From positions 248,001 through 312,000 of the forward strand of contig NZ_QPMJ01000004.1 of the NCBI RefSeq assembly GCF_003369835.1: a DNA stretch of 64,000 bases, given 5' to 3'. Below, piece by piece: positions 1 through 64,000 of this stretch. The position numbers were made by a program, and so were the translations under genes. This stretch comes from Halorussus rarus (GTDB lineage Archaea; Halobacteriota; Halobacteria; Halobacteriales; Haladaptataceae). Numbering within the stretch: the first letter of the stretch is position 1; every line of letters starts with the position of its first letter. Under the pieces are notes generated by a model. It ran no database searches, had not been told where the DNA came from, and saw only the letters and a program-made list of their open reading frames with translations.

Positions 1-767
1 GCGCGCATCTTCCGCTCGAACACCGGGCCGAACTCGGCGGCGAGCGACCCGTACTTCTCGACGAAGAGAGGGTACGACTCGTCCTTCACTGCGTCCAGGT
101 CGTCGGTGAGCCTGTCGCCGGAGTGTCTCGTGTACCGGAGTAGCGGTTCGGGCACGGCACCGAACCGGCAGTGGCGCGACAGGCGGACGTACCACTCCAG
201 GTCCTGCCAACTCGGAAATCGCTCGTCGAATCCGCCGGTCGCTTCGACCACGTCCGCGTCGACCATCACGGCTGAACAGGAACCGACGACGTTCCGGCAG
301 AGCAGCGTCTTGGTCAGCGCGGACCGCTTCCGGGGCATGTCGAACCTGGTCTTCTGCTGTATCTTGTTCCCCTCGTCGTCGACGACTTTGGACCCGGAGG
401 TCACCAGTCCGACGTCGTCCTCACGGAACCGTTCGACGTGGCGGGCCACCTTCTCGGGTTCCCACCGGTCGTCGTCATCCAGCAGCGCGATGTAGTCGCC
501 GGTCGCCTCCCGCATCCCCGTGTTCCTGGCGGCGGCGCCGCCCCTGTTCTCGTCGTGGCGGAGGACCTCGAACTTATCGAAGTGTCGGGCGTAGTCGTCG
601 TCCAGTTGGTCCGCGACGGGTACCTCGGAGCAGTCGTCGACGACGACGAGTTCGATCGGGTCATAGGTCTGGTCGGCGACGGTTTCGATCGCGTCGGCCA
701 GACGGTGAGCTCGGTTATATGTGGGTATGACAACGCTGACTACCGGACTCTGAGACGCCCCCATCAT
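1..767 (-). CDS. GT2 family glycosyltransferase (3' end outside window)
   Basis: Probable cytoplasmic GT-A fold transferase that moves a sugar from a nucleotide-sugar donor to a glycan or lipid-linked acceptor. The N-terminal nucleotide-binding strand SVVIPTYNRAH lies at residues 11-21, VVVDDCS at 41-47 and the metal-binding acidic cluster LLDDDDRW at about 95-102. The motif GGFDERFPSWQDLEWYVR follows later, as usual in this family. About 255 residues are visible and the frame is open to the window edge, so the stop is missing. Two adjacent ATG codons (767 and 764) can start it. It is the last visible gene of a leftward run with the flippase, ATP-grasp and propeller genes. The exact sugar is unknown. 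Confidence 0.9.
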   Translation of the reverse strand, partial: MMGASQSPVVSVVIPTYNRAHRLADAIETVADQTYDPIELVVVDDCSEVPVADQLDDDYARHFDKFEVLRHDENRGGAAARNTGMREATGDYIALLDDDDRWEPEKVARHVERFREDDVGLVTSGSKVVDDEGNKIQQKTRFDMPRKRSALTKTLLCRNVVGSCSAVMVDADVVEATGGFDERFPSWQDLEWYVRLSRHCRFGAVPEPLLRYTRHSGDRLTDDLDAVKDESYPLFVEKYGSLAAEFGPVFERKMR

Positions 768-817
768 CTCGACGATATCACGGTCGGCAAGATAAACGTA
801 GTGGCTTTCAGGCGGCT

Positions 818-2314
818 TCACTCGGCGGATACGAAGGGAAACCGGGCGAGTGGAAGCTGTTCCATCAGTTCGTCCACTTCGCTCCGGTCGACGGCGCCGG
901 TCGCGTAAGTGACCGCCGCGAACGCAAGAAAGCCCGCTGGCGGGACAACCACCAGCGAGAGGAGGTCCGACCGGATGGCGTCGGCGAGGAGGAATATCAC
1001 CGCCGCCGACGGGACCGCAGTCAGCGCTACGCGACCGAGTCGGAGATCGCCCGCCGGGTCGAACCCGATCTGTCGGGCGCTCCAGATGTGCAGCAACACC
1101 ATCGACCCGTACCCGACGCTGGTCGCGACGGCCGCCCCGATCATGCCGTACTGGGGTATCAGCACGAGGTTCAGCACGACGTTCAGCGTCGCTGCGACCC
1201 CCGTCGCGTAGATGAGGACGCGAAGTGACCCCTCGCCCTGGCCGATTGCGAAGATGGGCCGCGAGACCGCGAAACCGATCGCGCCGGGCAGCAGCACCAG
1301 CAGCGGTCCGACCGCGGGCGCGAACTCGTCGCCGAAGTACAGCGGGACGACGACGTCCGCGAGCGACGCCAGCCCGGTGGCGAGCAGGAGCGCGAACAGC
1401 AGGCAGTACCGCGTCGTCCGCGAGGCGAGTTCCGTAATGCGCTCGTGCCGGTCGTTCGACCAGAGTTGGGAGGTCGAGTGCAGCAGCACCATCTGGAGCG
1501 ACCGGGGAGCGAACCACATGAACTCCGCCATGACGAGCGCGGCCTTGTAGTAGCCCGTCCTGGTGCTGCCGACGAACGTCTTGAGCAACAGCACGTCGGT
1601 ATGGTACAGCGACGCCATCAGGAAGGTCAGGACGATGCTCAGCGAGTTGAACGAGAGGAGCTCGCGCCGCGGGAACTCCTCCTGGATGGGCGACATCACC
1701 GAGCCCAGCGAAATCTTCCGGTGGACGAGCATGAAGCCCCCGGCGGCGACCACCACCGTCGCCACGAACCGACCCAGCAACATCCCGTCGACGGCGTACC
1801 CGGCGGCAGCGAGCGAGAGCCCGATGCTCAGCAGGAGGACGAGCCGGAACAGTCGGATGGACTCGGAGAACTCCTCGTACCGGAACCCCATTAGCGCCCC
1901 GCGGCTGACCGCCCACACCTGCTTCGCGACGATGATGCCGGCCGCGATGTAGAAGTACGACTCGAACACCGGGCCGAACACCATCTGGACGATTCCGAAG
2001 TACGCGAGGGCGGCGAGCAGCAACGCGGCGGCGACGGCCGTGGCCATTCCGACCCGCAGGTAGAAGACGAACACGTCGCTCCGCCAGCCGGGAACGTCTC
2101 GGTCCTCGGCGATGTACTTCCGGATGCCGTCGAAGATGCCGGCGTTGACGAGGATCCAGATGACGCTGAGTGTCGAGAGCATGACCGCATAGTCGCCGTA
2201 GTCCGAGGTGCCGAGCACGCGGACGACGATGGGCGTGCTCACCATCCCCACCACCAGCCAACCGACTCGCCCCCCGAAGATCGAGAGGAAGCCACTCAGG
2301 ATGCTACGTCCCAT
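818..2314 (-). CDS. Polysaccharide/oligosaccharide flippase (Wzx/MATE-like)
   Basis: Integral membrane protein of 498 residues with roughly 12-14 hydrophobic segments, the usual size for the MOP (multidrug/oligosaccharidyl-lipid/polysaccharide) superfamily. The N-terminus, with GGRVGWLVVGMVSTPIVVRV followed by LGTSDYGDYAVM, is typical of RfbX/Wzx-type exporters. Its likely role is to flip lipid-linked oligosaccharide across the cytoplasmic membrane for S-layer glycosylation or polysaccharide export. It sits between a GT2 gene and an ATP-grasp gene on the same strand, which supports a glycan role. The substrate cannot be read from sequence. Confidence 0.9.
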   Translation of the reverse strand: MGRSILSGFLSIFGGRVGWLVVGMVSTPIVVRVLGTSDYGDYAVMLSTLSVIWILVNAGIFDGIRKYIAEDRDVPGWRSDVFVFYLRVGMATAVAAALLLAALAYFGIVQMVFGPVFESYFYIAAGIIVAKQVWAVSRGALMGFRYEEFSESIRLFRLVLLLSIGLSLAAAGYAVDGMLLGRFVATVVVAAGGFMLVHRKISLGSVMSPIQEEFPRRELLSFNSLSIVLTFLMASLYHTDVLLLKTFVGSTRTGYYKAALVMAEFMWFAPRSLQMVLLHSTSQLWSNDRHERITELASRTTRYCLLFALLLATGLASLADVVVPLYFGDEFAPAVGPLLVLLPGAIGFAVSRPIFAIGQGEGSLRVLIYATGVAATLNVVLNLVLIPQYGMIGAAVATSVGYGSMVLLHIWSARQIGFDPAGDLRLGRVALTAVPSAAVIFLLADAIRSDLLSLVVVPPAGFLAFAAVTYATGAVDRSEVDELMEQLPLARFPFVSAE

Positions 2315-2432
2315 CTCTCCTGCTTGTAACTTCCGTCTGAGGCATAGAAGTACCGGCTAGCCCGTCGTTGTCGACCGTTGCCGACCGACTACTCCCGCCC
2401 GCGGTCCGCATCGTTCGGAGTATCATGGGCTT

Positions 2433-3665
2433 TCAGACCCGCCGCCGAAACGCTTCCCTGACCGTATTGTACGCGTACCGGACGGCCGGGCACGGGTCCG
2501 AGGTGTCGAGATAGTCGAACCGGGGGTACCGCACGAACGAGGTCAGCACCGACGCCAGCGCCTCGGGCATCGACGGCCGGTCGACGAGGGGCACGTCCTC
2601 CCGGAGCACGCTTAGCAGGTAGGATACCTCTCCCATCAGGAGGTGGCCGCCAATGCCCACCTCGTAGCCGGGGTCGACCAGATCGCTGCGGCCGGTCGCG
2701 ACTAGCCAGTAGTAGAGCGGGAAGTCGGCTCCGGCCTGGACCGCGAACGGCACTGACGACCAGAACCGGGGGTTGATCTCCATCAGCTTGAACTCCCCCG
2801 TGGTCGGGTCGCGCTTGAACTCCACGTCGGCGGGGCCGTGCCACTCGAGTTCGTCGAGCAGCGCCAGTCCTGCAGCTTCGAGGGCCGGTTCGTCGACGGA
2901 CTTCCGGAACGAACTGGTGCCACCGCTGTAGTGGAAGCCCCGAATCTGGCGGTGCTGGAACGTCGCCAGCGCCTCGCCCGAGTCGTACATCGCGCAGAAG
3001 CTGTACTCGTCGGTGTCGGGCATGTACTCCTGGATCAGCGGCACGTGGCCCGCAGCGTCGCACAGCGCCTCGACGTTCGGGCGCCTCCCCGGCGGGAGGT
3101 AGCTCGTCGCGGGCGGCTGGCGCAGGCCCTCGACGGGTTCGTCGCCGTTGTTCCTGACCGGCTTCGCCTCGGGCGCCGCCGTCGACTCCCGGAAGGCGTC
3201 GGCGAGTATCGTGTATCGCCCCTTGACGATGCTCGGCCGGGACCAGTCGTCGCAGTCGGTGAGCAGTTCCGTCTCGGGTATCGCGACGCCGATATCGGCC
3301 GCGACGTCGAACAACGCCATACGGTCCTGGACCCGGCACAGCGTCTCGAAATCGGGAAACGGTGTGGCGATGTGCTCGGCGAACTCGTCCCTGTACCGGG
3401 AGAGGACGTAGACGTCCTCCTCCCGGAAGGGGAGAATCGTCTGCACGTCGTCGCGGGCGGCGAGGTCCAGCAGTGCGTCCTTGTACGCGACGGCGCTCCG
3501 GCACGGCGACGGGACGCGCACCGCCTCGTCGCAGTACCGCGAACAGAACACCTCGGGCGACTCCCGCTCGGAGACGGCGACGGTGTGGACGCCGCGCCTG
3601 TGGAGCGACCGGAGCGCGACGAAGGAACTGGGAACGTCGACCGCGCTGACGACGACTGACTTCAT
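2433..3665 (-). CDS. ATP-grasp carboxylate-amine ligase-like protein
   Basis: A 410-residue ATP-grasp protein. Residues 1-110 form a Rossmann-like pre-ATP-grasp domain (KSVVVSAVDVPSS). The ATP-grasp core then shows a probable ATP-binding lysine in SIVKGRY (about K148), the nucleotide-binding IQEYM (211-215), and metal-binding acidic residues in DVEFK (about E282) and MEINPRFWSS (295-304). Family members couple ATP hydrolysis to formation of an acyl phosphate and then an amide or similar bond. Inside a glycan cluster it probably decorates a sugar acid or builds an amide on a sugar; this is inference. ATG start at 3665. It is separated from the flippase by about 118 bp and is probably co-transcribed with it. 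Confidence 0.85.
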   Translation of the reverse strand: MKSVVVSAVDVPSSFVALRSLHRRGVHTVAVSERESPEVFCSRYCDEAVRVPSPCRSAVAYKDALLDLAARDDVQTILPFREEDVYVLSRYRDEFAEHIATPFPDFETLCRVQDRMALFDVAADIGVAIPETELLTDCDDWSRPSIVKGRYTILADAFRESTAAPEAKPVRNNGDEPVEGLRQPPATSYLPPGRRPNVEALCDAAGHVPLIQEYMPDTDEYSFCAMYDSGEALATFQHRQIRGFHYSGGTSSFRKSVDEPALEAAGLALLDELEWHGPADVEFKRDPTTGEFKLMEINPRFWSSVPFAVQAGADFPLYYWLVATGRSDLVDPGYEVGIGGHLLMGEVSYLLSVLREDVPLVDRPSMPEALASVLTSFVRYPRFDYLDTSDPCPAVRYAYNTVREAFRRRV

Positions 3666-3749
3666 TCTTCCTGACGTAGTGGGGTGCGTTGTCTTTGTTA
3701 TTCAGCCGTTTCGGCGGTTAAGACCGGGTTTCGACGCCGCCCCGGCGCG

Positions 3750-4805
3750 TCAGGCACGGTAGATGCCGACCGACCAGTGATCGGGACCGAACAGCCAGTC
3801 GCCGAATCCGACGTTGCCGTCGACCGCGCAGAGCCAGCCCTCGCCCGTGTACCAGGGGTCGACGTGGTGCATCCGACCGGAGTTCCAGCCGAGCGGTCCG
3901 CCGGTGCCCTCGAGAATCGGCGACTCGGGGCGCTCGCGGTCGGCGTACGCCTCGGGCGTGAGCGTCTCGACATCGTAGGCCCGGACCTTGTCGCCGTACT
4001 GGGCCGCACAGTCCTGGAAGAAGACCAGGATGCGGTCGTCACCGACGATGGGGCGGCCCCCGGGGCGCGCGCCCTCGGGACGGCCGGAGACCACCGGATT
4101 CTCGCGGTGAGGCGTCCACTCGTCGGCGAGCAGGTCGTCGGCGTAGTACGCGCAGAGCTCGTACCGACCGTCGTCGCTGCCCAGAAGCGCCCACCACCGG
4201 TCGTCCCACCGGAAGACGACGCAGTCGGCGAGCTGGCGGCCCGGGTCGACGATGGTCGACACCGGAGCCCAGCCGTCGGGCAGCGAGTCGGTCCGGAAGA
4301 GTCGAATCGACGCCGGGTCCTTGCGGTCCCAGCGATCGGGAACCATGTAGTAGTCGCCAGCCCACTCGAACACGTACGGGAACGCCAGGTGGACCTCGTC
4401 GCGGAGCACCACGCGGTCGTAGGTCCACGACCGACCGGCGTCGCTGGTCGCGTGGCCGACGACGCCGGTCGGTCGCCGGTCGCGGTTGAACACCTCGAAG
4501 AAGAGGTGCCAGACCCCGTCGGCGGCGAACAGGAAGGGGTCGGCCACGAACTCCGCGTCGCCGTAATCGTCGACGTCGGCCGCCGTCAGCACGGGGTTGT
4601 CGGCAGCCTCGTCGGGCCGGGGCCGGAACGGTCGGCGGCCGTCGTCCGCTGTGAGGTGGCCTGGCCGGATCGCCTTTTCGCCGGCAGGCGGCAGCGTCTC
4701 GAATCGTCCGTTCCGAGCCGCGCCGAGTCGGTCCGCGAGGTCGCGGTGGACGAATTCGCCGACGGCCCACGACGCCCGCCGCACCGGCCGGGGCCTACCC
4801 GGCAT
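3750..4805 (-). CDS. GINT1_N/GH43-like five-bladed propeller protein
   Basis: A 351-residue soluble protein without a signal peptide. It carries repeated propeller-blade signatures: FVADPFLFAADGVWHLFFEV, then TYDRVVL, then FPYVFEWAGDYYMVPD and VVFRWDDRWWALLGSDDG. This pattern matches the N-terminal domain of glucosamine inositolphosphorylceramide transferase-like proteins and the GH43/GH32 propeller clan. Such domains in prokaryotic glycan clusters are thought to transfer or hydrolyse sugars, but the activity is not established. It lies between the ATP-grasp gene and a large membrane protein on the same strand. I am confident of the fold and not of the reaction. Confidence 0.75.
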   Translation of the reverse strand: MPGRPRPVRRASWAVGEFVHRDLADRLGAARNGRFETLPPAGEKAIRPGHLTADDGRRPFRPRPDEAADNPVLTAADVDDYGDAEFVADPFLFAADGVWHLFFEVFNRDRRPTGVVGHATSDAGRSWTYDRVVLRDEVHLAFPYVFEWAGDYYMVPDRWDRKDPASIRLFRTDSLPDGWAPVSTIVDPGRQLADCVVFRWDDRWWALLGSDDGRYELCAYYADDLLADEWTPHRENPVVSGRPEGARPGGRPIVGDDRILVFFQDCAAQYGDKVRAYDVETLTPEAYADRERPESPILEGTGGPLGWNSGRMHHVDPWYTGEGWLCAVDGNVGFGDWLFGPDHWSVGIYRA

Positions 4806-4942
4806 CGGCCTCGCTCCGTGCTCTCTCGTTCCAACCGCCCGCGGCGTCCGCCCGGATCCCGGTGTTCGACCAGGTCCCCGCGGTCCCCGACACCGCTGTT
4901 GTCGTGTGTTCCCCCATACATCTTCGGACGACGTACCGTCCC

Positions 4943-4948
4943 AAAAAA
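4943..4948 (-). terminator. T6 run after the 4987-6840 gene
   Basis: Reading leftward, six consecutive T residues lie about 40 nt past the stop codon of the membrane protein gene. Archaeal termination relies on such T-tracts. A run of this kind is rare in DNA this GC-rich. It suggests that the large membrane-protein transcript ends before the propeller gene. Confidence 0.35.
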
Positions 4949-4986
4949 GATGTGTCCGGCATCATATCTGTCGACCCACCGGTCGG

Positions 4987-6840
4987 CTAACCGCCGCGGG
5001 GCAGCGGTCGCGTGCGACTCGACACCGCCGACTCGTTGGCGTACTCGACGTTCCGGACGATGTACGCGTTCAGCGTTCCGTCGTCGTAGACGTGCGCGAA
5101 CGTCGGGTCGGTCCCGAGTCGTCTGAAGTCGCCCGGCGTGTGCCGCCAGTACTCCCGGTAGGCCGGGTAGAACCGCGGATTCTTGATGCGGCTCAGACGG
5201 GTGGTCACGAGGTACCGGCGGTCGGGGTCCGCCTCCGGCGGCATGTCCTCCGCGGTGACGTTGGTGTAATTGAAGTGCATCGGCGCGGGCGGCGCTCGCC
5301 ACCGTATGGTCCCTTCCGGGTCGCTCTTGCCCTTCTGGAGGGTGTACATCCGGTACTGTTCGACGCCCAACTGGTCGATGATGAGCGACTGGTTCCAGTG
5401 GTTGAACACCCACTGCATCCCTTGGACCTCGGCCTCCGTTATCTGGTTGTTCTCCTCGTTGTCGAGGGGCGACCCGTACAGGCCGAACACCGAGAAGAAC
5501 GCGAACACGAAGAACGAGACGAAGACGATTGGACGCAGGTAGCGCGTGAGGGTCTCGGAGTCGAGGCGGCCGAACAGCGTGTAGAGGCCGCTCCCGATGA
5601 GGATGATCGCGGCAAACCTCGCGTACCGGATGATCCGGTTGAACCCGAGGGTCACGTCCACGAAGAACGCGACGACGCCGCCGAAGCTGAACACCACGAA
5701 CGTCCCGCCGAGGAACGCCTCGATGGGGTCGAATTGGCGCCGCCCCCGAACGACGAGGTAGGCGTAGTAGCACAGGAACACCCCGCCCATGCTGATGATG
5801 GCGCCGACGAACCCGTACGTGTAGATGCCGACGAGGGCGACGTCGGCCAATTCGGGCGACGTCCGTCCGAACACGCCCGCGATATGCCCGAACGTTGAGG
5901 AGCCCTCCGACATCCCGACGAGGGTGTAGACGATGAGCAGCGTGCTGCCGATGATGGACTCGAAGGAGTAGTACCACGAGAAGAACAGCACGAACGCGAT
6001 GGATGCAGCGACGACCGACGTCGTCTCGTTGGTCGGTACGTTCACGGAGAATCGCCGACCGCCCAGCAGGGCCAGTTTCAGCAGGACGAGCATCCCGGTG
6101 AAGAACACCGTCACCGCCGGGTGGTAGAACGCCACCGCGACGACCGACACCACCAGCGGCAGCCGATATCGGTACAGCGACCGCCCGCGGTACCCCCGGA
6201 ACACCAGGAAGAACAGGAACGGGACGAGCATGAACGCGAACACGCCCGGGTGGAACTGGACCTGGCTGTAGCCCAGCACCAGCAGCGAGGAGAACGGCAG
6301 CACGAACGCCACCTTCCGGAAGTCCGCGAACAGGACGTTCAGCAACGCGTATGTCGAGACGATGTAGAATATCGACATCACCGGCGGCAGGACGTTCACG
6401 ACCTTCTGGGGTTCGATGCCGGTCACGTAGCTGAACGTCGACGCGAGCAGGTGGATGTTGGGGTAGTAGTTGCTCCGGGGGACGTGTTGGAGGTCGATTA
6501 TCTGCCGTATCATCCCGATGAACGTGATGATGTCGCCGCGGGCGTAGAGGTGGTACCGGAGCGCCGGGATGACGAGGATGACCAGATTGGCCGCGAGCAC
6601 GATGAGCAGTCCGTACTTCCAGAACCGACGGCGGTCGTCGTCGTGACGGCTCCCGAAGATGACCAGTTGGCCGACGAAGATGGCGAAGAGCAGCAGGAGC
6701 CAGAACGCCGGGGTGTACGCGTCGTACACCGTTATCTCGTAGTCGCCTGCCGCCGGGTTCATGGCGACGAACAGGAGCGCCGTCGCTACCGACGCCGCAC
6801 CCACAGCCGAGAGAGATTTCAACTTCGTGGCTTGATTCAC
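4987..6840 (-). CDS. Large polytopic membrane protein of the glycan cluster
   Basis: A 617-residue protein with about 12-14 predicted membrane segments over residues 10-470 and a soluble C-terminal domain of about 140 residues (from roughly WVFNHWNQSLIIDQLG). The architecture resembles GT-C glycosyltransferases or O-antigen ligase/polymerase-type proteins. I cannot point to a secure catalytic motif and do not assign an enzyme class. A second protein with the same general plan, membrane core plus short soluble tail, occurs at 52249-53898. It starts at GTG 6840. An AGGAGG at 6860-6865 lies 19 nt upstream, and a six-codon frame ends inside this start codon. Confidence 0.75.
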   Translation of the reverse strand: MNQATKLKSLSAVGAASVATALLFVAMNPAAGDYEITVYDAYTPAFWLLLLFAIFVGQLVIFGSRHDDDRRRFWKYGLLIVLAANLVILVIPALRYHLYARGDIITFIGMIRQIIDLQHVPRSNYYPNIHLLASTFSYVTGIEPQKVVNVLPPVMSIFYIVSTYALLNVLFADFRKVAFVLPFSSLLVLGYSQVQFHPGVFAFMLVPFLFFLVFRGYRGRSLYRYRLPLVVSVVAVAFYHPAVTVFFTGMLVLLKLALLGGRRFSVNVPTNETTSVVAASIAFVLFFSWYYSFESIIGSTLLIVYTLVGMSEGSSTFGHIAGVFGRTSPELADVALVGIYTYGFVGAIISMGGVFLCYYAYLVVRGRRQFDPIEAFLGGTFVVFSFGGVVAFFVDVTLGFNRIIRYARFAAIILIGSGLYTLFGRLDSETLTRYLRPIVFVSFFVFAFFSVFGLYGSPLDNEENNQITEAEVQGMQWVFNHWNQSLIIDQLGVEQYRMYTLQKGKSDPEGTIRWRAPPAPMHFNYTNVTAEDMPPEADPDRRYLVTTRLSRIKNPRFYPAYREYWRHTPGDFRRLGTDPTFAHVYDDGTLNAYIVRNVEYANESAVSSRTRPLPRGG

Positions 6841-7181
6841 ACCCGACCCCCGCGCATCGCCTCCTAGTCCAATCGCCTCGGTAATGGTTCTTCTGGGGCA
6901 CCGTGAGCCCTGATACCACCGAACGCGGAGGGTCGACCGACGGTAGCCCGCTACTCGTGCGGTAAACGTGACATTCGTGCCGGAAGAACTGTCACCACGC
7001 CGTCCGGGAGAACGGGCGGGCGGTCAAGTACGCCCGACGGGAGGCGTGTCACTCGCGGAAGAAGGGGTGGATTCGCTTCGCCATAAGGTTCGCCGAACCC
7101 CGGATAAGGCGAGCCGACCGTCCGGGTAACCCGTCGTTAGGCCGCTACGTCTTTGGCGGTCGCTCTCGATATCACCAACAC
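6841..7181. other. Divergent intergenic region, 341 bp
   Basis: No gene recognised. The region separates the leftward glycan genes from the rightward membrane GT2 gene, so it should carry promoters for both directions. An AGGAGG stretch and a six-codon reading frame lie at its left edge. I saw no clear TATA box, tRNA or repeat in the rest. Confidence 0.5.
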
Positions 7182-8354
7182 ATGACGCCGGTCGCCATCG
7201 CGCTCCTCGCCGTCCTCGCGGTTTCAGTGTTCCTCATCGCGTACGCGTACTTCCTGTATCCCGCCGCGCTCTGGACCGCGACCCGGTTCGTCTCGTCGTC
7301 GCGACCGACGCTCGATACCGACGACGCCGACCTGCCGACCGTCTCGCTGGTCGTCGCGGCGTACAACGAGGAGGACGTCATCGCCGAGAAGGTAGAGAAC
7401 AGCCTCGAACTCGACTACCCCGAGGAGAAGCTCGAAATCGTCGTCTTCTCCGACGCCTCCAGCGACCGGACAGACGACATCGTCCGGTCGTACGCCGACG
7501 AGGGGGTCCGGCTCGAACGCATCGAGGGCCGGGTCGGCAAGACCGAGTGCCAGAACCAGGTCGCCGAGATGGTCGACGGCGACGTCCTGGTGTTCTCGGA
7601 CGCCAACTGCATGTACGAACCCGACGCCATCCGGCGGCTGCTCGCCCGGTTCGACGACGGCGTGGGCTGCGTCGTCGGCGAGCTCCGCCACACCCGGACC
7701 GAGGACGACGTCGAGGGCGAGTCGCTCTACTGGCGGTACACCCGGCTCGTCAAGCGGCTGGAGACGAAGCTGGGGTCGGTCGTCAAGGGCAACGGCGCCA
7801 TCTACGCGGTCCGGAACGAGGACTACGTCCCGCTGCCGGCCGACGCGATGAGCGACTTCGGGGAACCGCTCGCCGTCCGGGAGAACGGCCGGACGGTCAA
7901 GTACGCCCACGACGCGGTGGCCCGCGAGCGGACCGCCGGGTCGGTCGAGGCCGAGCAGTCCCGCAAGACCCGGATGGCGACGCGGTCGTGGCACACGATG
8001 GCCCAGCACCTCGGCCTCCTCAATCCGCTGCGATACGGCTGGTTCTCGCTGAAGGTGTTCAGCGACACCGTGCTCTGGTGGAGCACGCCGTTCCTGAGCG
8101 CGACCGCGTTCCTGAGCGCGACCGCGCTGTTCGCGCTGACCGGCAGCCTGCTGGCCGGCGCTGTCGCGGCGGGCCACCTCGCGCTCATCGCGTTCGGCGC
8201 GCTGGGCTACTACCTCGACCGCCGCACGAGTTCGGTGCCGTTCCTCTTCCACGTCCCGCACTACTTCCTCGTGGGCCACTACAGCCTGGTCGTCGGCGTC
8301 TGGAACTTCCTCCGCGGGGAGAACATCGTGACGTGGAACACGATGAACGACTGA
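7182..8354 (+). CDS. Membrane-anchored GT2 glycosyltransferase (HasA/cellulose-synthase-like)
   Basis: A 390-residue protein. One N-terminal membrane helix (residues 3-27) precedes a GT-A domain starting at TVSLVVAAYNEED (about 50-62). The domain shows DASSDRT and VFSDANCMYEPD, the DxD-type donor site. Two or more C-terminal helices (about 300-370) end the protein. This layout fits processive or lipid-linked GT2 enzymes that act at the cytoplasmic face of the membrane. The C-terminal helix region contains a perfect tandem duplication giving FLSATAFLSATA. ATG start at 7182. It reads away from the leftward glycan run and probably belongs to the same pathway. Confidence 0.88.
   Translation: MTPVAIALLAVLAVSVFLIAYAYFLYPAALWTATRFVSSSRPTLDTDDADLPTVSLVVAAYNEEDVIAEKVENSLELDYPEEKLEIVVFSDASSDRTDDIVRSYADEGVRLERIEGRVGKTECQNQVAEMVDGDVLVFSDANCMYEPDAIRRLLARFDDGVGCVVGELRHTRTEDDVEGESLYWRYTRLVKRLETKLGSVVKGNGAIYAVRNEDYVPLPADAMSDFGEPLAVRENGRTVKYAHDAVARERTAGSVEAEQSRKTRMATRSWHTMAQHLGLLNPLRYGWFSLKVFSDTVLWWSTPFLSATAFLSATALFALTGSLLAGAVAAGHLALIAFGALGYYLDRRTSSVPFLFHVPHYFLVGHYSLVVGVWNFLRGENIVTWNTMND
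8091..8126 (+). repeat. Perfect 18-bp tandem duplication inside the GT2 gene
   Basis: The 18 bases at 8091-8108 are repeated exactly at 8109-8126. The duplication keeps frame and encodes FLSATA twice in a hydrophobic segment, lengthening the helix by six residues. Identity down to the codon level suggests a recent slippage event. Confidence 0.95.
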
Positions 8355-8490
8355 CGCCGCGGGGGCATCGTTCTGGCGGCGCATCACTCGACCGGCCGTC
8401 ATCTTGGGACGACCGCGATCCTGTAGCTCCGTGAATCAGTGGCCCCGCGGTCCGGCGCGGAGGGGAGTCGGTGGCGGCTACCTCACAGGC

Positions 8491-9990
8491 TCACAGCGTG
8501 ATGTTCCTGGTCGTCTTCGTCGCGTGTCCGTCGCCGTCCTTCGCGCGAACGGTCACGTCGAGATCGCTGCCGACGGGGAACTGGAAGAGGTCCCACCCGG
8601 ATGCGCCCGAACCCTTCACGTCGGTAACCGAGAAGTTCATGTCGAGGTCGTTCTCCACGACTGAAACCTCGACCGTGTCGAGGTTGCCGTCGGGGTCCGA
8701 GACCGACCAGTTGACTGAGAACATCCGGTTGTCGCCCAGCGTCTCGCTCTTCGAGATCTTGACGTTGTCCACCGCCGGTCCGGCGGTGAGTTCGTCGACG
8801 CTCACTTCGCGGTCGCCGTACCGGATCGTCCACTTCGACTCGTCGATGCCCGTGAGCGACGTGACCGTCCCGTCGACGAGGTAGGAGTCCCCGTAGCCGT
8901 TTCCGGTCGCGCCCGAGACCGTCATCGTCCCGTCGCCGTTGTCCGTGATGTTGTCGTTGTTTCGCTCCGCGGACATGTCGCCCGCGTTCAGCTGTTTGCT
9001 GACGTTCCCGTCGACGGTGAACTGATACTGGGTCGTCGACATGTTCTGCCCCGAGACGAGTTCGAGGACAGTCCCGTCGGGCTGCGAGTCGGTCGGGCTC
9101 GTGGTCGAACTCGACGCGGAGATGTCGGGCCTGTGCGTCCGGCTGAGCGCCCACCGATCCACGAAGATAGCCTGGTCCTTCGGGGAGGGAGCGTTCCCGC
9201 CGAATCGGACGTCGAACGTGTAGTTGACGCCGATCGAGAGGTCCTCTGTGAAGCGCATTCCGGACTTGTCGACCGCGAGCTGGTCGTCGACCCACATCTT
9301 CAACTCGCCGTCGCTGTTGGCGCTCCCGCCGCTCGTCGAGTTCAGCTTGATGTACTGGTGAATCTTCACCCACTCGCCGCGCGGGACTGTCTTGGCGTGG
9401 AAGTAGTCGCCGTACTGCCCGTCCATGTCCATGTGATAGCAGTAGTAGCCGACGCCGACGCCGCCGCTCCGCTCGGTGAACCCGCCGCGGGCCGACCAGC
9501 CGTTCTCGCCGGTCGACGGGTCGCCGCCCTTGCCGCCACCGGGTTCGGTGTTGCAGGGACCGGGGAGCTTCGAGACGTTGCCGTCCGCCTGGAAGTCGGA
9601 GGAGAACCGGACCCAGTAACTCGCGTACAGTTCGGTGACCTGGGAGTTGACGTCGCCAGCCTTGACCGGGTCGTAGGTGGTGGAAATGCCGTAGTGGCTG
9701 CCCTCGGGGAGGTCGAGGCGCAGTGCGGGGGTATCGAACTTGCTCGGGTCGGAGACGAGGGTCTCGTGCTCGCCCTGCCGCCACGTGCTCGTGAAGTTGT
9801 TCTCGTAGTCTTTCGTCGCGAAGTTCTCGTACAGGAGCAGATCCTGGGGGGAGGGAGCGGCACTCGCGGTGCCGGCAGCGCTCGCCCCGGCTACGGACGC
9901 CGCTGCCGCACCGGCCAGCCGGAGGTAGCCGCGCCGGTCGAGTAGAGAGGTCTCTTCGTCGCGTTCGCGTGCCGTCGTGTCGCGTGCCAT
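8491..9990 (-). CDS. Tat-exported polysaccharide-lyase-14-like protein
   Basis: A 499-residue secreted protein. The N-terminus has a Tat signal (DRRGYLRLAG at 18-27, then an Ala-rich hydrophobic stretch and an AxA-type site near residue 45). Residues about 50-290 form a concanavalin-like domain with YASYWVRFSS, VSKLPGP and a Gly-rich loop followed by WSARGGF, as in the PL14 alginate-lyase-type fold. The C-terminal 200 residues look like two beta-sandwich modules (VDNVKISKS, VTVRAKDGDGH). It probably binds or cleaves an acidic polysaccharide outside the cell. The catalytic residues were not verified. ATG at 9990 with a TATA-like element about 29 bp upstream supports this start. Confidence 0.75.
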   Translation of the reverse strand: MARDTTARERDEETSLLDRRGYLRLAGAAAASVAGASAAGTASAAPSPQDLLLYENFATKDYENNFTSTWRQGEHETLVSDPSKFDTPALRLDLPEGSHYGISTTYDPVKAGDVNSQVTELYASYWVRFSSDFQADGNVSKLPGPCNTEPGGGKGGDPSTGENGWSARGGFTERSGGVGVGYYCYHMDMDGQYGDYFHAKTVPRGEWVKIHQYIKLNSTSGGSANSDGELKMWVDDQLAVDKSGMRFTEDLSIGVNYTFDVRFGGNAPSPKDQAIFVDRWALSRTHRPDISASSSTTSPTDSQPDGTVLELVSGQNMSTTQYQFTVDGNVSKQLNAGDMSAERNNDNITDNGDGTMTVSGATGNGYGDSYLVDGTVTSLTGIDESKWTIRYGDREVSVDELTAGPAVDNVKISKSETLGDNRMFSVNWSVSDPDGNLDTVEVSVVENDLDMNFSVTDVKGSGASGWDLFQFPVGSDLDVTVRAKDGDGHATKTTRNITL

Positions 9991-10013
9991 GCGTTTTTCA
10001 ATGCTCTCTCTAC

Positions 10014-10022
10014 ATACTATAA
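10014..10022 (-). promoter_or_regulatory. TATA-like element of the PL14-like gene
   Basis: Reading leftward, TTATAGTAT is centred about 29 bp before the ATG at 9990. This spacing predicts a leaderless or nearly leaderless transcript. Confidence 0.55.
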
Positions 10023-10081
10023 GTGTTCTGGTCGAGGTTCAATACCTCGTTACCGCAACAGATGCAGGCGGTAATGGCCGA

Positions 10082-11458
10082 TTACTCGGCCGTCGTCGTC
10101 TCGGAACCCGGCGGGACGACCTTGTGGACGCTGCCGCCGGACCACGATCCGCTCCCTAGGACGTAGAGTTCACCGTCAGGGTCGCGGCCGAATCCGAAGC
10201 ACCGGTTGTCGAGATACTCGCGGTCCTCTTCGGCGATCTGGACGACTCCTTTCGGCCAGGGCCCCTCGCCGTCCTGCGGTCGCGCGACGAACAGTTCGCC
10301 CTGCGCGTTCCAGTCGCCGAACAGGTAGACGCCCTCCATCTCGGGCATCGCCGACCCGCGGTACACCTCGCCGCCGATTACCGAGATTCCACTGACGCCC
10401 TCGCCCTCGCCCTCGTGGGGGTACTCAATCACCGGGTCGATGAGGGGTTCGCCGCCCCGGACGTCGTCGGGCGTGCTGTCCGGACACTCGTCGGCCCTAA
10501 AGCAGTGGGTCGCCTCCTTGACGTTCCAGCCGTAGTTGCCGCCCTTCTCGATCACGTCGACCTCCTCGTACCGGCTCTCGCCCACGTCACCGGCGATGAG
10601 GGTCTCGCCGTCGAACGCCATCCGGAACGGATTCCGGAGCCCCCACGCCCAGTGCTCGTCGAGCCCCTCCTCGCCGACCAGCGGGTTGTCGTCGGGAATC
10701 GCGTACCCCTTGTCGCCTTCCTGGTCGTCGACGTCGATGCGCAGGATGCTCCCGAGCAGGTTCTCGGTGACGTCCTGGCCGTTGCCGCCCTCCACCTCGT
10801 CGTACCAGTCCGACGCCGCGCCCAGCCCCTGGTCGTCGCCGCTCGTCCCGTCGCCGACGGCGACGTAGAGGTAGCCGTCCGGGCCGAATTCGATCGCGCC
10901 GGCGTTGTGGTGGCCGTCGGGTTCGGGTATCTCGAGGATGGTCCGCTCGGTGTCGCGGTCGACCGAGCGGCCGTCGTCGCTGACCTCGAACTCCGAGAGG
11001 ACGAACGTGTGATTGTAGTCGTCGGGCGTTCCCTCCCGGGGCGGCGCGCTGTACCGGACGAACATCCGACGGTTCTCGGCGAACTCCGGGTGGAGCGCCA
11101 AGCCGAGCAGCCCGCTTTCGTTGCCGACGACGACGGTGTCGGTCATGTCGAGGAAGGTCTCGTCGGGGACGCCGTCCGGTCCGTGTATCTGGACGAAGCC
11201 CTTCTGGTCGGCGATGTACCGCAGGTCGGCGTCGGGGGCGAACGCGATCTCCAGCGGGGTGTTGAAGGCCCCGCTGAGCGGTTCGAGCCCGATGGTGTCC
11301 GGGAGGTCGGCGTCCGACGCTCCGCCGGTAGTCGTGTCACTGTCGGTCGTTGTCTGACCGGAGGACCGTCTCGACGAACCGGCACAGCCTGCGAGCCCGA
11401 CTGCCGCTCCGCTCCCCACGATTCTCAGCAGATCCCGTCGGCTCGGGGTCGATGCCAT
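10082..11458 (-). CDS. PQQ-dependent soluble sugar dehydrogenase (GSDH/YliI family), Tat lipoprotein
   Basis: A 458-residue beta-propeller. The start at 11458 opens directly into a Tat signal (SRRDLLRIVGSGAAVG) with lipobox LAGC (Cys25), so it should be anchored on the outer face of the membrane. Propeller signatures include GLLGLALHPEF, HNAGAIEFGPDGYLYVAVGD, LLGSILRIDV and GNYGWNVKEATHCF, typical of GSDH/aldose sugar dehydrogenases that oxidise sugars with PQQ. Genes for PQQ synthesis are not in this window. A TATA-like element about 26 bp upstream supports the start, and the frame continues upstream only through poor coding sequence. It lies next to the PL14-like gene and could oxidise released sugars. 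Confidence 0.87.
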   Translation of the reverse strand: MASTPSRRDLLRIVGSGAAVGLAGCAGSSRRSSGQTTTDSDTTTGGASDADLPDTIGLEPLSGAFNTPLEIAFAPDADLRYIADQKGFVQIHGPDGVPDETFLDMTDTVVVGNESGLLGLALHPEFAENRRMFVRYSAPPREGTPDDYNHTFVLSEFEVSDDGRSVDRDTERTILEIPEPDGHHNAGAIEFGPDGYLYVAVGDGTSGDDQGLGAASDWYDEVEGGNGQDVTENLLGSILRIDVDDQEGDKGYAIPDDNPLVGEEGLDEHWAWGLRNPFRMAFDGETLIAGDVGESRYEEVDVIEKGGNYGWNVKEATHCFRADECPDSTPDDVRGGEPLIDPVIEYPHEGEGEGVSGISVIGGEVYRGSAMPEMEGVYLFGDWNAQGELFVARPQDGEGPWPKGVVQIAEEDREYLDNRCFGFGRDPDGELYVLGSGSWSGGSVHKVVPPGSETTTAE

Positions 11459-11549
11459 AACCGCAATACTACGGTGAATACCTAAGAGTTCCGTTCGGTT
11501 TCGAGTCACCTCCGCATGCCGAAATGTCGGCCGAGCGCGTCGGGTCGAG

Positions 11550-12755
11550 TCACTCGCCTCGAACGCGGACGGGAGGACGGTCGAGGAGTTCGTCGAGGAC
11601 CGGGTCGTACGCCTCGAACAGCGAGTCCCACGAGTACTGTCGGCCGAGTTCTCGCCCGTTCGACGACAGCGACTCGCGCAGTTCATTGGACTCCGCCAGC
11701 GTCTCGATGGCGTCGGCGAACTCGTCCCACGAGTCGCGTATCAGCGCCGTCTCGCCGTCCGTCAGCGGGAGCCCCTGGGCTCCGACGTCGGTCGTGACCA
11801 CGGGGAGTCCCGCCGCGAGATAATCGAGCATCTTCAGTTTCGTCCCGGAGCCGAGCGTGAGCGGGCAGATCGCTACGTCGGCGGCCGCGAGCGCGCCCGC
11901 GAGGTCCTCGACGTACCCCGGCGCGTGGACGTTGTCGCGAGCCGCGTCCGGCGGGTCGCGCCCGACCAGGAGGAACTCCACGTCGGGCAGCGCCGGCGCC
12001 AGTTCGTCGCGGACGACGTCGCCCGCCACCTCGTTGGGGTCGTAATCGAACGCGCCGACGAAGAGACAGACGGTCGCGTCGTCGGGAATCCGGAACTGCT
12101 TGCGAATGCGGTCGGGGTCGCCGCCCGCGTCGATCGTCTCGAAGTCGGTGCCGTTCGGGATGGTCTTGACGACGGTGTCGTCGGGCAACCGGAACCCCTC
12201 GGCGTCGTCCGGCGACTGGAACACCACCGCGTCGGCGGCGTCGATGCCCCACTGCTCGAAGCGCCGGAGGTTCTCGACCGCCCGTCGCCGGACGACCCCC
12301 GGAATCGGCCGGAGCCCGAGCTGCTGGTCGACGAGGTCGTACATCGCGTTGTGCTTGTTGAGGAGCAGTCGGGCGTCGTAGCGGTCCGCGAGCCGGACGC
12401 CGGCCCGGAGCATCTGGGGGTTCTCGCAGCAGATCACGTCGAACTCCCGGTCGAGCCGCTCGCACCGCCGGACGGTCCGCTCGGCCTGGAACCGGTCGTA
12501 TCGGTTGTCGGCGTCCGCGGCGAACGAGGCGTACCAGGCGTAGATGCGCGTCAGCTTGCGGTCCAGGAACGGGTTGTCCGTATCGACGGCCCGGACTCCC
12601 GGATGGTCGACGTCTGCGTCGTCGGGGTGGACGAGCGCGACCGACCCGAACTCCGCCAGCTTCTTGGCGGTCTCCCAGATCCGGACCTCCTCGCCGTTCG
12701 ACGGCGGGTGGAGGTCGCCCCGGTGGAGCTGAAGGATATCTACGTCACCGGCCAT
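11550..12755 (-). CDS. GT4 family glycosyltransferase
   Basis: A 401-residue GT-B fold enzyme. The N-terminal acceptor domain starts VDILQLHRGDLHPPSNGEEV and includes LLLNKHNAMYD. The C-terminal donor domain shows VCLFVGAFDYDPNE, ADVAICPLTLGSGTKLKMLD (where GT4 enzymes usually carry their E-x7-E-type donor site) and GLPVVTTDVGAQGLP. It would add a sugar to a glycan at the cytoplasmic face of the membrane. Its ATG at 12755 lies inside the end of the upstream GT4 gene (11-bp overlap), so the two are translated as a pair. Donor and acceptor are unknown. Confidence 0.9.
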   Translation of the reverse strand: MAGDVDILQLHRGDLHPPSNGEEVRIWETAKKLAEFGSVALVHPDDADVDHPGVRAVDTDNPFLDRKLTRIYAWYASFAADADNRYDRFQAERTVRRCERLDREFDVICCENPQMLRAGVRLADRYDARLLLNKHNAMYDLVDQQLGLRPIPGVVRRRAVENLRRFEQWGIDAADAVVFQSPDDAEGFRLPDDTVVKTIPNGTDFETIDAGGDPDRIRKQFRIPDDATVCLFVGAFDYDPNEVAGDVVRDELAPALPDVEFLLVGRDPPDAARDNVHAPGYVEDLAGALAAADVAICPLTLGSGTKLKMLDYLAAGLPVVTTDVGAQGLPLTDGETALIRDSWDEFADAIETLAESNELRESLSSNGRELGRQYSWDSLFEAYDPVLDELLDRPPVRVRGE

Positions 12756-14085
12756 CGCGGTCACCTCCCGTACCTGGCCCAGGTTCCCCGCGGGCGGTCT
12801 GCTCGGACTGGACGTCCGCGTCTGCCGCACCGGACGCCGCCTCGCAGTCGACGGCACGTACCCCCTCGTCGACGATGCACCGGACCGCATCGTAGAGCCG
12901 GGACGCGACCGCTTCGGGGTCGTTCTCGGCCTCCACCTGCCGCCGGGCGTTCCGGCCGAGGCGATCGCGCTCGGCCGGGTCGTCGAGCAGTGACGATACG
13001 GTCTCCCAGACATCGGCCGGGTCGGCTGGGTCGACGAACATTCCGGACGTCCCGTCGTCGATCTGCTCGGCGATGCCGTACGCCGGGTTCGTAACGATAG
13101 GTAGCTCGGCCGCCTTGGCCTCCAGGATGACGTTGGGGTAGCCGTCGATGTACGAAACGTACAGGAACACGTCCGCGGTCCGGTAGAGCCCCGCGACGTC
13201 CTCCACGAATCCGGGCGCGCGGATCCGGTCCCGGACGTCGCCCGCCAGGGCGTCGAGGTCCTCCAGGAGTCGCTTGTGGTACCGCCCGTCGCCGGCGATG
13301 ACGTACGTCAGGTTCTCGCGCCGGCGTAGCATCGGGACTGCGGCGTCGAGCAGTTCGCTGACGCCCTCGTACTTCCCGCGGAAGTTCAGGTTCGTGACGG
13401 TCAGCAGCCGTCGTTCCGATCCGTCCGCGGGGATGTCCCCGACCCCAGAGACGGCGTCCGAGTCGGAGTCGACGGTGGACGCGGCCGCCGTATCGGAATC
13501 CGCCTCCGAGTCCGCGTCCGCCGGCGGGGCGTACTCGTCCACCGAGACAGGGTTCGGGACCGAGATCACGCGGTCGGCCGGACAGCCGGTCTGCCGGCGG
13601 ACGACGTCGTCGAGCGCGGCCGACACCGGGACGAAGCCGTCGGCCCCGCGGAAGATCGCCCGGGTCAGCAGCGCGAACGGAAGGTGGGCCGCGAGCGAGT
13701 GCCACTCGCCGTTTTCTACCTGCTCGCGGGCGGTCTCGCGGTGCTGCCGGAAGATGTCGCCGTTCTGCCTAATCAGCACCGGCACGCCGTGGTACCGGCC
13801 GAGCAGCGATCCGACGGTCCCGATCAGCCCCGACCCGTTGTAGACCAGGACCGCGTCGGCGTCCCGGCACTCAATGCGCCGGCTGGCGCGTCGCAGGGCC
13901 GAGAGGTAGGCACGGGGTCCCTCGTCCGGGTCGACCGCTACCAGCGAGGCGCGTTCGTCCAGCGCTTCGAAGGGGTCGCGCATCTCGTCGACGCGCATGT
14001 CGACCAGGCCGAGGACGTGGAACGAGTCCCCGTTAGGCGTCACCTGTCGCTCGTCGGCTGTCGTGCGCATCTGGTCGGCCCTCAT
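12745..14085 (-). CDS. GT4 family glycosyltransferase with acidic interdomain linker
   Basis: A 446-residue GT-B enzyme. The N-terminal domain has ADAVLVYNGSGLIG and VPVLIRQNGDIF. The C-terminal donor domain has LLTVTNLNFRGKYEGV, DVFLYVSYIDGYPNVILEAK (the E donor motif) and LPIVTNPAYGI. Between them, residues about 187-225 form an Asp/Ser/Ala-rich stretch that looks disordered. The start at 14085 overlaps the stop of the upstream GT2 gene in an ATGA; a second ATG at 14070 is possible. A tail rich in Ala, Asp, Gly and Arg ends the protein. It is part of a three-gene overlapping run of glycosyltransferases. Confidence 0.88.
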   Translation of the reverse strand: MRADQMRTTADERQVTPNGDSFHVLGLVDMRVDEMRDPFEALDERASLVAVDPDEGPRAYLSALRRASRRIECRDADAVLVYNGSGLIGTVGSLLGRYHGVPVLIRQNGDIFRQHRETAREQVENGEWHSLAAHLPFALLTRAIFRGADGFVPVSAALDDVVRRQTGCPADRVISVPNPVSVDEYAPPADADSEADSDTAAASTVDSDSDAVSGVGDIPADGSERRLLTVTNLNFRGKYEGVSELLDAAVPMLRRRENLTYVIAGDGRYHKRLLEDLDALAGDVRDRIRAPGFVEDVAGLYRTADVFLYVSYIDGYPNVILEAKAAELPIVTNPAYGIAEQIDDGTSGMFVDPADPADVWETVSSLLDDPAERDRLGRNARRQVEAENDPEAVASRLYDAVRCIVDEGVRAVDCEAASGAADADVQSEQTARGEPGPGTGGDRDGR

Positions 14086-15431
14086 TCGTTCGACCCTCGC
14101 TCGTGGAGCCGCTCCATGTGGGTCTTCACCGAGTGGAGGATGACGCTGGTGAACGAGAGCAGCGAGCCGAGGAACGTGCCGAAGATGCAGAGCAGTACCA
14201 GCCCGACCGGGAGCGTCCCGCTCTCGACGTAGTTCAGGACCGCCCAGTAACCGACGCCGACCCCGCCCGCCACGATGGCGACGCCGGGGATGCCGAAGAA
14301 CGTGAGCGGGTGGTCGTGCTCGACGGTGTTCAGAATATTCCGAACGAGCGAGAGGCCGTGGACCAGCGGGTTCTGGGTGCTGGTGTCCTCTCCCTCGTAC
14401 CGGATGGTCGTCCCCACTTCGTTGATATCGTACCCCTGGTTGCGGGCGTGGTAGAGGATGTCGGTACTGGCGCTCATTCCCTCGCCGAGCGTGTCGTCGG
14501 CCGCCAGGCTCCGGATGGCCTCCCGGTCGAACGCCCGGAATCCGCTCTGGGTGTCCGACACCCACGAGCCGCGGGAGGTGCTCCCCAGCGTGAGGTTCGT
14601 CAGGACGTTGATGACCAGCAGGCCGAGCCGGCGGTACCTGGGGACGGTGCCGGAGTCGCCGTGAAAGCGGCTGCCGACCACCACGTTCGCCCCGCTCTCG
14701 CGCTGCTCGCCCACCAGGTCGGGGATGTCGTCGGGGTCGTGCTGACCGTCGCCGTCGAGGATGACGAGCGAGTCGACGTTGCGCCTGTCGGCCTCGGCGA
14801 ACGCCGTCTGGAGCGCCGCGCCGTAGCCCCGATTCGTCTCGTGGCAGACGGTCGTCGCGCCGGCTCGCTCGGCCGCCGCGACGGTGTCGTCGTCGCTGCC
14901 GTCGTCGACGACCACGACCTCGTCGACGTGGCGGCGAACCCGCGAGACGACCTCGCCCACGGTCGACCCCTCGTTGTAGGCGGGGATCGCGGCCAGCACC
15001 TCGACGTCGAGCCGGTTCGGGCCGTCGAGTTCGGGCGCCGGAATCCCGAACCCGTCGGTCCGGGCCGCCGCCTCCTCGCACCGGGAGAAGTCGACGCGCC
15101 CGGCGTCGGCCTCGACGTGCAGCAGCCCCGGAAAGCCGAGCGCTCTCGAGATGCGCTCGACCGAGTCCCGCACCGCGTCCGCGTCGGCGGAGTCCATCTC
15201 CACCACGAACCCCCCGAGCTGCTCGGCGAGGGGTTCGGCCAGCGAATCGCCGGACTCCGAGAGGGCGACGAAGGTGACGAACCCGCGGCGGTTCGCCCGC
15301 AGGATCGTGCGGGCGATGGCGCCCAGGTCGTGTTCCGAGGCGACGATGCTTATCGCCGGGAGCCGTTTCTGCTCCGTCGAGATCTCCCTCGGATGGTGTC
15401 TTTCTTTCGTGTCCTCATTCATACTCCCCAT
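14082..15431 (-). CDS. GT2 glycosyltransferase, DPM1/AglJ-like, with extra N-terminal domain and C-terminal helices
   Basis: A 449-residue protein. Residues about 25-135 form an alpha/beta region that is not part of GT2 (ISIVASEHDLGAIARTIL, then FVTFVALSESG). The GT2 core follows from about 145: LAAIPAYNEGS, VVVVDDGSDDDT and VILDGDGQHDPDD, the donor site seen in dolichol-phosphate sugar synthases. Two membrane helices lie near residues 370-430. It likely charges a lipid carrier with a sugar, as AglJ does in haloarchaeal N-glycosylation; the role is inferred. The closest relative in the window is 61525-62295. It is the first gene of the GT run. Confidence 0.88.
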   Translation of the reverse strand: MGSMNEDTKERHHPREISTEQKRLPAISIVASEHDLGAIARTILRANRRGFVTFVALSESGDSLAEPLAEQLGGFVVEMDSADADAVRDSVERISRALGFPGLLHVEADAGRVDFSRCEEAAARTDGFGIPAPELDGPNRLDVEVLAAIPAYNEGSTVGEVVSRVRRHVDEVVVVDDGSDDDTVAAAERAGATTVCHETNRGYGAALQTAFAEADRRNVDSLVILDGDGQHDPDDIPDLVGEQRESGANVVVGSRFHGDSGTVPRYRRLGLLVINVLTNLTLGSTSRGSWVSDTQSGFRAFDREAIRSLAADDTLGEGMSASTDILYHARNQGYDINEVGTTIRYEGEDTSTQNPLVHGLSLVRNILNTVEHDHPLTFFGIPGVAIVAGGVGVGYWAVLNYVESGTLPVGLVLLCIFGTFLGSLLSFTSVILHSVKTHMERLHERGSNE

Positions 15432-15453
15432 CGACGTAGACTTGGGAGAGGCT

Positions 15454-15464
15454 GATTAATAGTT
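15454..15464 (-). promoter_or_regulatory. TATA-like element of the GT2-GT4-GT4 run
   Basis: Reading leftward, CTATTAAT is centred about 28 bp upstream of the ATG at 15431. It probably drives the three overlapping glycosyltransferase genes as one leaderless transcript. Confidence 0.5.
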
Positions 15465-15700
15465 AGAAGCCGCGTATCAGCCATAAACAGCCGATGGGGA
15501 ACGAAACGGTCCGGTACGGACCGGGTTTCCGTGCCGATAACGTCCGCGTCCGGATACGTTCGGGCGGTTCGTCGACGGAACCGAGAGACGTGCGGGACGT
15601 CGGCCACGTCCGGTGATTCCGAGGCTCGTCGCTCGCAGCGGCGGCCCTCGCCGCGGTCGAAACCCTCCGTTTCCGGAGGTGACGGGGGAAGCGGTTCCGG

Positions 15701-16726
15701 CTAGCCGGCGCTCGGGCCCGCGGTGACGTTCGTCCAGAAGTGGGCCCGCCGATAGGCGTTCGCGCCCGTCGGGTTCGCGGGCGGGCTCCCTCTGTAGAGC
15801 AGGAACTGGACCTTGAGGTCCCGTCCCGTCATCGACGGACGGATCCGCTGGGTGCGGACGACCGTCTCGTTGGGCGCGAGCCGGGCGTCGAAGGTCCCGA
15901 GCCGCCGGGTCGCGACCACCTCGCTCGCGTTGCCGGTCGTGCGGACCCGCTGCAACCGGACCACCCCCGTGTACGCCTGGGGTTCGTTCTCGTGGTTGCC
16001 GATGCCGACGACCACCGTCTCCGTCTGGCCCCGTCGGATCTGGGTCGGGTAGCCGTCGGCGACGAGCGCGCCGGACTCGTTCTCGGTCGCGACGTAGAAC
16101 TCGGTGAACGACTGGTCCTGGCCCGGGCCGGCGACCGCGTAGGCGACGCTGCCGGCGCCGACCAGCACCGAGGCGATGATGACGGCGTTCAGGACCGCGT
16201 CGAACCGGCCGCTCGGTCGGAGGAGCTCTCCCCTAGCGCGGGCCGACCAGCCGCCGTACGGGACGCGGAACCGGTCTTCGGCCGGCACGCGGCGTCGGCG
16301 GACGACCGCGACGGCCGTCAGTCCGACCGCGAGCCCGCTCACCGCGAGCAGCATCGTCCGCTGGCTCACGCCCCAGGGCGTGAAGTTGAGCGCGAACGCG
16401 AGCAGCGGCACCGTGGTCACGCTGAGCCCGAACGAGAAGACGGCCCGCTCGGCGATGTCGATGCCCGCGCCGGGCCGCGGGAACAGCGTCGCGCGCGCCT
16501 CGTCCGGGTCGTTCGCCTCGGGGAACAGGGCAGCGGTGAACGCGTACCCGGGCACCGCCAGGACGAAGAGGCTCCCGACCACCGCCCGGAGGAGCGTCCC
16601 CCGGACAACCGGCGCCTCGACCGCCACCCACGTCAGGGCCACGAGCCCGACCACGGCCGCGAGGTCCGACGGGACGGTCCGGACGCCGCGCGGCACCATC
16701 AGCCAGAGTTTCCTGGCGTCTACCAT
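15701..16726 (-). CDS. DUF1616 membrane protein
   Basis: A 341-residue protein with four helices in residues about 20-140 (LFVLAVPGYAFTAALFP is a family hallmark) and a fifth near 190. A large extracytoplasmic beta-rich domain follows (TEFYVATENESGALVADGYP, VVVGIGNHENEPQAYTGVVR). DUF1616 proteins are common in archaea near surface-glycan and MoxR genes; their function is unknown. A T/A-rich element at about 16752-16766 sits some 30 bp before the ATG. It is the outermost gene of the MoxR-associated module. Confidence 0.85.
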   Translation of the reverse strand: MVDARKLWLMVPRGVRTVPSDLAAVVGLVALTWVAVEAPVVRGTLLRAVVGSLFVLAVPGYAFTAALFPEANDPDEARATLFPRPGAGIDIAERAVFSFGLSVTTVPLLAFALNFTPWGVSQRTMLLAVSGLAVGLTAVAVVRRRRVPAEDRFRVPYGGWSARARGELLRPSGRFDAVLNAVIIASVLVGAGSVAYAVAGPGQDQSFTEFYVATENESGALVADGYPTQIRRGQTETVVVGIGNHENEPQAYTGVVRLQRVRTTGNASEVVATRRLGTFDARLAPNETVVRTQRIRPSMTGRDLKVQFLLYRGSPPANPTGANAYRRAHFWTNVTAGPSAG

Positions 16727-16840
16727 CTTGGCATCACGACCGCTAAGCTAGCTATTCATAAAAAACAGGTGGTAATTTTGAACGCGTCTGGAGTCGGAGC
16801 GAAGCGGACGGTGAGAGCGTCCAGGCGTCGAGGCGGAGTC

Positions 16841-17116
16841 TCAGATCAGTCCCTCGGGCAGGAACGAGACGATGCGCCGGACGACGATGACCCCGAAGCC
16901 GAGCATCCCGAGGACGACCAGCCACCGGACGCGCCGGCGCCAGGCCGGGGTGACGTTGACCGGCGCCGTCAGCTCGATCAGCCCGAGGAAGCCCACCAGC
17001 GAGGCGATGAAGAACACCTCCAGGGTCAGCCGGCCGAGCGCCGCGAGACCGAGCACGACCGCCAGCATCACGGCTATCTGGGCGTGGACGAACCGCTGGC
17101 GGCGCCGGATGGTCAT
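16841..17116 (-). CDS. Small two-helix membrane protein, function unknown
   Basis: A 91-residue protein starting MTIRRRQRFVHAQIAVML. Two strongly hydrophobic segments lie at about 13-45 (AVMLAVVLGLAALGRL into VFFIASLVGFLG) and 65-80 (WLVVLGMLGFGVIVVRR), with a basic segment between them. I do not recognise the family. It sits between DUF1616 and DUF4350 genes, so it may be an accessory membrane part of the same module. The reading frame continues upstream only through improbable sequence; ATG 17116 is the natural start. Confidence 0.7.
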   Translation of the reverse strand: MTIRRRQRFVHAQIAVMLAVVLGLAALGRLTLEVFFIASLVGFLGLIELTAPVNVTPAWRRRVRWLVVLGMLGFGVIVVRRIVSFLPEGLI

Positions 17117-17353
17117 CGTCGGTGCTACGGCGGCCTCCCAATAGAAAGTACCGCCCGTTCGCGGGAACCGGAGTTCCGCGAGGTCCGCCGTTCGCCCCAG
17201 AGGCGAAAGATACGAGCGATTACCGCGAGCAACAATGCGAACCATTCTATGGGCTGGTCGGCGTACCACCGTCGAGATGAGGCTGTCACGCCGAACGGGG
17301 GTCGGGGACGGAAGGGCGCGAGTCGTTGGTGTGCCGATCGGGGGGCCGCGAGC

Positions 17354-18406
17354 GTGACGCGACTCCCGGACGTGTCGGTGCCGCGGCTGCTGCTCGTCGG
17401 GCTGACGCTGACCGTCGTCGTCGCGATGGTCGGATACGGGAGCGTCTCGACGGCCGCGTTCGGCGCGTACAACTCCGGCTGGGACGGGACCAGCGCGCTC
17501 CGGTCGACCGCGTCCGGGACAGGCGCACAGGTCACCGTGGCCCAGGAGACCGGGGCCTACGACCGGGTTCCGGCCCGGCGGACGGTCGCCTTCGTCGTCG
17601 CGCCCACGTCGACGTACGATTCGCGGGAGATCCTCCGGCTCCGGGAGTTCGTCCGGCGGGGCGGCGTGCTCGTCGTCGCCGCCGACGACAACGAGTCGGT
17701 CAACTACCTGCTCCAGGGTCTCGGCGCGCGCGCCCGGCTCGACGGCCGACCGCTCCGGGACGCCCGGGTGAACTACCGGACGCCCGCGATGCCGATGGTC
17801 TCGCCGGGGCCCAACCAGTCGCTGGTCACGGGCGTCGACTCGGTCACGCTCAACTACGGCACCGCGGTCCGACCCCGCGGGGCGACGGTGGTGCTCAACA
17901 CCTCCGAGTACGCCTACCTCGACGCCAACCGGAACGGGACCATCGACGGGGACGAGCGGCTCGCCGCCCGGCCGGTGGCGACCGTCGAGCGCATCGGCGC
18001 CGGGCGGGTCGTCGCGGTGAGCGACGCCAGCGTCTTCATCAACGCGATGCTCGACCGGTCGGGCAATCGGCAGTTCGTCCGGCAGCTCGTGGACGGCCGG
18101 AGCCGCGTGCTGGTCGACTCCTCGCACGCGGCCCGGCTCCCGCCGGTCCGGGCCGCGCTCTGGGCGGTGCAGGACTCGCCGCTGGTCCAGTTCGGGCTCG
18201 GAACGGCGCTGGTCGGCCTGGTGGGCGTGATCTCGCGGCGGTCGGGCGCGCTCGGTGCGCTCAGGCAACGGTGGGGTGACGAGTCGACCGCCGAGCCCGC
18301 CGGGGTCGACCGCGAGCAGCTGGTGGCGTACCTCGAACGCCAGCACCCCGACTGGGAGCGCGAGCGCATCGAACGGGTCGTCTCCGCGATGCGCGACGAC
18401 GAGTGA
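17354..18406 (+). CDS. DUF4350 domain membrane protein
   Basis: A 350-residue protein. A GTG start (17354) precedes one N-terminal helix (LLLVGLTLTVVVAMVGY). A DUF4350 domain follows with the features VAFVVAPTSTYDSREILRLR and FVRRGGVLVVAADDNESVN, which resemble glutamine-amidotransferase-like/GldG folds. A second helix near residue 275 (VQFGLGTALVGLVGVIS) and an acidic cytoplasmic tail end the protein. DUF4350 genes travel with moxR and DUF58 in bacteria and archaea. It probably shares a transcript with the MoxR gene 111 bp downstream, though that gene also has its own TATA-like element. Confidence 0.8.
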   Translation: MTRLPDVSVPRLLLVGLTLTVVVAMVGYGSVSTAAFGAYNSGWDGTSALRSTASGTGAQVTVAQETGAYDRVPARRTVAFVVAPTSTYDSREILRLREFVRRGGVLVVAADDNESVNYLLQGLGARARLDGRPLRDARVNYRTPAMPMVSPGPNQSLVTGVDSVTLNYGTAVRPRGATVVLNTSEYAYLDANRNGTIDGDERLAARPVATVERIGAGRVVAVSDASVFINAMLDRSGNRQFVRQLVDGRSRVLVDSSHAARLPPVRAALWAVQDSPLVQFGLGTALVGLVGVISRRSGALGALRQRWGDESTAEPAGVDREQLVAYLERQHPDWERERIERVVSAMRDDE

Positions 18407-18517
18407 GGAGAGCGCCGGCGGCGGACGCGAGTGAGGCGTGTTCCGAACGAGCGCCGACCCGGCGTTAGGGCGGAACTAACCGTTCGAGTTATTCGGCTCC
18501 GCGAGGTAGTGGCGACG

Positions 18518-19528
18518 ATGTCCGACCCAGCCGCGCTCTACGAGGACCTCCGGGAGGAGATCCAGACCGTACTGGTGGGCAACGAGGAGGCCGTCGAGGG
18601 CCTCGCCGTCGCGCTCCTCACGAAGGGCCACGTCCTCATGGAGGGCGTTCCCGGCGTGGCCAAGACCACCATCGCCACGTCGTTCGCGAGGGCGACCGGG
18701 CTCGACTCGAACCGCATCCAGATGACGCCCGACATCCTGCCGGCCGACGTCACCGGGACCCACGTCTACCGCGAGTCGACCGGCGAGTTCGAGCTCAAGC
18801 GCGGGCCCGTCTTCGCCAACGTGGTCGTGGCCGACGAGATCAATCGGGCGACGGCGAAGACCCAGTCGGCCCTGCTCGAGGCGATGCAGGAGCGGACGGT
18901 GAGCATCGGCGGCCAGACCCTCTCGCTGCCCGAGCCGTTCTTGGTCGTGGCGACCCAGAACCCCATCGAGATGCAGGGGACCTACGACCTTCCCATCGCC
19001 CAGTACGACCGCTTCCAGCTCAAGATCGACGTCGAGATACCCGACCAGGACGCCCAGCGCGCGCTCCTCGACCGGTTCGACGACGAACCCGACCTGAGCC
19101 CCGACGACGTCTCGCAGGTCGTCGACCGCGGGGAACTGCTCGACGCCCGGGAGGTCGTCGCGGACGTGTACGTCGATTCGAGCATCAAGCAGTACCTGCT
19201 CGACGTCGCGGCCGAGACCCGCGAGAGCGCCGACACCGACCACGGCGCCTCGCCCCGGGCGACCCTGTCGTTCCTCGACGCGACGAAGGCCCGGGCCGCC
19301 ATCCGGGGCCGCGACTACGTCACCCCGGACGACGTGAAGGCGCTGGCCGAGCCCATCCTCTCCCACCGGCTCTCGCTGAGCGCCGACGCCGAACTCAGCG
19401 ACGTCACGTCCGACGAGGTGGTCGCCGACGTGCTGGCGTCGGTCGACGTCCCGGAGGTCTCCAACGAGTCGACGGTTCCGGAGGAGGCGACCGGGTTCGG
19501 CGACGACGCCGAGCGCGGCCAGTCCTGA
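18518..19528 (+). CDS. MoxR family AAA+ ATPase
   Basis: A 336-residue AAA+ protein of normal MoxR length. Walker A is GVPGVAKT (43-50), Walker B VVVADEINRA (about 103-112), with sensor 1 near VVATQNPIEMQGTYDLPIAQ and a C-terminal lid domain (SPRATLSFLDATKARA). MoxR ATPases act as chaperones that load cofactors or remodel partner complexes, usually together with DUF58/VWA proteins. The DUF58 gene is 1.6 kb away on the opposite strand. A TATA-like GTTATTC about 26 bp upstream supports the ATG at 18518 and a leaderless transcript. Confidence 0.92.
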   Translation: MSDPAALYEDLREEIQTVLVGNEEAVEGLAVALLTKGHVLMEGVPGVAKTTIATSFARATGLDSNRIQMTPDILPADVTGTHVYRESTGEFELKRGPVFANVVVADEINRATAKTQSALLEAMQERTVSIGGQTLSLPEPFLVVATQNPIEMQGTYDLPIAQYDRFQLKIDVEIPDQDAQRALLDRFDDEPDLSPDDVSQVVDRGELLDAREVVADVYVDSSIKQYLLDVAAETRESADTDHGASPRATLSFLDATKARAAIRGRDYVTPDDVKALAEPILSHRLSLSADAELSDVTSDEVVADVLASVDVPEVSNESTVPEEATGFGDDAERGQS

Positions 19529-19537
19529 CGCCCGAAC

Positions 19538-20626
19538 TCAATCAGTTCTCGTCTCCGCGGCCGGCCCGGTTTCCGTCTGCTCCTCTTCTTCTTCGGCTTC
19601 CGGTTCTCCGTCGACTTCTGTTTCCGCCTCTCCGTCCGGCTCCCCCGGTGCTCCGCCCGGCTCCACCTCATCGGACGTATCAGACTCCGTCTCCGCATCG
19701 GTCGCAGTCTCGGCGGACTCACCGCTTTCGTCGGCGTCGACCGCGGTCTCGTCCCACTCGCAGGTCACGAAGAACGCGGAGTCGCCGTCTCCCTCGGTCA
19801 CGTCGACGGTCACGGGCGCGTCGAGCCCCGCGGTCAGGCCGACGCCGAACAGCGACGCGACCGGGTGATCGAACCGGTCGACCGACCCGTACGCGCTCCC
19901 GGCGACCTCGAACGCGACCCGGCCGCCGTCGGGGTCGGCGTCGGCGGTCGCGCTGGTGGCGAGCTCGAACCCCTCGACCGCGGCGTCGGCCAGCTGGTCG
20001 GCCAGAACCGCGGGGTCGTCGGCGGCGCTGTCGGTCATCGACCGCTCGAACTCCCGGAACAGCGACCCGCCGCACGGCGGCACCGCCACCCCGCGCTCGC
20101 GGCCGTCCTCGGTCGCGACGAACAGCGAGCCGAGTTCGGCGGGCGCGGGCACGTCGTACGACGAGCGCTGCGGGACGAACAGCCGGACGTTGCCGAACTC
20201 CCCGGTGGCGTCCGCGGGGGCGTACACCCGGTCGTCCTGGAGGCCCAGCTCGGCCACCAGCCGCCGGCCGGTCTCGGCGAACGCGGCGTACACCTGCTCG
20301 CCGGTCGCGGCCGCGAGCAGGCGCTCGGGCGTCAGGAAGTAGGTGAGCACCCCGCCGAAGACGCCGGTCCCGGCCAGCGCGAACAGCACCGACCGGGCGT
20401 CGGGGAAGAGGACAGCGCCCGCCGCGGCCAGCGCGCCGACGACGAACAGCCCGAGCGCGGTCCGGCGGTAGCTGGCCCGCCGGCCCTGCACGTACTCCTC
20501 GCGGAGCCGGCGGTTCTCCTCGGTCAGGAGCTCGACCTGCGCGGCGAGGTCCTCGGCCGACGCGTCGGGGTCGACGTCCGCCGTCGGCGACTCCTCGCGC
20601 TCGGACTCGCCGGCGTCGCTACTCAC
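19538..20626 (-). CDS. Coiled-coil/two-helix protein with acidic tail, unknown function
   Basis: A 362-residue protein. Residues about 20-50 are a charged helix likely to form a coiled coil (LAAQVELLTEENRRLREEYV). Two membrane helices at about 55-100 follow (ALGLFVVGALAAAGAVLF, VLFALAGTGVFGGVLTYFL). A globular cytoplasmic domain (about 110-290) and a highly acidic Glu/Thr/Asp tail of about 65 residues complete it. I do not recognise the family by name. The GTG start at 20626 overlaps the DUF7519 gene by 8 bp, so it is the third gene of the DUF58 operon. Its 3' end faces the MoxR gene tail to tail with only 9 bp between. Confidence 0.78.
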   Translation of the reverse strand: MSSDAGESEREESPTADVDPDASAEDLAAQVELLTEENRRLREEYVQGRRASYRRTALGLFVVGALAAAGAVLFPDARSVLFALAGTGVFGGVLTYFLTPERLLAAATGEQVYAAFAETGRRLVAELGLQDDRVYAPADATGEFGNVRLFVPQRSSYDVPAPAELGSLFVATEDGRERGVAVPPCGGSLFREFERSMTDSAADDPAVLADQLADAAVEGFELATSATADADPDGGRVAFEVAGSAYGSVDRFDHPVASLFGVGLTAGLDAPVTVDVTEGDGDSAFFVTCEWDETAVDADESGESAETATDAETESDTSDEVEPGGAPGEPDGEAETEVDGEPEAEEEEEQTETGPAAETRTD

Positions 20627-21119
20627 TCGCGACACCTCCGAGTTCGACGCGCTGGTACCGGTGGAGCGCGAACGCCGCGAGCGCCGTCGCGGCGAGCAGA
20701 GCGCCCGCGGCGACCGGGGGTCCGACCAGTCGCTCGGCGCCGGCCCACGCGGCGAGCCCGCCGACGGCGGTCCAGCCGACCGCCACGGCGACCGTCCGCC
20801 CGACGCCGACGGCGGCGGCCAGCGGGACGAACAGCAGGCCGAACAGCCCGACCTCGGCGATACCGAGCGCGACGGCCGAGGCGTCGCCGAGGAAGGCGAC
20901 GACGCCGACCTGCCCCGCCGCGAAGGCGTACGTCTCGTCGAGGGCGTACCACGCGACGAGCACGGCCAGCGCCGCGACGCCGCCCCGAACGCCGGCGAAG
21001 GCGACGAATGCGCCCGCTGTGACGAGCGCGAAGACGAGGGCGACCGCCGAGGCGCGGCCGTCGCCGGCGGCGTCGGAGCGGTCGGTTCCCAGCGAGGAGA
21101 AATCGACCACGTCAACCAC
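20619..21119 (-). CDS. DUF7519-like membrane protein
   Basis: A 166-residue protein with about five hydrophobic helices (VALVFALVTAGAFVAFAG, GGVAALAVLVAWYALDE, AEVGLFGLLFVPLAAAVG and others). Similar small membrane proteins follow DUF58 genes in many haloarchaea. It overlaps its neighbours by 8 bp at both ends, so translation is probably coupled. No catalytic motif is visible. It may anchor or assemble the DUF58 partner. Confidence 0.72.
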   Translation of the reverse strand: MVDVVDFSSLGTDRSDAAGDGRASAVALVFALVTAGAFVAFAGVRGGVAALAVLVAWYALDETYAFAAGQVGVVAFLGDASAVALGIAEVGLFGLLFVPLAAAVGVGRTVAVAVGWTAVGGLAAWAGAERLVGPPVAAGALLAATALAAFALHRYQRVELGGVASE

Positions 21120-22554
21120 CCGCCTCCGCGCGCCCGCGTCGGCTCCTGCCGCGGGCCAGCAGCGACTCGAGCCGGTCGCCCGGCCCGACCTCGAACACTG
21201 ACACCCGGTCGAGCCGGGCCATCTCGCGGCGGAACCGCTCGAAGTCGACGTACCGGTCGTAGGTCGACTCGACGTCGGCCGCGTCGTCGCGGTCGAACAG
21301 CACCGTCGGCGTCAGCATCGCCACCACGCGGTCGGCCCGCCTCCGGGCCAGCTTCACCGTCTCGCGGACCTCGGTCCGGTTGGTGTCGTCGGTCACGACG
21401 ACCGCGGTCGTGGCGCCCCGGTCGCCCTCGAGGTACGTCCGCGCGACGCCGTAGAGCGGGTCGCCGGCGACCCGCTCGACGTACGGGTCCGGGACCGCGA
21501 AGTACGGGCCGAGCGTCTCGGCGTACGCCGACTCGTCGCCCCGGAGCGCGCGGGTCCGCCGCCGGGCGTCGGCCAGCGAGAAGTCGGGGCCGCGCTCGTC
21601 GGTCGGGTCGCCGGCGCCGGGTTCGAGCGACCAGAGGTGGTCCTCGAAGTCGTTCGCGTCGGCGCCGTCCTCGAAGGTCCGGCGGGCCACCAGCCCCTCG
21701 TCGCCGACCGCGTAGCTCCGGATGAGCTCGTCGCGGCTGCGGGCGTACTCGAAGAGCCTGAGCGCGACGCTCCGGGCGTAGTCGAACTTGGTCTCGCCGT
21801 CGGGACCGCGGGCCATCGACGGCCGGCAGTCGAGCAGCACCGCGGTGGTCCGCCGGGTCGCGGCCTCCGACTCCCTGACGTAGGGCTCGCCCAGCCTGGC
21901 GGTCGCGTTCCAGTCGATGCGCCGGAGCTGGTCGCCGGGGACGTACGCCCGGACCTCGGCGGTCTCGATGCCCTCGCCGCGCTCGTCGGTCTCGTGGTCG
22001 CCGTCCATCACCGACATCGCGTCGCCGCCTCGGCCGACGTGGGGCGTGATCGCGCCCCGGGGCGTGACCGTCACGGTCGCCTCGTCGCCGACCGGGAACG
22101 CCGCGGTGAACCGACCGGTCGGGTCGGTCGCGGTCGCGGTCGGCGGGTCGAACGCCGCGCTCCCGGTGAGCCGACATTCGACCTCGTAGGCGGTCGACGC
22201 GCTCCGGGCGCCGGCCGGCAGGTCCAGTCGCCGGTCGCCGTCGGTCGGCGACAGTCCCACCGGCGGCGACGACTCGACGTCGAGGTCGACCCGGGCGGGC
22301 GTCGACGCCTCGGCGTCGAGTTCGACCGTCGTCGTCTCACCCTGGCCGACGCGCTCGTCGGCCACCGACTGCGAGACGTCCAGAGCGGACGCCGTGGCCG
22401 AGACGTCGCGCACGAAATCGTACTGGCGAGCGAGCGCCGCGCCGCCGACGCCGGCGGCGCCGAGGACGAGCAGCGGTTCGCCGAGCAGCGCGGCCAGCGC
22501 GGCCAGCGCGGCGCAGAGTCCGACCTCACCCCAGTACCGTCGCGTTACCCCCAT
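21112..22554 (-). CDS. DUF58 domain protein
   Basis: A 480-residue protein. Two hydrophobic segments at the N-terminus (LCAALAALAALLGEPLLVLG) are followed by a beta-sandwich region. The DUF58 core follows, with the signature VRAYVPGDQLRRIDWNATAR and a VWA-like segment starting TTAVLLDCRPSM. DUF58 proteins act with MoxR ATPases, often on exported or surface proteins. Here it heads a three-gene overlapping operon that runs opposite to moxR. This is unusual, because the two genes are normally adjacent and co-directional. Confidence 0.9.
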   Translation of the reverse strand: MGVTRRYWGEVGLCAALAALAALLGEPLLVLGAAGVGGAALARQYDFVRDVSATASALDVSQSVADERVGQGETTTVELDAEASTPARVDLDVESSPPVGLSPTDGDRRLDLPAGARSASTAYEVECRLTGSAAFDPPTATATDPTGRFTAAFPVGDEATVTVTPRGAITPHVGRGGDAMSVMDGDHETDERGEGIETAEVRAYVPGDQLRRIDWNATARLGEPYVRESEAATRRTTAVLLDCRPSMARGPDGETKFDYARSVALRLFEYARSRDELIRSYAVGDEGLVARRTFEDGADANDFEDHLWSLEPGAGDPTDERGPDFSLADARRRTRALRGDESAYAETLGPYFAVPDPYVERVAGDPLYGVARTYLEGDRGATTAVVVTDDTNRTEVRETVKLARRRADRVVAMLTPTVLFDRDDAADVESTYDRYVDFERFRREMARLDRVSVFEVGPGDRLESLLARGRSRRGRAEAGG

Positions 22555-22684
22555 CGAGCCACAAGACGGGGTTCTCGTAGTTCAAGCTACTGGTAGTTGC
22601 GCCCCGAGACGACCGTGGGACGCCGTCACAGGGCCGGATGGAACGTCCAACAACGGTATTACCGAGGCGACAGTAGAGAGCCGT

Positions 22685-24877
22685 GTGACGGGGTGGGAGA
22701 GAGACGTCGGTACCGCGTTCGCCGTCCTGGTAGTCCTCTCGATGGCCGCGCCGACCGGCGCGGTCCTCGCGGACGTAGCCCAGCAGCCCCAGCAGCGCAC
22801 AGCCGACGCGGTTCGGTCCCAGTCGACGGCGGCGGTTTCGGGTGCCACCGGTCCCGACCCGACCGTCGCGGCCGGCCGGCAGGCGCAGAACAACTCGACG
22901 ACCGCGGACGGTCCGGCGACAGCGGGCGGCGCGCCGCCGGGAAGCAAGGACGCGAACGCGACCGAGACGGTCTATCACGTCGACCCGGACGAAGTCGGTG
23001 ACGGCGACGCGAGCGACGTGAGCGGCTACTTGGCCCGGGAGATGGCCGAGCAGCTCTCAAGCAGCCTCAACGCCAGCCAGGGCGAGATCGACCGCGCGCG
23101 CCGGCTGGTCGGCAACGACTCGGAGTACGCCGACCTCGCGAACAAGTACCGCGAGGTCACCGGCGATTCGTCGGCCGAGGACGCCGGCCCGGCGTTCACC
23201 CGTGTCGGGCTGGTCCAGCGGTCGTTCCTCGCGAACGTGACCCGGTACCGGCAGACGCTCGACACCTATCGGACCGCCCGGAACGGGTCGAACGCCACCC
23301 GCGAGCGCGTGCTCGCCCACCGGCTGGCCGACGCGGCTCGCGACGTGAACCGGTCGGCGGACCGGCTCAACCGGTCCTATCGGAACGCGGCGGCCGAGCG
23401 CGACATCGACCTCGAATCGGCGACCGCGTCGGTCGGGGACATCCGGACGAACATCACCCGGAGCCAGCGCGAGGTTCGGGGGCAGTCGCTCGTCCGGACC
23501 GACCTCCGGCTCCGGCCGACCGACGGCGTCGCGTCGTTCACCGACCCGGTGACGCTCGCCGGCCGCCTGCGGACGGCTGACGGGTCGGCGGTCGCGAGCG
23601 AGGCGCTGCGGTTCCGGGTCGGCAACCAGACCCTCAACGCCACCACCGACCGGCGGGGTCGGTTCGAGGTCTCGTACCGGCCGACGCTGATTCCGCCGGG
23701 CGAGCGTCGGCTGGTCGTCCGGTATCGACCGGGCAACACCTCCCGGTACGCCGGGGCGACCGCGGGCGTCCGGGTCAACGTCACGCGGGTCACGCCGGAC
23801 GTGACGATAACGAACCGGACGCAGGCGGTCGGCTACGGCGAGGACGTCGTGGTCAACGGCACGGTCGGCGCGGACGGCGTCGGCGCCGCGGGCGTCCCGG
23901 TGGTCGTCTCGGTCGCCGGCGCGCCGCTCAACCGGACGACGACCGGTCCGAACGGGAGCTTCGGGGTCGCCGAGGCGCTGCCCGCGAACGTGACGGCCGG
24001 CGACCGGCGGGTGTCGGTCCGTGTCCCGGCCGGGAACCGCGCGCTCGCCGGCGCGAGCGCCGCGGCCGACCTCACCGTCGAACCGAGCGACTCGTCGCTG
24101 CGCGTGACCAACTCGACGACGTTCGGGAAGTCGGTGTTCGTCTCGGGTTACCTGCGCACGTCGGGGGGCGCGCCGCTGCCGAACCAGACCGTCGTGCTCC
24201 ACGTCGACGGTAAGCCGGTCGCCAGGGCGCTCACGAACGCGACCGGCGGCTACGCGACCACCGCGAACGTCTCCTCGGAACTGGCCGCCGGCGAGTCGCT
24301 GCGCGTCAACCTGACCTACGGAGCGGTCGGCACCAACCTCCGGCCGTCGCGGACGAGCGCGACCGTCCGGGTGCCGGCCGGGGGCGGGTCGATGGTCGAC
24401 TCGCCGCTGCTGGTCGGCGCCGCCGGGGCGCTCGGCATCGCGGTGCTCGGGGTGTTCGCCTGGCGGTTCAGGGCGGACGACTCGGCCGGCGGCCCGGGGA
24501 CCACCGACGAGGGCGAGGTCCACCCCGTGGCCAACCCCGGCCGGTCGGCCGAGGGCCTGTTCGGGGCGGCCGACGACGCGCTCGACGCCGGCGAGTTCGA
24601 CGCGGCGGTGCTGGCGGCCTACGGCGGGGTCCGGCGCCGGCTCGCGACCGAGGTGGAGTCCTCGCCCGCGGACACCCACTGGGAGTTCCTCGACGACTGC
24701 CGGGCGGCCGACCTGCCGGACGACCGGATCCGGCGTCTGGAGGCGCTGACCGAGCGCGTCGACCGGGCCGCCTTCGCCTCGGAGTCGGTCGACCCCGACG
24801 AGGCGAGGGCCGCGGTCGAGACGGCGTCGGCGTTCCGGGGGGAGGCCGAGCGACCGGCCGCCACCGCCGACGATTGA
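22685..24877 (+). CDS. Secreted Ig-repeat membrane protein with cytoplasmic DUF4129 domain
   Basis: A 730-residue type I membrane protein. A signal-like helix at 8-28 is followed by an Asn/Thr-rich stretch and a helical region (about 100-270). Three Ig/CNA-B-like repeats of about 95 residues follow, each with a Gly-x-Phe strand (RGRFEVSY, NGSFGVAEAL, GGYATTANV). One membrane helix (LLVGAAGALGIAVLGVFAW) comes next, then a cytoplasmic DUF4129 domain with AAYGGVRRRLATEVE. Many N-x-S/T sites suggest glycosylation outside. DUF4129 usually sits on transglutaminase-like partners of MoxR/DUF58. The transglutaminase is absent here and Ig repeats take its place. GTG start at 22685, divergent from the DUF58 operon. 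Confidence 0.82.
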   Translation: MTGWERDVGTAFAVLVVLSMAAPTGAVLADVAQQPQQRTADAVRSQSTAAVSGATGPDPTVAAGRQAQNNSTTADGPATAGGAPPGSKDANATETVYHVDPDEVGDGDASDVSGYLAREMAEQLSSSLNASQGEIDRARRLVGNDSEYADLANKYREVTGDSSAEDAGPAFTRVGLVQRSFLANVTRYRQTLDTYRTARNGSNATRERVLAHRLADAARDVNRSADRLNRSYRNAAAERDIDLESATASVGDIRTNITRSQREVRGQSLVRTDLRLRPTDGVASFTDPVTLAGRLRTADGSAVASEALRFRVGNQTLNATTDRRGRFEVSYRPTLIPPGERRLVVRYRPGNTSRYAGATAGVRVNVTRVTPDVTITNRTQAVGYGEDVVVNGTVGADGVGAAGVPVVVSVAGAPLNRTTTGPNGSFGVAEALPANVTAGDRRVSVRVPAGNRALAGASAAADLTVEPSDSSLRVTNSTTFGKSVFVSGYLRTSGGAPLPNQTVVLHVDGKPVARALTNATGGYATTANVSSELAAGESLRVNLTYGAVGTNLRPSRTSATVRVPAGGGSMVDSPLLVGAAGALGIAVLGVFAWRFRADDSAGGPGTTDEGEVHPVANPGRSAEGLFGAADDALDAGEFDAAVLAAYGGVRRRLATEVESSPADTHWEFLDDCRAADLPDDRIRRLEALTERVDRAAFASESVDPDEARAAVETASAFRGEAERPAATADD

Positions 24878-24929
24878 CAGTTCTGCCGACGGACGCACCT
24901 TTTTGGTCGCGCCGGGCGAGGCTTCCGGC

Positions 24930-25904
24930 ATGGAGTACACGACGCTGGGCGACACCGGCATGGAGGTCAGTCGGATCTGTCTCGGATGCATGAGCTTCGG
25001 GTCGAGCGACTGGCGGCCGTGGGTGCTCGATCCCGATACGGGCGAGGAGATCATCGAGCGCGCCGTCGACCTCGGCATCAACTTCTTCGACACCGCCAAC
25101 ATGTACTCGAACGGCGAGAGCGAGCGCGTGCTCGGCGACGCGCTCGAGGGGCGCCGCGACGAGAGCGTGGTCGCCACGAAGTGCTACTTCCAGATGGACG
25201 ACGGGAACCCCAACTCCGGGGGCCTCTCGCGGAAGGCGGTCGAGCAGGAGTTGCAGAACTCGCTGGACCGACTCGGGATGGACACCGTCGACCTCTACCA
25301 GATCCACCGGTGGGATTACGACACGCCCGTCGAAGAGACGCTGCGGGCGCTCGACGACGCGGTGCGACGCGGCCAGATACGGTACGCCGGCGCCTCCTCG
25401 ATGTGGGCCCACCAGTTCGCCGAGGCGCTCCACGCCGGCGACCGGCTCGGTCTGGAACGCTTCCAGACGATGCAGAACCACTACAACCTGGTGTACCGCG
25501 AGGAGGAGCGCGAGATGCTGCCGCTCTGCGAGAAGGAGAACGTCGGCGTAATCCCGTGGAGTCCGCTGGCCCGCGGATACCTCACCCGGCCCCACGAGGA
25601 GATCGACGCGACGACCCGCGGGGAGTCCGAGGAGAACATGTACGAGCACCCGTACCGCGAGGGCGGCGGGAAGGAGATAAACGAACGCGTCCAGGAGCTC
25701 GCGGCCGACAAGGGCGTCACGATGGCCCAGATCGCGCTGTCGTGGCTGCTCCACAAGGACTGGGTCGACGCCCCCATCGTCGGCACCACCAGCGTCGAGC
25801 ACCTCGAAGATGCGGTCGAGGCGCTCGACATCGACCTCTCGGCCAGCGACGTCGCCTACCTCGAAGAGCCCTACGAGCCCGTCCCGGTGTCGGGCCACGA
25901 CTGA
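24930..25904 (+). CDS. Aldo/keto reductase (Tas/YajO-like)
   Basis: A 324-residue TIM-barrel oxidoreductase using NADPH. The catalytic tetrad is complete: Asp54 and Tyr59 (FFDTANMYSNGESE), Lys84 (VVATKCY) and His126 (DLYQIHRWD). The cofactor-binding IVGTTSVEHLEDA is near the C-terminus. It would reduce aldehydes or ketones in the cytoplasm; the substrate cannot be predicted. The ATG at 24930 opens MEYTTLGDTG, the usual family N-terminus. A T5 stretch about 28 bp upstream may serve as its TATA element. Confidence 0.9.
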   Translation: MEYTTLGDTGMEVSRICLGCMSFGSSDWRPWVLDPDTGEEIIERAVDLGINFFDTANMYSNGESERVLGDALEGRRDESVVATKCYFQMDDGNPNSGGLSRKAVEQELQNSLDRLGMDTVDLYQIHRWDYDTPVEETLRALDDAVRRGQIRYAGASSMWAHQFAEALHAGDRLGLERFQTMQNHYNLVYREEEREMLPLCEKENVGVIPWSPLARGYLTRPHEEIDATTRGESEENMYEHPYREGGGKEINERVQELAADKGVTMAQIALSWLLHKDWVDAPIVGTTSVEHLEDAVEALDIDLSASDVAYLEEPYEPVPVSGHD

Positions 25905-26035
25905 ACCGCCGGCGGGCGCCACGGCCGGGAGCGAAGTAAGCCGGATCACCGCCCGAACCGTTCGGGGTCGTAACATTTTCTCGTCGTCCCTGCAAGAACA
26001 CCTACGTACGTCCGCGGCGTGGGACTTCGCATCCG

Positions 26036-26698
26036 ATGAGCGTACTGGTCGACTTCTCGATAGACAGCGGGGACTTCCTGCTCGGCAACGTCCTGCGGGG
26101 CCCCGAGGAGATGCACTTCGAACTCGAGCGCATCGTCCCGACCGGCGACGCGGTCATGCCGTTCGTCTGGGCGACCGGCGGGGACTTCGAGGCGTTCGAG
26201 GCGAACGTCAAGCGGAGCGAGCGCGTCCGGGAGCTCCGGGCGCTCGACAAGGTCGGGGAGCGCGCGCTCTACCGCATCGTCTGGGAGGAACCGCACGCGG
26301 GGCTCATCGAGGTGCTCGGCGAGACAGAGGCGACCATCCTGGAGGCGCGGGGCGACGGCGCCGTGTGGCGGTTCCGGCTCCGGTTCTCCGACCACGACAA
26401 GCTGTCGACGTTCTACAATCGGTGCACGGAGAACGACTTCCCGGTCCACATCGACCGGACCTATACCCTGAGCGAGGACATCGACGGCGGCCACCGGCTG
26501 GGGCTGTCCGCCGAGCAGCGCGAGGCCCTAGTGCTCGCGCTCGAGCGGGGCTACTTCGACACCCCGAGCGGGGCGAGCCTGAGCGTCCTCTCGGACGAAC
26601 TCGACATCAGCCAGCAGTCGCTCTCGGACCGCATCCGCCGGGGCAACGAGCAGGTGCTCCGGTCGGTCCTGCTGTCGTCGGCCGCGGACTTCGACTGA
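26036..26698 (+). CDS. Bacterio-opsin-activator-type (bat) HTH regulator
   Basis: A 220-residue regulator with two parts. Residues 1-150 form the beta-rich sensor region seen in haloarchaeal bat-like proteins (MSVLVDFSID, FVWATGGDFEAFE, VWRFRLRFSDHDKLSTF). Residues 160-215 form the HTH_10 DNA-binding domain (LSAEQREALVLALERGYFD and LSDELDISQQSLSDRIRRGN). It probably controls transcription in response to a small signal. The gene is alone on its transcript. The intergenic region before it contains the palindrome ACGTACGT close to the start. Confidence 0.9.
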   Translation: MSVLVDFSIDSGDFLLGNVLRGPEEMHFELERIVPTGDAVMPFVWATGGDFEAFEANVKRSERVRELRALDKVGERALYRIVWEEPHAGLIEVLGETEATILEARGDGAVWRFRLRFSDHDKLSTFYNRCTENDFPVHIDRTYTLSEDIDGGHRLGLSAEQREALVLALERGYFDTPSGASLSVLSDELDISQQSLSDRIRRGNEQVLRSVLLSSAADFD

Positions 26699-26773
26699 CG
26701 CTGCCACATAAAGGGGCTGTTGTGACAGGAAGAATCGGTTTGCCCCAGCGTTACGGAGAGTGTCGACAGAACC

Positions 26774-27118
26774 GTGACCTCTCCAGACCCGGCCGACGAC
26801 CGCGCCAGCGACCGAGTCGACGCTCACCTCGGACTGCTCGCCGCGCCGACGTGTCGGTACGCCCTCTACTACTTCGAGCGCGCGCCCGACGCGGCGGCGT
26901 CGCCGACAGACATCGCGGACTGGGCGGCCGCGACCGACGGCCTCGCGCCCGACGTCTCGCGGGACCGGCTCGCCGTCCGACTCCACCACGCCGCGCTCCC
27001 GAAGCTCGACCGGAGCGGGGTCGTGACGTACGACGCCGCCGCCCGGGCCGCCGAGTACTGCGCCGGTTCGGAGCTCGAATCCCTCGTCGAGCTCGCGGCC
27101 GAGCGGGAGGGCGCGTGA
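26774..27118 (+). CDS. DUF7344 HTH-like regulator
   Basis: A 114-residue protein starting at GTG. It has the DUF7344 layout common in haloarchaea: a first helix region with LLAAPTCRYALYYFERAP, a variable segment containing IADWAA, and the hallmark RLHHAALPKLDRSGVVTYD. The fold is a winged helix and the family is presumed to be transcriptional. It follows the bat-type regulator by 75 bp on the same strand. A second member lies at 33945-34409. Target unknown. Confidence 0.82.
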   Translation: MTSPDPADDRASDRVDAHLGLLAAPTCRYALYYFERAPDAAASPTDIADWAAATDGLAPDVSRDRLAVRLHHAALPKLDRSGVVTYDAAARAAEYCAGSELESLVELAAEREGA

Positions 27119-27182
27119 GTGTGGCTTCGCACCGCCCGGTGTCAGAGTTCCCCTCCGCGAACCAGCCGCCGCACTCCCGACC

Positions 27183-27320
27183 ATGCCCCTCCCGCTGCTG
27201 ATGTGTCGGTCGTGCGGGTACTTCGTCCCGGCTGTCGAAGCCGACGGGGGCCTGCGACCGCTCCGGGAGGTGTGTCCGCAGTGCGACGCGACCGACTTCG
27301 TGGACTTCCGCGACGACTGA
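27183..27320 (+). CDS. 45-residue zinc-ribbon microprotein
   Basis: A short frame starting at ATG 27183. It contains MCRSCGYF and VCPQCDATDFVDF: two CxxC knuckles 24 residues apart, so it should bind one zinc ion. Haloarchaea encode many such micro zinc-finger proteins, some shown to affect growth or biofilm, but this one cannot be matched to a studied member. It lies between a DUF7344 gene and an aldehyde dehydrogenase gene on the same strand, 64 bp and 77 bp away. Confidence 0.72.
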   Translation: MPLPLLMCRSCGYFVPAVEADGGLRPLREVCPQCDATDFVDFRDD

Positions 27321-27397
27321 GCGCGCCGGGTCGCGGTCCGATCCGGTGCCCCGCTCCGGCGCAACCCTGATGGGAGCGCCGTCCGAACCCCGGAGGT

Positions 27398-28960
27398 ATG
27401 ACAGTCCTCCCCGACCGGTTCGACCGCGGCGACCTGTCCCGACTCGCGGCCTCGGTGCCGACCGAGGGCGACCGGGACGACATCGGCGTCGAAGCGCCGT
27501 ACGCCGGCGAGCGCGTCGGCGCGGTTCCCGCCGGCACGGCCGCCGACGTCCGGGCCGCCGTCGGGCGCGCCCGCGACGCTCGGCAGACCTGGGCCGACCG
27601 CGGCGTCGAGGAGCGCGCGGCCGCGGTTCGGCGGTTCCACGACCTCGTGCTCGACCGCCGCGCCGAACTGCTCGACCTGGCGCAGCTCGAGAGCGGGAAG
27701 GCCCGCATCGACGCCTTCGAGGAGGTGCTCGACGTCGCGACCACCGCCCGCCACTACGCCCACCGCGCGGCCGACTACCTCGCGCCCGAGCGCCGGAAGG
27801 GCGCGCTCCCCCTGCTCACCCGGACCACGGTCCACCGCGAGCCGGTCGGCGTGGTCGGCGTCATCTCGCCCTGGAACTACCCTCTCACGCTCGCCGTTTC
27901 GGACGCGCTCCCCGCGCTGCTGGCGGGCAACGCCGTCGTCTGCAAGCCCGCCAGCGAGACGCCGTTCACCGCGCTGCTGCTCCGGGACCTGCTCCGGGAG
28001 GCGGGCGTCCCCGACGACGTCTTCCAGGTCGTGACCGGCCGCGGGAGCGAGGCGGGCGGCGCCGTCGTCGAGGAGACCGACTACGTCTGCTTCACCGGGA
28101 GCACCGAGACCGGACGCGAAGTCGCGAAACGGGCGGGCGCGAACCTGACCGACTGCTCGCTCGAACTCGGCGGCAAGAACCCGATGGTGGTGCTCGGCGA
28201 CGCCGACCTCGACCGTGCGGTCGACAGCGCGATACGGGGCTGCTTCACGAACGCCGGACAGCTCTGCATCTCGTTCGAGCGCCTGTACGTCCAGCGCGGG
28301 GTCTACGACGCGTTCCTCGACCGGTTCGTCCGGCGGACCCGCGGGCTCGACCTGCGGGGGAGCTACGACTACGGCCCGGACGTGGGGTCGCTCGTCGGCC
28401 CGGACCAGCTGGAGACCGTCGAGCGCCACGTCGACGACGCCGTCGAGAAGGGCGCCGAGGTGGTGTCGGGCGGGCGCGCCCGACCCGACCGCGGCCCGTA
28501 CTTCTTCGAGCCGACCATCCTGACCGGCGTCGGCGAGGGGATGGTCGCGGCCCGCGAGGAGACGTTCGGTCCGGTCGTGGCGGTCGAACCGTTCGACGAC
28601 CCGGCCGAGGCGGTCGAGAGGGCCAACGACTCCGAGTACGGCCTGAACGCGAGCGTCTGGACCGAAGACGCCGCGAGAGGCCGCGAGATCGCCAGCCGAA
28701 TCGACTGCGGCACGGTCAACGTCAACGACGCCTACGCCGCGGCGTGGGCCTCGGTCGACGCCCCGATGGGCGGGATGAAGGACTCCGGACTCGGCCGTCG
28801 TCACGGCGAGGAGGGGTTCTACAAGTACACCGAGTCCCGGACGGTCGCCGAGCAGCGCGGCGCTCCCATCGCGCCGCCCGGGGGCGTGCCGGACTCGTGG
28901 TACGCCAAGGGGATGTCGCTGGTCCTCCGCGCGATGGACCGGATTCCGGGGGTCCGGTGA
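27398..28960 (+). CDS. NAD(P)-dependent aldehyde dehydrogenase (succinate-semialdehyde type)
   Basis: A 520-residue ALDH, a little longer than the usual 450-490. It keeps the catalytic residues Glu257 (LELGGKNP) and Cys290 (NAGQLCIS). The Rossmann site VISPWNYPL lies at 155-163, with VVCKPASETP next and FTGSTETGREV at 232-242. It oxidises an aldehyde to the acid in the cytoplasm. The ISFERLYVQ following Cys290 is seen in succinate-semialdehyde and related dehydrogenases, but substrate choice is uncertain. Its stop overlaps the start of the next gene in TGATG, so the two are coupled. Confidence 0.9.
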   Translation: MTVLPDRFDRGDLSRLAASVPTEGDRDDIGVEAPYAGERVGAVPAGTAADVRAAVGRARDARQTWADRGVEERAAAVRRFHDLVLDRRAELLDLAQLESGKARIDAFEEVLDVATTARHYAHRAADYLAPERRKGALPLLTRTTVHREPVGVVGVISPWNYPLTLAVSDALPALLAGNAVVCKPASETPFTALLLRDLLREAGVPDDVFQVVTGRGSEAGGAVVEETDYVCFTGSTETGREVAKRAGANLTDCSLELGGKNPMVVLGDADLDRAVDSAIRGCFTNAGQLCISFERLYVQRGVYDAFLDRFVRRTRGLDLRGSYDYGPDVGSLVGPDQLETVERHVDDAVEKGAEVVSGGRARPDRGPYFFEPTILTGVGEGMVAAREETFGPVVAVEPFDDPAEAVERANDSEYGLNASVWTEDAARGREIASRIDCGTVNVNDAYAAAWASVDAPMGGMKDSGLGRRHGEEGFYKYTESRTVAEQRGAPIAPPGGVPDSWYAKGMSLVLRAMDRIPGVR

Positions 28961-30144
28961 TGGCCGACGACGCCGATTCCGCGGCCTCCGCCTCGTCGGT
29001 CCCCAACGTCCGCGACTCGTCGGTCTTCCTCACGGGGTTCCCGGGTTTCCTGGGGTCGGAACTGGTCGCGCGCCTGCTCGACAGGTACCCCGAAGACGTG
29101 CCGATCCGGTGCCTGGTCCAGCCGAAGTACCGCGACCTCGCCGAGAAGCGCGCGAGAGGAATCGAGCGACCGGGCGACGAGGGGGATGCGGGCCGCATCG
29201 AACTCCACGACGGCGACATCACCGAGTCGGACCTCGGTCTCGGCGACGACTACGACGACCTCCAGCGCGACGCCGTGGAAGTCTATCACCTCGCCGCCGC
29301 GTACGACCTCGGGGTCTCCCGGGAGGTGGGGACGGCGGTCAACGTCGAGGGCACCCGCAACGTCCTCGACTTCGCCGAGGGCTCGCCCGACCTCCGGCGG
29401 TTCCAGTACGTCAGCACCTGCTACGTCAGCGGGCGCCACGACGGCGTCTTCACCCACCGGGACCTCGACGTGGGCCAGTCGTTCAACAACCACTACGAGG
29501 AGACCAAGTTCCGCGCCGAGGTCGAGGTCCAGGAGCGGATGGCCGAGGGCCTGCCGGCGACCGTCTACCGACCGGCCATCGCGGTCGGCGACAGCGAGAC
29601 CGGCCGGACCCAGAAGTACGACGGACCGTACTACCTCCTGACCCTGCTCCGGCGCCAGGCCGACCTCCTGCCGGGCGTCGGCGACCGCGTCGGGGTCGTG
29701 CCGACGTTCGGCGACCCGCGCGACTACGAGGTCAACGTCGTCCCGCGGGACTTCGTGGTCGACGCCATCGACCACCTGAGCGCCCGCGAGGACTCGGAGG
29801 GCGAGGTGTACCAGCTCTGCGACCCGAGCCCGCCAACCGTCGCCGAGCTGCTCCGGGCGTTCGAGCGCGCCACCGACAGGCGCATCCTCCGGGTGCCCCT
29901 ACCCGAGGACGCCGTCGGCGTCGCCCGCCGGTCGCTGGAGGCCGCCCCGGCCCTCGCGGACGCGCTCGGCGTCGAGCCCGCGGTGCTGGACTACTTCGTC
30001 CACCCTACGAGCTACACGAGCCAGAACGCGATCCGCGACCTGCGCGGCAGCGGCGTGGCGTGTCCGCCGTTCGGGAGCTACGTCGAGGCGCTGGTGAGAT
30101 TCGCGCGCCGGCACCCGGACGTCTCGTCGGACGCGATGGTCTGA
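28960..30144 (+). CDS. Extended SDR / NAD-binding-4 (fatty acyl-CoA reductase-like) protein
   Basis: A 394-residue Rossmann protein. The nucleotide-binding TGFPGFLG lies at 25-32 and the catalytic pair Tyr179/Lys183 in HYEETKFRAE. The FLTGFPGFLGSELV start and the NVEGTRNVLDFAE segment fit the NAD_binding_4 (male-sterility/acyl reductase) branch better than sugar epimerases. It could reduce an acyl group or act on a sugar-linked or lipid carbonyl. Translational coupling to the aldehyde dehydrogenase suggests the two handle the same aldehyde. An Asp/Ala/Ser-rich stretch of about 18 residues precedes the domain. Confidence 0.82.
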   Translation: MADDADSAASASSVPNVRDSSVFLTGFPGFLGSELVARLLDRYPEDVPIRCLVQPKYRDLAEKRARGIERPGDEGDAGRIELHDGDITESDLGLGDDYDDLQRDAVEVYHLAAAYDLGVSREVGTAVNVEGTRNVLDFAEGSPDLRRFQYVSTCYVSGRHDGVFTHRDLDVGQSFNNHYEETKFRAEVEVQERMAEGLPATVYRPAIAVGDSETGRTQKYDGPYYLLTLLRRQADLLPGVGDRVGVVPTFGDPRDYEVNVVPRDFVVDAIDHLSAREDSEGEVYQLCDPSPPTVAELLRAFERATDRRILRVPLPEDAVGVARRSLEAAPALADALGVEPAVLDYFVHPTSYTSQNAIRDLRGSGVACPPFGSYVEALVRFARRHPDVSSDAMV

Positions 30145-30183
30145 GTGACGTCGCAGTCGTCGAGCGGCAGTCCCGCGTTCGCC

Positions 30184-31671
30184 TCACTCGTCGGCGACCG
30201 TCTCGACGCCGGTGAACTCGAAGCGGGCGCCGCCCTCGTCGCTCTCGACGATGGCGAACCCCCAACCGTAGGCGTCGGCGAGCTCCGCGACGAACGTCAG
30301 GCCGAGGCCGATGCCGTCCTCGTCCGTGGTGTACCCCGCCTCGACGACCTGCTCGCGGTCGGGCACGGGGATGCCCGACCCCGTGTCCTCGACGAAGAAA
30401 CCGCCGTCGAGGGGGCCGACTCGGACCGTTATGGGTTCGTCCGCGGCGTCCCCGCGAGCCTGCGAGCGAGGGCTCGTGGAGCCGTGCTCCACGGCGTTGC
30501 GAAAGAGATTCTCGAGCAGCTGCTGGAGGTGGGTCGGATTGACCCGGAACCGCCGGGACGTCGACAGGTCGAACTCCGCGCAGCCGGTCTCGGTGTTGGC
30601 CCACGCGTCGGCGGCGACCTCGGCCAGCGCCACCGTCTCGCGGCACTCGATCTCGTCGTCGCCCTGCGCGAGCATCAGCAGCACCTCGATGATCTCGTCG
30701 ATCTGTTCGAGCGACTCCGCGATGCGGTCGACCGACGTCCCTTCGTCGTCGTCGACGAAGTCGAGGTATATCTGGGCCACCTGGAGCGGATTGCGGATCT
30801 CGTGGGCCAGCATGCTGGCGAACCGCTGGAGCCGCTCGTTCTGTCTCTCGAGTTCGTCCTCGACCGCCTTCCGGTCGGAGATGTCCCGGAACGTGCCGAC
30901 GAAGTAGTGCTCGCCGTCGTGGGTGAACTCGTTGAGCGAGATGGCGAGCGGCACCTCGTGGCCGTCCCGGTGCTGGCCCGGGAGCTCGACGTAGGTCCAG
31001 TCGATGTGCTTCTCGCTGGTCTCGAGGTAGCGCTGGAGCGCCTCGGCGTGGACCTCCCGCAGCCGCTCGGGGATGATTCGCATCTTCGACCCGCCCACCA
31101 GCTCCTCGGGTGCGTAGCCGAGGATGCGCTCGACCGCGGGGTTGGCGTACCGGATGACGCTGTCGTCGTCGAGCATGATGATGCCGTCGGCCGACGCTTC
31201 GGCGAGCGCGTCGAACGCCTGGCGGCGCTCCCCGACGTCGCGGATCTCGGCTGCGGCGCCGGCGTCCTCGACCTCCCGGACCACGCCGAGCGTCCCCAGG
31301 AACTCGCCGCCGTCGGTGACCTTCCGGACGCGGACCTCGCACGCGACCGCGTCGCCTGCCGCCGTGAAGACGGGGAGGGCGAGGTCGACGCGCTCGCGGC
31401 TCCCGGCCAGCAGTTGCTCGCGGATCGCGGTCTCGACCCGGACGACGTCCTCGGCGTCGAGGAATCCGCCGAGGCTGCCGCCGCGCAACGCGTCGCCGTC
31501 GTACCCCGTGAGGGCGGTCAGCGCGTCGTTCGCCGCCGCGACGTCGCCGTCGGGGGCGAGGAGGAAGGCGCCGTACCCCACGGCGTCGAGCAGCGCCGCG
31601 CTCGGGAAGCGGTCTGCGGCCCGCGCCGCGCCGGTCCCGGACCCCTCCGCGCGTTCGGATGACTTCCCCAT
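30184..31671 (-). CDS. PAS-domain sensor histidine kinase
   Basis: A 495-residue soluble kinase without membrane segments. Two PAS domains occur: residues about 23-135 (LLAPDGDVAAANDALTALTG) and about 152-268 (DGIIMLDDDSVIRYANPAVE). The kinase core has the phospho-acceptor His290 in MLAHEIRNPLQ, an N-box at LLENLFRNAVEHG and the ATPase motifs DTGSGIPV and GIGLGLTFV. It senses an intracellular signal and phosphorylates a response regulator; no receiver gene is adjacent. Upstream lie a TATA-like TTATTA at about -30 and the palindrome ACAACGTTGT. Confidence 0.92.
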   Translation of the reverse strand: MGKSSERAEGSGTGAARAADRFPSAALLDAVGYGAFLLAPDGDVAAANDALTALTGYDGDALRGGSLGGFLDAEDVVRVETAIREQLLAGSRERVDLALPVFTAAGDAVACEVRVRKVTDGGEFLGTLGVVREVEDAGAAAEIRDVGERRQAFDALAEASADGIIMLDDDSVIRYANPAVERILGYAPEELVGGSKMRIIPERLREVHAEALQRYLETSEKHIDWTYVELPGQHRDGHEVPLAISLNEFTHDGEHYFVGTFRDISDRKAVEDELERQNERLQRFASMLAHEIRNPLQVAQIYLDFVDDDEGTSVDRIAESLEQIDEIIEVLLMLAQGDDEIECRETVALAEVAADAWANTETGCAEFDLSTSRRFRVNPTHLQQLLENLFRNAVEHGSTSPRSQARGDAADEPITVRVGPLDGGFFVEDTGSGIPVPDREQVVEAGYTTDEDGIGLGLTFVAELADAYGWGFAIVESDEGGARFEFTGVETVADE

Positions 31672-31675
31672 CGGA

Positions 31676-31703
31676 ACAACGTTGTCGGCTCACCGTAATA
31701 AGG
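31676..31703 (-). promoter_or_regulatory. Histidine kinase promoter with palindromic site
   Basis: TTATTA (31698-31703, read leftward) is centred about 30 bp before the ATG at 31671. The perfect 10-bp palindrome ACAACGTTGT at 31676-31685 lies between them, where a bound regulator would block initiation. Confidence 0.45.
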
Positions 31704-31757
31704 TCGTGGGCGTCGTGTAGGAAAAGTAAACTGCGGGAGGCGGTCGGCTCGCCGTCG

Positions 31758-31925
31758 CTACGGCTCGGTGTCGGCCGTATCGGCGGCGTCGGCCGCATCG
31801 ACGTCATCGCGCAGCAGTTCCGGTTTGCCGAGGGGTAGCGTCCCGAACAGGGCGTAGTGAACGCCGAATCCCACGGCCAGCAGACCGATCAGCGCGAACA
31901 GACCGCGTCGGAGGGTGGAAGCCAT
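31758..31925 (-). CDS. 55-residue single-helix membrane protein
   Basis: A short frame from ATG 31925. It begins MASTLRRGLFALIGLLAVGF, giving one membrane helix with a basic N-terminal flank, and ends in an acidic Asp/Ala repeat (DAADAADTADTEP). Codon third positions are GC-rich, as in neighbouring genes. It lies 86 bp upstream of the histidine kinase on the same strand. It could be a small membrane partner, but I do not recognise a family. Confidence 0.65.
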   Translation of the reverse strand: MASTLRRGLFALIGLLAVGFGVHYALFGTLPLGKPELLRDDVDAADAADTADTEP

Positions 31926-32018
31926 GGGCGAACGTACGGACGGCGGACGGATGAGGCCACCGGTCCGCGACCGGCCGTCGACGGAACCACTTTGTCACTC
32001 ACTGCCGTACCCCCGCGC

Positions 32019-32297
32019 ATGTCCGACGACAGAACTCACCTCAGGACCGCGGCCGACGAACTCGACGAACTGGCCGGAACCGTCTCGAACGAGGACGCCG
32101 CCGACCGCCTCGACGGGCTCGCCGACCGGCTCACGTCGATGGCGGACGCAGACCGCGGCCCCGACCACGGCAGCCTCGACCGCCTGACGCACAACCTGCG
32201 GGAGGTGCGCGAGGACCTCGACGACGAGGCGGCCGAGACCGTCGACGCTGCGCTCGGTCGCGTCAGGGAGTACCGCGAGACCGTCGAGGGCGTCTAA
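32019..32297 (+). CDS. Small helical haloarchaeal protein (DUF7553-like)
   Basis: A 92-residue, very acidic, all-helical protein. It has three helices with a heptad-like Leu/Ala pattern (LRTAADELDELAG, LDGLADRLTSM, LTHNLREVREDLD) and ends VREYRETVEGV. Recurrent haloarchaeal proteins share the ADRGPDHG turn and this ending. Function is unknown. The start at ATG 32019 is preceded by a 93-bp divergent spacer shared with the small membrane protein. Confidence 0.7.
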   Translation: MSDDRTHLRTAADELDELAGTVSNEDAADRLDGLADRLTSMADADRGPDHGSLDRLTHNLREVREDLDDEAAETVDAALGRVREYRETVEGV

Positions 32298-32307
32298 GCA
32301 CGGCCCC

Positions 32308-33687
32308 TCAGTCCGCGGTCGTCGCCTCGCGCTCGCGGACCGGCCGGAGCTCCGCGCTGAAGTGGCGGAGCTCGGCCATCTCGGGCTCGTCGACGATCTC
32401 GAGCCCCGAGATTCCGCCGGCGTCGCGGCGGTCGGCCACCTTCTCGAACGTCTCGGCGACGTGTTCGAGGTGGTCGGCGCCGTAGGTCCGGCGGGGCAGC
32501 GAGAGCCGGACCAGTTCGGGCCGGTCGGTCTCGGGGAACGCGAAGCTTCCGAGTTCGACCCCGCGGACCGCGCCCTCGCGGTAGAGCTCGCAGACCAGCG
32601 CCTGCCCGGGGAACCGGTCGGCGGGAATCTCCTGGAGGAAAGCGGCGGCGTCGACGTACACCGCGTGGCCGCCGGTCGGTCGCTGGACCGGCACGCCGCG
32701 GTCGGCCAGCAGGTCGCCGAGCCGCCGGACCTGCTCGACCCGGTCTCGGATGTACCGCTCCTCGACCGCCTCGCGCAGACCGACCGCCATGGCTTCGAGG
32801 TCGCGGCCCGCCATCCCGCCGTAGGTGGTGAACCCCTCGTAGAGGATTCCCCGCTCGCGGGCCTTCGCGTGGAGGTCATCGAAGGCGGGGTCGTCGCTGA
32901 TTCCGACGAAGCCGCCGACGTTGACCAGCCCGTCCTTCTTCCCGCTCATGACCACGGCGTCGGCGTACGAGAGCTGCTCGCGGGCGACCTCGGCGACCGA
33001 CGCGTCGGCGAACTCGTCCTCGCGCTCCCGGACGAAGTAGGCGTTCTCGGCGAACCGGCAGGCGTCGATCACGAAGACGGCGTCGAGTTCGTCGGCGACC
33101 TCGCGGGCCGCCCGGACGTTCTCGACGCTGACGGGCTGGCCCGCCAGGGAGTTGTTCGTGACGGTCAGCAGGACCGCGGGGACGTTCTCCGGGCCCACCT
33201 CGTCGGCGAGGTCCCGGACCGCCTCGACGTCGAGGTCGCCCGCGAACGGCCGGTCGTCGTCGAGCGCGCCCTCGCGGGGGCAGTCGACCGGTTCGCCGCC
33301 GTTGTTCGCGATGTGGGCCCGGGTCGTGTCGAAGTGGGTGTTGTTCGGGACGTAGTCGCCGTCCTCGACCAGCGCGCCGTAGAGGACGTTCTCGGCACCA
33401 CGGCCCTGGTGGGCCGGGATGATGCGCTCGAAGCCCATCACGTCGGCGACCGCGCCCTGAAGCCGGTCGAAGCTCTCGCTGCCGGCGTAGGCCTCGTCGC
33501 CGGTCAGCATGGCGGCCCACTGGTCCTCGCTCATCGTGCCGGTTCCGCTATCTGTCAGCAGATCCACGAACACGGACTCGGAGTCGAGATTGAACACGTT
33601 GTAGCCCGCCCGCTCCAGGTTCGCCTCGCGCTCGTCGCGGTCGGGGAGCCGGATCGGCGAGACCATCTTCGACTTGTACGCTCGCAT
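32308..33687 (-). CDS. tnaA: Tryptophanase
   Basis: A 459-residue PLP-dependent beta-eliminating lyase that splits L-tryptophan into indole, pyruvate and ammonia. Family signatures run throughout: RAGYNVFNLDSESVFVDLLT, AYAGSESFDRLQ, IIPAHQGRGAEN, TNNSLAGQPVS and the PLP lysine in MSGKKDGLVNVGG (about Lys251). ATG at 33687. In Haloferax volcanii the tnaA promoter responds to tryptophan. The divergent spacer here carries a 14-bp palindrome and an overlapping half repeat that could be the operator. The DUF7344 gene across the spacer is a candidate regulator. Confidence 0.92.
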   Translation of the reverse strand: MRAYKSKMVSPIRLPDRDEREANLERAGYNVFNLDSESVFVDLLTDSGTGTMSEDQWAAMLTGDEAYAGSESFDRLQGAVADVMGFERIIPAHQGRGAENVLYGALVEDGDYVPNNTHFDTTRAHIANNGGEPVDCPREGALDDDRPFAGDLDVEAVRDLADEVGPENVPAVLLTVTNNSLAGQPVSVENVRAAREVADELDAVFVIDACRFAENAYFVREREDEFADASVAEVAREQLSYADAVVMSGKKDGLVNVGGFVGISDDPAFDDLHAKARERGILYEGFTTYGGMAGRDLEAMAVGLREAVEERYIRDRVEQVRRLGDLLADRGVPVQRPTGGHAVYVDAAAFLQEIPADRFPGQALVCELYREGAVRGVELGSFAFPETDRPELVRLSLPRRTYGADHLEHVAETFEKVADRRDAGGISGLEIVDEPEMAELRHFSAELRPVREREATTAD

Positions 33688-33845
33688 GTCCGGGAGGTGG
33701 GCGCCCGGGAACGTATTGCTTGCGCGACAGTTCTGGACGGGAGCGGTCGGCGACGGCGGCCGGTCGCCGAATCTGGTCACTCGTGGACGCGGCTGTCGGT
33801 GGTCGGCGTTCGAACGAACTGAACATTCGTTAACCGGTTCGTTTA

Positions 33846-33859
33846 CGTTTACGTAAACG
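33846..33859. promoter_or_regulatory. 14-bp palindrome between tnaA and a DUF7344 gene
   Basis: CGTTTACGTAAACG is a perfect inverted repeat. It is preceded by a further CGTTTACG at 33839-33846 and by AACCGGTT at 33831-33838. These lie in the divergent spacer and form an operator-like cluster. Confidence 0.5.
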
Positions 33860-33944
33860 CTTACCGATTTCGGGTTTGAATTTATCACCGTCGTCGCGTT
33901 CGCCCGACAGACCTAAGCCTACCGTTCTACTGTCACCAGTTAAC

Positions 33945-34409
33945 GTGCCCGACGACACCTCAGACGGGGGTGACGAGGAGACGCCGGCGCCGTTCGACGC
34001 CGACTCCGCCGAGGGTTCGGGGCGACCCATCGGCGACCTCTTCGAGACCGTGTCGGACCGGCGCGCCCGGTACGTCCTCGCGCACCTCGAATCGCTCTCG
34101 GTGGACGTGGTCGACCTCGAAGACGTCGCGGAGTACGTCGCGCAGCGCGAGCGAGCGGCCGAGCGGGAAACCGAGTCGAACCCCAGTGACGACAGCGTCG
34201 GTCAAGGGTCGGGAGACGACGCCGGCTCGGGGGTCGACGTCGAGCGGCACTGCCACCGCGTCGCGGTCGCGCTCCACCACAACCACCTCCCCAAGCTCGA
34301 CGCCGTCGCGGTTCTCGACTACGACCCGCGGTCGCGGACCCTCCGGTACTGGGGCGACGTCCGGGTGGCCACGGTGCTCGACCTTCTCGAAGCGTCGGAG
34401 AACCGCTGA
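33945..34409 (+). CDS. DUF7344 regulator, divergent from tnaA
   Basis: A 154-residue protein from GTG 33945, which opens VPDDTSDGGDEE; a TTG 69 bp upstream is a weaker choice. A DUF7344 winged-helix domain covers the body: LFETVSDRRARYVLAHLE, then VDLEDVAEYVA, an acidic insertion of about 30 residues, and the hallmark ALHHNHLPKLDAVAVLDYD. It is presumed transcriptional. The divergent position makes it a candidate regulator of tnaA or of itself; this is inference. It is 40 residues longer than the member at 26774. Confidence 0.8.
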   Translation: MPDDTSDGGDEETPAPFDADSAEGSGRPIGDLFETVSDRRARYVLAHLESLSVDVVDLEDVAEYVAQRERAAERETESNPSDDSVGQGSGDDAGSGVDVERHCHRVAVALHHNHLPKLDAVAVLDYDPRSRTLRYWGDVRVATVLDLLEASENR

Positions 34410-34432
34410 CGCGTCCAGCCCGCACCGAGGGG

Positions 34433-34438
34433 ATAAAA
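34433..34438 (+). promoter_or_regulatory. TATA-like element upstream of the HalOD1 gene
   Basis: ATAAAA is centred about 27 bp before an in-frame ATG at 34463, the spacing of a leaderless promoter. The 40 codons between 34463 and the preferred start at 34583 have poor GC at third positions. If transcription starts here, the gene has either a long leader or an extended N-terminus. Confidence 0.4.
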
Positions 34439-34582
34439 TCGAGCGGTGAAGCCGGTAAGTATATGCGGGTCCGGGTCCAATCCGCCACCCGTCACGAGGG
34501 ACCGAACGGTCCAGACCGCGAGGGGCCCGGGGAGGGAGTGTCCGGTTCCGCACTGCGTTCTACCGGGGCCGAGTACCGAAGC

Positions 34583-34885
34583 ATGAGAGACACCGACGAA
34601 TCCCGAGACGACGCCGACCGGCGCACGGAGCGACGCCACGTCCGTTACGACCCGGACGCCACCGATCGACCGAGCGAACTGCTCGTCAGGGCGGTCGCCG
34701 ACGCCGCCGGCGTGGACCCCCTCGAGCTCGACCCGCTGTTCCGAACGGTCGACCCCGACGTACTCGACGAGTTCGTCGCCGCGGGCGCGCTCCCCGACGT
34801 GGACGGCCAGGTCTCGTTCACGTACGAGGGGTACCGCGTGACGGTCCACCCGAGCGGCCTCTTCGGCCTCGAACCCGCCGAGTGA
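34583..34885 (+). CDS. HalOD1 output-domain protein
   Basis: A 100-residue protein. After a charged N-terminal 20 residues it carries the HalOD1 domain (RPSELLVRAVADAAGVDPLE, LDPLFRTVDPDVLDEF, VSFTYEGYRVTVHPSGLF). HalOD1 is a haloarchaeal output domain often found alone or attached to receivers and PAS modules; its target is unknown. The start is uncertain: ATG 34463 in the same frame would add 40 residues. I prefer 34583 because codon use falls off upstream and the domain is complete from there. Confidence 0.8.
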   Translation: MRDTDESRDDADRRTERRHVRYDPDATDRPSELLVRAVADAAGVDPLELDPLFRTVDPDVLDEFVAAGALPDVDGQVSFTYEGYRVTVHPSGLFGLEPAE

Positions 34886-34997
34886 GGCGCCGACCGGAGT
34901 TCGACGCGGGGGGGTCGCCGCCCGCGCCATCGGTCACCCGCTCCGCAGTGCTGCCCCGAACCCACGACTGAATACTCCCGCGACCGACCGGTCGGGC

Positions 34998-36248
34998 ATG
35001 GACGTGAACCGCGACCGACTTCGCGAGGACATCGAGCGAAACGCCGCGTTCGGTGAGATCGAGACCGACACCGGCCGGGGTCGCACCGTACTGACCGGCA
35101 CAGCGGCGAACCGACGGGCCCGCGAGTACCTCGTCGAGCGACTGGACGACGCCGGACTCGACGTGCGAACCGATGCGGTGGGTAACGTTGCGGGCCGGTG
35201 GACCCCCAAGAGCGCCGACCCCGACGCCGCCCCGGTCGCGGCCGGAAGTCACCTGGACTCCGTGCCGGAGGGCGGCATCTTCGACGGGCCGCTCGGCGTC
35301 TACGCCGCTCTCGAAGCGGTCCGGACCGTGCAGGACGCCGGCGTCGACCCGGCCCGACCGGTCGAGGTCGTCTCGTTCACCGAGGAGGAGGGCCAGCGGT
35401 TCGCCTCGGGACTGCTCGGGTCGTCGGTGGCGGCGGGCGAGCGGTCGGTCGATGACGCCCTCGCGCTGGAATCCCCCGACGGAACGACGCTCGGTGACGC
35501 GCTCGACGAAATCGGATTCCGGGGAGAGGGTCGCCTCGACGCCGGCGCGTGGGACGCGTGGCTCGAACTCCACGTCGAGCAGAGCGAGCGCCTGGAGGCG
35601 GCGGACGTCCCGGTCGGCGTCGTCACCGCGATCACGGGCATCACCCACTGCGAGGCGTCGATCCGCGGCGAGGCCGACCACGCCGGCGCGACCCCGATGG
35701 GCGACCGGACCGACGCCCTCGCGGCGGCGAGCGAGTTCGTCCTCGACGTCGAGCGGGCCGCCACCGAGGTCGTCGCCGCGGGGAGCGACACCGCGGTCGG
35801 CACCGTCGGCAGCCTCGACGTCTCCCCGAACGCGACAAACGTCGTGCCCGGTGCGGTCGAGGCCGGGGTCGACATCCGCGACGTCGACCGCGACGCGATG
35901 GAGGAACTCGTCCGGCGGGCGCGTCGGAGTCTCGCCCGACTGGAACGCGAGCGGGGGGTCGAGACCGAGTTCCGACGACCCTTCGACCTTCACCCCACGC
36001 CCATGAGCGAGCGAGTGCAGGGCGCCGCCAAGAAGGCAGCCGCGGCAGCCGGCATCGAGACGCTGGACCTCCACTCCGGTGCGGCCCACGACACGATGCA
36101 CGTCGCCGGAGTCACCGACGCCGGGCTGCTGTTCGCACCCTCCCGGGACGGCGTCTCGCACAACCCCCGGGAGTGGACCGACTGGGAGGACTGCGCGACC
36201 GCGACCCGGGTGCTGGCGGGGGCGCTGGCGGACCTGGCGGGTGCGTAG
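34998..36248 (+). CDS. M20-family Zn hydrolase (allantoate amidohydrolase / carbamoylase type)
   Basis: A 416-residue metallohydrolase. Metal ligands and catalytic residues are visible: His85 and nearby Asp in GSHLDSVPEGG, Asp96 in IFDGPLGV, the Glu pair in SFTEEEGQRF (129-131) and ELHVEQ. The C-terminal HSGAAHDTMH is also present. The dimerisation domain lies between about 210 and 330 (ASIRGEADHAGATPMGDR). Relatives hydrolyse N-carbamoyl amino acids, allantoate or ureidoglycolate. No purine-degradation genes are adjacent, so the substrate remains open. It converges on radA with 35 bp between stops. Confidence 0.9.
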   Translation: MDVNRDRLREDIERNAAFGEIETDTGRGRTVLTGTAANRRAREYLVERLDDAGLDVRTDAVGNVAGRWTPKSADPDAAPVAAGSHLDSVPEGGIFDGPLGVYAALEAVRTVQDAGVDPARPVEVVSFTEEEGQRFASGLLGSSVAAGERSVDDALALESPDGTTLGDALDEIGFRGEGRLDAGAWDAWLELHVEQSERLEAADVPVGVVTAITGITHCEASIRGEADHAGATPMGDRTDALAAASEFVLDVERAATEVVAAGSDTAVGTVGSLDVSPNATNVVPGAVEAGVDIRDVDRDAMEELVRRARRSLARLERERGVETEFRRPFDLHPTPMSERVQGAAKKAAAAAGIETLDLHSGAAHDTMHVAGVTDAGLLFAPSRDGVSHNPREWTDWEDCATATRVLAGALADLAGA

Positions 36249-36283
36249 GAGACTCTGACTCGAAGTGGGTTACCGGGAGGCCG

Positions 36284-37297
36284 TCACTCGGGTTTCAGCC
36301 CGGCGCCTTCGACGCGCATGACGGCCTCGCCGTCGGCGAGGTTCGGCGCGTCGACGAGCCGGACGACCCGCTTGTCGCCCTTCGACTGCCGGAGGTAGAT
36401 GCGGAACGTCGAGGCGTGGCCCAGGATGTTGCCGCCGACGGGCTTGGTGGGGTCGCCGAAGAACGAGTCGGGGTTCGACTGGACCTGGTTAGTGACGAGC
36501 ACCGCGGCGTTGTGGAGGCTGCCGAGTCGGACGAGGTCGTGGAGGTGCTTGTTGAGCTTCTGCTGGCGCTCGGCGAGCTCGCCCCGGCCGACGTACTCCG
36601 CGCGGAAGTGGGCCGTCAGCGAGTCGACGCAGACCAGCCTGACGGGCCACTCGGTGTTCTGGTTGTCCCTGATCAGTTCCTCGGCCTTCTCCGCGAGGAG
36701 CATCTGGTGGTTGGAGTTGAACGCCTTGGCGACGTGGATGCCGTCGAGGACCGATTCGACCTGGTCGTCCTCCGAGCGGACCTGGTGGAGGCCCATCGCG
36801 GCATGCTTGACCTCGTCGTCGAGCCCCCGGACCATGTCGTCGATGCGCTCCGGACGGAACGTGTCCTCGGAGTCGACGAACAGCGCGGACCCCTCGAGGC
36901 CGCCGTGTTCTCGGGGGAGCTGGACGTTGACCGCGAGCTGGTGGGTGACCTGGGACTTGCCCGTGCCGAACTGGCCGTACACCTCGGTGATCGACTGGGT
37001 CTCGACCCCGCCCCCGAGCATCCCGTCGACCGCCGGAACGTTCCACCGGAGCTTGCCGACCCGGTCGCGGTGGGCCAGTACCTCTGTCCCGGTCTCGAAC
37101 CCGCCCACGTCGGCCCGCTCGCGGGCCGCGCGGATGATGTCCGCGGCGTTGGACTCGCCGACGTCGGCGGTGTTCGAGAGCTCGCCCGGGCTCGCCACCG
37201 CGACGGAGACGAACGAGTCGTACCCCGCGTCGCCGAGCTTCTCCGCGGTCGCCGGTCCGACTCCCGGGAGCGTGTCGAGTTTCTCTGTGGCTGCCAT
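36284..37297 (-). CDS. radA: DNA repair and recombination protein RadA
   Basis: A 337-residue archaeal RecA/Rad51 recombinase that forms filaments on single-stranded DNA and drives strand exchange. Residues 5-60 form the helix-hairpin-helix N-terminal domain ([20 protein letters not shown]). The linker leads into the ATPase core with Walker A GQFGTGKS (108-115), Walker [10 protein letters not shown] and the L2-region [16 protein letters not shown]. It lacks an intein. ATG at 37297. It is monocistronic and faces away from the O-methyltransferase gene. Confidence 0.96.
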
Positions 37298-37471
37298 CGA
37301 CCGGTGTTGGCGCCGCGAGGAGATAAGCGAGCGTATAGTGGGGAGCGAAAGTGAAGCTGAACGCGGGCCGAGGACCCCAGCGCCGACCGACGCCGGAGTC
37401 CCGCCGAGCGTCGACGGGCGCACGACGCGAGTCCGCGAACAGTTAACTCTCCGACGCGCGACGGTGTGACC

Positions 37472-38140
37472 ATGGAAATACTACCCGAGGAGACCGAGCG
37501 ATTCGTCAGCGCGATGGTGCCCGACCGCGACGACACCCTCCGGGAGATGGAGGCCCACGGCGAGGAGATCGGCTTCCCGACGGTCGGCCCCGAGGTCGGC
37601 GGCTTCCTGCGACTCGCGGCCCGGATGGTCGACGCCGACCGGATCTTCGAGTTCGGGTCGGGGTTCGGCTACTCGGCCTACTGGTTCGCCGCGGCGCTGC
37701 CCGACGACGGGGAGATCGTCCTGACCGAACACGACGCCGACGAGCTCGACCGGGCCCGGGAGTACCTCGCGCGCGGCGGCTACGACGACCTGGCGACCTT
37801 CGAGGACGGCGACGCCCTCGAAACCGTCGAGCGCTACGACGGCCCCTTCGACGTGGTACTGATCGACTGCCAGAAGCGCGCCTACCCCGACGCCTTCGAC
37901 GCGGTCAGCGAGAAGGTCGCCCCGGGCGGCGTGGTCATCGCGGACAACGCGATGGTGAGCGGCGCCCAGGACTTCGATGCCATCCTGTCGATTCTGGAAG
38001 GGAACGAGTCGGGCGACGCCGACGAGGAGACCCGCGGCATCGCCGACTACCTGCTGGCGGTCCGGGACGACCCGGCGTTCGAGACGGTCGCGATTCCCCT
38101 CGGCGAGGGCATCGCGGTGAGTCACCGGACGGAAGCGTAG
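37472..38140 (+). CDS. SAM-dependent O-methyltransferase (COMT-like family 3)
   Basis: A 222-residue class I methyltransferase. The SAM-binding motif I is [13 protein letters not shown], motif [14 protein letters not shown], motif [15 protein letters not shown], with the metal-site DNAMVSG further on. This matches the divalent-metal-dependent COMT family that methylates catechol-like or other hydroxyl acceptors. A GTG six bases upstream could also start, but ATG 37472 gives the typical N-terminus. The substrate is unknown. Confidence 0.88.
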
Positions 38141-38222
38141 ACCGAGACCGACGCCGCACCGGAACGAGAACCGAAATCGCCCGCTTGCGATGCGACGAGT
38201 CGCCCGGTTCGGGAGGAACGAC

Positions 38223-38888
38223 CTATCGCGCCCCGTCGACTCCCGCTTCCGCGTCGAACTGCGCGAAGAACTCCGCCACGAACTGCCAGCGGGACTCGCC
38301 GAGGCGGCGGCCGGGCGTCGTGTGCAGCGCGTCGAGCCGCTCGCGCGTCCACTCCCGGAGGAGCCCGACGTCGGGGGCGTCCGGCGCGTCCACGCCGGCG
38401 GCTGACTCGTCGTCGATGACCGCGTAGGACTCGCCCGAACGTCCGGACCGCTCCCCGACGATGCAGGCCAGCCGGACGATGCCCCGCGCCCCGGCGGCGT
38501 CGAGCTTGTCCGCGTCGAAGAGGAACTTGGCTTCGGGAGTCTCGGGTTCCGGCGAACTCGACCGGATGCTGTGGGCCCGGATGCAGTGTTCGACGGCGTC
38601 GACCCGGTCGGTCGACACCCCTTCGGCCGCGAGGCGGTCCGCGGCCTCGCGCGCGGCCCACTCGTCGTGGTCGGCGATCTCCCCCGTCCGTTCCAGCGGG
38701 CGACCGATGTCGTGCAACCACGCCGCGGCGGCGAGCACACCTCTGTCGACGGTGCGGTCGGACTCGTCCGCAAGTCGAATCGCCACGTCGCGGACGCGTT
38801 CGGCGTGGAACGCGTCGTGGGCCGGGAGGGCGTCGTCGTAGTAGGGCAACGCGAGCCGCCGTGCGAGGGGACCTAACTCCTGAGTCAC
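38223..38888 (-). CDS. HD-domain phosphohydrolase
   Basis: A 221-residue HD-superfamily protein. The metal ligands are His in AHDAFHAERV (24-33), the HD doublet in AAAWLHDIGR (His59-Asp60), His in AVEHCIRAHS and Asp in LFDADKLDA. Such stand-alone HD proteins hydrolyse phosphomonoesters or cyclic nucleotides. The GTG start at 38888 gives a complete domain. It has no clear operon partner; the next gene on this strand lies 113 bp upstream. Confidence 0.85.
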   Translation of the reverse strand: MTQELGPLARRLALPYYDDALPAHDAFHAERVRDVAIRLADESDRTVDRGVLAAAAWLHDIGRPLERTGEIADHDEWAAREAADRLAAEGVSTDRVDAVEHCIRAHSIRSSSPEPETPEAKFLFDADKLDAAGARGIVRLACIVGERSGRSGESYAVIDDESAAGVDAPDAPDVGLLREWTRERLDALHTTPGRRLGESRWQFVAEFFAQFDAEAGVDGAR

Positions 38889-39001
38889 GGGTGGCGGAGA
38901 CGTCGACCCCCGCAGGATTAGTGATTTCGGAACTGTCAGATGAGTGCGACCGCAGTCCGGAAAACCCCGACGTCGGTCAGTTCGTGGCGGAGCCCCGACC
39001 G

Positions 39002-39823
39002 TCAGGCGAGGTGGCGATAGGCCCGGAGGGTGTTGCGGCCGGCCTCGGTGAGCGAGAGGTACTTCCGGCGGCCGACCTTCGCCGTCTCGACGTACCCCTT
39101 CGATTCGAGAGGGTCGACGACGTGGCGGTCGAGCAACCGGTACAGCCCCTTCTCGGTCTCGGCCGACGACTCGGCGACGAACCGGAACTGCTCCTCCCGG
39201 GCGAACGCGACGAGTTCCTTCTTGTTCGCGCCGCGGTACCGACCCCGGGCGCCGGCGTCACCGCCTGGCTCGCCGTCAACCCCCGCCCCGTCACCCCCGG
39301 CGTCGCGCTCGCGGTCGGCGATGAACCGGAGGACGGCGACGTGCATCGCGGAGGGGCTCTCGATAGGGTAGGTCGGCAGCGAGAAGATGCGTTCGACCGC
39401 GTCGTGGAGCGGCTCCGGCGGGACTCGCTCGGCCGCCGGACCGTAGTCGGGCCGGGCGTAGACGGGCGTCGCGCCGGTCGCCATGCAGGCGATCATCCCG
39501 GCGATGGCGGTTATCTTGCTGCCGCCCGAGAGGTTGACGTACACGTCGTCGTCCCCGTGGTCGTCGATGGCGGCCGCGACCGTCCCGAGGGTGTCGTAGA
39601 GGTCGAAGATGTCGCATGCCCGCAGTTCGAGTTCGATCCGCTCGTTGGCCTCCAGCTCCGCGAGAAGTCGGTCGAGATACGGCACCGCTGCCTCGCTGTC
39701 GTCGTAAGCGACCGCGACCACCTTGTCCGCCTTCCACTCGAATATCGGCCGTCGGAGTCGCTCGTACTCGAACCCCAGCGGCACCACCTGCACGCGCTCG
39801 GCGACGGGTGGGTCCTCGTTCAT
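39002..39823 (-). CDS. HFX_2341/DUF6293-type regulator: CARF-like domain plus winged helix
   Basis: A 273-residue protein. Residues 8-150 look like a Rossmann-type ligand-binding domain (VQVVPLGFEYERL at the first strand, YVNLSGGSKITAIAGMIACM at about 95-114). The NLSGGSKI loop resembles the TGGTK loop of CARF domains such as Csa3. Residues about 195-273 form a winged helix (ELVAFAREEQFRFV, GYVETAKVGRRKYLSLT). It may sense a nucleotide and control transcription. No CRISPR-associated gene is nearby. ATG 39823, with a TATA-like element 28 bp upstream, decides the start over GTG 39832. Confidence 0.75.
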   Translation of the reverse strand: MNEDPPVAERVQVVPLGFEYERLRRPIFEWKADKVVAVAYDDSEAAVPYLDRLLAELEANERIELELRACDIFDLYDTLGTVAAAIDDHGDDDVYVNLSGGSKITAIAGMIACMATGATPVYARPDYGPAAERVPPEPLHDAVERIFSLPTYPIESPSAMHVAVLRFIADRERDAGGDGAGVDGEPGGDAGARGRYRGANKKELVAFAREEQFRFVAESSAETEKGLYRLLDRHVVDPLESKGYVETAKVGRRKYLSLTEAGRNTLRAYRHLA

Positions 39824-39845
39824 GGTCCCCACTCCCGCGACATCG

Positions 39846-39857
39846 GTAAAAATAGTA
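39846..39857 (-). promoter_or_regulatory. TATA-like element of the CARF-like regulator
   Basis: Reading leftward, ACTATTTTTACC is centred about 28 bp before the ATG at 39823, the leaderless spacing. Confidence 0.55.
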
Positions 39858-39935
39858 CGGGAACACCGTTACGGTCCCGACCGTGTCTCCGCCTGGACGT
39901 TTCGTCCGCATTCCGGCCGCGTCGTCGATACTCGC

Positions 39936-40862
39936 TCACCGGTCGCCCGAGCCCAGTTGGACGAGCAACGCGCCGGCGGCGACGGCGAGGATACCGCCGG
40001 CCTCGTGGACCCGGATCTGCTCGCCGAGGAACAGCCACCCGAGCACGGCGACCTGGACGAGCATCGTGTTGTTGATCGCGCTCGACTCCACCGCCGAGAG
40101 CGTCCGCAGCGTCCTGTTCCAGAGGGTGAACGCGCCGGCCGTGTTGACGACCGCGAGCCACGCGACGATTCCCCAGGCCCGAATCGGGAGCGCCGGAAGA
40201 CCCTGCACCGCGACGCCGACCGCCAACAGCACTCCGGCCCCGATGCCCATGCTAACCGTCGTTACCGCCACCGGCGAGAGCGGCCCATCGCGGTTGACCC
40301 GGCGGCCGACGAGCGACCCGGCGGCGTTCCCGGCCAGTCCGACGCTCATCACCGCCAGCCCGAACCCGGAGCCGAGCGGGCCGGCCCACGGGCGGAAGTA
40401 GAGCCCGGCGCCGCCGAGCAGCGCCGCCAGGCCGACCCACTGGCGGCCGGTCGGTCGCTCGGCGGCCACCGAAACCCCGGCGAGCGCGACCGCGACCGGC
40501 GTGAACGTCAGCACCAGGCTCACCGTGGCCGACCGGAGGTGACCGAGCGCGACGAACTGCGCGCCCTGTGTCACCGCGTACAGCAGCAGTCCGAGCGCGA
40601 CCAGCAGCGCCCACTCCGACCGGTCGGCCCGCCGGACCGCCCGGTGGTGGCCCCGGCGGACGAACGACGGCACGAGGACGACCGCGGCGAGGCCGTACCG
40701 CAGGCCCGCGAACGTCAGCGCGGGGATGTCGTCGAGGCCGACGTGGATGAGCACGTACGACGACGACCAGAGGAACGTGACGAACAGGGCTTCCAGCGCG
40801 GCGCGCGTGTGAGGAGATACCGACGGAACTGCGCGACCGACGACGTCCGACCACTCGACCAT
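39936..40862 (-). CDS. EamA/DMT-family transporter
   Basis: A 308-residue protein with ten hydrophobic helices arranged as two EamA repeats. The first repeat begins FVTFLWSSSYVLIHVGLDDI and the second near LAVMSVGLAGNAAGS. Both repeats keep the Pro/Gly-rich helix ends seen in this drug/metabolite exporter superfamily. It exports a small metabolite or amino acid that cannot be predicted. Its ATG lies 87 bp downstream, in the direction of reading, of the SDR gene's stop. Confidence 0.9.
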   Translation of the reverse strand: MVEWSDVVGRAVPSVSPHTRAALEALFVTFLWSSSYVLIHVGLDDIPALTFAGLRYGLAAVVLVPSFVRRGHHRAVRRADRSEWALLVALGLLLYAVTQGAQFVALGHLRSATVSLVLTFTPVAVALAGVSVAAERPTGRQWVGLAALLGGAGLYFRPWAGPLGSGFGLAVMSVGLAGNAAGSLVGRRVNRDGPLSPVAVTTVSMGIGAGVLLAVGVAVQGLPALPIRAWGIVAWLAVVNTAGAFTLWNRTLRTLSAVESSAINNTMLVQVAVLGWLFLGEQIRVHEAGGILAVAAGALLVQLGSGDR

Positions 40863-40949
40863 GACCGCAGGTGGCGGTCGATAGACGGTGAAGGTATTTC
40901 CGTTACTTTCGATACTGTCGTTCCCTTCGGCGGCGCTCCCTCGCCGCCC

Positions 40950-41732
40950 TCAACAGACGTGGCCGCCGCCGTCGACCCAGACCGTCTCGCCGGTGACGAA
41001 GGAGGCGTCGTCGCTCGCCAGGAAGAGGTACGCGCCGGCCAGTTCCGCCGGATCGGCGGCTCGGAGCGGGAGGTCGGGGGTCTCGCCCTCGGGCGCCATC
41101 GCCTCGGCCTCCTCGGCCCAGCCCTCGCGGATCTCCGTGGCGACCGGGCCGGGCGCGACCGCGTTGACCCGCACGTCCTCGGACGCGAGTTCGAGCGCGG
41201 CGCTCCGGGTGATCATCCGGACGGCGCCCTTGGTCGCGGCGTAGTGGGAGTGGTCCCACGCCGCCCTTCCCTGGGTGTCCGAGGAGGTGTTGACCACGAC
41301 GCCGGGGTCGCCCCGGTCGATCATGTCGTTGGCGGCGATCTGGGTCCCGAAGAAGGTGCCGCGGGCGTTGACGGCGTGGACCTCCTCGAACTCCTCGGGC
41401 GTGACCTCGCGGAAGCGCCGCTTGGTGTAGACGCCGGCGTTGTTCACCATCACGTCGACGCCGCCGAACTCGCGGGCGGCCTCGACCACGGTGCGTATCT
41501 GGTCGGGGTCCGAGACGTCGGTCTCGACGTACTCGGCCGTCCCGCCGGCGTCGCGGATGCGCTCGTGGGTCGGCGCCGCCTCGTCGGCGGCCTTCGGTTC
41601 CTCGCGCACGTCCGCGACCAGGACGGTCGCGCCGGCGTCGCCGAACGCCAGCGCGACCGCCCGGCCGATGCCGGCGGCCGCGCCCGTGACGACGACGGTG
41701 GAGTCGGAGAAGTCGGGATTCAGCGTTGCCAT
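40950..41732 (-). CDS. Short-chain dehydrogenase/reductase (classical SDR)
   Basis: A 260-residue Rossmann oxidoreductase. The cofactor motif TGAAAGIG lies at 16-23, NNAGV at about 94-98, catalytic Ser in VVNTSSDTQG and Tyr-x3-Lys in HYAATKGAV. The C-terminal FVTGETVWVDGGGHV is standard. The acidic VADVR after strand beta2 suggests preference for NAD(H). An insertion of about nine residues (EEPKAADEA) follows beta2. Substrate unknown. Confidence 0.9.
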   Translation of the reverse strand: MATLNPDFSDSTVVVTGAAAGIGRAVALAFGDAGATVLVADVREEPKAADEAAPTHERIRDAGGTAEYVETDVSDPDQIRTVVEAAREFGGVDVMVNNAGVYTKRRFREVTPEEFEEVHAVNARGTFFGTQIAANDMIDRGDPGVVVNTSSDTQGRAAWDHSHYAATKGAVRMITRSAALELASEDVRVNAVAPGPVATEIREGWAEEAEAMAPEGETPDLPLRAADPAELAGAYLFLASDDASFVTGETVWVDGGGHVC

Positions 41733-41801
41733 TCCGTGTGGGTCAAAGCGGCGCCGGCCCGTAACGGCGTCGGCTTCCGAAACGGCCGCTCGTCGCCCGC
41801 C

Positions 41802-42197
41802 TCACGACATCGCCCAGTCGACGATCCAGCCCATCACGCCCATCGCGAGCATGGCGACGCCCACCGCGGACGTGGTGGGTTCGGGGAAGAAGAACAGGAT
41901 AGCGCCGACGACGATGAAAGTACCGATGAGGCCCTCGTCGAGCCACGACCCGTCGTCATCGTCTGTCTCCGCGGACTCGAGATTCTCGTCACCGTACGCG
42001 TCTTGCTCGGCGTCCACGGCGTCGCCCGAGGGCCAGAGCCCCCAGCCGGACGGGTACAGCGACGAACTGCCGACGCCCGAGGGGAAGAACGTGTCGTCGG
42101 TCGTCTCGTCGGTGTACTGGTCGCGGGCGGGTTCGTCCCCGTGGAGCTCCTCGTAGCTGTCGTCGTACTCGTCGTCGGTGTACGGGTCGTTCGGCAT
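41802..42197 (-). CDS. DUF7312-like small membrane protein
   Basis: A 131-residue protein. The first 80 residues are very acidic and rich in Asp, Tyr and Glu (DPYTDDEYDDSYEELHGDE). Two helices follow (IGTFIVVGAILFFFPEP and AVGVAMLAMGVMGWIVDW). This arrangement is frequent in haloarchaea and its function is unknown. An upstream in-frame start exists at 42239, but ATG 42197 gives MPNDPYTDDEY with typical composition. Confidence 0.75.
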   Translation of the reverse strand: MPNDPYTDDEYDDSYEELHGDEPARDQYTDETTDDTFFPSGVGSSSLYPSGWGLWPSGDAVDAEQDAYGDENLESAETDDDDGSWLDEGLIGTFIVVGAILFFFPEPTTSAVGVAMLAMGVMGWIVDWAMS

Positions 42198-42309
42198 ACC
42201 GGAGAGTTCGGCTCTCACGCGGTTAGGGGCTGTGGCCACGTGACTGCCACGCTACCTTCTTCGCCCCACGGCCACCCGGTGAACCGCTCCGGTCGAACCC
42301 TGGAACACC

Positions 42310-43116
42310 CTATCGTTCACCCTGCCGGCTGCCGGGCTGGGGATCGACGTGGGGTTTCGCCATCAGGTCGTCGAACTGCTGGTCGTCCAGCCACTCCGCC
42401 AGCTTCGACAGCTGCTCGGTCGCGGCCTCGAACAGTCGCTCGCCCTTCTCCGGTGTGGCGTCGGTCTGGTCGCCCAGGACGCCGTTGTCGGTGTTGTCGA
42501 TGGAGTCGTAGAAGTTGCGCGCGCCGTGGACGTAGGCGTCGGTGTCCCCGCCCCAGTCGACCAGCCCGCCGTCGCGGGCGTCCTCCAGCTTCTCGGTCCG
42601 GACGTTCTCGGGGTCGAGGTGCATCATCATCGCGGTCTCCTTCGGACCGCCGTGGGGGCCGTTCACCGCGAAGAGGTCGTCGACCAGGTCCGGGATGGAC
42701 TCGTCCCACATCCACTCGACCGCGTAGGCCACCTCGTCCTCGCGGAGCCGTCGACCGACCTCCCGGAGGTGGGTCTGATTGCCGCCGTGGGCGTTGACGA
42801 ACACGATGCGGTCGATACCGTGGTACGCGAGGTTGCGCGAGAAGCTCTCGACGTAGTCGCGGAACGCGGGCGCGTCGGCCCACATCGTGCCGTGGAACTG
42901 CTTGTGGTGGACGCTGACGCCGACGTTCACGGTCGGGGTGCAGAGGTAGCCCGTCCGGTCGGCCGCCTCGCGGGCCAGCCCCTCCGCGATCATGTGGTCG
43001 GTCGACAGCGGAAGGTGAGGTCCGTGCTGTTCGGTCGACCCCAGCGGGACGACTGCCAGCGACTCCTCGGCAACGTAGTCGCTCAACTCCGGCCAGGTCC
43101 GGTCGGCGAGGTACAT
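42310..43116 (-). CDS. Creatininase-family amidohydrolase
   Basis: A 268-residue protein with the creatininase metal ligands: Glu29 and His31 in PLGSTEQHGPHLPLSTD, Asp40 in the same stretch, and His in VNAHGGNQTHL. A Glu ligand is expected in the VEWMWDE region. Family members include creatinine amidohydrolase, FAPy-pyrimidine hydrolases and the mycofactocin peptidase. Context does not point to one of these; no mycofactocin genes are visible. It stands alone, with its promoter in the 184-bp spacer shared with the HTH gene. Confidence 0.87.
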   Translation of the reverse strand: MYLADRTWPELSDYVAEESLAVVPLGSTEQHGPHLPLSTDHMIAEGLAREAADRTGYLCTPTVNVGVSVHHKQFHGTMWADAPAFRDYVESFSRNLAYHGIDRIVFVNAHGGNQTHLREVGRRLREDEVAYAVEWMWDESIPDLVDDLFAVNGPHGGPKETAMMMHLDPENVRTEKLEDARDGGLVDWGGDTDAYVHGARNFYDSIDNTDNGVLGDQTDATPEKGERLFEAATEQLSKLAEWLDDQQFDDLMAKPHVDPQPGSRQGER

Positions 43117-43266
43117 ACCGATAGGCCGGGGGCGAGCGAGTAAAGTCCTTTCCCGGCAAGCCCCAAGATGAACGCGCCGGAGTCCGGCCCCGCTCGAGAG
43201 TCTGCCCCGGTCGGCGCCCCGTGGTGGTTACCGGTCGGTAACCTCCTTTCACGGGGGTTAGGAAAC

Positions 43267-43274
43267 GTATAATT
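43267..43274 (+). promoter_or_regulatory. TATA box of the small HTH gene
   Basis: GTATAATT is centred about 30 bp upstream of the ATG at 43301, predicting a leaderless transcript. Confidence 0.55.
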
Positions 43275-43300
43275 CCCTGGCGACCCACGCTCGAAACACG

Positions 43301-43582
43301 ATGTCCGACTGCCTCGACGACGACGCCCCGCCGAGCGCGAAGCTGGTCGTGAAGGTACTCGAGTACAGCGACGACCCGCTGACCCAGCAGCAGATAAGCG
43401 ACCGGACCCGGCTCTCGCCACGGACCGTCCGGAGCTCCATCAAGCGCCTCAAGGACCAGAGCGTCATCGACGAGCGCGTCTACATTCCGGACGCTCGCAA
43501 GCAGCTGTACGCGCTCACCGACTCGGTCCAGGAGTGCCTCCAGGCCGGCGAGAGCGGGGCCGAGAGCGCCGAAGCGGTCTGA
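43301..43582 (+). CDS. Small MarR/winged-helix regulator
   Basis: A 93-residue single-domain winged helix: KLVVKVLEYSDDPLTQQQIS, recognition helix LSPRTVRSSIKRLKDQ and a wing VYIPDARKQLYALT. Length and layout match the short MarR-like regulators that are numerous in haloarchaea. The target is unknown. It is divergent from the creatininase gene and could regulate it. Confidence 0.82.
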   Translation: MSDCLDDDAPPSAKLVVKVLEYSDDPLTQQQISDRTRLSPRTVRSSIKRLKDQSVIDERVYIPDARKQLYALTDSVQECLQAGESGAESAEAV

Positions 43583-43693
43583 TTCCGCGCCGACGGTCGC
43601 GGCGCTGCGGTGGAGAACGGAGAAGCGCGAAACCGGCACGCCGCGTTCCGAAGAGTCCGAAACTGCTTCCTTCCGCCCCCGAGACGTTCGGCC

Positions 43694-44002
43694 GTGACCG
43701 AGTACGACAAGCTGGTCCGAGACGGGATTCCCGCGGTAATCCGCGAGAGCGACGAGACGCCCGTGACCCACACCGCAGACGACGAGGAGTATCGCCGCCG
43801 GCTCCGCGAGAAGCTCTGCGAGGAGGCCGCGGAGTTCCGCGAGAGCGCCGACCCTGACGAACTCGCCGACGTGCTGGAAGTGATTGCGGCGATACGCGAC
43901 GCGGAGGGTATCGACGAGACCGAACTGGATCGGCTCCGCGAGGAGAAGGCCGCCGAGCGCGGCCGGTTCGAGGAGGGTGTCGTCCTCGAGCGCGTGGAGT
44001 GA
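43694..44002 (+). CDS. MazG-like/phosphoribosyl-ATP pyrophosphohydrolase-like protein
   Basis: A 102-residue all-alpha NTP pyrophosphatase. The start TEYDKLVRDGIPAVIRE and the metal-binding pattern EKLCEEAAEFRESADPDELAD with DVLEVIAAI fit the stand-alone house-cleaning branch (PRA-PH/MazG clan). It probably hydrolyses aberrant nucleoside triphosphates to the monophosphate and pyrophosphate. GTG start at 43694. The upstream 84 bases in frame look non-coding. Confidence 0.85.
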   Translation: MTEYDKLVRDGIPAVIRESDETPVTHTADDEEYRRRLREKLCEEAAEFRESADPDELADVLEVIAAIRDAEGIDETELDRLREEKAAERGRFEEGVVLERVE

Positions 44003-44039
44003 CGGCGACCGGTTCGACGGACCGTGAACCCCCTCGCGG

Positions 44040-45524
44040 TCAGTCGTCCGTGGTCGGGTACTCGCGCGCGAGGTCCACGTCGTCCAGCGTCGGCTCGCCC
44101 GACACCTCGTGGGTCCCGACCGGCGGTCGGTTGACCTCGGCCGCGGACGACGCCTCGACGTCGGTCTCGTCGTCGATCTCGCTCATCTCGCCGTCGGCGT
44201 CCCGCGGCGGGTCAGACGAAGTCTGACTGCTTCGAGAATCGCGCCGCGATTCTCGAACGTCCTGGTCGATGCGCATCGAGCAGAACTCCGCGCCGCACAT
44301 CGAGCAGAAGCGGGCCTCCTTGTAGTTGTCGCCGGGGAGCGTCTGGTCGTGGTAGGACCGTGCTCGCTCGGGGTCGAGCGCGAGCTCGAACTGCCGGCGC
44401 CAGTCGAACTCGTACCTGGCCTCCGAGAGGGCGTCGTCCCAGTCGCGCGCGCCCTCGCGGCCGGTCGCCACGTCGGCGGCGTGGGCTGCGATGCGGTAGG
44501 CCGCGAGGCCGTCGCGAACGTCCTCGGCGTCGGGGAGCCCGAGGTGCTCCTTGGGCGTGACGTAGCAGAGCATGGCGGCGCCGGCGCGGGCCGCCTCGGT
44601 CGCGCCGATGGCGCTGGTGATGTGATCGTACCCCGGCGCGACGTCCGTGACCAGCGGCCCGAGCACGTAGAACGGCGCACCGTCGCAGACCGCCTGCTGG
44701 CGCTCGACGTTGTCGGCGACCCGGTCCATCGGGACGTGGCCCGGCCCCTCGACCATCACCTGGACGCCCCGGTCCCGTGCCATCGCGGTCAGTTCCCCGA
44801 GCGTGTCGAGTTCCGCGAACTGGGCGTCGTCGCCCGCGTCCGCCAGGCAGCCAGGTCGGAGCCCGTCGCCGAGGCTGAACGTCACGTCGTACTCGGCGAA
44901 GACGTCGCAGATGTCCTCGAACTTCGCGTACAGGGGGTTCTGCATCCCGTTCTCCTCCATCCACTGTGCGAGGATGGAACCCCCGCGCGAGACGATGCCG
45001 GTCTTGCGGCCGTCGGTCAGGGGGAGGTGTTCCATCAGCACGCCCGCGTGGATAGTCATGTAGTCGACGCCCTGCTCGGCCTGCTTCTCGATGACGTCGA
45101 GCAGGAGTTCGTGGGTGATGTCCGCGACGTCGTCCACGCGCTTGACCGCCTCGTAGATGGGAACGGTGCCGACCGGGACCGGCGAGTGCTCGACGTTGGC
45201 CTCCCGGATGCGGTCCAAGTCCCCGCCGGTGCTGAGGTCCATCACGGTGTCGGCGCCGTAGTGGACCGCGGTGTGGAGTTTCCGTAGCTCCTCCTCGACG
45301 CCGCTCTCGGTCTCGCTGTTGCCGATGTTGGCGTTGACCTTGGTCGCGAACTCCCGGCCGATTATCATCGGGTCGAGCCGGCCGTGCTGGACGTTCGCGG
45401 GGATGACCGCCCGTCCCTCGGCGACCTGCTCGCGGACGAACTCGGGGTCGACGCGCTCGCGCTCGGCGACTCGCGCCATCGCGTCGGTGACCGTGCCCTC
45501 GCGGGCGCGCTGTAGCTGCGTCAT
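44040..45524 (-). CDS. thiC: Phosphomethylpyrimidine synthase ThiC
   Basis: A 494-residue radical-SAM enzyme that converts aminoimidazole ribotide into hydroxymethylpyrimidine phosphate for thiamine synthesis. Landmarks: [16 protein letters not shown] near the start, [30 protein letters not shown] and the C-terminal 4Fe-4S motif C407-x2-C410-x4-C415 ([11 protein letters not shown]). Most ThiC proteins end soon after this motif. Here an element encoding [12 protein letters not shown] (within residues 423-438) and an acidic tail of about 55 residues follow. ATG 45524 with a TATA-like element at about -28 indicates a leaderless transcript. I see no TPP riboswitch. Confidence 0.95.
44211..44257. 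repeat. Composite palindromic element inside thiC
   Basis: Two adjacent inverted repeats. At 44211-44227, GTCAGAC and GTCTGAC flank the loop GAA. At 44231-44257, two 13-base arms (TTCGAGAATCGCG and its complement) flank a single C. Together they keep the thiC frame open and encode part of its C-terminal extension. Confidence 0.9.
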
Positions 45525-45540
45525 GAATTACTAGGTTGTA

Positions 45541-45563
45541 CCACTGGATAATAAAACTAGTGG
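45541..45563. promoter_or_regulatory. thiC promoter framed by an inverted repeat
   Basis: The T/A core ATAATAAAA (45548-45556) is centred about 28 bp before the thiC ATG. It is flanked by CCACTGG and CTAGTGG, an inverted repeat with one mismatch. A protein bound there would cover the TATA box. Confidence 0.5.
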
Positions 45564-45577
45564 TCAGTCGGTCCGCG

Positions 45578-46399
45578 CTATCCCAGCCGCATCGACCGGT
45601 AGTAAGCGACACCGGTGACGACGCCGACGCCGACGAGATATGCCACTGCCCAGCCCAGGGGTTCGAGCGACACGCTCGCGGAGAACCCGGCGTCGACCGC
45701 CGCCTCCGTGACGAAGCGGCCCGGGAGGCACGCGGCCAGCCAGTGAGCGTCGCTGACCATCGGGTTCTGGAAGAAGAACACGTCGACCATCGGCGCGAAC
45801 AGCAGGAAGTAGACCCCGGCGAGCCGCGAGAGCGCGAGGCCGGCGAGCGCGCCGAAGAGTCCGTAGGTCAGCCCCGCGAGCACCGACGCGGCGACGAACC
45901 AGCCGAGGCGCTCGGGCACCACCTCGACCGAGAGGACGACGAGCGAGACGCCGACCGCGACCCCGGCGGCGACCGCCAGGAGGCCGACCCGCGCGAGGAG
46001 CAACTGACTCGGCCGGTAGCCCGCGACGACCAGTCGGCCGTCGGCGTCCCGGGCGTTCAGCATCAGGAACAGCCCCGCGATGCCGCCGACCAGCGCGCTC
46101 GTCAGGGGAACGAGCAGGATGCCGTACAGCTCCGCGGACTGGACCACGACCGTCTCCGCTCCTGCGGCCTCGATCGGGACCGACGACTCCGGCAGCAGGT
46201 AGACGAGCAGCCCCACGAAGTACGCCGGGAGGAAGACGAGCAGCGCGAGCAGCACCGGCGTCCGGGCGTACTCGCGCAGCCCCATCGCGAACGCCGCGGC
46301 GACCCGGCGCGCGAATCCGGTCTCGCCGGGACCGCCGGAGCCACCGTGCCCGCCGCCGCTTCCGGTCGCCTCTCGCGCATCGCGTTCGACGCGGCTCAC
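45578..46399 (-). CDS. ABC-2 type transporter permease
   Basis: A 273-residue permease with six helices (TPVLLALLVFLPAYFVGLLV, LYGILLVPLTSALVGGIAGL, LGWFVAASVLAGLTYGLFGA and others). A Gly/Ser-rich cytoplasmic N-terminus precedes the first helix. The GTG start at 46399 overlaps the stop of the preceding permease gene (GTGA), so both permeases are translated in tandem and probably form a heterodimer. It is the last gene of the exporter operon. Substrate unknown, possibly a lipid, drug or peptide. Confidence 0.85.
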   Translation of the reverse strand: MSRVERDAREATGSGGGHGGSGGPGETGFARRVAAAFAMGLREYARTPVLLALLVFLPAYFVGLLVYLLPESSVPIEAAGAETVVVQSAELYGILLVPLTSALVGGIAGLFLMLNARDADGRLVVAGYRPSQLLLARVGLLAVAAGVAVGVSLVVLSVEVVPERLGWFVAASVLAGLTYGLFGALAGLALSRLAGVYFLLFAPMVDVFFFQNPMVSDAHWLAACLPGRFVTEAAVDAGFSASVSLEPLGWAVAYLVGVGVVTGVAYYRSMRLG

Positions 46400-47211
46400 G
46401 ACAGTACACCTCCCTGGCCGGTCACGCCGACGTAGACGGCCAGCGCCGCGACGAACAGCGCGGCGAGGTACGCGGTGCCGGCCAGCGCGTCGCTCGTCGC
46501 GACCGCCCCGTCGAACACCGCCGCCCGGAACAGGTCGTGGGGGTAGTGCAGCGGGAGCAGCTTCAGCGCCGGCGAGTCGACGTCGACCAGCCCGCTGGAG
46601 AGGAAGTCGTCGAAGTCGACGAGGAAGACCAGGACCAGCGAGCCCTCGAGCGCACGCGGCAGCACCGCGCCCACGAGCATCCCGACGAGGCCGTAGAGCA
46701 GCGCCGCGAGCGTCAGTGCCCCGAACGCCGCCATCGGCGCCGCGGGCTCGACCCGCCACTGGAGGACGGCGGTCGAGACGGCCGCGACGAGCGCGGCGCC
46801 GAGCCCGACCGCCGCCAGCCGCGAGGCGAACAGTTCGGCGCGGTCGTAGCCGCAGACCCGGAGGCGCTCGTCGGCCTGGACCGCGCCGATGCTCTGGAAC
46901 AATCCCAGTATCCCGGCGAGGAACGCGGCGGCGTAGACGGCGCCGTTGACCCGGCCCATCTCGGCCATCGACTCGACGGCGAGCCCGGGGAACCGGGGGA
47001 ACGCCGCCATCGCGGCGCCGTACCCTTCAACCACGACCACCGGGAAGATGACGAGCAGTGCGACGTTCAGCGGGGTGCGCACGAACGCCCGGACGTGGGA
47101 GCCCACGCCGACCCGGAGGCGCCGGAGGCGGCTCTCGGCGGTCCCGCTCGTCGGCGCCCGGGCGCCGCTCGGCCCGCCGGCCTCGTTCGCTCCGCTCGCG
47201 CTCTCAGGCAT
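46396..47211 (-). CDS. ABC-2 type transporter permease
   Basis: A 271-residue permease. About 25 residues of Ser/Ala/Gly-rich cytoplasmic sequence precede six helices (VALLVIFPVVVVEGYGAAMA, VYAAAFLAGILGLFQSIGAV, LAALLYGLVGMLVGAVLPRA and others). The ADERLRVCGYDRAELFASRL loop is similar in plan to the ADGRLVVAGYRPSQLLLARV loop of the next gene, so the two permeases are distant paralogs. ATG 47211 overlaps the ATPase gene by 8 bp. Confidence 0.84.
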   Translation of the reverse strand: MPESASGANEAGGPSGARAPTSGTAESRLRRLRVGVGSHVRAFVRTPLNVALLVIFPVVVVEGYGAAMAAFPRFPGLAVESMAEMGRVNGAVYAAAFLAGILGLFQSIGAVQADERLRVCGYDRAELFASRLAAVGLGAALVAAVSTAVLQWRVEPAAPMAAFGALTLAALLYGLVGMLVGAVLPRALEGSLVLVFLVDFDDFLSSGLVDVDSPALKLLPLHYPHDLFRAAVFDGAVATSDALAGTAYLAALFVAALAVYVGVTGQGGVLS

Positions 47212-48046
47212 CCGTCTCGGCCTCCGGCGCGGCGTCGTCGGCTCGGCCGGTCGCGTTCGCACCGCCGGCGTCGCGGCCGGCGTCCGGGTCCCGGGGGTCC
47301 TCCCCGGGCCGGTCCGCCGGGTCGGCGTCGGTCACGTCCGCGAGTCGGCCGTCGCGGAGTTCGAGGATGCGGTCGAACCGCTCGCGCTCGCTGACGAAGT
47401 GCGAGATGACCGCGATGGCGACCCCGCGGTCGGTCAGCTCCTCGGTCAGCTCCCAGAACGCGAGGTAGGTCTGCCAGTCGAACCCGGTGTACGGTTCGTC
47501 GAGGAAGAGGACGTCGGGGTCGGCCATCACCGCGACGCTCAGGTTGACCTTCTGGCGGTTGCCGCCGCTGAGCTGGTCGACCCGGTAGTCGAGGAACTCC
47601 TCGAAGCCGAGCCGCTCGGCCAGTCGGTCGCGGGCCTCGCGGATCGCGTCGTCGCTCATCCCGTAGGCGGTCCCGAACAGCCGGAACGTCTCGGCGACGG
47701 TGAGCCGGTCGTACAGCAGCGGGTCCTGGGGGCACCACCCCGCGACGCCGTCGACGACCACCTCGCCGTCGTCGGGTTCGAGCGCGCCGACGAGGAGCTT
47801 CATCAGGGTGGACTTGCCCGACCCGTTCTCCCCGACGATGCCGACGATCTCGCCCGCGCGGACGTCGAGGTCCGCCCCCCGGAGCACCTCGACGGTCCTG
47901 GCGAAGGGAAGCGGCGAGTCGTACGTCTTCGTCAAGCCGCGCCCGCGGACGACGAGACCGTCGTCGAGATTCTGTGCTTTCGTTTCGCCGTCGTCCTCGC
48001 CGGTCGCGACGTCCGCGTCGCGAAGGCCGTTCTCTATATTCACCAT
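47204..48046 (-). CDS. ABC transporter ATP-binding protein
   Basis: A 280-residue ATPase. Walker A is GENGSGKST (72-80), the Q-loop WCPQDPLLY, the signature LSGGNRQKV, Walker B VLFLDEPYTG and the switch His in VAIAVISHF. It drives export through the two downstream permeases. The C-terminal 45 residues are acidic and low in complexity. The ATG at 48046 faces the GbsR/MarR regulator gene across a 63-bp spacer, so the operon is probably controlled by that regulator. Confidence 0.92.
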   Translation of the reverse strand: MVNIENGLRDADVATGEDDGETKAQNLDDGLVVRGRGLTKTYDSPLPFARTVEVLRGADLDVRAGEIVGIVGENGSGKSTLMKLLVGALEPDDGEVVVDGVAGWCPQDPLLYDRLTVAETFRLFGTAYGMSDDAIREARDRLAERLGFEEFLDYRVDQLSGGNRQKVNLSVAVMADPDVLFLDEPYTGFDWQTYLAFWELTEELTDRGVAIAVISHFVSERERFDRILELRDGRLADVTDADPADRPGEDPRDPDAGRDAGGANATGRADDAAPEAETDA

Positions 48047-48109
48047 ATACCGAATATTCCGTAGAACATGATTTATTAGTTTCGGTGCCCTACCTCCGCT
48101 CGACACCGA
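48047..48109. promoter_or_regulatory. Divergent promoter spacer between ABC operon and GbsR/MarR regulator
   Basis: A 63-bp A/T-rich spacer that must carry promoters for both directions. TATATGGTG lies at the leftward start and ATTTATTAG (about 48070-48078) is centred roughly 28 bp from the leftward ATG and 36 bp from the rightward ATG. This compact layout lets one bound regulator control both genes. Confidence 0.5.
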
Positions 48110-48703
48110 ATGACCGACCCGAACACCGACTCCCAGCCAGACGTCGAAGCTGACTCCGCCCCCGGCGACGAGAGCGGGACCGACGAGGACGCCGTCCGGG
48201 AGGCCCGCGAGGAGGTCGTCGAGGCGCTGGCGCGGGCCGCGGACGTCTACGGCATCAAGCCGAGTTACGGCCGGCTCTACGGCCTGCTGTTCTTCGCCGA
48301 GGAACCGCTGTCGCTCGACGACCTCGTCGACAGGAGCGACTACGCCAAGTCGACGGTCAGCACCGCGATGACCGCGCTGGAGCGGTACCACTTCGTCCAC
48401 CGCCGGTCGATCCCCGGCGAGGGCAAGCGGGCCTACTTCGAGGCCGAGACCGACCTCTGGCACGTCTGCCAGCAGTTCCTCACCCAGGAGGTCCGCAGCG
48501 AGATCCGCATCATGAACCGGGCGCTCGACGACGCGGCCGAGACGCTCCGGGCGGCCGACTCCGAGCGCGCCCGGCGCGACCTCGAGAAGGTCGAGAGGCT
48601 GCAGGGACTCTACGAGAAGGCCGACACGGCGGTGACCGTCCTGACGGGCTCGTCGCTCGACAGGATCGCGGGCGTGCTCCGACGGCTCCGGTCGGGCGAG
48701 TAG
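48110..48703 (+). CDS. GbsR/MarR-type transcriptional regulator
   Basis: A 197-residue protein. A 35-residue acidic N-terminus is followed by a winged helix (YGIKPSYGRLYGLLFFAEEP, LDDLVDRSDYAKSTVSTAMT, ERYHFVHRRSIPGEGKRAYF). A long C-terminal helical dimerisation region follows, with many Arg and Glu. The FFAEEPLSLDDLV and KSTVS pattern is typical of GbsR-like regulators. It is divergent from the ABC exporter operon and most likely represses it and itself. Confidence 0.87.
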   Translation: MTDPNTDSQPDVEADSAPGDESGTDEDAVREAREEVVEALARAADVYGIKPSYGRLYGLLFFAEEPLSLDDLVDRSDYAKSTVSTAMTALERYHFVHRRSIPGEGKRAYFEAETDLWHVCQQFLTQEVRSEIRIMNRALDDAAETLRAADSERARRDLEKVERLQGLYEKADTAVTVLTGSSLDRIAGVLRRLRSGE

Positions 48704-48791
48704 GTCCGGTGGCCGACCCGGGAACTGCTTCCGAACGGTCGGGGCCGCCCGACCCCAATCCCTTATATCCTCCCCCGAAAACGACCACCCA

Positions 48792-50423
48792 ATGGCCTCC
48801 TGGAAGCGGCGGACTCTCTACTACGTCTCGACGCTCGCGGTCGTCTTCGTCGTCTACGCGCTGGTCTACGACTACGGGATGACCGTCTACGAGGGGCGGC
48901 CCCAGCCGTTCTACCACTCGCTGCAGGTCGTCGTGGAGACGTTCACGACCACGGGGTACGGCTCCGACGCGCCGTGGGCGACCCCGGAGATGAACGTGCT
49001 GGTGATGATCATGGACCTGACCGGGGTCATCCTCATCTTCATGGCGCTGCCGGTGTTCGTCGTCCCGCTGTTCGAGGACGCGCTCTCGACCACGCTCCCC
49101 ACCGCGGTCGACCACATGGCGGACCACGTGGTCATCTGCACCTACTCGCCGCGGGCCGAGACGCTCATCTCCGAACTGGAGTCGTGGGACGTCGAGTACG
49201 TCATCGTCGAGCCCGACCGCGACCGGGCGATGGGCCTCTACGAGTCGGGCTACTCGGTCATCCACGGCGACCCCGAGTCTGTCGAGACCCTGGAGGCGGC
49301 GAACCTCGGCGCGGCCACCGCGCTCGTCGCCGACGCCAGCGACGAGGTCGACGTGAGCATCGTGCTGACCGCCCACGAGGCCGCCGAGGACGTCCGGGTC
49401 GTCAGCGTGGTGGAGGACCCCGACCAGCGGACCTACCACGAGCTCGCCGGCGTCGACGAGGTGCTCTCGCCCCGGCAACTGGTCGGCGAGAGCCTGGCCG
49501 ACAAGGTGACCACCGCGGTCTCGACCGAGCTGGGCGACGCGGTCGAGATCGGCGCCGACTTCGAGATCGCCGAGCTCCCGGTCCAGCGCGGGAGCGAGAT
49601 CGCGGACCACACGCTGGCCGAGAGCGGCATCCGCGAGCGGTCGGGGGCGAACGTCATCGGCGCGTGGGTCCGCGGCGAGTTCGAGACGCCGCCCTCCCCC
49701 GACCTCGAACTCGACGCCGGGACGGTACTGCTCGTCTCGGGCCGCCAGTCCCAGCTCGAACGGCTCAAGGAGTTCACGAGCTCGAAGGCCCACCGGCCCC
49801 GGCAGGGAACGGTGCTCGTCGTCGGCCACGGCGAGGTCGGGTCGACGGTCACCGACGCGCTCGCGTCGGCCAACATCTCCTACACGGTGGTCGACATCGA
49901 GGACAAGCCGGGCGTCGACGTGGTGGGCGACACGACCGACCCCGAGACGCTCGAGGAGGCGGGCATCGAACAGGCCCGGACCGTGGTGTTCACCATCGCC
50001 GACGACACCCTGACCGGGTTCGGGACGCTGGTCGCGCGAGACCTCAACCCCGACGTCGAGGTGCTGACCCGGGCCGAGGAGACCGGGAACGTCCAGAAGC
50101 TCTACCGCGCCGGCGCCGACTACGTCCTCGCGCTGGCGACCGTCTCGGGTCGGATGCTGGCCTCGACCATCCTGGAGCGCGAGGAGGTCATCTCGATGGA
50201 CAAGCAGGTCGAGATCGTCAGGACGACCGCCGAGGGGTTCGTCGGCCAGACTCTCGCCGAGGCCGACGTCCGGGCCCGGACCGGCTGCACGGTCGTGGCC
50301 GTCGAGCGCGACGGCGACGTGTTGACCGAGGTCGGCCCGGATTTCCGGTTCCAGCGCGGCGACGCCGTCGTCGTCGCCGGCCCCGACGAGGGCGTCAACC
50401 GGTTCACGACGCTGGCGAACTGA
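48792..50423 (+). CDS. Potassium channel with two RCK/TrkA units
   Basis: A 543-residue channel subunit. TM1 lies at about 8-27, a pore helix and selectivity filter TTTGYGS at 52-58, and TM2 at about 68-92. Two cytoplasmic units follow, each with a TrkA-N Rossmann fold (DHVVICTYSPRAETLI near 108; GTVLVVGHGEVGSTV near 339) and a TrkA-C domain ending near 325 and 540. The filter matches K+ channels. The first Rossmann fold lacks the canonical GxGxxG, while the second keeps it, so only the second may bind nucleotide. It gates K+ flux, central to osmotic balance in salt-in haloarchaea. Confidence 0.9.
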   Translation: MASWKRRTLYYVSTLAVVFVVYALVYDYGMTVYEGRPQPFYHSLQVVVETFTTTGYGSDAPWATPEMNVLVMIMDLTGVILIFMALPVFVVPLFEDALSTTLPTAVDHMADHVVICTYSPRAETLISELESWDVEYVIVEPDRDRAMGLYESGYSVIHGDPESVETLEAANLGAATALVADASDEVDVSIVLTAHEAAEDVRVVSVVEDPDQRTYHELAGVDEVLSPRQLVGESLADKVTTAVSTELGDAVEIGADFEIAELPVQRGSEIADHTLAESGIRERSGANVIGAWVRGEFETPPSPDLELDAGTVLLVSGRQSQLERLKEFTSSKAHRPRQGTVLVVGHGEVGSTVTDALASANISYTVVDIEDKPGVDVVGDTTDPETLEEAGIEQARTVVFTIADDTLTGFGTLVARDLNPDVEVLTRAEETGNVQKLYRAGADYVLALATVSGRMLASTILEREEVISMDKQVEIVRTTAEGFVGQTLAEADVRARTGCTVVAVERDGDVLTEVGPDFRFQRGDAVVVAGPDEGVNRFTTLAN

Positions 50424-50556
50424 TCGCGGTACGGGAGGGATATCCCCGGCGGGTCCCGGTGACGGGTCCGGTAACGCCGGGTTTCGGTTCGGGGGTTTTT
50501 GTCGTTCGGTCCCGTACTCGGTCCACCCACAGCGGTCACGCGGGGTCGGGGGAACG

Positions 50557-51822
50557 ATGAACGTCATCGAAGGGGCAAGAATCAGTTGGCGCAACATCCG
50601 GGAACACAAGCTTCGGTCGACGCTGACGACGCTCGGGGTCATCATCGGCGTCGCGGCGGTCATCACGTTCGTCACGCTGGGAGCCAGCCTCCAGGCGGAC
50701 ATCATCAGGACCGTGGCCGGCGGCAACGCCGCCACGATGTACGTGACCGCCCAGTCGCCCGGCGACGGCAGGGTGCCGTCGCTCGGGAGCGCGGGCGGGT
50801 CGGTCGTCTTCACCCAGCACGACGTCGAGCAGATACGCGAACTCGATGGGGTCGAGGTCATCGCACCGGAGAGCGGCATCGCGGCCACGTCGGTGACCCA
50901 CAACAACTCGTCGGTGGGCAGACAGTGGATAACGGTGTCCTCGCCCGGCTACTTCCGGGCGCGCAACATTACGTTCCAGTCGGGACGACCGTTCCGGACG
51001 GGCCAGCGCGAGGTGGTGTTGAACCGGCCCGCGGCCCGGATGTTCGCCGACAACGTCACCGTCGGCGAGAACGTCTCGTTCACCCGGGCGGCCAACGGCG
51101 AGACGCTGAACGCCACCGTGGCCGGCATCGTCAGGCCGAAGAGCGGCGGCGACATCCTCGGCTTCAGCCAGGGCAGCGCCCAGCCCGCCATCTACGCGCC
51201 GGCCCGGCCCTACTACGAGCGGACGGTGACGAGCCCCTCGCTCCAGACCCGCCAGCTGGTCTACGGGCGGCTGCTCGTCAAGGCACAGTCGCCGAGCCGG
51301 GTCGACGCGGTCCAGGGCCGGGTGTACAACTACCTGGGCGAGCGGTCCGACGCCCGCCAGCTCAAGTCCCAGTCCTACCAGTTCGAGGTCACGACCCAGG
51401 ACCAGATCGTCGGCCAGGTGAAGCAGCTGACCAGCACGTTCACCGCCTACATCTCGGGTATCGCGGTCATCTCGCTCGTCGTCGGCTCCATCGGCATCGC
51501 CAACATCATGCTGGTGAGCGTGACCGAGCGCACCCGCGAGATCGGCATCATGAAGGCGGTCGGCGCACAGAACCGCGACGTCCTCCAGCTGTTCCTCGTC
51601 GAGGCGGTGATGCTCGGCGTGCTCGGGTCCGCGCTCGGCGCGGTGGTCGGCGTCGCCGGCGGGTACGCGGGCGCGGAGGCCATCGGGCTCCCGCTGGCGT
51701 TCCAGCCCATCTGGTTCGTGGCGGCGGTCGGGGTCGGCGTCGTGGTCGGGGTGCTCGCCGGGCTCTACCCGGCCTGGGACGCCGCCCACACCGACCCCAT
51801 CGACGCGCTCCGCTACGAGTGA
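50557..51822 (+). CDS. MacB/FtsX-family ABC permease without adjacent ATPase
   Basis: A 421-residue protein. One N-terminal helix (STLTTLGVIIGVAAVITFVT) is followed by a large extracytoplasmic MacB-PCD domain (residues 50-285) and three C-terminal FtsX helices (YISGIAVISLVVGSIGIANI, LVEAVMLGVLGSALGAVVGV, FVAAVGVGVVVGVLAGL). The MSVTERTREIGIMKAVGAQN-type loop is complete. Such proteins work as mechanotransmission ABC transporters with an ATPase partner. None is encoded on either side; the nearest ATPase gene, at 47204, is paired with its own permeases. Confidence 0.88.
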   Translation: MNVIEGARISWRNIREHKLRSTLTTLGVIIGVAAVITFVTLGASLQADIIRTVAGGNAATMYVTAQSPGDGRVPSLGSAGGSVVFTQHDVEQIRELDGVEVIAPESGIAATSVTHNNSSVGRQWITVSSPGYFRARNITFQSGRPFRTGQREVVLNRPAARMFADNVTVGENVSFTRAANGETLNATVAGIVRPKSGGDILGFSQGSAQPAIYAPARPYYERTVTSPSLQTRQLVYGRLLVKAQSPSRVDAVQGRVYNYLGERSDARQLKSQSYQFEVTTQDQIVGQVKQLTSTFTAYISGIAVISLVVGSIGIANIMLVSVTERTREIGIMKAVGAQNRDVLQLFLVEAVMLGVLGSALGAVVGVAGGYAGAEAIGLPLAFQPIWFVAAVGVGVVVGVLAGLYPAWDAAHTDPIDALRYE

Positions 51823-52248
51823 CCGGGGTCGTCGGGCGGCCCCGCGGAGCGACCGGCCGGCTCGGCCGTCTCCGTTCGCCGGGTTACGTACGAGATGGCG
51901 TCGCAAGCGCGGGGCGCGTAGACGCCGCCTGACGGAAGTTGTTAGTTATCTGAACTCTTCGTGGCGGACCGAGAACCGAGTTCCGGACGCGCCGACGAGC
52001 GGCGCGTCGTCCGTGCGAGTCGGTCCCGTGGCGCCGGACGAGACGGCCGCACGCGGCCGAATCCGGCGGTTCGTTTCGAACCGTTCTGCACGAAATCCGG
52101 CCTTGAACCCCGGCCGCTCCGGAGTAACGACGCCGGGCCGCGCGCGACCGACGTCGAGTTCCGGAATAGCCACTGGATAACAAAGGAGCCCCGTCGTGAA
52201 GCCACCGACGAGACCGAGCGCGTCCGTTTGGACGCGGAGACTCCTCCA
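51823..52248. other. Intergenic region, 426 bp
   Basis: No convincing gene. It contains a hairpin at 52067-52083 (CGGTTCG, loop TTT, CGAACCG). A copy of CCACTGGATAA also lies near 52171, similar to the start of the thiC promoter repeat but about 70 bp from the next ATG. The promoter of the following membrane protein gene should be here. Confidence 0.5.
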
Positions 52249-53898
52249 ATGACTGAACAGAACCTCGCACAGAAGACGAACGTACGTGAGCAGGGCTGGA
52301 AACGGGAGTTCGTCTGGCTCGCGCCCGCGCTCCTGGCGACGACGTTGCTGGTCTACTTCTACCTCCGCTCGCACCCCTACCCCTCGTTCGGGGCCGGGCT
52401 CTACCTCCTCATCGCCGAGCGCATCTCCGAAGTGGGCTACGCGCTGCCCGAGACGATACCCTACTACACGAGCGACGGCGTTCCGTTTGCGTACCCGCCG
52501 CTGATGTTCTACGCGGTGGCGGTCATCCGGGACCTGACCGGCGTCGACCCCATCACCATCTCGCGGTTCCTGCCCGGCATCGTGAGCATCCTCTACCTCG
52601 TGCCGATGTACCTCCTCGCGCGCGACCTGCTCGACTCCCGGCCCGAAGCGGCCCTTGCGAGCCTCGTGGTCGCCGTCAGCCCGCCCGTGCTCCAGTGGCA
52701 CATCTCGGCCGGCGGCATCGTCCGGGCGCCCGCCTTCCTGTTCGCGCTGGCGGGCATCTACGCCGGCGTGCGGCTCTACCGCGACCGCGACCAGCGGTGG
52801 GTCGTCCCCTCGCTCGCGCTGTTCACGCTCACCGTCCTCACCCATCCCCTCTACACCGCCTTCTTCGCGCTGTCGTACTTCCTGCTGTTCCTCGGGTTCG
52901 ACCGCACGCTGTGGGGGCTCGTCCGGGGCGCGGTCGTCGGCGTCGGCGGCATCCTGCTGGCCGCGCCGTGGTGGGCGCAGGTGATGGCCCACCACGGGGT
53001 GGACGTGTTCACCGGGGCCGCGGGCACCCACGGCGGCATCGGCGGCGGCCTCAAGACGCTCCAGGCGGTCGTCAACCTCAACATCCACGGGACGCTGGTC
53101 GAACAGATATGGGCCGTCGTGCCGCTGCTCGGCATCGCGTACCTCCTGAAGGAGAAGCGGTACTTCCTCCCGGTCTGGTTCGTCGCGGTGGTGCTCGCGT
53201 TCGGCAAGGCGCGGCTGTCGATCACCGTGGGCGCGCTCATCATCGCCGTGGTCCTGCTGGAGGCGGTCGGCCCATGGCTCAAGCGCGAGTCGCCGTTCAG
53301 CGTGGGCCGCCGGGGCGTCGTCACGGCCGCGCTCGTGTTCATCGCGACCGTCGGCCTCGCCGGCGGCGCGATGTACGCGACCGGCGCGGCCGACGCCCAC
53401 GCCGGCAGCCCGTCGCTCCCCCAGTTCATCACCCACGACGACGTCCAGGCGATGGAGTGGGTCCAGGACAACACGGACCGGAGCGCCACGTTCGTCGTCC
53501 AGGGCGACGCCGCCGAGTGGTTCCCCCAGCAGACCCACCGGACGATGCTTGTCGGCCCGTGGGGCGTCGAGTGGAAGGGCCACGAGCCGTACAGCCGGCA
53601 GCTCGGGCTGTTCCAGGACATCTCCTGGTGCAACAGCGCCCACTGCATGTCGAAGACGCTGGCGGAGGAGAACGTCGAACCCGACTACATCTACCTGCCG
53701 AAGGGGGAGTTCACCGTCCGCGGGATGCAGGACCACCGCACCAGCAAGCTGGCGATGTCGATGCACCTCTCGCCGAAGTACCGGACGGTCTACGAGAACG
53801 ACGGCGTCATCATCTTCGAGGTGCTGGGCGACGAGCGGGCGTCGGGCGGCCAGTCGGGAAGCGGACAGGAATCGGGCGAGCAGAGCCCGAGCAAATAG
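52249..53898 (+). CDS. GT-C-like (GT39/STT3-like plan) polytopic membrane protein
   Basis: A 549-residue protein with about 11-12 helices over residues 22-395 and a soluble C-terminal domain of about 150 residues (FITHDDVQAMEWVQDNTDRS). The first extracytoplasmic loop contains SFGAGLYLLIAERISEVGY then FAYPPLMFY, the layout of lipid-linked-sugar GT-C transferases. The acidic catalytic residue is not certain. It probably glycosylates an exported molecule, or the sugar chain itself, at the outer face. No other glycan gene is adjacent; cetZ follows on the opposite strand. A Gly/Ser/Gln-rich tail ends it. Confidence 0.75.
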   Translation: MTEQNLAQKTNVREQGWKREFVWLAPALLATTLLVYFYLRSHPYPSFGAGLYLLIAERISEVGYALPETIPYYTSDGVPFAYPPLMFYAVAVIRDLTGVDPITISRFLPGIVSILYLVPMYLLARDLLDSRPEAALASLVVAVSPPVLQWHISAGGIVRAPAFLFALAGIYAGVRLYRDRDQRWVVPSLALFTLTVLTHPLYTAFFALSYFLLFLGFDRTLWGLVRGAVVGVGGILLAAPWWAQVMAHHGVDVFTGAAGTHGGIGGGLKTLQAVVNLNIHGTLVEQIWAVVPLLGIAYLLKEKRYFLPVWFVAVVLAFGKARLSITVGALIIAVVLLEAVGPWLKRESPFSVGRRGVVTAALVFIATVGLAGGAMYATGAADAHAGSPSLPQFITHDDVQAMEWVQDNTDRSATFVVQGDAAEWFPQQTHRTMLVGPWGVEWKGHEPYSRQLGLFQDISWCNSAHCMSKTLAEENVEPDYIYLPKGEFTVRGMQDHRTSKLAMSMHLSPKYRTVYENDGVIIFEVLGDERASGGQSGSGQESGEQSPSK

Positions 53899-53935
53899 CG
53901 GTCGGCGATAGCCGACGGCGAACGCGACCGGCCGC

Positions 53936-55108
53936 TCAGAACAGCGGGTCGAGTTCGCCGTCGTCGTCCTCGATGAGGTCCGTCGTGTTCCGGTCGCTCT
54001 CCTCGCGGATCTCGTCGATGTTGTCCTGGGTCTCGACCGCCACGTCCTGGAGCTCATCGACCCGGGGCACCTCCGAGACGCCCGACAGCAGCACGACGCC
54101 GGCGACCCGGTCGGCGCCGTCGACCGGGTAGTCGCCGCCCCGGACCTCCATCGAGCCGGTCTGCTCCTCGAGCCACTTGCGGCCCTTCTCGACGCCCTTC
54201 CGGTTGAGGTACTCCGGCGGGCCGCTGGCGACCAGCAGCGACCGCTCGGCGCTGTCGATCTCGCAGGGCAGCGTGAGCCGACCCAGCGCGGCCTTCCGGA
54301 CCAGGCTGGTGATGCGGTTGGTCGCGTGGGTCGAGTCGACCTCTCCGGTCCCGTCGCTCTTGAACCGCGAGAGCAGGCCGCCCGAGGGGTTCTCGACCGC
54401 CTCGGCCGCGTAGCCGATGGTCGAGACCCCGCCGGTGGCGAGCGTGTTGATGATCTCGCTGGAGTCGACCACGCTCTCGCCCACCTCGTCGCCCCGCGAG
54501 ACCTCGCCCGCCCCGAACAGCACCCCGAACCGCTCGACGATCTCCTCGTTGATGCGGTCGTAGCCCGAGCCGACGCTCTCGCCGGCCTCGCGCCAGGCGT
54601 CGTTGTCGAACACGAGGAGGTTGTCGACCTCGCGGACGAACGTCTGGAACGATCGCGCGGCGTTCAGCGTGTAGATGCCGCCCTCGTCGCGACCCGGCAG
54701 CACGCCCAGCCCGTAGACGGGTTCGGTGTAGATGCGCTTGAGGTACTTCGCGAGCACGGGCGCGCCGCCCGACCCGGTGCCGCCGCCCATCCCCGCGACG
54801 ATGAGGAACGCGTCGACGTCGTGAATAGGGACGTTGTCGACAGCTCCCTGGATCTCGTCGATGTCCTCCTCGGCGATCTCCGCGCCGAGTTCGTTGTCCG
54901 CGCCCACGCCGTGGCCCTTCACGCGGGCCTGGCCGATGAGCACCTGGTTCTCCTCGGGCACGTGGTCGAGGCCGACGAGGTCGGCCTTCGCGGTGTTGAC
55001 CGCCACCGCCGACCGCACGGCCTCGCCGCCGGTCCGGCGGTCGTACTCGATGAACTTGTCGACGATCTTGCCGCCGGCCTGGCCGAAGCCGATCATCGCG
55101 AGCTTCAC
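53936..55108 (-). CDS. cetZ: CetZ tubulin-like cell-shape protein
   Basis: A 390-residue tubulin/FtsZ-superfamily GTPase. The N-terminus MKLAMIGFGQAGGKIVDKF is the CetZ hallmark. The T4 signature GMGGGTGSGG lies at 106-115 and ESVGSGYDRINEEIVERF contains the T7-like region. CetZ proteins polymerise with GTP and control cell shape and motility in haloarchaea rather than division proper. The tail (LIEDDDGELDPLF) is acidic. It starts at GTG 55108. A 32-codon frame upstream ends in a TGA that overlaps this GTG. TATA-like ATTTAT lies near 55241-55246. Confidence 0.93.
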   Translation of the reverse strand: MKLAMIGFGQAGGKIVDKFIEYDRRTGGEAVRSAVAVNTAKADLVGLDHVPEENQVLIGQARVKGHGVGADNELGAEIAEEDIDEIQGAVDNVPIHDVDAFLIVAGMGGGTGSGGAPVLAKYLKRIYTEPVYGLGVLPGRDEGGIYTLNAARSFQTFVREVDNLLVFDNDAWREAGESVGSGYDRINEEIVERFGVLFGAGEVSRGDEVGESVVDSSEIINTLATGGVSTIGYAAEAVENPSGGLLSRFKSDGTGEVDSTHATNRITSLVRKAALGRLTLPCEIDSAERSLLVASGPPEYLNRKGVEKGRKWLEEQTGSMEVRGGDYPVDGADRVAGVVLLSGVSEVPRVDELQDVAVETQDNIDEIREESDRNTTDLIEDDDGELDPLF

Positions 55109-55203
55109 GCCGACCACCCCCTCGCGCCGGTCAATCGGTGCCTGTCGTCGGCGTCGGCGGCACCTGTAACTCCGAAGTCGCCCCCGTACTGGTTGTGAGA
55201 CAT
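55105..55203 (-). other. Candidate 32-codon leader frame coupled to cetZ
   Basis: It starts at ATG 55203 (MSHNQYGGDFGVTG at its start) and ends in a TGA that overlaps the cetZ GTG as GTGA. A run of Gs lies about 8 nt before the ATG and a TATA-like element about 40 bp upstream. It resembles a translated leader, but chance frames of this size are common in GC-rich DNA. Confidence 0.4.
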
Positions 55204-55459
55204 TCCGTAACCCCCTGCGGGGTGGACCACGGGGACGGTCATAAATCCTCAGTACGGTTTTATCTTCTGAGCGAGACGTCGCCGCGTCAGGGCGCGCGTA
55301 ACGCTTCGAGAACCGGTCGACAGCCGAATTCCCCCGCTTCGGCCTCGAAGGAGGAGTACCGAGCCGTTTCCAGCCATCGGGAGGCACAACTTAGGCGGGC
55401 GCAGGGTGAGCCAAAGGAGTAGTTAGAAATTCATCAAGAACGTCGGTGGAGACGGAGCC
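55204..55459. other. cetZ / DUF7537-like divergent spacer
   Basis: A 256-bp spacer with no gene recognised. It carries the cetZ TATA-like element (ATTTAT read leftward, 55241-55246). Near 55209-55222, CCCCCTGCGGGG can form a short hairpin. The spacer is more A/T-rich in 55235-55275 than its surroundings. Confidence 0.45.
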
Positions 55460-56323
55460 ATGAAGCGCACCCTCCTCGTCCTGCTCGTCGCCCTGGGAGC
55501 GAGCGGCGCGGTGTCGACCGCGTGGGTGGCCCCGGTCTCGTCCGGGTCGACGACCGGGTCGATGACACCCGACTCCCCAGTGGCGTCGGCACCGCAAGGG
55601 ACGACGACCGCACAGGAGAACGCGACCGAGTACCCGCCGGGGCTGTCGGCCGAGGGGGTGACAGACCCGCTGGCTTTCGCGGACGCCCACCGGGCGACCC
55701 TCCGGAACACCTCGTACACAGTGACCGCGACCTACACGATGCAACGCCCCAACGGGACGGTAATCACCCACACCGTGACCGCGACCCGAGTCGCGCCCGG
55801 CGGGTCGTCGTACTACGCGGTCTTGTCGGCCTCGCGGTCGAACGAGTCCCGGACGCCGGGCCTCGCCGGCTACGACATCGCGGTGTGGGCCAACGAGACG
55901 GTGGCGGTGACGGCCCGGCAGGACGGCGACGGCGACCCGACCTACCGGCGAACGACGCGCGACCGCGCGCCGTTCCAAGTAGACCGCCAGTGGGAACTGC
56001 TGTACAGCGCAGTCGGCACGACCGACACCGCGGTCGTCCAGCGGTTCGAGCGCGGCGAGACGACGCTGTTCCAGGTGGCCTCGACCGGCCGGTCCGGGTC
56101 GCCGTCGGCCCACCACCACCGCTCGCGGTACGGGTTCGTGGCCGTGGTCGACGCCGACGGCGTCGTCCGCAGCTTCCAGCAGCGCTACCGCACCACGTTC
56201 CGCGACCGGCCCGCCGTCGTCTCCCGGACCGTGCAGGTGACCGCGGTCGGCAACACCACGGTCGAGCGGCCCGACTGGTACGGACAGGCGGTGGCTAACG
56301 CGACCGAAACGACGACGGCGTGA
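55460..56323 (+). CDS. Secreted DUF7537-like protein
   Basis: A 287-residue exported protein. A Sec-type signal peptide (KRTLLVLLVALGASGAVSTA) is followed by a Ser/Thr/Gly-rich linker. A beta-rich domain follows with TVTATYTMQRPNGTVITHTV and a repeated VVDADGVVRSFQQRY. Similar haloarchaeal DUF7537 proteins carry a lipobox Cys, which I do not see here. N-x-S/T sites suggest glycosylation. No enzymatic motif. It is divergent from cetZ. Confidence 0.72.
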   Translation: MKRTLLVLLVALGASGAVSTAWVAPVSSGSTTGSMTPDSPVASAPQGTTTAQENATEYPPGLSAEGVTDPLAFADAHRATLRNTSYTVTATYTMQRPNGTVITHTVTATRVAPGGSSYYAVLSASRSNESRTPGLAGYDIAVWANETVAVTARQDGDGDPTYRRTTRDRAPFQVDRQWELLYSAVGTTDTAVVQRFERGETTLFQVASTGRSGSPSAHHHRSRYGFVAVVDADGVVRSFQQRYRTTFRDRPAVVSRTVQVTAVGNTTVERPDWYGQAVANATETTTA

Positions 56324-56343
56324 CCGCCGACGGGGGCGCCGAC

Positions 56344-56586
56344 CTACGCGGCCGCGGAGACGTGCTCGCCGACTAACTCGACGATGGCGTCGACGTCGTA
56401 CTCGTCCTCGTCCTTGTCGAACACCTGGTCGCCGTCGACGCGCACCTTGAATACGCCGCTATCGCCGGTCACCAGCGCCACCGACTCGAGTCGCTCGCCG
56501 TACTCGGAGAGCAGCGCGTGCTGGACGTCCTGTGCTCGGTCGAGCATCCCGCAGGGGACGCAGAACTCGATTTCGACTCGCGTCAT
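56344..56586 (-). CDS. Rdx-family (SelW/SelT-like) thioredoxin-fold protein
   Basis: An 80-residue protein with the redox motif CVPC at 9-12 directly after the first strand (VEIEFCVPCGML). This is the Rdx/SelW layout with Cys instead of Sec. VTGDSGVFKVRVDGDQVFD forms the central hairpin. It probably acts in cytoplasmic redox balance; its partner is unknown. The ATG at 56586 is preceded by a TATA-like CTTTAAGG at about -28. Confidence 0.85.
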   Translation of the reverse strand: MTRVEIEFCVPCGMLDRAQDVQHALLSEYGERLESVALVTGDSGVFKVRVDGDQVFDKDEDEYDVDAIVELVGEHVSAAA

Positions 56587-56686
56587 GGTCGTTCGCACGT
56601 AGGGTCCGAACGTCCTTAAAGGAATGTGAGAACCCAGAACGCGGCCGGTCCACGGCCGCGCGGCTACAGCGTCACGGCCAGCCGTT

Positions 56687-57232
56687 TCACGCCAGGTCGG
56701 AGTCGCCGTCGAGCCGGTACACGTCGACCTCGCCGCCGGTGTCGGTGTCGCGGTCGGCAGCGGCGTCGACGGCGTCCCGGGCCAGTTCCTCGGCGTCGTC
56801 GGGGCTGATGCTGTGTTCCCGGCCGTCGAGGACGCCGAGCGCCAGTTGGGCGCCCGACCCGAAGGCGACCGCGTCGTCGCCGATGACGCCGCCGTCGCTG
56901 TCGATTCCCCGAATGCGAGGTGCGTCGTCGCCGTCACGGGCCGCGACGACGGCCTCGACGCCCTCCTCGGCCGCGATGTCGCCGGCGACGCTGGCGAGCC
57001 GGTCGATGCCCATCGGGTCGCCGTGCTCGGTCTCGTAGGACCCCACCTCGGCGTCGAGCCGTCGCCGGAACTCGTCGACGTCGCCACCGGGACCGACAGC
57101 GGCCGCGCCGACCCCGTCGAGGTCGAAGACGTGGCGCTTGGAGTCGCTCGACACGGTGCCGCCCTCGGTGAGCCGTCGGTCGCCCGCGAGCACGGCGTCG
57201 CCGTCCACCTCGATGCCCACGATGGTTGCCAT
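56687..57232 (-). CDS. Proteasome beta-subunit-like Ntn-fold protein, catalytic threonine missing
   Basis: A 181-residue protein with the proteasome/HslV fold start: ATIVGIEVDGDAVLAGDRR. Aligned without gaps to remembered bacterial and archaeal beta subunits, Ala2 falls on Thr1 and Asp18 on Asp17 (kept). Position 33 is His rather than Lys (SKRHVF). VGPGGDVDEFRRRL and VIGDDAVAFGSGAQLALGVL match later strands. There is no propeptide; after Met removal Ala is exposed. It may be an inactive scaffold or have another role. Such Ntn-type paralogs occur beside true proteasome genes in haloarchaea, though none is seen here. Confidence 0.75.
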   Translation of the reverse strand: MATIVGIEVDGDAVLAGDRRLTEGGTVSSDSKRHVFDLDGVGAAAVGPGGDVDEFRRRLDAEVGSYETEHGDPMGIDRLASVAGDIAAEEGVEAVVAARDGDDAPRIRGIDSDGGVIGDDAVAFGSGAQLALGVLDGREHSISPDDAEELARDAVDAAADRDTDTGGEVDVYRLDGDSDLA

Positions 57233-57376
57233 GTCGGGTGAAGGGCCGCCGCCGGGAAGTGCGTTGTTGCCGAGTGCGGGACGGTGGCGGATTCGGCGCC
57301 TTGTACCCCCAGAGTTCGTCGGGAATGCGTCGCAACCGCCCACACGACTTTGCCCGTTCGCACCCAATCCGGCGGC

Positions 57377-58195
57377 ATGGAGTACGAGACGGTCGAGGGA
57401 GAGCGGATCCCGAAGATGGGGCTCGGGACGTGGCGGATGGAGGGAGCGACCTGCCGGCGCGCGGTGCGGACCGCGCTGGACCTGGGCTACCGCCACGTCG
57501 ACACCGCGCAGGCGTACGGTAACGAGCGAGCGGTCGGCCGGGCGATCGCCGAGTCGTCGGTCGACCGCGGGGACGTGTTCCTGACCACGAAGGTCTGGCC
57601 CGGCAACACCGACCGGGAGTCCGTCAGGGACTCGGTGGCGTCGAGCCTGGTGAAACTCGACACCGAGTACGTCGACCTGCTGCTCATCCACTGGCCCCAT
57701 CCGCTGGCGCCCGTCGGCGAGGTGATGGCCGGCCTGAACGACTGCCGGCGAGAGGGCTTCGCGCGCCACATCGGCGTGAGCAACTTCGGCGTCGACCGGC
57801 TCCGGACCGCCCGGGCCGCCTCGGAGGCGCCGGTTTTCACCGACCAGATCCAGTTCCACCCCTACCGGCCCCAGCGGGACCTCCGGGCCTACTGCCGGGC
57901 CCACGACGTGCTGTTGACCGCGTACAGCCCGCTGGCGCACGGCGGCATCCTCCGGGACGACGTCCTCCGGGAACTCGGCGCCGCGTACGGCAAGTCGCCG
58001 GCCCAGGTCGCGCTCCGGTGGGTCGTCCAGCAGGACGGCGTCGTCGCCATCCCGAAGTCCACGAGCGAGCGACACCTCCGGGAGAACCTCGCGGTGTTCG
58101 ACTTCGAGCTGACGGACGCCGAGATGGCCCGGATCGAGCGCCCCTCGCGGCTCCGGACCGGCGCGTCGTACCTCCGGGGGCGGCTCGGCGTGTGA
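57377..58195 (+). CDS. Aldo/keto reductase (2,5-diketogluconate reductase-like)
   Basis: A 272-residue NADPH-dependent reductase. The full tetrad is present: Asp42 and Tyr47 (RHVDTAQAYGNE), Lys72 (FLTTKVW) and His105 (LLLIHWPHP). IPKSTSERHLREN is the phosphate-binding region. It belongs to the DkgA/AKR5-like branch, unlike the Tas-like reductase at 24930. Typical substrates are keto acids, methylglyoxal and sugar aldehydes. It is divergent from the proteasome-like gene. Confidence 0.9.
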   Translation: MEYETVEGERIPKMGLGTWRMEGATCRRAVRTALDLGYRHVDTAQAYGNERAVGRAIAESSVDRGDVFLTTKVWPGNTDRESVRDSVASSLVKLDTEYVDLLLIHWPHPLAPVGEVMAGLNDCRREGFARHIGVSNFGVDRLRTARAASEAPVFTDQIQFHPYRPQRDLRAYCRAHDVLLTAYSPLAHGGILRDDVLRELGAAYGKSPAQVALRWVVQQDGVVAIPKSTSERHLRENLAVFDFELTDAEMARIERPSRLRTGASYLRGRLGV

Positions 58196-58620
58196 GGTCG
58201 GGACCGGTGCGCGGAACCGGTTCGCGTCGGTCTCCGGAGACGACGGGCGTTCTCCGTGGGGCTCCGTCCGGCGTGCCACGCCGTCCCGCGACTACTTTGA
58301 GCCACCTCCCGGCGTAGCTACCGGTACGACTGTAGCGCGAACTCGACTGGTAGTCGCATCGCTCGCACTCCTGCTCGGCCTGGGTGCGCTGGCGCTCTCG
58401 CTGCGCGGGGCCTACCGCGGGCCGAACCCCGGTGCGCCTGAGCCCGACGTCGTCGACGAATCCGACATCCGACCGGCCTGAGCGGACGCGGGGAACGCTG
58501 TCGCTGGGTTTCGGAACGTCACGGGAGGGCACCTGACGGCGCCGGGACGGCGTGCGGGACCGCCGCGCGCGGGTGGAGAATCGAACGACGGGGGAGATTC
58601 GCGTTCGTGCGGTCGCGGGA
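58196..58620. other. Intergenic region with a possible small membrane frame
   Basis: A 425-bp gap. A continuous reading frame ending with the stop at 58479-58481 encodes one hydrophobic helix (LVVASLALLLGLGALALSL) followed by an acidic tail ending VVDESDIRPA. It looks like the small membrane proteins common here. No ATG or GTG start is available in frame close to the helix, so I do not call it a gene. Nothing else is evident. Confidence 0.4.
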
Positions 58621-58914
58621 CTACGCGGTGATCGACGACGTCTCGTCGAGGTGGCCCGTCTCCCACTCCCGGCGAGCCTCGATCTCGCGGCTGCCGCGGT
58701 CGGTCAGCGCGTAGTAGTTGGTGCGGCGGTCGCGCTGGCCCTTCTCGACCAGCCCCTTGTCGACGAGGGTGTCGAGGTTCGGGTAGAGCCGGCCGTGGTG
58801 GATCTCCTTCTCGTAGTACGTCTCGAGCTCCTCCTTGATGGCGAGGCCGTGCGGTTCGTCCTTTCCCGCGATGACGTACAGCAGGTCCCGCTGGAAACCA
58901 GTCAGGTCGTGCAT
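58621..58914 (-). CDS. PadR-family transcriptional regulator
   Basis: A 97-residue winged-helix repressor of the short haloarchaeal PadR type. HDLTGFQRDLLYVIAGKDEP is the first helix block, and LAIKEELETYYEKEIHHGRL followed by YPNLDTLVDKGLVEKG is the core that defines the family. It most likely represses itself and a nearby gene. A TATA box and an inverted repeat lie just upstream. ATG at 58914 gives a leaderless transcript. Confidence 0.9.
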   Translation of the reverse strand: MHDLTGFQRDLLYVIAGKDEPHGLAIKEELETYYEKEIHHGRLYPNLDTLVDKGLVEKGQRDRRTNYYALTDRGSREIEARREWETGHLDETSSITA

Positions 58915-58940
58915 GAGTTACGGATAGTCGATAGCTCGCG

Positions 58941-58964
58941 TATAATTATAAGTCTGGCGGCCAG
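58941..58964 (-). promoter_or_regulatory. PadR promoter and operator-like site
   Basis: TATAATTATA at 58941-58950 is a perfect palindrome centred about 31 bp before the PadR ATG. CTGGCGGCCAG at 58954-58964 is a second inverted repeat in the BRE position. The pair is a candidate autoregulatory site. Confidence 0.55.
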
Positions 58965-59163
58965 TAAAATCATCATTCGATCGGAAACGCGTCTTTTGTG
59001 CGGAGATCGCGGCCGCCGGTCCGGGCGACCGGCGACTCGCCCGACGGGACCGCGTCCCCGGACCGGGAGGGGCTTCAGGCGCCGTATAACAATGGCCGTT
59101 CGGGCGGAACTGCCGGTCACCGACCGCCGGACCCCGCGCGGGTGCCGGCCGGCTGACACCACC

Positions 59164-60363
59164 ATGAAGTATCTGTTCTTCGCCAACACGCCGGCGCAGG
59201 TCCACCAGTACAGGCGCGCAGTCGCGCAGTTGGCCGACCGCGGCCACGAGACGCTCGTCCTCGCCCGCGACTACGGCTGCACCGAGGCGCTGCTCGACTA
59301 CTACGACACCCCGTACGAGCTGTACGGCCGGTGCGACACCGAGAAGTTCTCGCTGGTCCGCGAACTGCCGAGCCACGCGGTCAACATCGTCCGGCGGGCG
59401 CTGTCGTACGACCCCGACTGCGTGTTCGGCCGTGGCGCGTACGCCGCGCTCGCGGGTACCGTGACACGGGTCCCCGTCGTGCTGGTCGACGACTCGGGCA
59501 ACACCGACCTCGACCACGCGATCTCGGTCCCGCTGGCCGACGCGGTGCTGACGCCCCACACCTTCGAGAAGGACCTCGGAGAGAAACATTACGAGTTCCG
59601 GGGGTTCAAAGAATGCGCCTATCTCCACCCGGAGGAGTGGGAGCCTCAGACCGACATCCGCGAGGAGCTGGACGTCGGGCCGGACGAGGAGTTCGCCGTC
59701 GTCCGGTTGAACGCGTTCGGCTCGCACCACGACGTCGGCCAGGCCGGCTTCACCCCCGAGAAGCGCCGGGAACTGGTCGACCGGCTCGCCGAGCGCGCCA
59801 CCGTCTTCGTCTCCGACGAGGGCGGCGACATGAACTTGGACGAGGCGCCGGCCCGGCCGTTCGACCTCCACCCGGCGCTGCTCCACGACGCGCTCGCCGA
59901 AGCCTCACTGCTGGTGGCCGACACACAGACGATGGTGACCGAGGCCGCACTGCTGGGGACGCCGGCGATCCGCTCGAACTCCTTCGTCGGCGACGACGAC
60001 ATGGGCAACTTCGTCGACCTCGAACGGGCGGGACTCATCTACAACCTCCGGGAGTTCGACGCGGTGCTCGACGCCGCGACCGACATCCTGGCCGACGACG
60101 GCGCCGACGAGCGCTGGCGCAACCTCCGCGACGACTTCATCGAGGACAAGGTGAACCTGACCGAGGTGGTCGTCGACGTCGCCGAGACGGTCGGCGCGAG
60201 CGGCGGGGACTCGTCCGGCAGCATCGGCGGGGTCTCGGGCCTCTCGCCGCGCGGGGACGGCAGGGACCGGGCGGTCGCGCTGGGGACCGAGACAGTCCGG
60301 AGCGACGGCGGCCGAGGCGGCGAGGTCGAGAGTGAGACCCGAAACGGCGGAGGGAGACGGTGA
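59164..60363 (+). CDS. DUF354 glycosyltransferase-like protein
   Basis: A 399-residue protein with a GT-B-like plan. The N-terminal MKYLFFANTPAQVHQYRRAV and DPDCVFGRGAYAALAG are DUF354 hallmarks. The C-terminal half has DALAEASLLVADTQTMVTEA and the donor-site-like LLGTPAIRSNSFVGDDDM. DUF354 proteins occur in surface-polysaccharide clusters. The last 60 residues are Ser/Gly/Arg-rich and probably unstructured. Its TGA overlaps the next gene's GTG start (GTGA). Confidence 0.82.
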   Translation: MKYLFFANTPAQVHQYRRAVAQLADRGHETLVLARDYGCTEALLDYYDTPYELYGRCDTEKFSLVRELPSHAVNIVRRALSYDPDCVFGRGAYAALAGTVTRVPVVLVDDSGNTDLDHAISVPLADAVLTPHTFEKDLGEKHYEFRGFKECAYLHPEEWEPQTDIREELDVGPDEEFAVVRLNAFGSHHDVGQAGFTPEKRRELVDRLAERATVFVSDEGGDMNLDEAPARPFDLHPALLHDALAEASLLVADTQTMVTEAALLGTPAIRSNSFVGDDDMGNFVDLERAGLIYNLREFDAVLDAATDILADDGADERWRNLRDDFIEDKVNLTEVVVDVAETVGASGGDSSGSIGGVSGLSPRGDGRDRAVALGTETVRSDGGRGGEVESETRNGGGRR

Positions 60364-61286
60364 ACGTCCTCAATCTCGTCTCGAACGAGGACGCCCGGTT
60401 CTTCCAGCAGCAGACGAAGGTGCTGGAGCGCCGCGGGGTGAACTGCGCGACGATGAAGCCGCCCGGCGACCACGTGGCTCGCGAGGACGTGACCGAGCGG
60501 TCGGTCGGCGACTACCTCCGGTTCGTCCCGCAGGTCATCAACGAGTCGCTGGAGGGCTACGACGCGGTCCACGCCAACTACGGGCTGACCGCGCCCGCCG
60601 CGCTCGCGCAGGTCCGGCTCCCGGTGGTACTGTCGCTGTGGGGCACCGATCTGATGGGCGAGTACGGCTGGCTCTCCAAGCAGTGCGCCCGCTACTGCGA
60701 CGCCGTCATCGTGATGTCCGAGGACATGGCCGACGAGCTCGACCAGCCGTGCCACGTAATCCCCCACGGCATCGACATGGACCGGTTCGCGCCCCGGCCG
60801 AAGTCGGAAGCCCGCGCGGATCTCGGCTGGGACGACGACAAGCGCCACGTCCTGTTCCCGTACCCGCCCTCGCAGGACGTGAAGGACCACCCGCGCGCCC
60901 GGCACGTCGTCGACCGGGCGAGCGACCGGGTCGACGCCGACGTGGAGCTCCAGGTCGTCTACGGCGTCCCCCACGCCGAGGTGGCGACCTACATGAACGC
61001 GGCCGACGCGCTGGTGCTCACCTCGAAGCGCGAGGGGTCGCCCAACTCGGTCAAGGAGGCGCTCTCCTGTAACCTCCCGATCGTCTCGACCGACGTGGGC
61101 GACGTGGCCGACCGCCTCGACGGCGTCTCGCCCTCATGCGTCTCGGACGACGACGACGAGCTCGTCGCCGGCCTCGCCGACGTGCTCGAAGACCCCCGGC
61201 CCTGCGACGGCCGGGAGGCGGTCCGGGACATCGGGCTCGACCGGATGGCCGAGCGCATCGAGGGAGTCTACGACTCGGTGGTCTGA
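60360..61286 (+). CDS. GT4 family glycosyltransferase
   Basis: A 308-residue, shorter-than-usual GT4 enzyme. VNCATMKPPGDHV and DAVHANYGLTAPAALAQV lie in the N-terminal domain. LWGTDLMGEYG, VIPHGIDMDRFAP and the donor site ALVLTSKREGSPNSVKEAL then LPIVSTDVGDV lie in the C-terminal one. The GTG start is fused to the DUF354 stop through a four-base overlap, so the two are made in fixed ratio. It acts at the cytoplasmic side in glycan assembly. Confidence 0.9.
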   Translation: MNVLNLVSNEDARFFQQQTKVLERRGVNCATMKPPGDHVAREDVTERSVGDYLRFVPQVINESLEGYDAVHANYGLTAPAALAQVRLPVVLSLWGTDLMGEYGWLSKQCARYCDAVIVMSEDMADELDQPCHVIPHGIDMDRFAPRPKSEARADLGWDDDKRHVLFPYPPSQDVKDHPRARHVVDRASDRVDADVELQVVYGVPHAEVATYMNAADALVLTSKREGSPNSVKEALSCNLPIVSTDVGDVADRLDGVSPSCVSDDDDELVAGLADVLEDPRPCDGREAVRDIGLDRMAERIEGVYDSVV

Positions 61287-61524
61287 CGCGGCCTGAACCT
61301 GGGGTGGAACCACCTACGCTTCTTTTCGCGGTCTCGCGGCGTGCGTAAGCGACGCCATCTCCGGCGGGTAAACACTCACTTTACCGACGTCTAGGTTCAG
61401 GGTACCGCTTCGTAACGCCGCCAATCGCCGTACGAACGACTTATACCGGGGCAAACGACCGCTATTCCGATTTAGGCGCTGGAGAACAAAGTGGCGAGAA
61501 ACGGATGGATACGCCGAAGGAACC

Positions 61525-62295
61525 ATGAGCTTACAGGTCGCCGAGGGCGGGCGAACCGCCCAGTCCGTCGCGGAGTCGCTCGGCAGCGCTCACGTCGTCG
61601 CCGGCATCCCCGCCTACAACGAGGAGAGCGCCATCGGCAGCACCGTCCTCGGCGTCAAGCGGTGGGCCGACGAGGTGGTGGTCGTCGACGACGGGAGCAC
61701 CGACCGGACTCCCGCGCTGCTGGCCGAGGCCGACGTGACCGTCCTTCGCCACGATACCAACCGGGGGAAGGGAGCCGCCGTGCGCACCCTCTTCGCCCAC
61801 GCGCGCCGCACCGAGTGCGACGCGCTGGTCATGCTCGACGCCGACGGCCAGCACGACCCGGCCGACGTCCCCGCGCTGGCCGAGCCGGTGGTCGAGGGCG
61901 ACGCCGACATGGTCATCGGCAGCCGGTACCTCTCGGGCGACGCCCTCGACGAGACGCCCATCTACCGCCGGTTCGGTCAGCTGGTCCTCGACTACTGCAC
62001 CTCCCGGGTGACCGGCTCGGACCTCACGGACACCCAGAGCGGCTACCGGGCGTTCTCGCCCGAGTGCCTCGAACGCCTCTCGATCACCACCGACGGGATG
62101 GGCGTCGAGAGCGAGATGATCGACTCCGCGACCACCGAGGAACTGACCATCACCGAGCGGGCCATCGACGCCCGGTACGACGACCTCGAAGGCCAGACCC
62201 ACAACCCCGTCAAGCACGGGCTGGCGGTCATGCTCTTCCTGGTCCGACTCCTGAAGCGCCGCCGACCGACCCCCTCGCGCTCGCGCAATCAATAG
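61525..62295 (+). CDS. GT2 glycosyltransferase (DPM1/AglJ-like), no membrane helices
   Basis: A 256-residue GT-A enzyme. VVAGIPAYNEESAIG, VVVVDDGSTDRTPAL and VMLDADGQHDPADVP (the DxD donor site) align well with the enzyme at 14082-15431. Here the extra N-terminal domain and C-terminal helices are missing. Its basic C-terminus (LLKRRRPTPSRSR) may bind the membrane surface. It likely transfers a sugar from a nucleotide donor to a polyprenyl phosphate. A 238-bp spacer precedes it, so it may have its own promoter. Confidence 0.9.
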   Translation: MSLQVAEGGRTAQSVAESLGSAHVVAGIPAYNEESAIGSTVLGVKRWADEVVVVDDGSTDRTPALLAEADVTVLRHDTNRGKGAAVRTLFAHARRTECDALVMLDADGQHDPADVPALAEPVVEGDADMVIGSRYLSGDALDETPIYRRFGQLVLDYCTSRVTGSDLTDTQSGYRAFSPECLERLSITTDGMGVESEMIDSATTEELTITERAIDARYDDLEGQTHNPVKHGLAVMLFLVRLLKRRRPTPSRSRNQ

Positions 62296-62299
62296 AACT

Positions 62300-62518
62300 A
62301 TGTCCACGATACAACTCCCCACGGACCTCGACGACCGCTACGAACTGCTCGCCGACCGACTCGACGGCTTCGACGACGCCGCCGACCTCGCCGCGTACGT
62401 GCTCGAATCGACCGCGGCCGAGATCGAGCGCGGCGACGCGGCCGACGCCGGCGCCGACAGCGCCGACGACGACGTGGTCGAGGACCGGCTCGAACAGCTG
62501 GGGTACCTCGAGAAGTGA
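62300..62518 (+). CDS. 72-residue protein with sulfatase-like C-terminal signature
   Basis: A small acidic, mostly helical protein: TIQLPTDLDDRYELLADRLD, then DDAADLAAYVLESTAAEIE. The C-terminus ends VVEDRLEQLGYLEK. This LxxLGYL ending is the usual last stretch of sulfatases and related alkaline-phosphatase-superfamily enzymes. Such an enzyme begins only two bases downstream. It may be a docking or regulatory partner. The N-terminal half also resembles short antitoxin/RHH proteins, so that alternative stays open. Confidence 0.7.
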   Translation: MSTIQLPTDLDDRYELLADRLDGFDDAADLAAYVLESTAAEIERGDAADAGADSADDDVVEDRLEQLGYLEK

Positions 62519-62520
62519 CG

Positions 62521-64000
62521 ATGAGCGACGGCTCAGTCTACGTGTTAGGGCTGGACGGCGTCCCGCCCGAACTGGTCGACAGGGGCATCGACGCCGGCCG
62601 GCTCCCGACCTTCGAGCGGATGCGCGCCGAGGGCACCGACGGCACCACGCGCTCGACGGTGCCGCCGCTCTCGATGATCGCGTGGAGCTCGTTCGCCACC
62701 GGGCGCAACCCCGGCAACCACGGCGTCTACAACTTCATGCTCAAGGAGGAGGGCGGCTACGCCACCGACTTCGTCAACGCCGAGACGCTCCGCGACCAGT
62801 CGGTGCCGGTCTGGGAGTACCTCGACGCCGAGGGCCGGCGGTCGGGCGTGATGAACGTCATGCCGGGCTACCCGCCCTCCCGGACCGACGGCTTCCACAT
62901 CTCGGACAACATCACGACGCCGCCCTCCGGGTCGTTCGCCTTTCCCGACGAGCTCCAACAGGACATCGAGGAGCGCGTCGGCGAGTACGACGTCGACCCC
63001 TACGAGGGGTACGACGACGGCAGCGACGAGGGCAACCTCCACGACCTGCTGACGAACTTCTTCGACATCGAGCGCAACCGCATCGAGGTCGCCAAGTTGC
63101 TGGTCGAGGAGTACCCCTGCGACTTCTACTCGCTGGTGTTCTCCGGCCCGGACAACATCCTCCACGTGCTCGGCCACGTCCTCGACGAGACCCACCCGAA
63201 GCACGACCCCGAGGTGGCGGCCCGGTACGAGGACAAACCCCTCCAGCTGCTCGAACTGTACGACGAGTTCCTCGGGTGGGTGATGGAGCGGATGGACGAC
63301 GAGGACACCATGCTGTTGCTGTCGGACCACGGCCACGGCCCGGTGTACCAGACAATCAACCTCAACTCCTGGCTCTACGACGCGGGATACCTCGACCTGA
63401 AGTCCCGGCCGTGGACCCGGCTCAAGCAGTTCGGCTACAACCACGTCTACGACGCGGTCGAGACGGTGATGAGCGAGCTCAACCTGTTCTCGAAGCTCAA
63501 GATGGGCGTCGCCCGGACCAGCGGGGGCGGGTCGGGCCCGGACCTCGCGGAACTGCTCACCATCTCGCGGAAGGACATCGACTGGAGCGACACCGCGGCG
63601 TTCACGGTCGCCAGCGGGGGCCAGGTCTACCTCAACACCGACGACCACGACGAGGGCGCGATTCCGCCCCATAAGTACGACGAGGTCCGCGAGCGACTCC
63701 GCGAGGAACTGCTCGCCATCGAGCACCCCGAGCGCGGCGACCGCGTCATCGACTCGGTGCTGTACGGCGAGGACGTCTACGGCGACGAGTACGCCGACAC
63801 GCGGCCGGACCTGGTCTGCATGCCCGCGCCGGGCTACCAGATACAGTATCCCCAGACGATGAAGACCAAGCGCATCTTCGCAGACCCGCCCAAGACCGGG
63901 TCGCACACCTCGATGAACGAGATGCACGGGGTCTTCTACGCCTGGGGCGGCCCGGTCGAGAGCGAGACCGGGGTCACGGTCGACCTGGTCGACTTCGCCC
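62521..64000 (+). CDS. Alkaline-phosphatase-superfamily enzyme (nucleotide pyrophosphatase/phosphodiesterase-like), partial
   Basis: At least 493 residues; the frame is open at the window edge. A metal-binding Asp lies in LGLDGVPPELVD (about D12). The nucleophile region is STVPPLSMIAWSSFATGRNP with HGVYNF after it. A further metal-site pair is LLSDHGHGPV, and the C-terminal part has KTGSHTSMNEMHGVF. It hydrolyses phosphate or sulfate esters, or transfers phospho groups in glycan modification, as similar enzymes do in glycan clusters. It is tightly linked to the small protein and the GT2 gene. Confidence 0.85.
   Translation, partial: MSDGSVYVLGLDGVPPELVDRGIDAGRLPTFERMRAEGTDGTTRSTVPPLSMIAWSSFATGRNPGNHGVYNFMLKEEGGYATDFVNAETLRDQSVPVWEYLDAEGRRSGVMNVMPGYPPSRTDGFHISDNITTPPSGSFAFPDELQQDIEERVGEYDVDPYEGYDDGSDEGNLHDLLTNFFDIERNRIEVAKLLVEEYPCDFYSLVFSGPDNILHVLGHVLDETHPKHDPEVAARYEDKPLQLLELYDEFLGWVMERMDDEDTMLLLSDHGHGPVYQTINLNSWLYDAGYLDLKSRPWTRLKQFGYNHVYDAVETVMSELNLFSKLKMGVARTSGGGSGPDLAELLTISRKDIDWSDTAAFTVASGGQVYLNTDDHDEGAIPPHKYDEVRERLREELLAIEHPERGDRVIDSVLYGEDVYGDEYADTRPDLVCMPAPGYQIQYPQTMKTKRIFADPPKTGSHTSMNEMHGVFYAWGGPVESETGVTVDLVDFA

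Follow-up and report, generated by a model that had tools for sequence, protein, structure and literature searches.

A proteasome beta-fold protein without the catalytic threonine in Halorussus rarus and its haloarchaeal homologues

Heteromeric beta rings that include dead subunits are commonly described as a eukaryotic feature, crenarchaeal PsmB1 being the known case from archaea. Eukaryotic non-catalytic betas of the beta4/PSMB2 type have no propeptide and no Thr1, with the Met directly before position 1; they occupy a fixed place in a hetero-heptameric ring and do not keep Thr2. PsmB1 of Sulfolobus acidocaldarius (Saci0662) has been described as "seemingly catalytically inert" and is required to join the alpha rings, activity being conferred by Saci0909 (PMC4569737). 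The solved structure 6z46 represents the S. acidocaldarius 20S of alpha and Saci0662 only. Our crenarchaeal survey gathered 29 PsmB1 genes across the order (L152 and L155-L183), one of them 99% identical to Saci0662, and position 1 was found to be Ala in 24, Ser in 3 and Gly in 2, while Thr2 and Lys33 were each present in 29/29. The inert PsmB1 also keeps the acidic residue 17, as Glu. According to this survey, the loss of Thr1 with Thr2 retained therefore also marks a known structural beta subunit.

In HslV the initiator Met alone precedes position 1 and there is no C-terminal extension (PMC8665760). The main text of Fuchs et al. (2021) deals with 22 proteasome homologues, beta-fold prokaryotic paralogues that are mostly propeptide-less and of no known function, and reports that low-scoring matches were inspected for conserved active-site residues; a Thr1-less haloarchaeal clade is not described in that main text (PMC8665760). 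Similarly, no description of such a clade was found in the openly accessible papers searched.

The gene and the register of its active site

The window is the whole stretch of Halorussus rarus DNA that was analysed, 64,000 nucleotides in length. A minus-strand open reading frame, with its ATG at 57232 and its stop at 56687, encodes a protein of 181 residues that begins MATIVGIEVDGDAVLAGDRRLTEGGTVSSDSKRHVFDL (Table 1). This protein matches PF00227 over nearly its full length (E=5e-29; 101.7 bits, cut-off 22.4), and the score above the curated Pfam cut-off together with the beta-fold sandwich seen with AlphaFold (AF2) and Foldseek places it in the PF00227 fold. Against TIGR03634, the archaeal beta equivalog, it reaches 104.3 bits (5.8e-30) where the cut-off is 224, and thus remains below the equivalog level. 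The HslV profile matches under its cut-off (E=0.009) and, given also that Thr1 is missing, the protein does not belong to HslV. Its AF2 model is confident (pLDDT 91, pTM 0.87), and among solved structures Foldseek matches it best with 6z46 (TM 0.89).

The first-pass annotation had read the protein as a beta-like subunit with Ala at Thr1, His at Lys33 and Asp17 kept, aligned without gaps to known betas at its N-terminus. The alignment with the Thermoplasma acidophilum beta subunit is indeed gap-free across the first strands, from residue 3 past the Lys33 site. Residue 3 pairs with Thr2 in three family-profile alignments, namely those with the mature T. acidophilum beta, haloarchaeal PsmB and crenarchaeal PsmB1, which puts Ala2 at Thr1. 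In the AF2 model made for the genome's own active PsmB (pLDDT 89), strands run at residues 2-7, 12-17, 20-22, 25-28 and 34-38, and in that of the window protein at residues 3-9, 12-18, 21-23, 26-29 and 35-37. Compared by secondary structure and alignments, the two models differ by one residue at four of five strand starts (E3/E2, E21/E20, E26/E25 and E35/E34), and strand 2 ends at Asp18 in the window protein and at Asp17 in PsmB. Given the alignments and this constant offset, the register pairs Ala2 with Thr1, Thr3 with Thr2, Asp18 with Asp17 and His34 with Lys33. The assignment as a proteasome beta-fold protein with Ala for Thr1, His for Lys33 and a retained Asp17 is thereby confirmed. Of Thr1, Lys33 and Asp17, all expected of an active beta, only Asp17 is present, Ala and His34 standing at the Thr1 and Lys33 sites; the combination of a replaced Thr1 with a kept Thr2 is that of the non-catalytic PsmB1 type.

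An in-frame stop lies 1-3 codons upstream of the Met in six homologues, with that Met directly before position 1, which rules out a hidden upstream start or propeptide. The absence of a propeptide, as first annotated, was thus borne out, and nothing is left whose processing could expose a Thr.

Table 1. Features of the locus in the window and of the ftsY-linked loci in other genomes
Feature	Position or locus	Strand	Remark
Thr1-less proteasome beta-like gene	56687..57232	-	181 aa, single domain, N-terminus MATIV
Ala2 codon = catalytic Thr1 position	57227..57229	-	A/S/G/P in 65 homologues
Thr3 codon = beta-subunit Thr2	57224..57226	-	kept in 62/65
Asp18 codon = Asp17	57179..57181	-	kept in 64/65
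His34 codon = catalytic Lys33 position	57131..57133	-	R/H/K/Y/Q across homologues
Gly47 codon = oxyanion-hole Gly47	57092..57094	-	kept in 52/65
Ser126 codon = Ser129	56855..56857	-	S or T across homologues
Asp162 codon = Asp166	56747..56749	-	kept in 60/65
Thr165 codon = Ser169 position	56738..56740	-	Thr in 63/65
Rdx-family gene (CVPCG), downstream of the Thr1-less gene	56344..56589	-	also delimited as 56347-56586; conserved in all eight Halorussus loci read
CetZ tubulin-like gene, downstream of the Thr1-less gene	53939-55096	-	conserved in all eight Halorussus loci read
ftsY-linked loci of family code f5	L084, L089-L092, L094, L096, L099, L113, L115, L116, L120

Conservation of the homologues and probable loss of catalysis

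Genomes were searched at the levels of taxonomic family, class and phylum, which yielded 65 usable homologues. Position 1 is occupied by Ala in 24, Ser in 18, Gly in 16 and Pro in 7 of these, never by Thr or Cys, and position 33 by Arg in 33, His in 23, Lys in 7, and Tyr and Gln in one each. Lys33 occurs only beside Gly1 and Ser1 only beside Arg or His, so that Lys33 and a position-1 nucleophile are never found together in one homologue, a result that answers the column survey proposed at first annotation. The reference set of 47 active archaeal betas (24 haloarchaeal, 16 other euryarchaeal and 7 crenarchaeal PsmB2) has Thr1 together with Lys33 in 47/47. Given that 0/65 homologues hold this pairing, there is good support for the loss of classical Ntn chemistry, and we consider it highly probable that classical Ntn catalysis has been lost throughout the haloarchaeal Thr1-less homologues. 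Since this loss is common to all 65, it is not a matter of chance. Residues constant (Val49 and Gln53) or nearly constant (Asp114) in active betas are also not kept. Ala, Ser, Gly and Pro are residues before which an initiator Met is normally removed; position 1 therefore looks constrained by size and not by chemistry. Pro1 is found in two genera (L090-L092, L094, L096 and L099, beginning MPTVV, and L097, beginning MPTVI), and on the predicted sequences Ntn nucleophile chemistry is ruled out for these homologues.

The fold, Asp17, Gly47, Ser129 and Asp166 are shared with the active archaeal PsmB of TIGR03634, from which the Thr1-less protein differs by the missing Thr1, Lys33 and propeptide, by a shorter loop and C-terminus, and by its score of 104 against the cut-off of 224. 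Its H2-S5 loop is short, with 5-6 residues aligned to T. acidophilum 88-98 as against 8-11 in active archaeal betas, and beyond strand S11 the median tail length is 4 residues as against 17 in haloarchaeal PsmB; a further C-terminal strand and helix of the PsmB model are missing. Features in common with crenarchaeal PsmB1 are the beta fold (TM 0.89), the change of Thr1 to Ala, Ser or Gly, the kept Thr2 and the presence of active Thr1 betas alongside. PsmB1 differs from the haloarchaeal homologues in having Lys33 in 29/29 and a short leader at the N-terminus, in its complete H2-S5 loop and in a C-terminus that extends further. By analogy, we regard the structural PsmB1 (Saci0662) as the closest functional parallel of the window protein. 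The resemblance to eukaryotic beta4/PSMB2 lies in the missing propeptide and Thr1 and the Met directly before position 1, and that to HslV in the lone initiator Met and the missing C-terminal extension; HslV, unlike the window protein, has Thr1/Lys33 and a partner, HslU, and its sequence match is marginal.

Distribution, genomic context and descent

Among the genomes sampled from the class, 49/391 have the gene, with 50 copies at 138 bits or more, and the next-best gene, at about 118 bits, has Thr1. The window's own taxonomic family has the gene in 26/28 genomes, one copy with an internal deletion. L031, from an incomplete genome (62%), is a single 151-codon frame from which the H1-H2 helices, some 55 internal residues, are missing, perhaps through faulty assembly. 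The 295 genomes of the phylum gave no member beyond the haloarchaea, and in them the best non-haloarchaeal matches reach at most 104 bits and begin at profile position 3, like active betas. The length of the homologues is conserved (median 178 aa), and close pairs of Thr1-less genes give dN/dS values of 0.18-0.42 compared with 0.17-0.40 for pairs of active psmB, a pattern that indicates purifying selection of a strength comparable with active psmB. Two alpha genes and two canonical beta genes with normal Thr1 are also present in the window genome; given these canonical genes and the psmB-like dN/dS, the Thr1-less gene is to be seen as an extra maintained paralogue and not as the decayed sole copy. 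With dozens of related haloarchaeal genes showing the same loss, the sequence record identifies the Thr1-less proteins as maintained, putatively non-cutting relatives of the proteasome specific to haloarchaea.

The copies in Halorussus, Haladaptatus and Halomicrococcus lie on replicons of 0.27-0.56 Mb and are mostly annotated as "20S proteasome subunit A/B"; in other lineages the gene is often on the main chromosome. In two genomes, near-identical copies occur twice on one replicon (L011 and L034 on the 427 kb contig NZ_CP119810.1, and L025 and L035). In the window and at seven further Halorussus loci, the Rdx-family and CetZ genes lie 3' of the gene in the same orientation, and no conserved psmA, psmB or AAA+ unfoldase neighbour was seen at the loci read. 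In 12 loci of family code f5, spread over several genera, the gene lies 3' of an rpl31e-eIF6-prefoldin alpha-ftsY cluster and in its orientation, and srp54 usually comes next. The gap from the BLAST-aligned end of ftsY is about 50-130 bases in five of these loci, no more than about 70 bases in four, and 0.6-1.3 kb in others. This linkage may reflect a connection with protein synthesis and targeting, or it may only be a permissive insertion site.

A careful tree, built without column 1, places the Thr1-less homologues beside haloarchaeal PsmB (99/99) and as sister to a Thr1-bearing paralogue in L122 (95/88), on a long stem branch of 1.7 changes per column; the estimates for this stem span 1.56-1.7. 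This paralogue (L122:5001-5582), the closest active relative in the tree, is a third Thr1/Lys33 beta in the same genome as L045. The AU test leaves room for a clade that joins the homologues with crenarchaeal PsmB1 (p=0.134), and such a clade came out slightly ahead in a quick tree. A loss of Thr1 independent of PsmB1 is thus favoured on the tree; given that the AU test allows the joint clade, we do not simply claim separate descent from haloarchaeal PsmB. A viral origin was ruled out, as even the closest structures from viruses are far removed (best TM about 0.74).

Possible roles of the haloarchaeal protein

The first-pass annotation had left three options, a dead ring member, a regulator or an enzyme with a new active site. 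Of these, the third found no positive support. The most likely reading, to which we give about even chances, is that the haloarchaeal pseudo-beta serves 20S rings as an inert partner of beta type or as a regulator; for the window protein, the parallel with crenarchaeal PsmB1 makes a place in the ring, or a regulatory one, plausible. By sequence and model, the protein belongs to a haloarchaea-specific beta subfamily that has permanently lost the Thr1/Lys33 machinery and the propeptide. The mature chain, probably minus its initiator Met, would sit in beta positions of, or bind to, a 20S of the genome's active PsmA/PsmB, and such an inert chain could dilute or reshape the active sites and so affect proteolysis. 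The inert PsmB1 in Sulfolobus and the beta4-type subunits in eukaryotes would be the model parallels. Against this reading stand the shortened loop and C-terminus, the change of Val49, Gln53 and Asp114, and the lack of a conserved psmA, psmB or AAA+ unfoldase neighbour at the loci read.

The main alternative, to which we give a lower but still appreciable probability, is a stand-alone pseudo-proteasome, in which the dead protein would assemble by itself, free of alpha, into a ring or small oligomer in the manner of HslV or BPH, and serve as a scaffold or binding chamber. Given that the loop and the C-terminal elements help to hold the canonical 20S layers, their shortening and loss make a separate oligomer possible. 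The missing propeptide, the short H2-S5 loop and the absent C-terminal strand and helix all agree with this, such features being associated with compact group I homologues by Fuchs et al. (2021; PMC8665760). The strong divergence along the stem points the same way, and the position of the f5 gene beside ftsY and srp54 may point to a task close to protein synthesis. Nevertheless, the sequence is far nearer to the archaeal beta (TIGR03634, 5.8e-30) than to HslV (0.009). It can further be speculated, at rather long odds, that this is a third, alpha-independent machine of the proteasome fold, a non-proteolytic ring or chamber derived from PsmB by shedding its catalytic residues, propeptide and 20S contacts, which one lineage would have recruited into a ribosome/prefoldin/SRP-receptor operon, where it would handle nascent or targeted proteins.

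An enzyme with altered chemistry, using Ser1 or another residue as nucleophile together with Arg or His33, is unlikely. Ser1 is present in 18/65 homologues, and Asp17, Ser/Thr129, Asp166 and mostly Gly47 are kept. Against this reading, position 1 is Ala, Gly or Pro in 47/65, the window protein included, Pro1 is incapable as an Ntn nucleophile, and the fact that Ser1 never stands alongside Lys33 weakens the case for the Ser1 homologues as surviving enzymes. Inert PsmB1 keeps both Thr2 and an acidic residue 17 (Glu), so the conservation of these residues is no sign of activity.

That Thr3 is the true nucleophile, exposed after removal of Met-Ala, is very improbable, even though Thr3 is invariant in a 43-sequence alignment. 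The three profile alignments and the AF2 offset of one with the active PsmB place it at Thr2 and rule out the register shift, and Thr2 is as conserved in the active betas (47/47) as in inert PsmB1 (29/29); moreover, three homologues have Val or Ile at that position, and Lys33 is lost. Least credible is a decaying pseudogene or gene-calling artefact, which would account for the loss of the active site and for the absence of the gene from most sampled haloarchaea but is already contradicted by 65 homologues of conserved length, their dN/dS values and the confident fold.

For annotation, a correction is called for, as genes labelled "20S proteasome subunit A/B" could be miscounted as peptidases. 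If true, the conservation of a dead beta paralogue among haloarchaea would add a further instance, perhaps an independent one, of such a subunit in organisms with good genetics. It would thereby offer direct access to the question of why cells keep non-cutting proteasome subunits.
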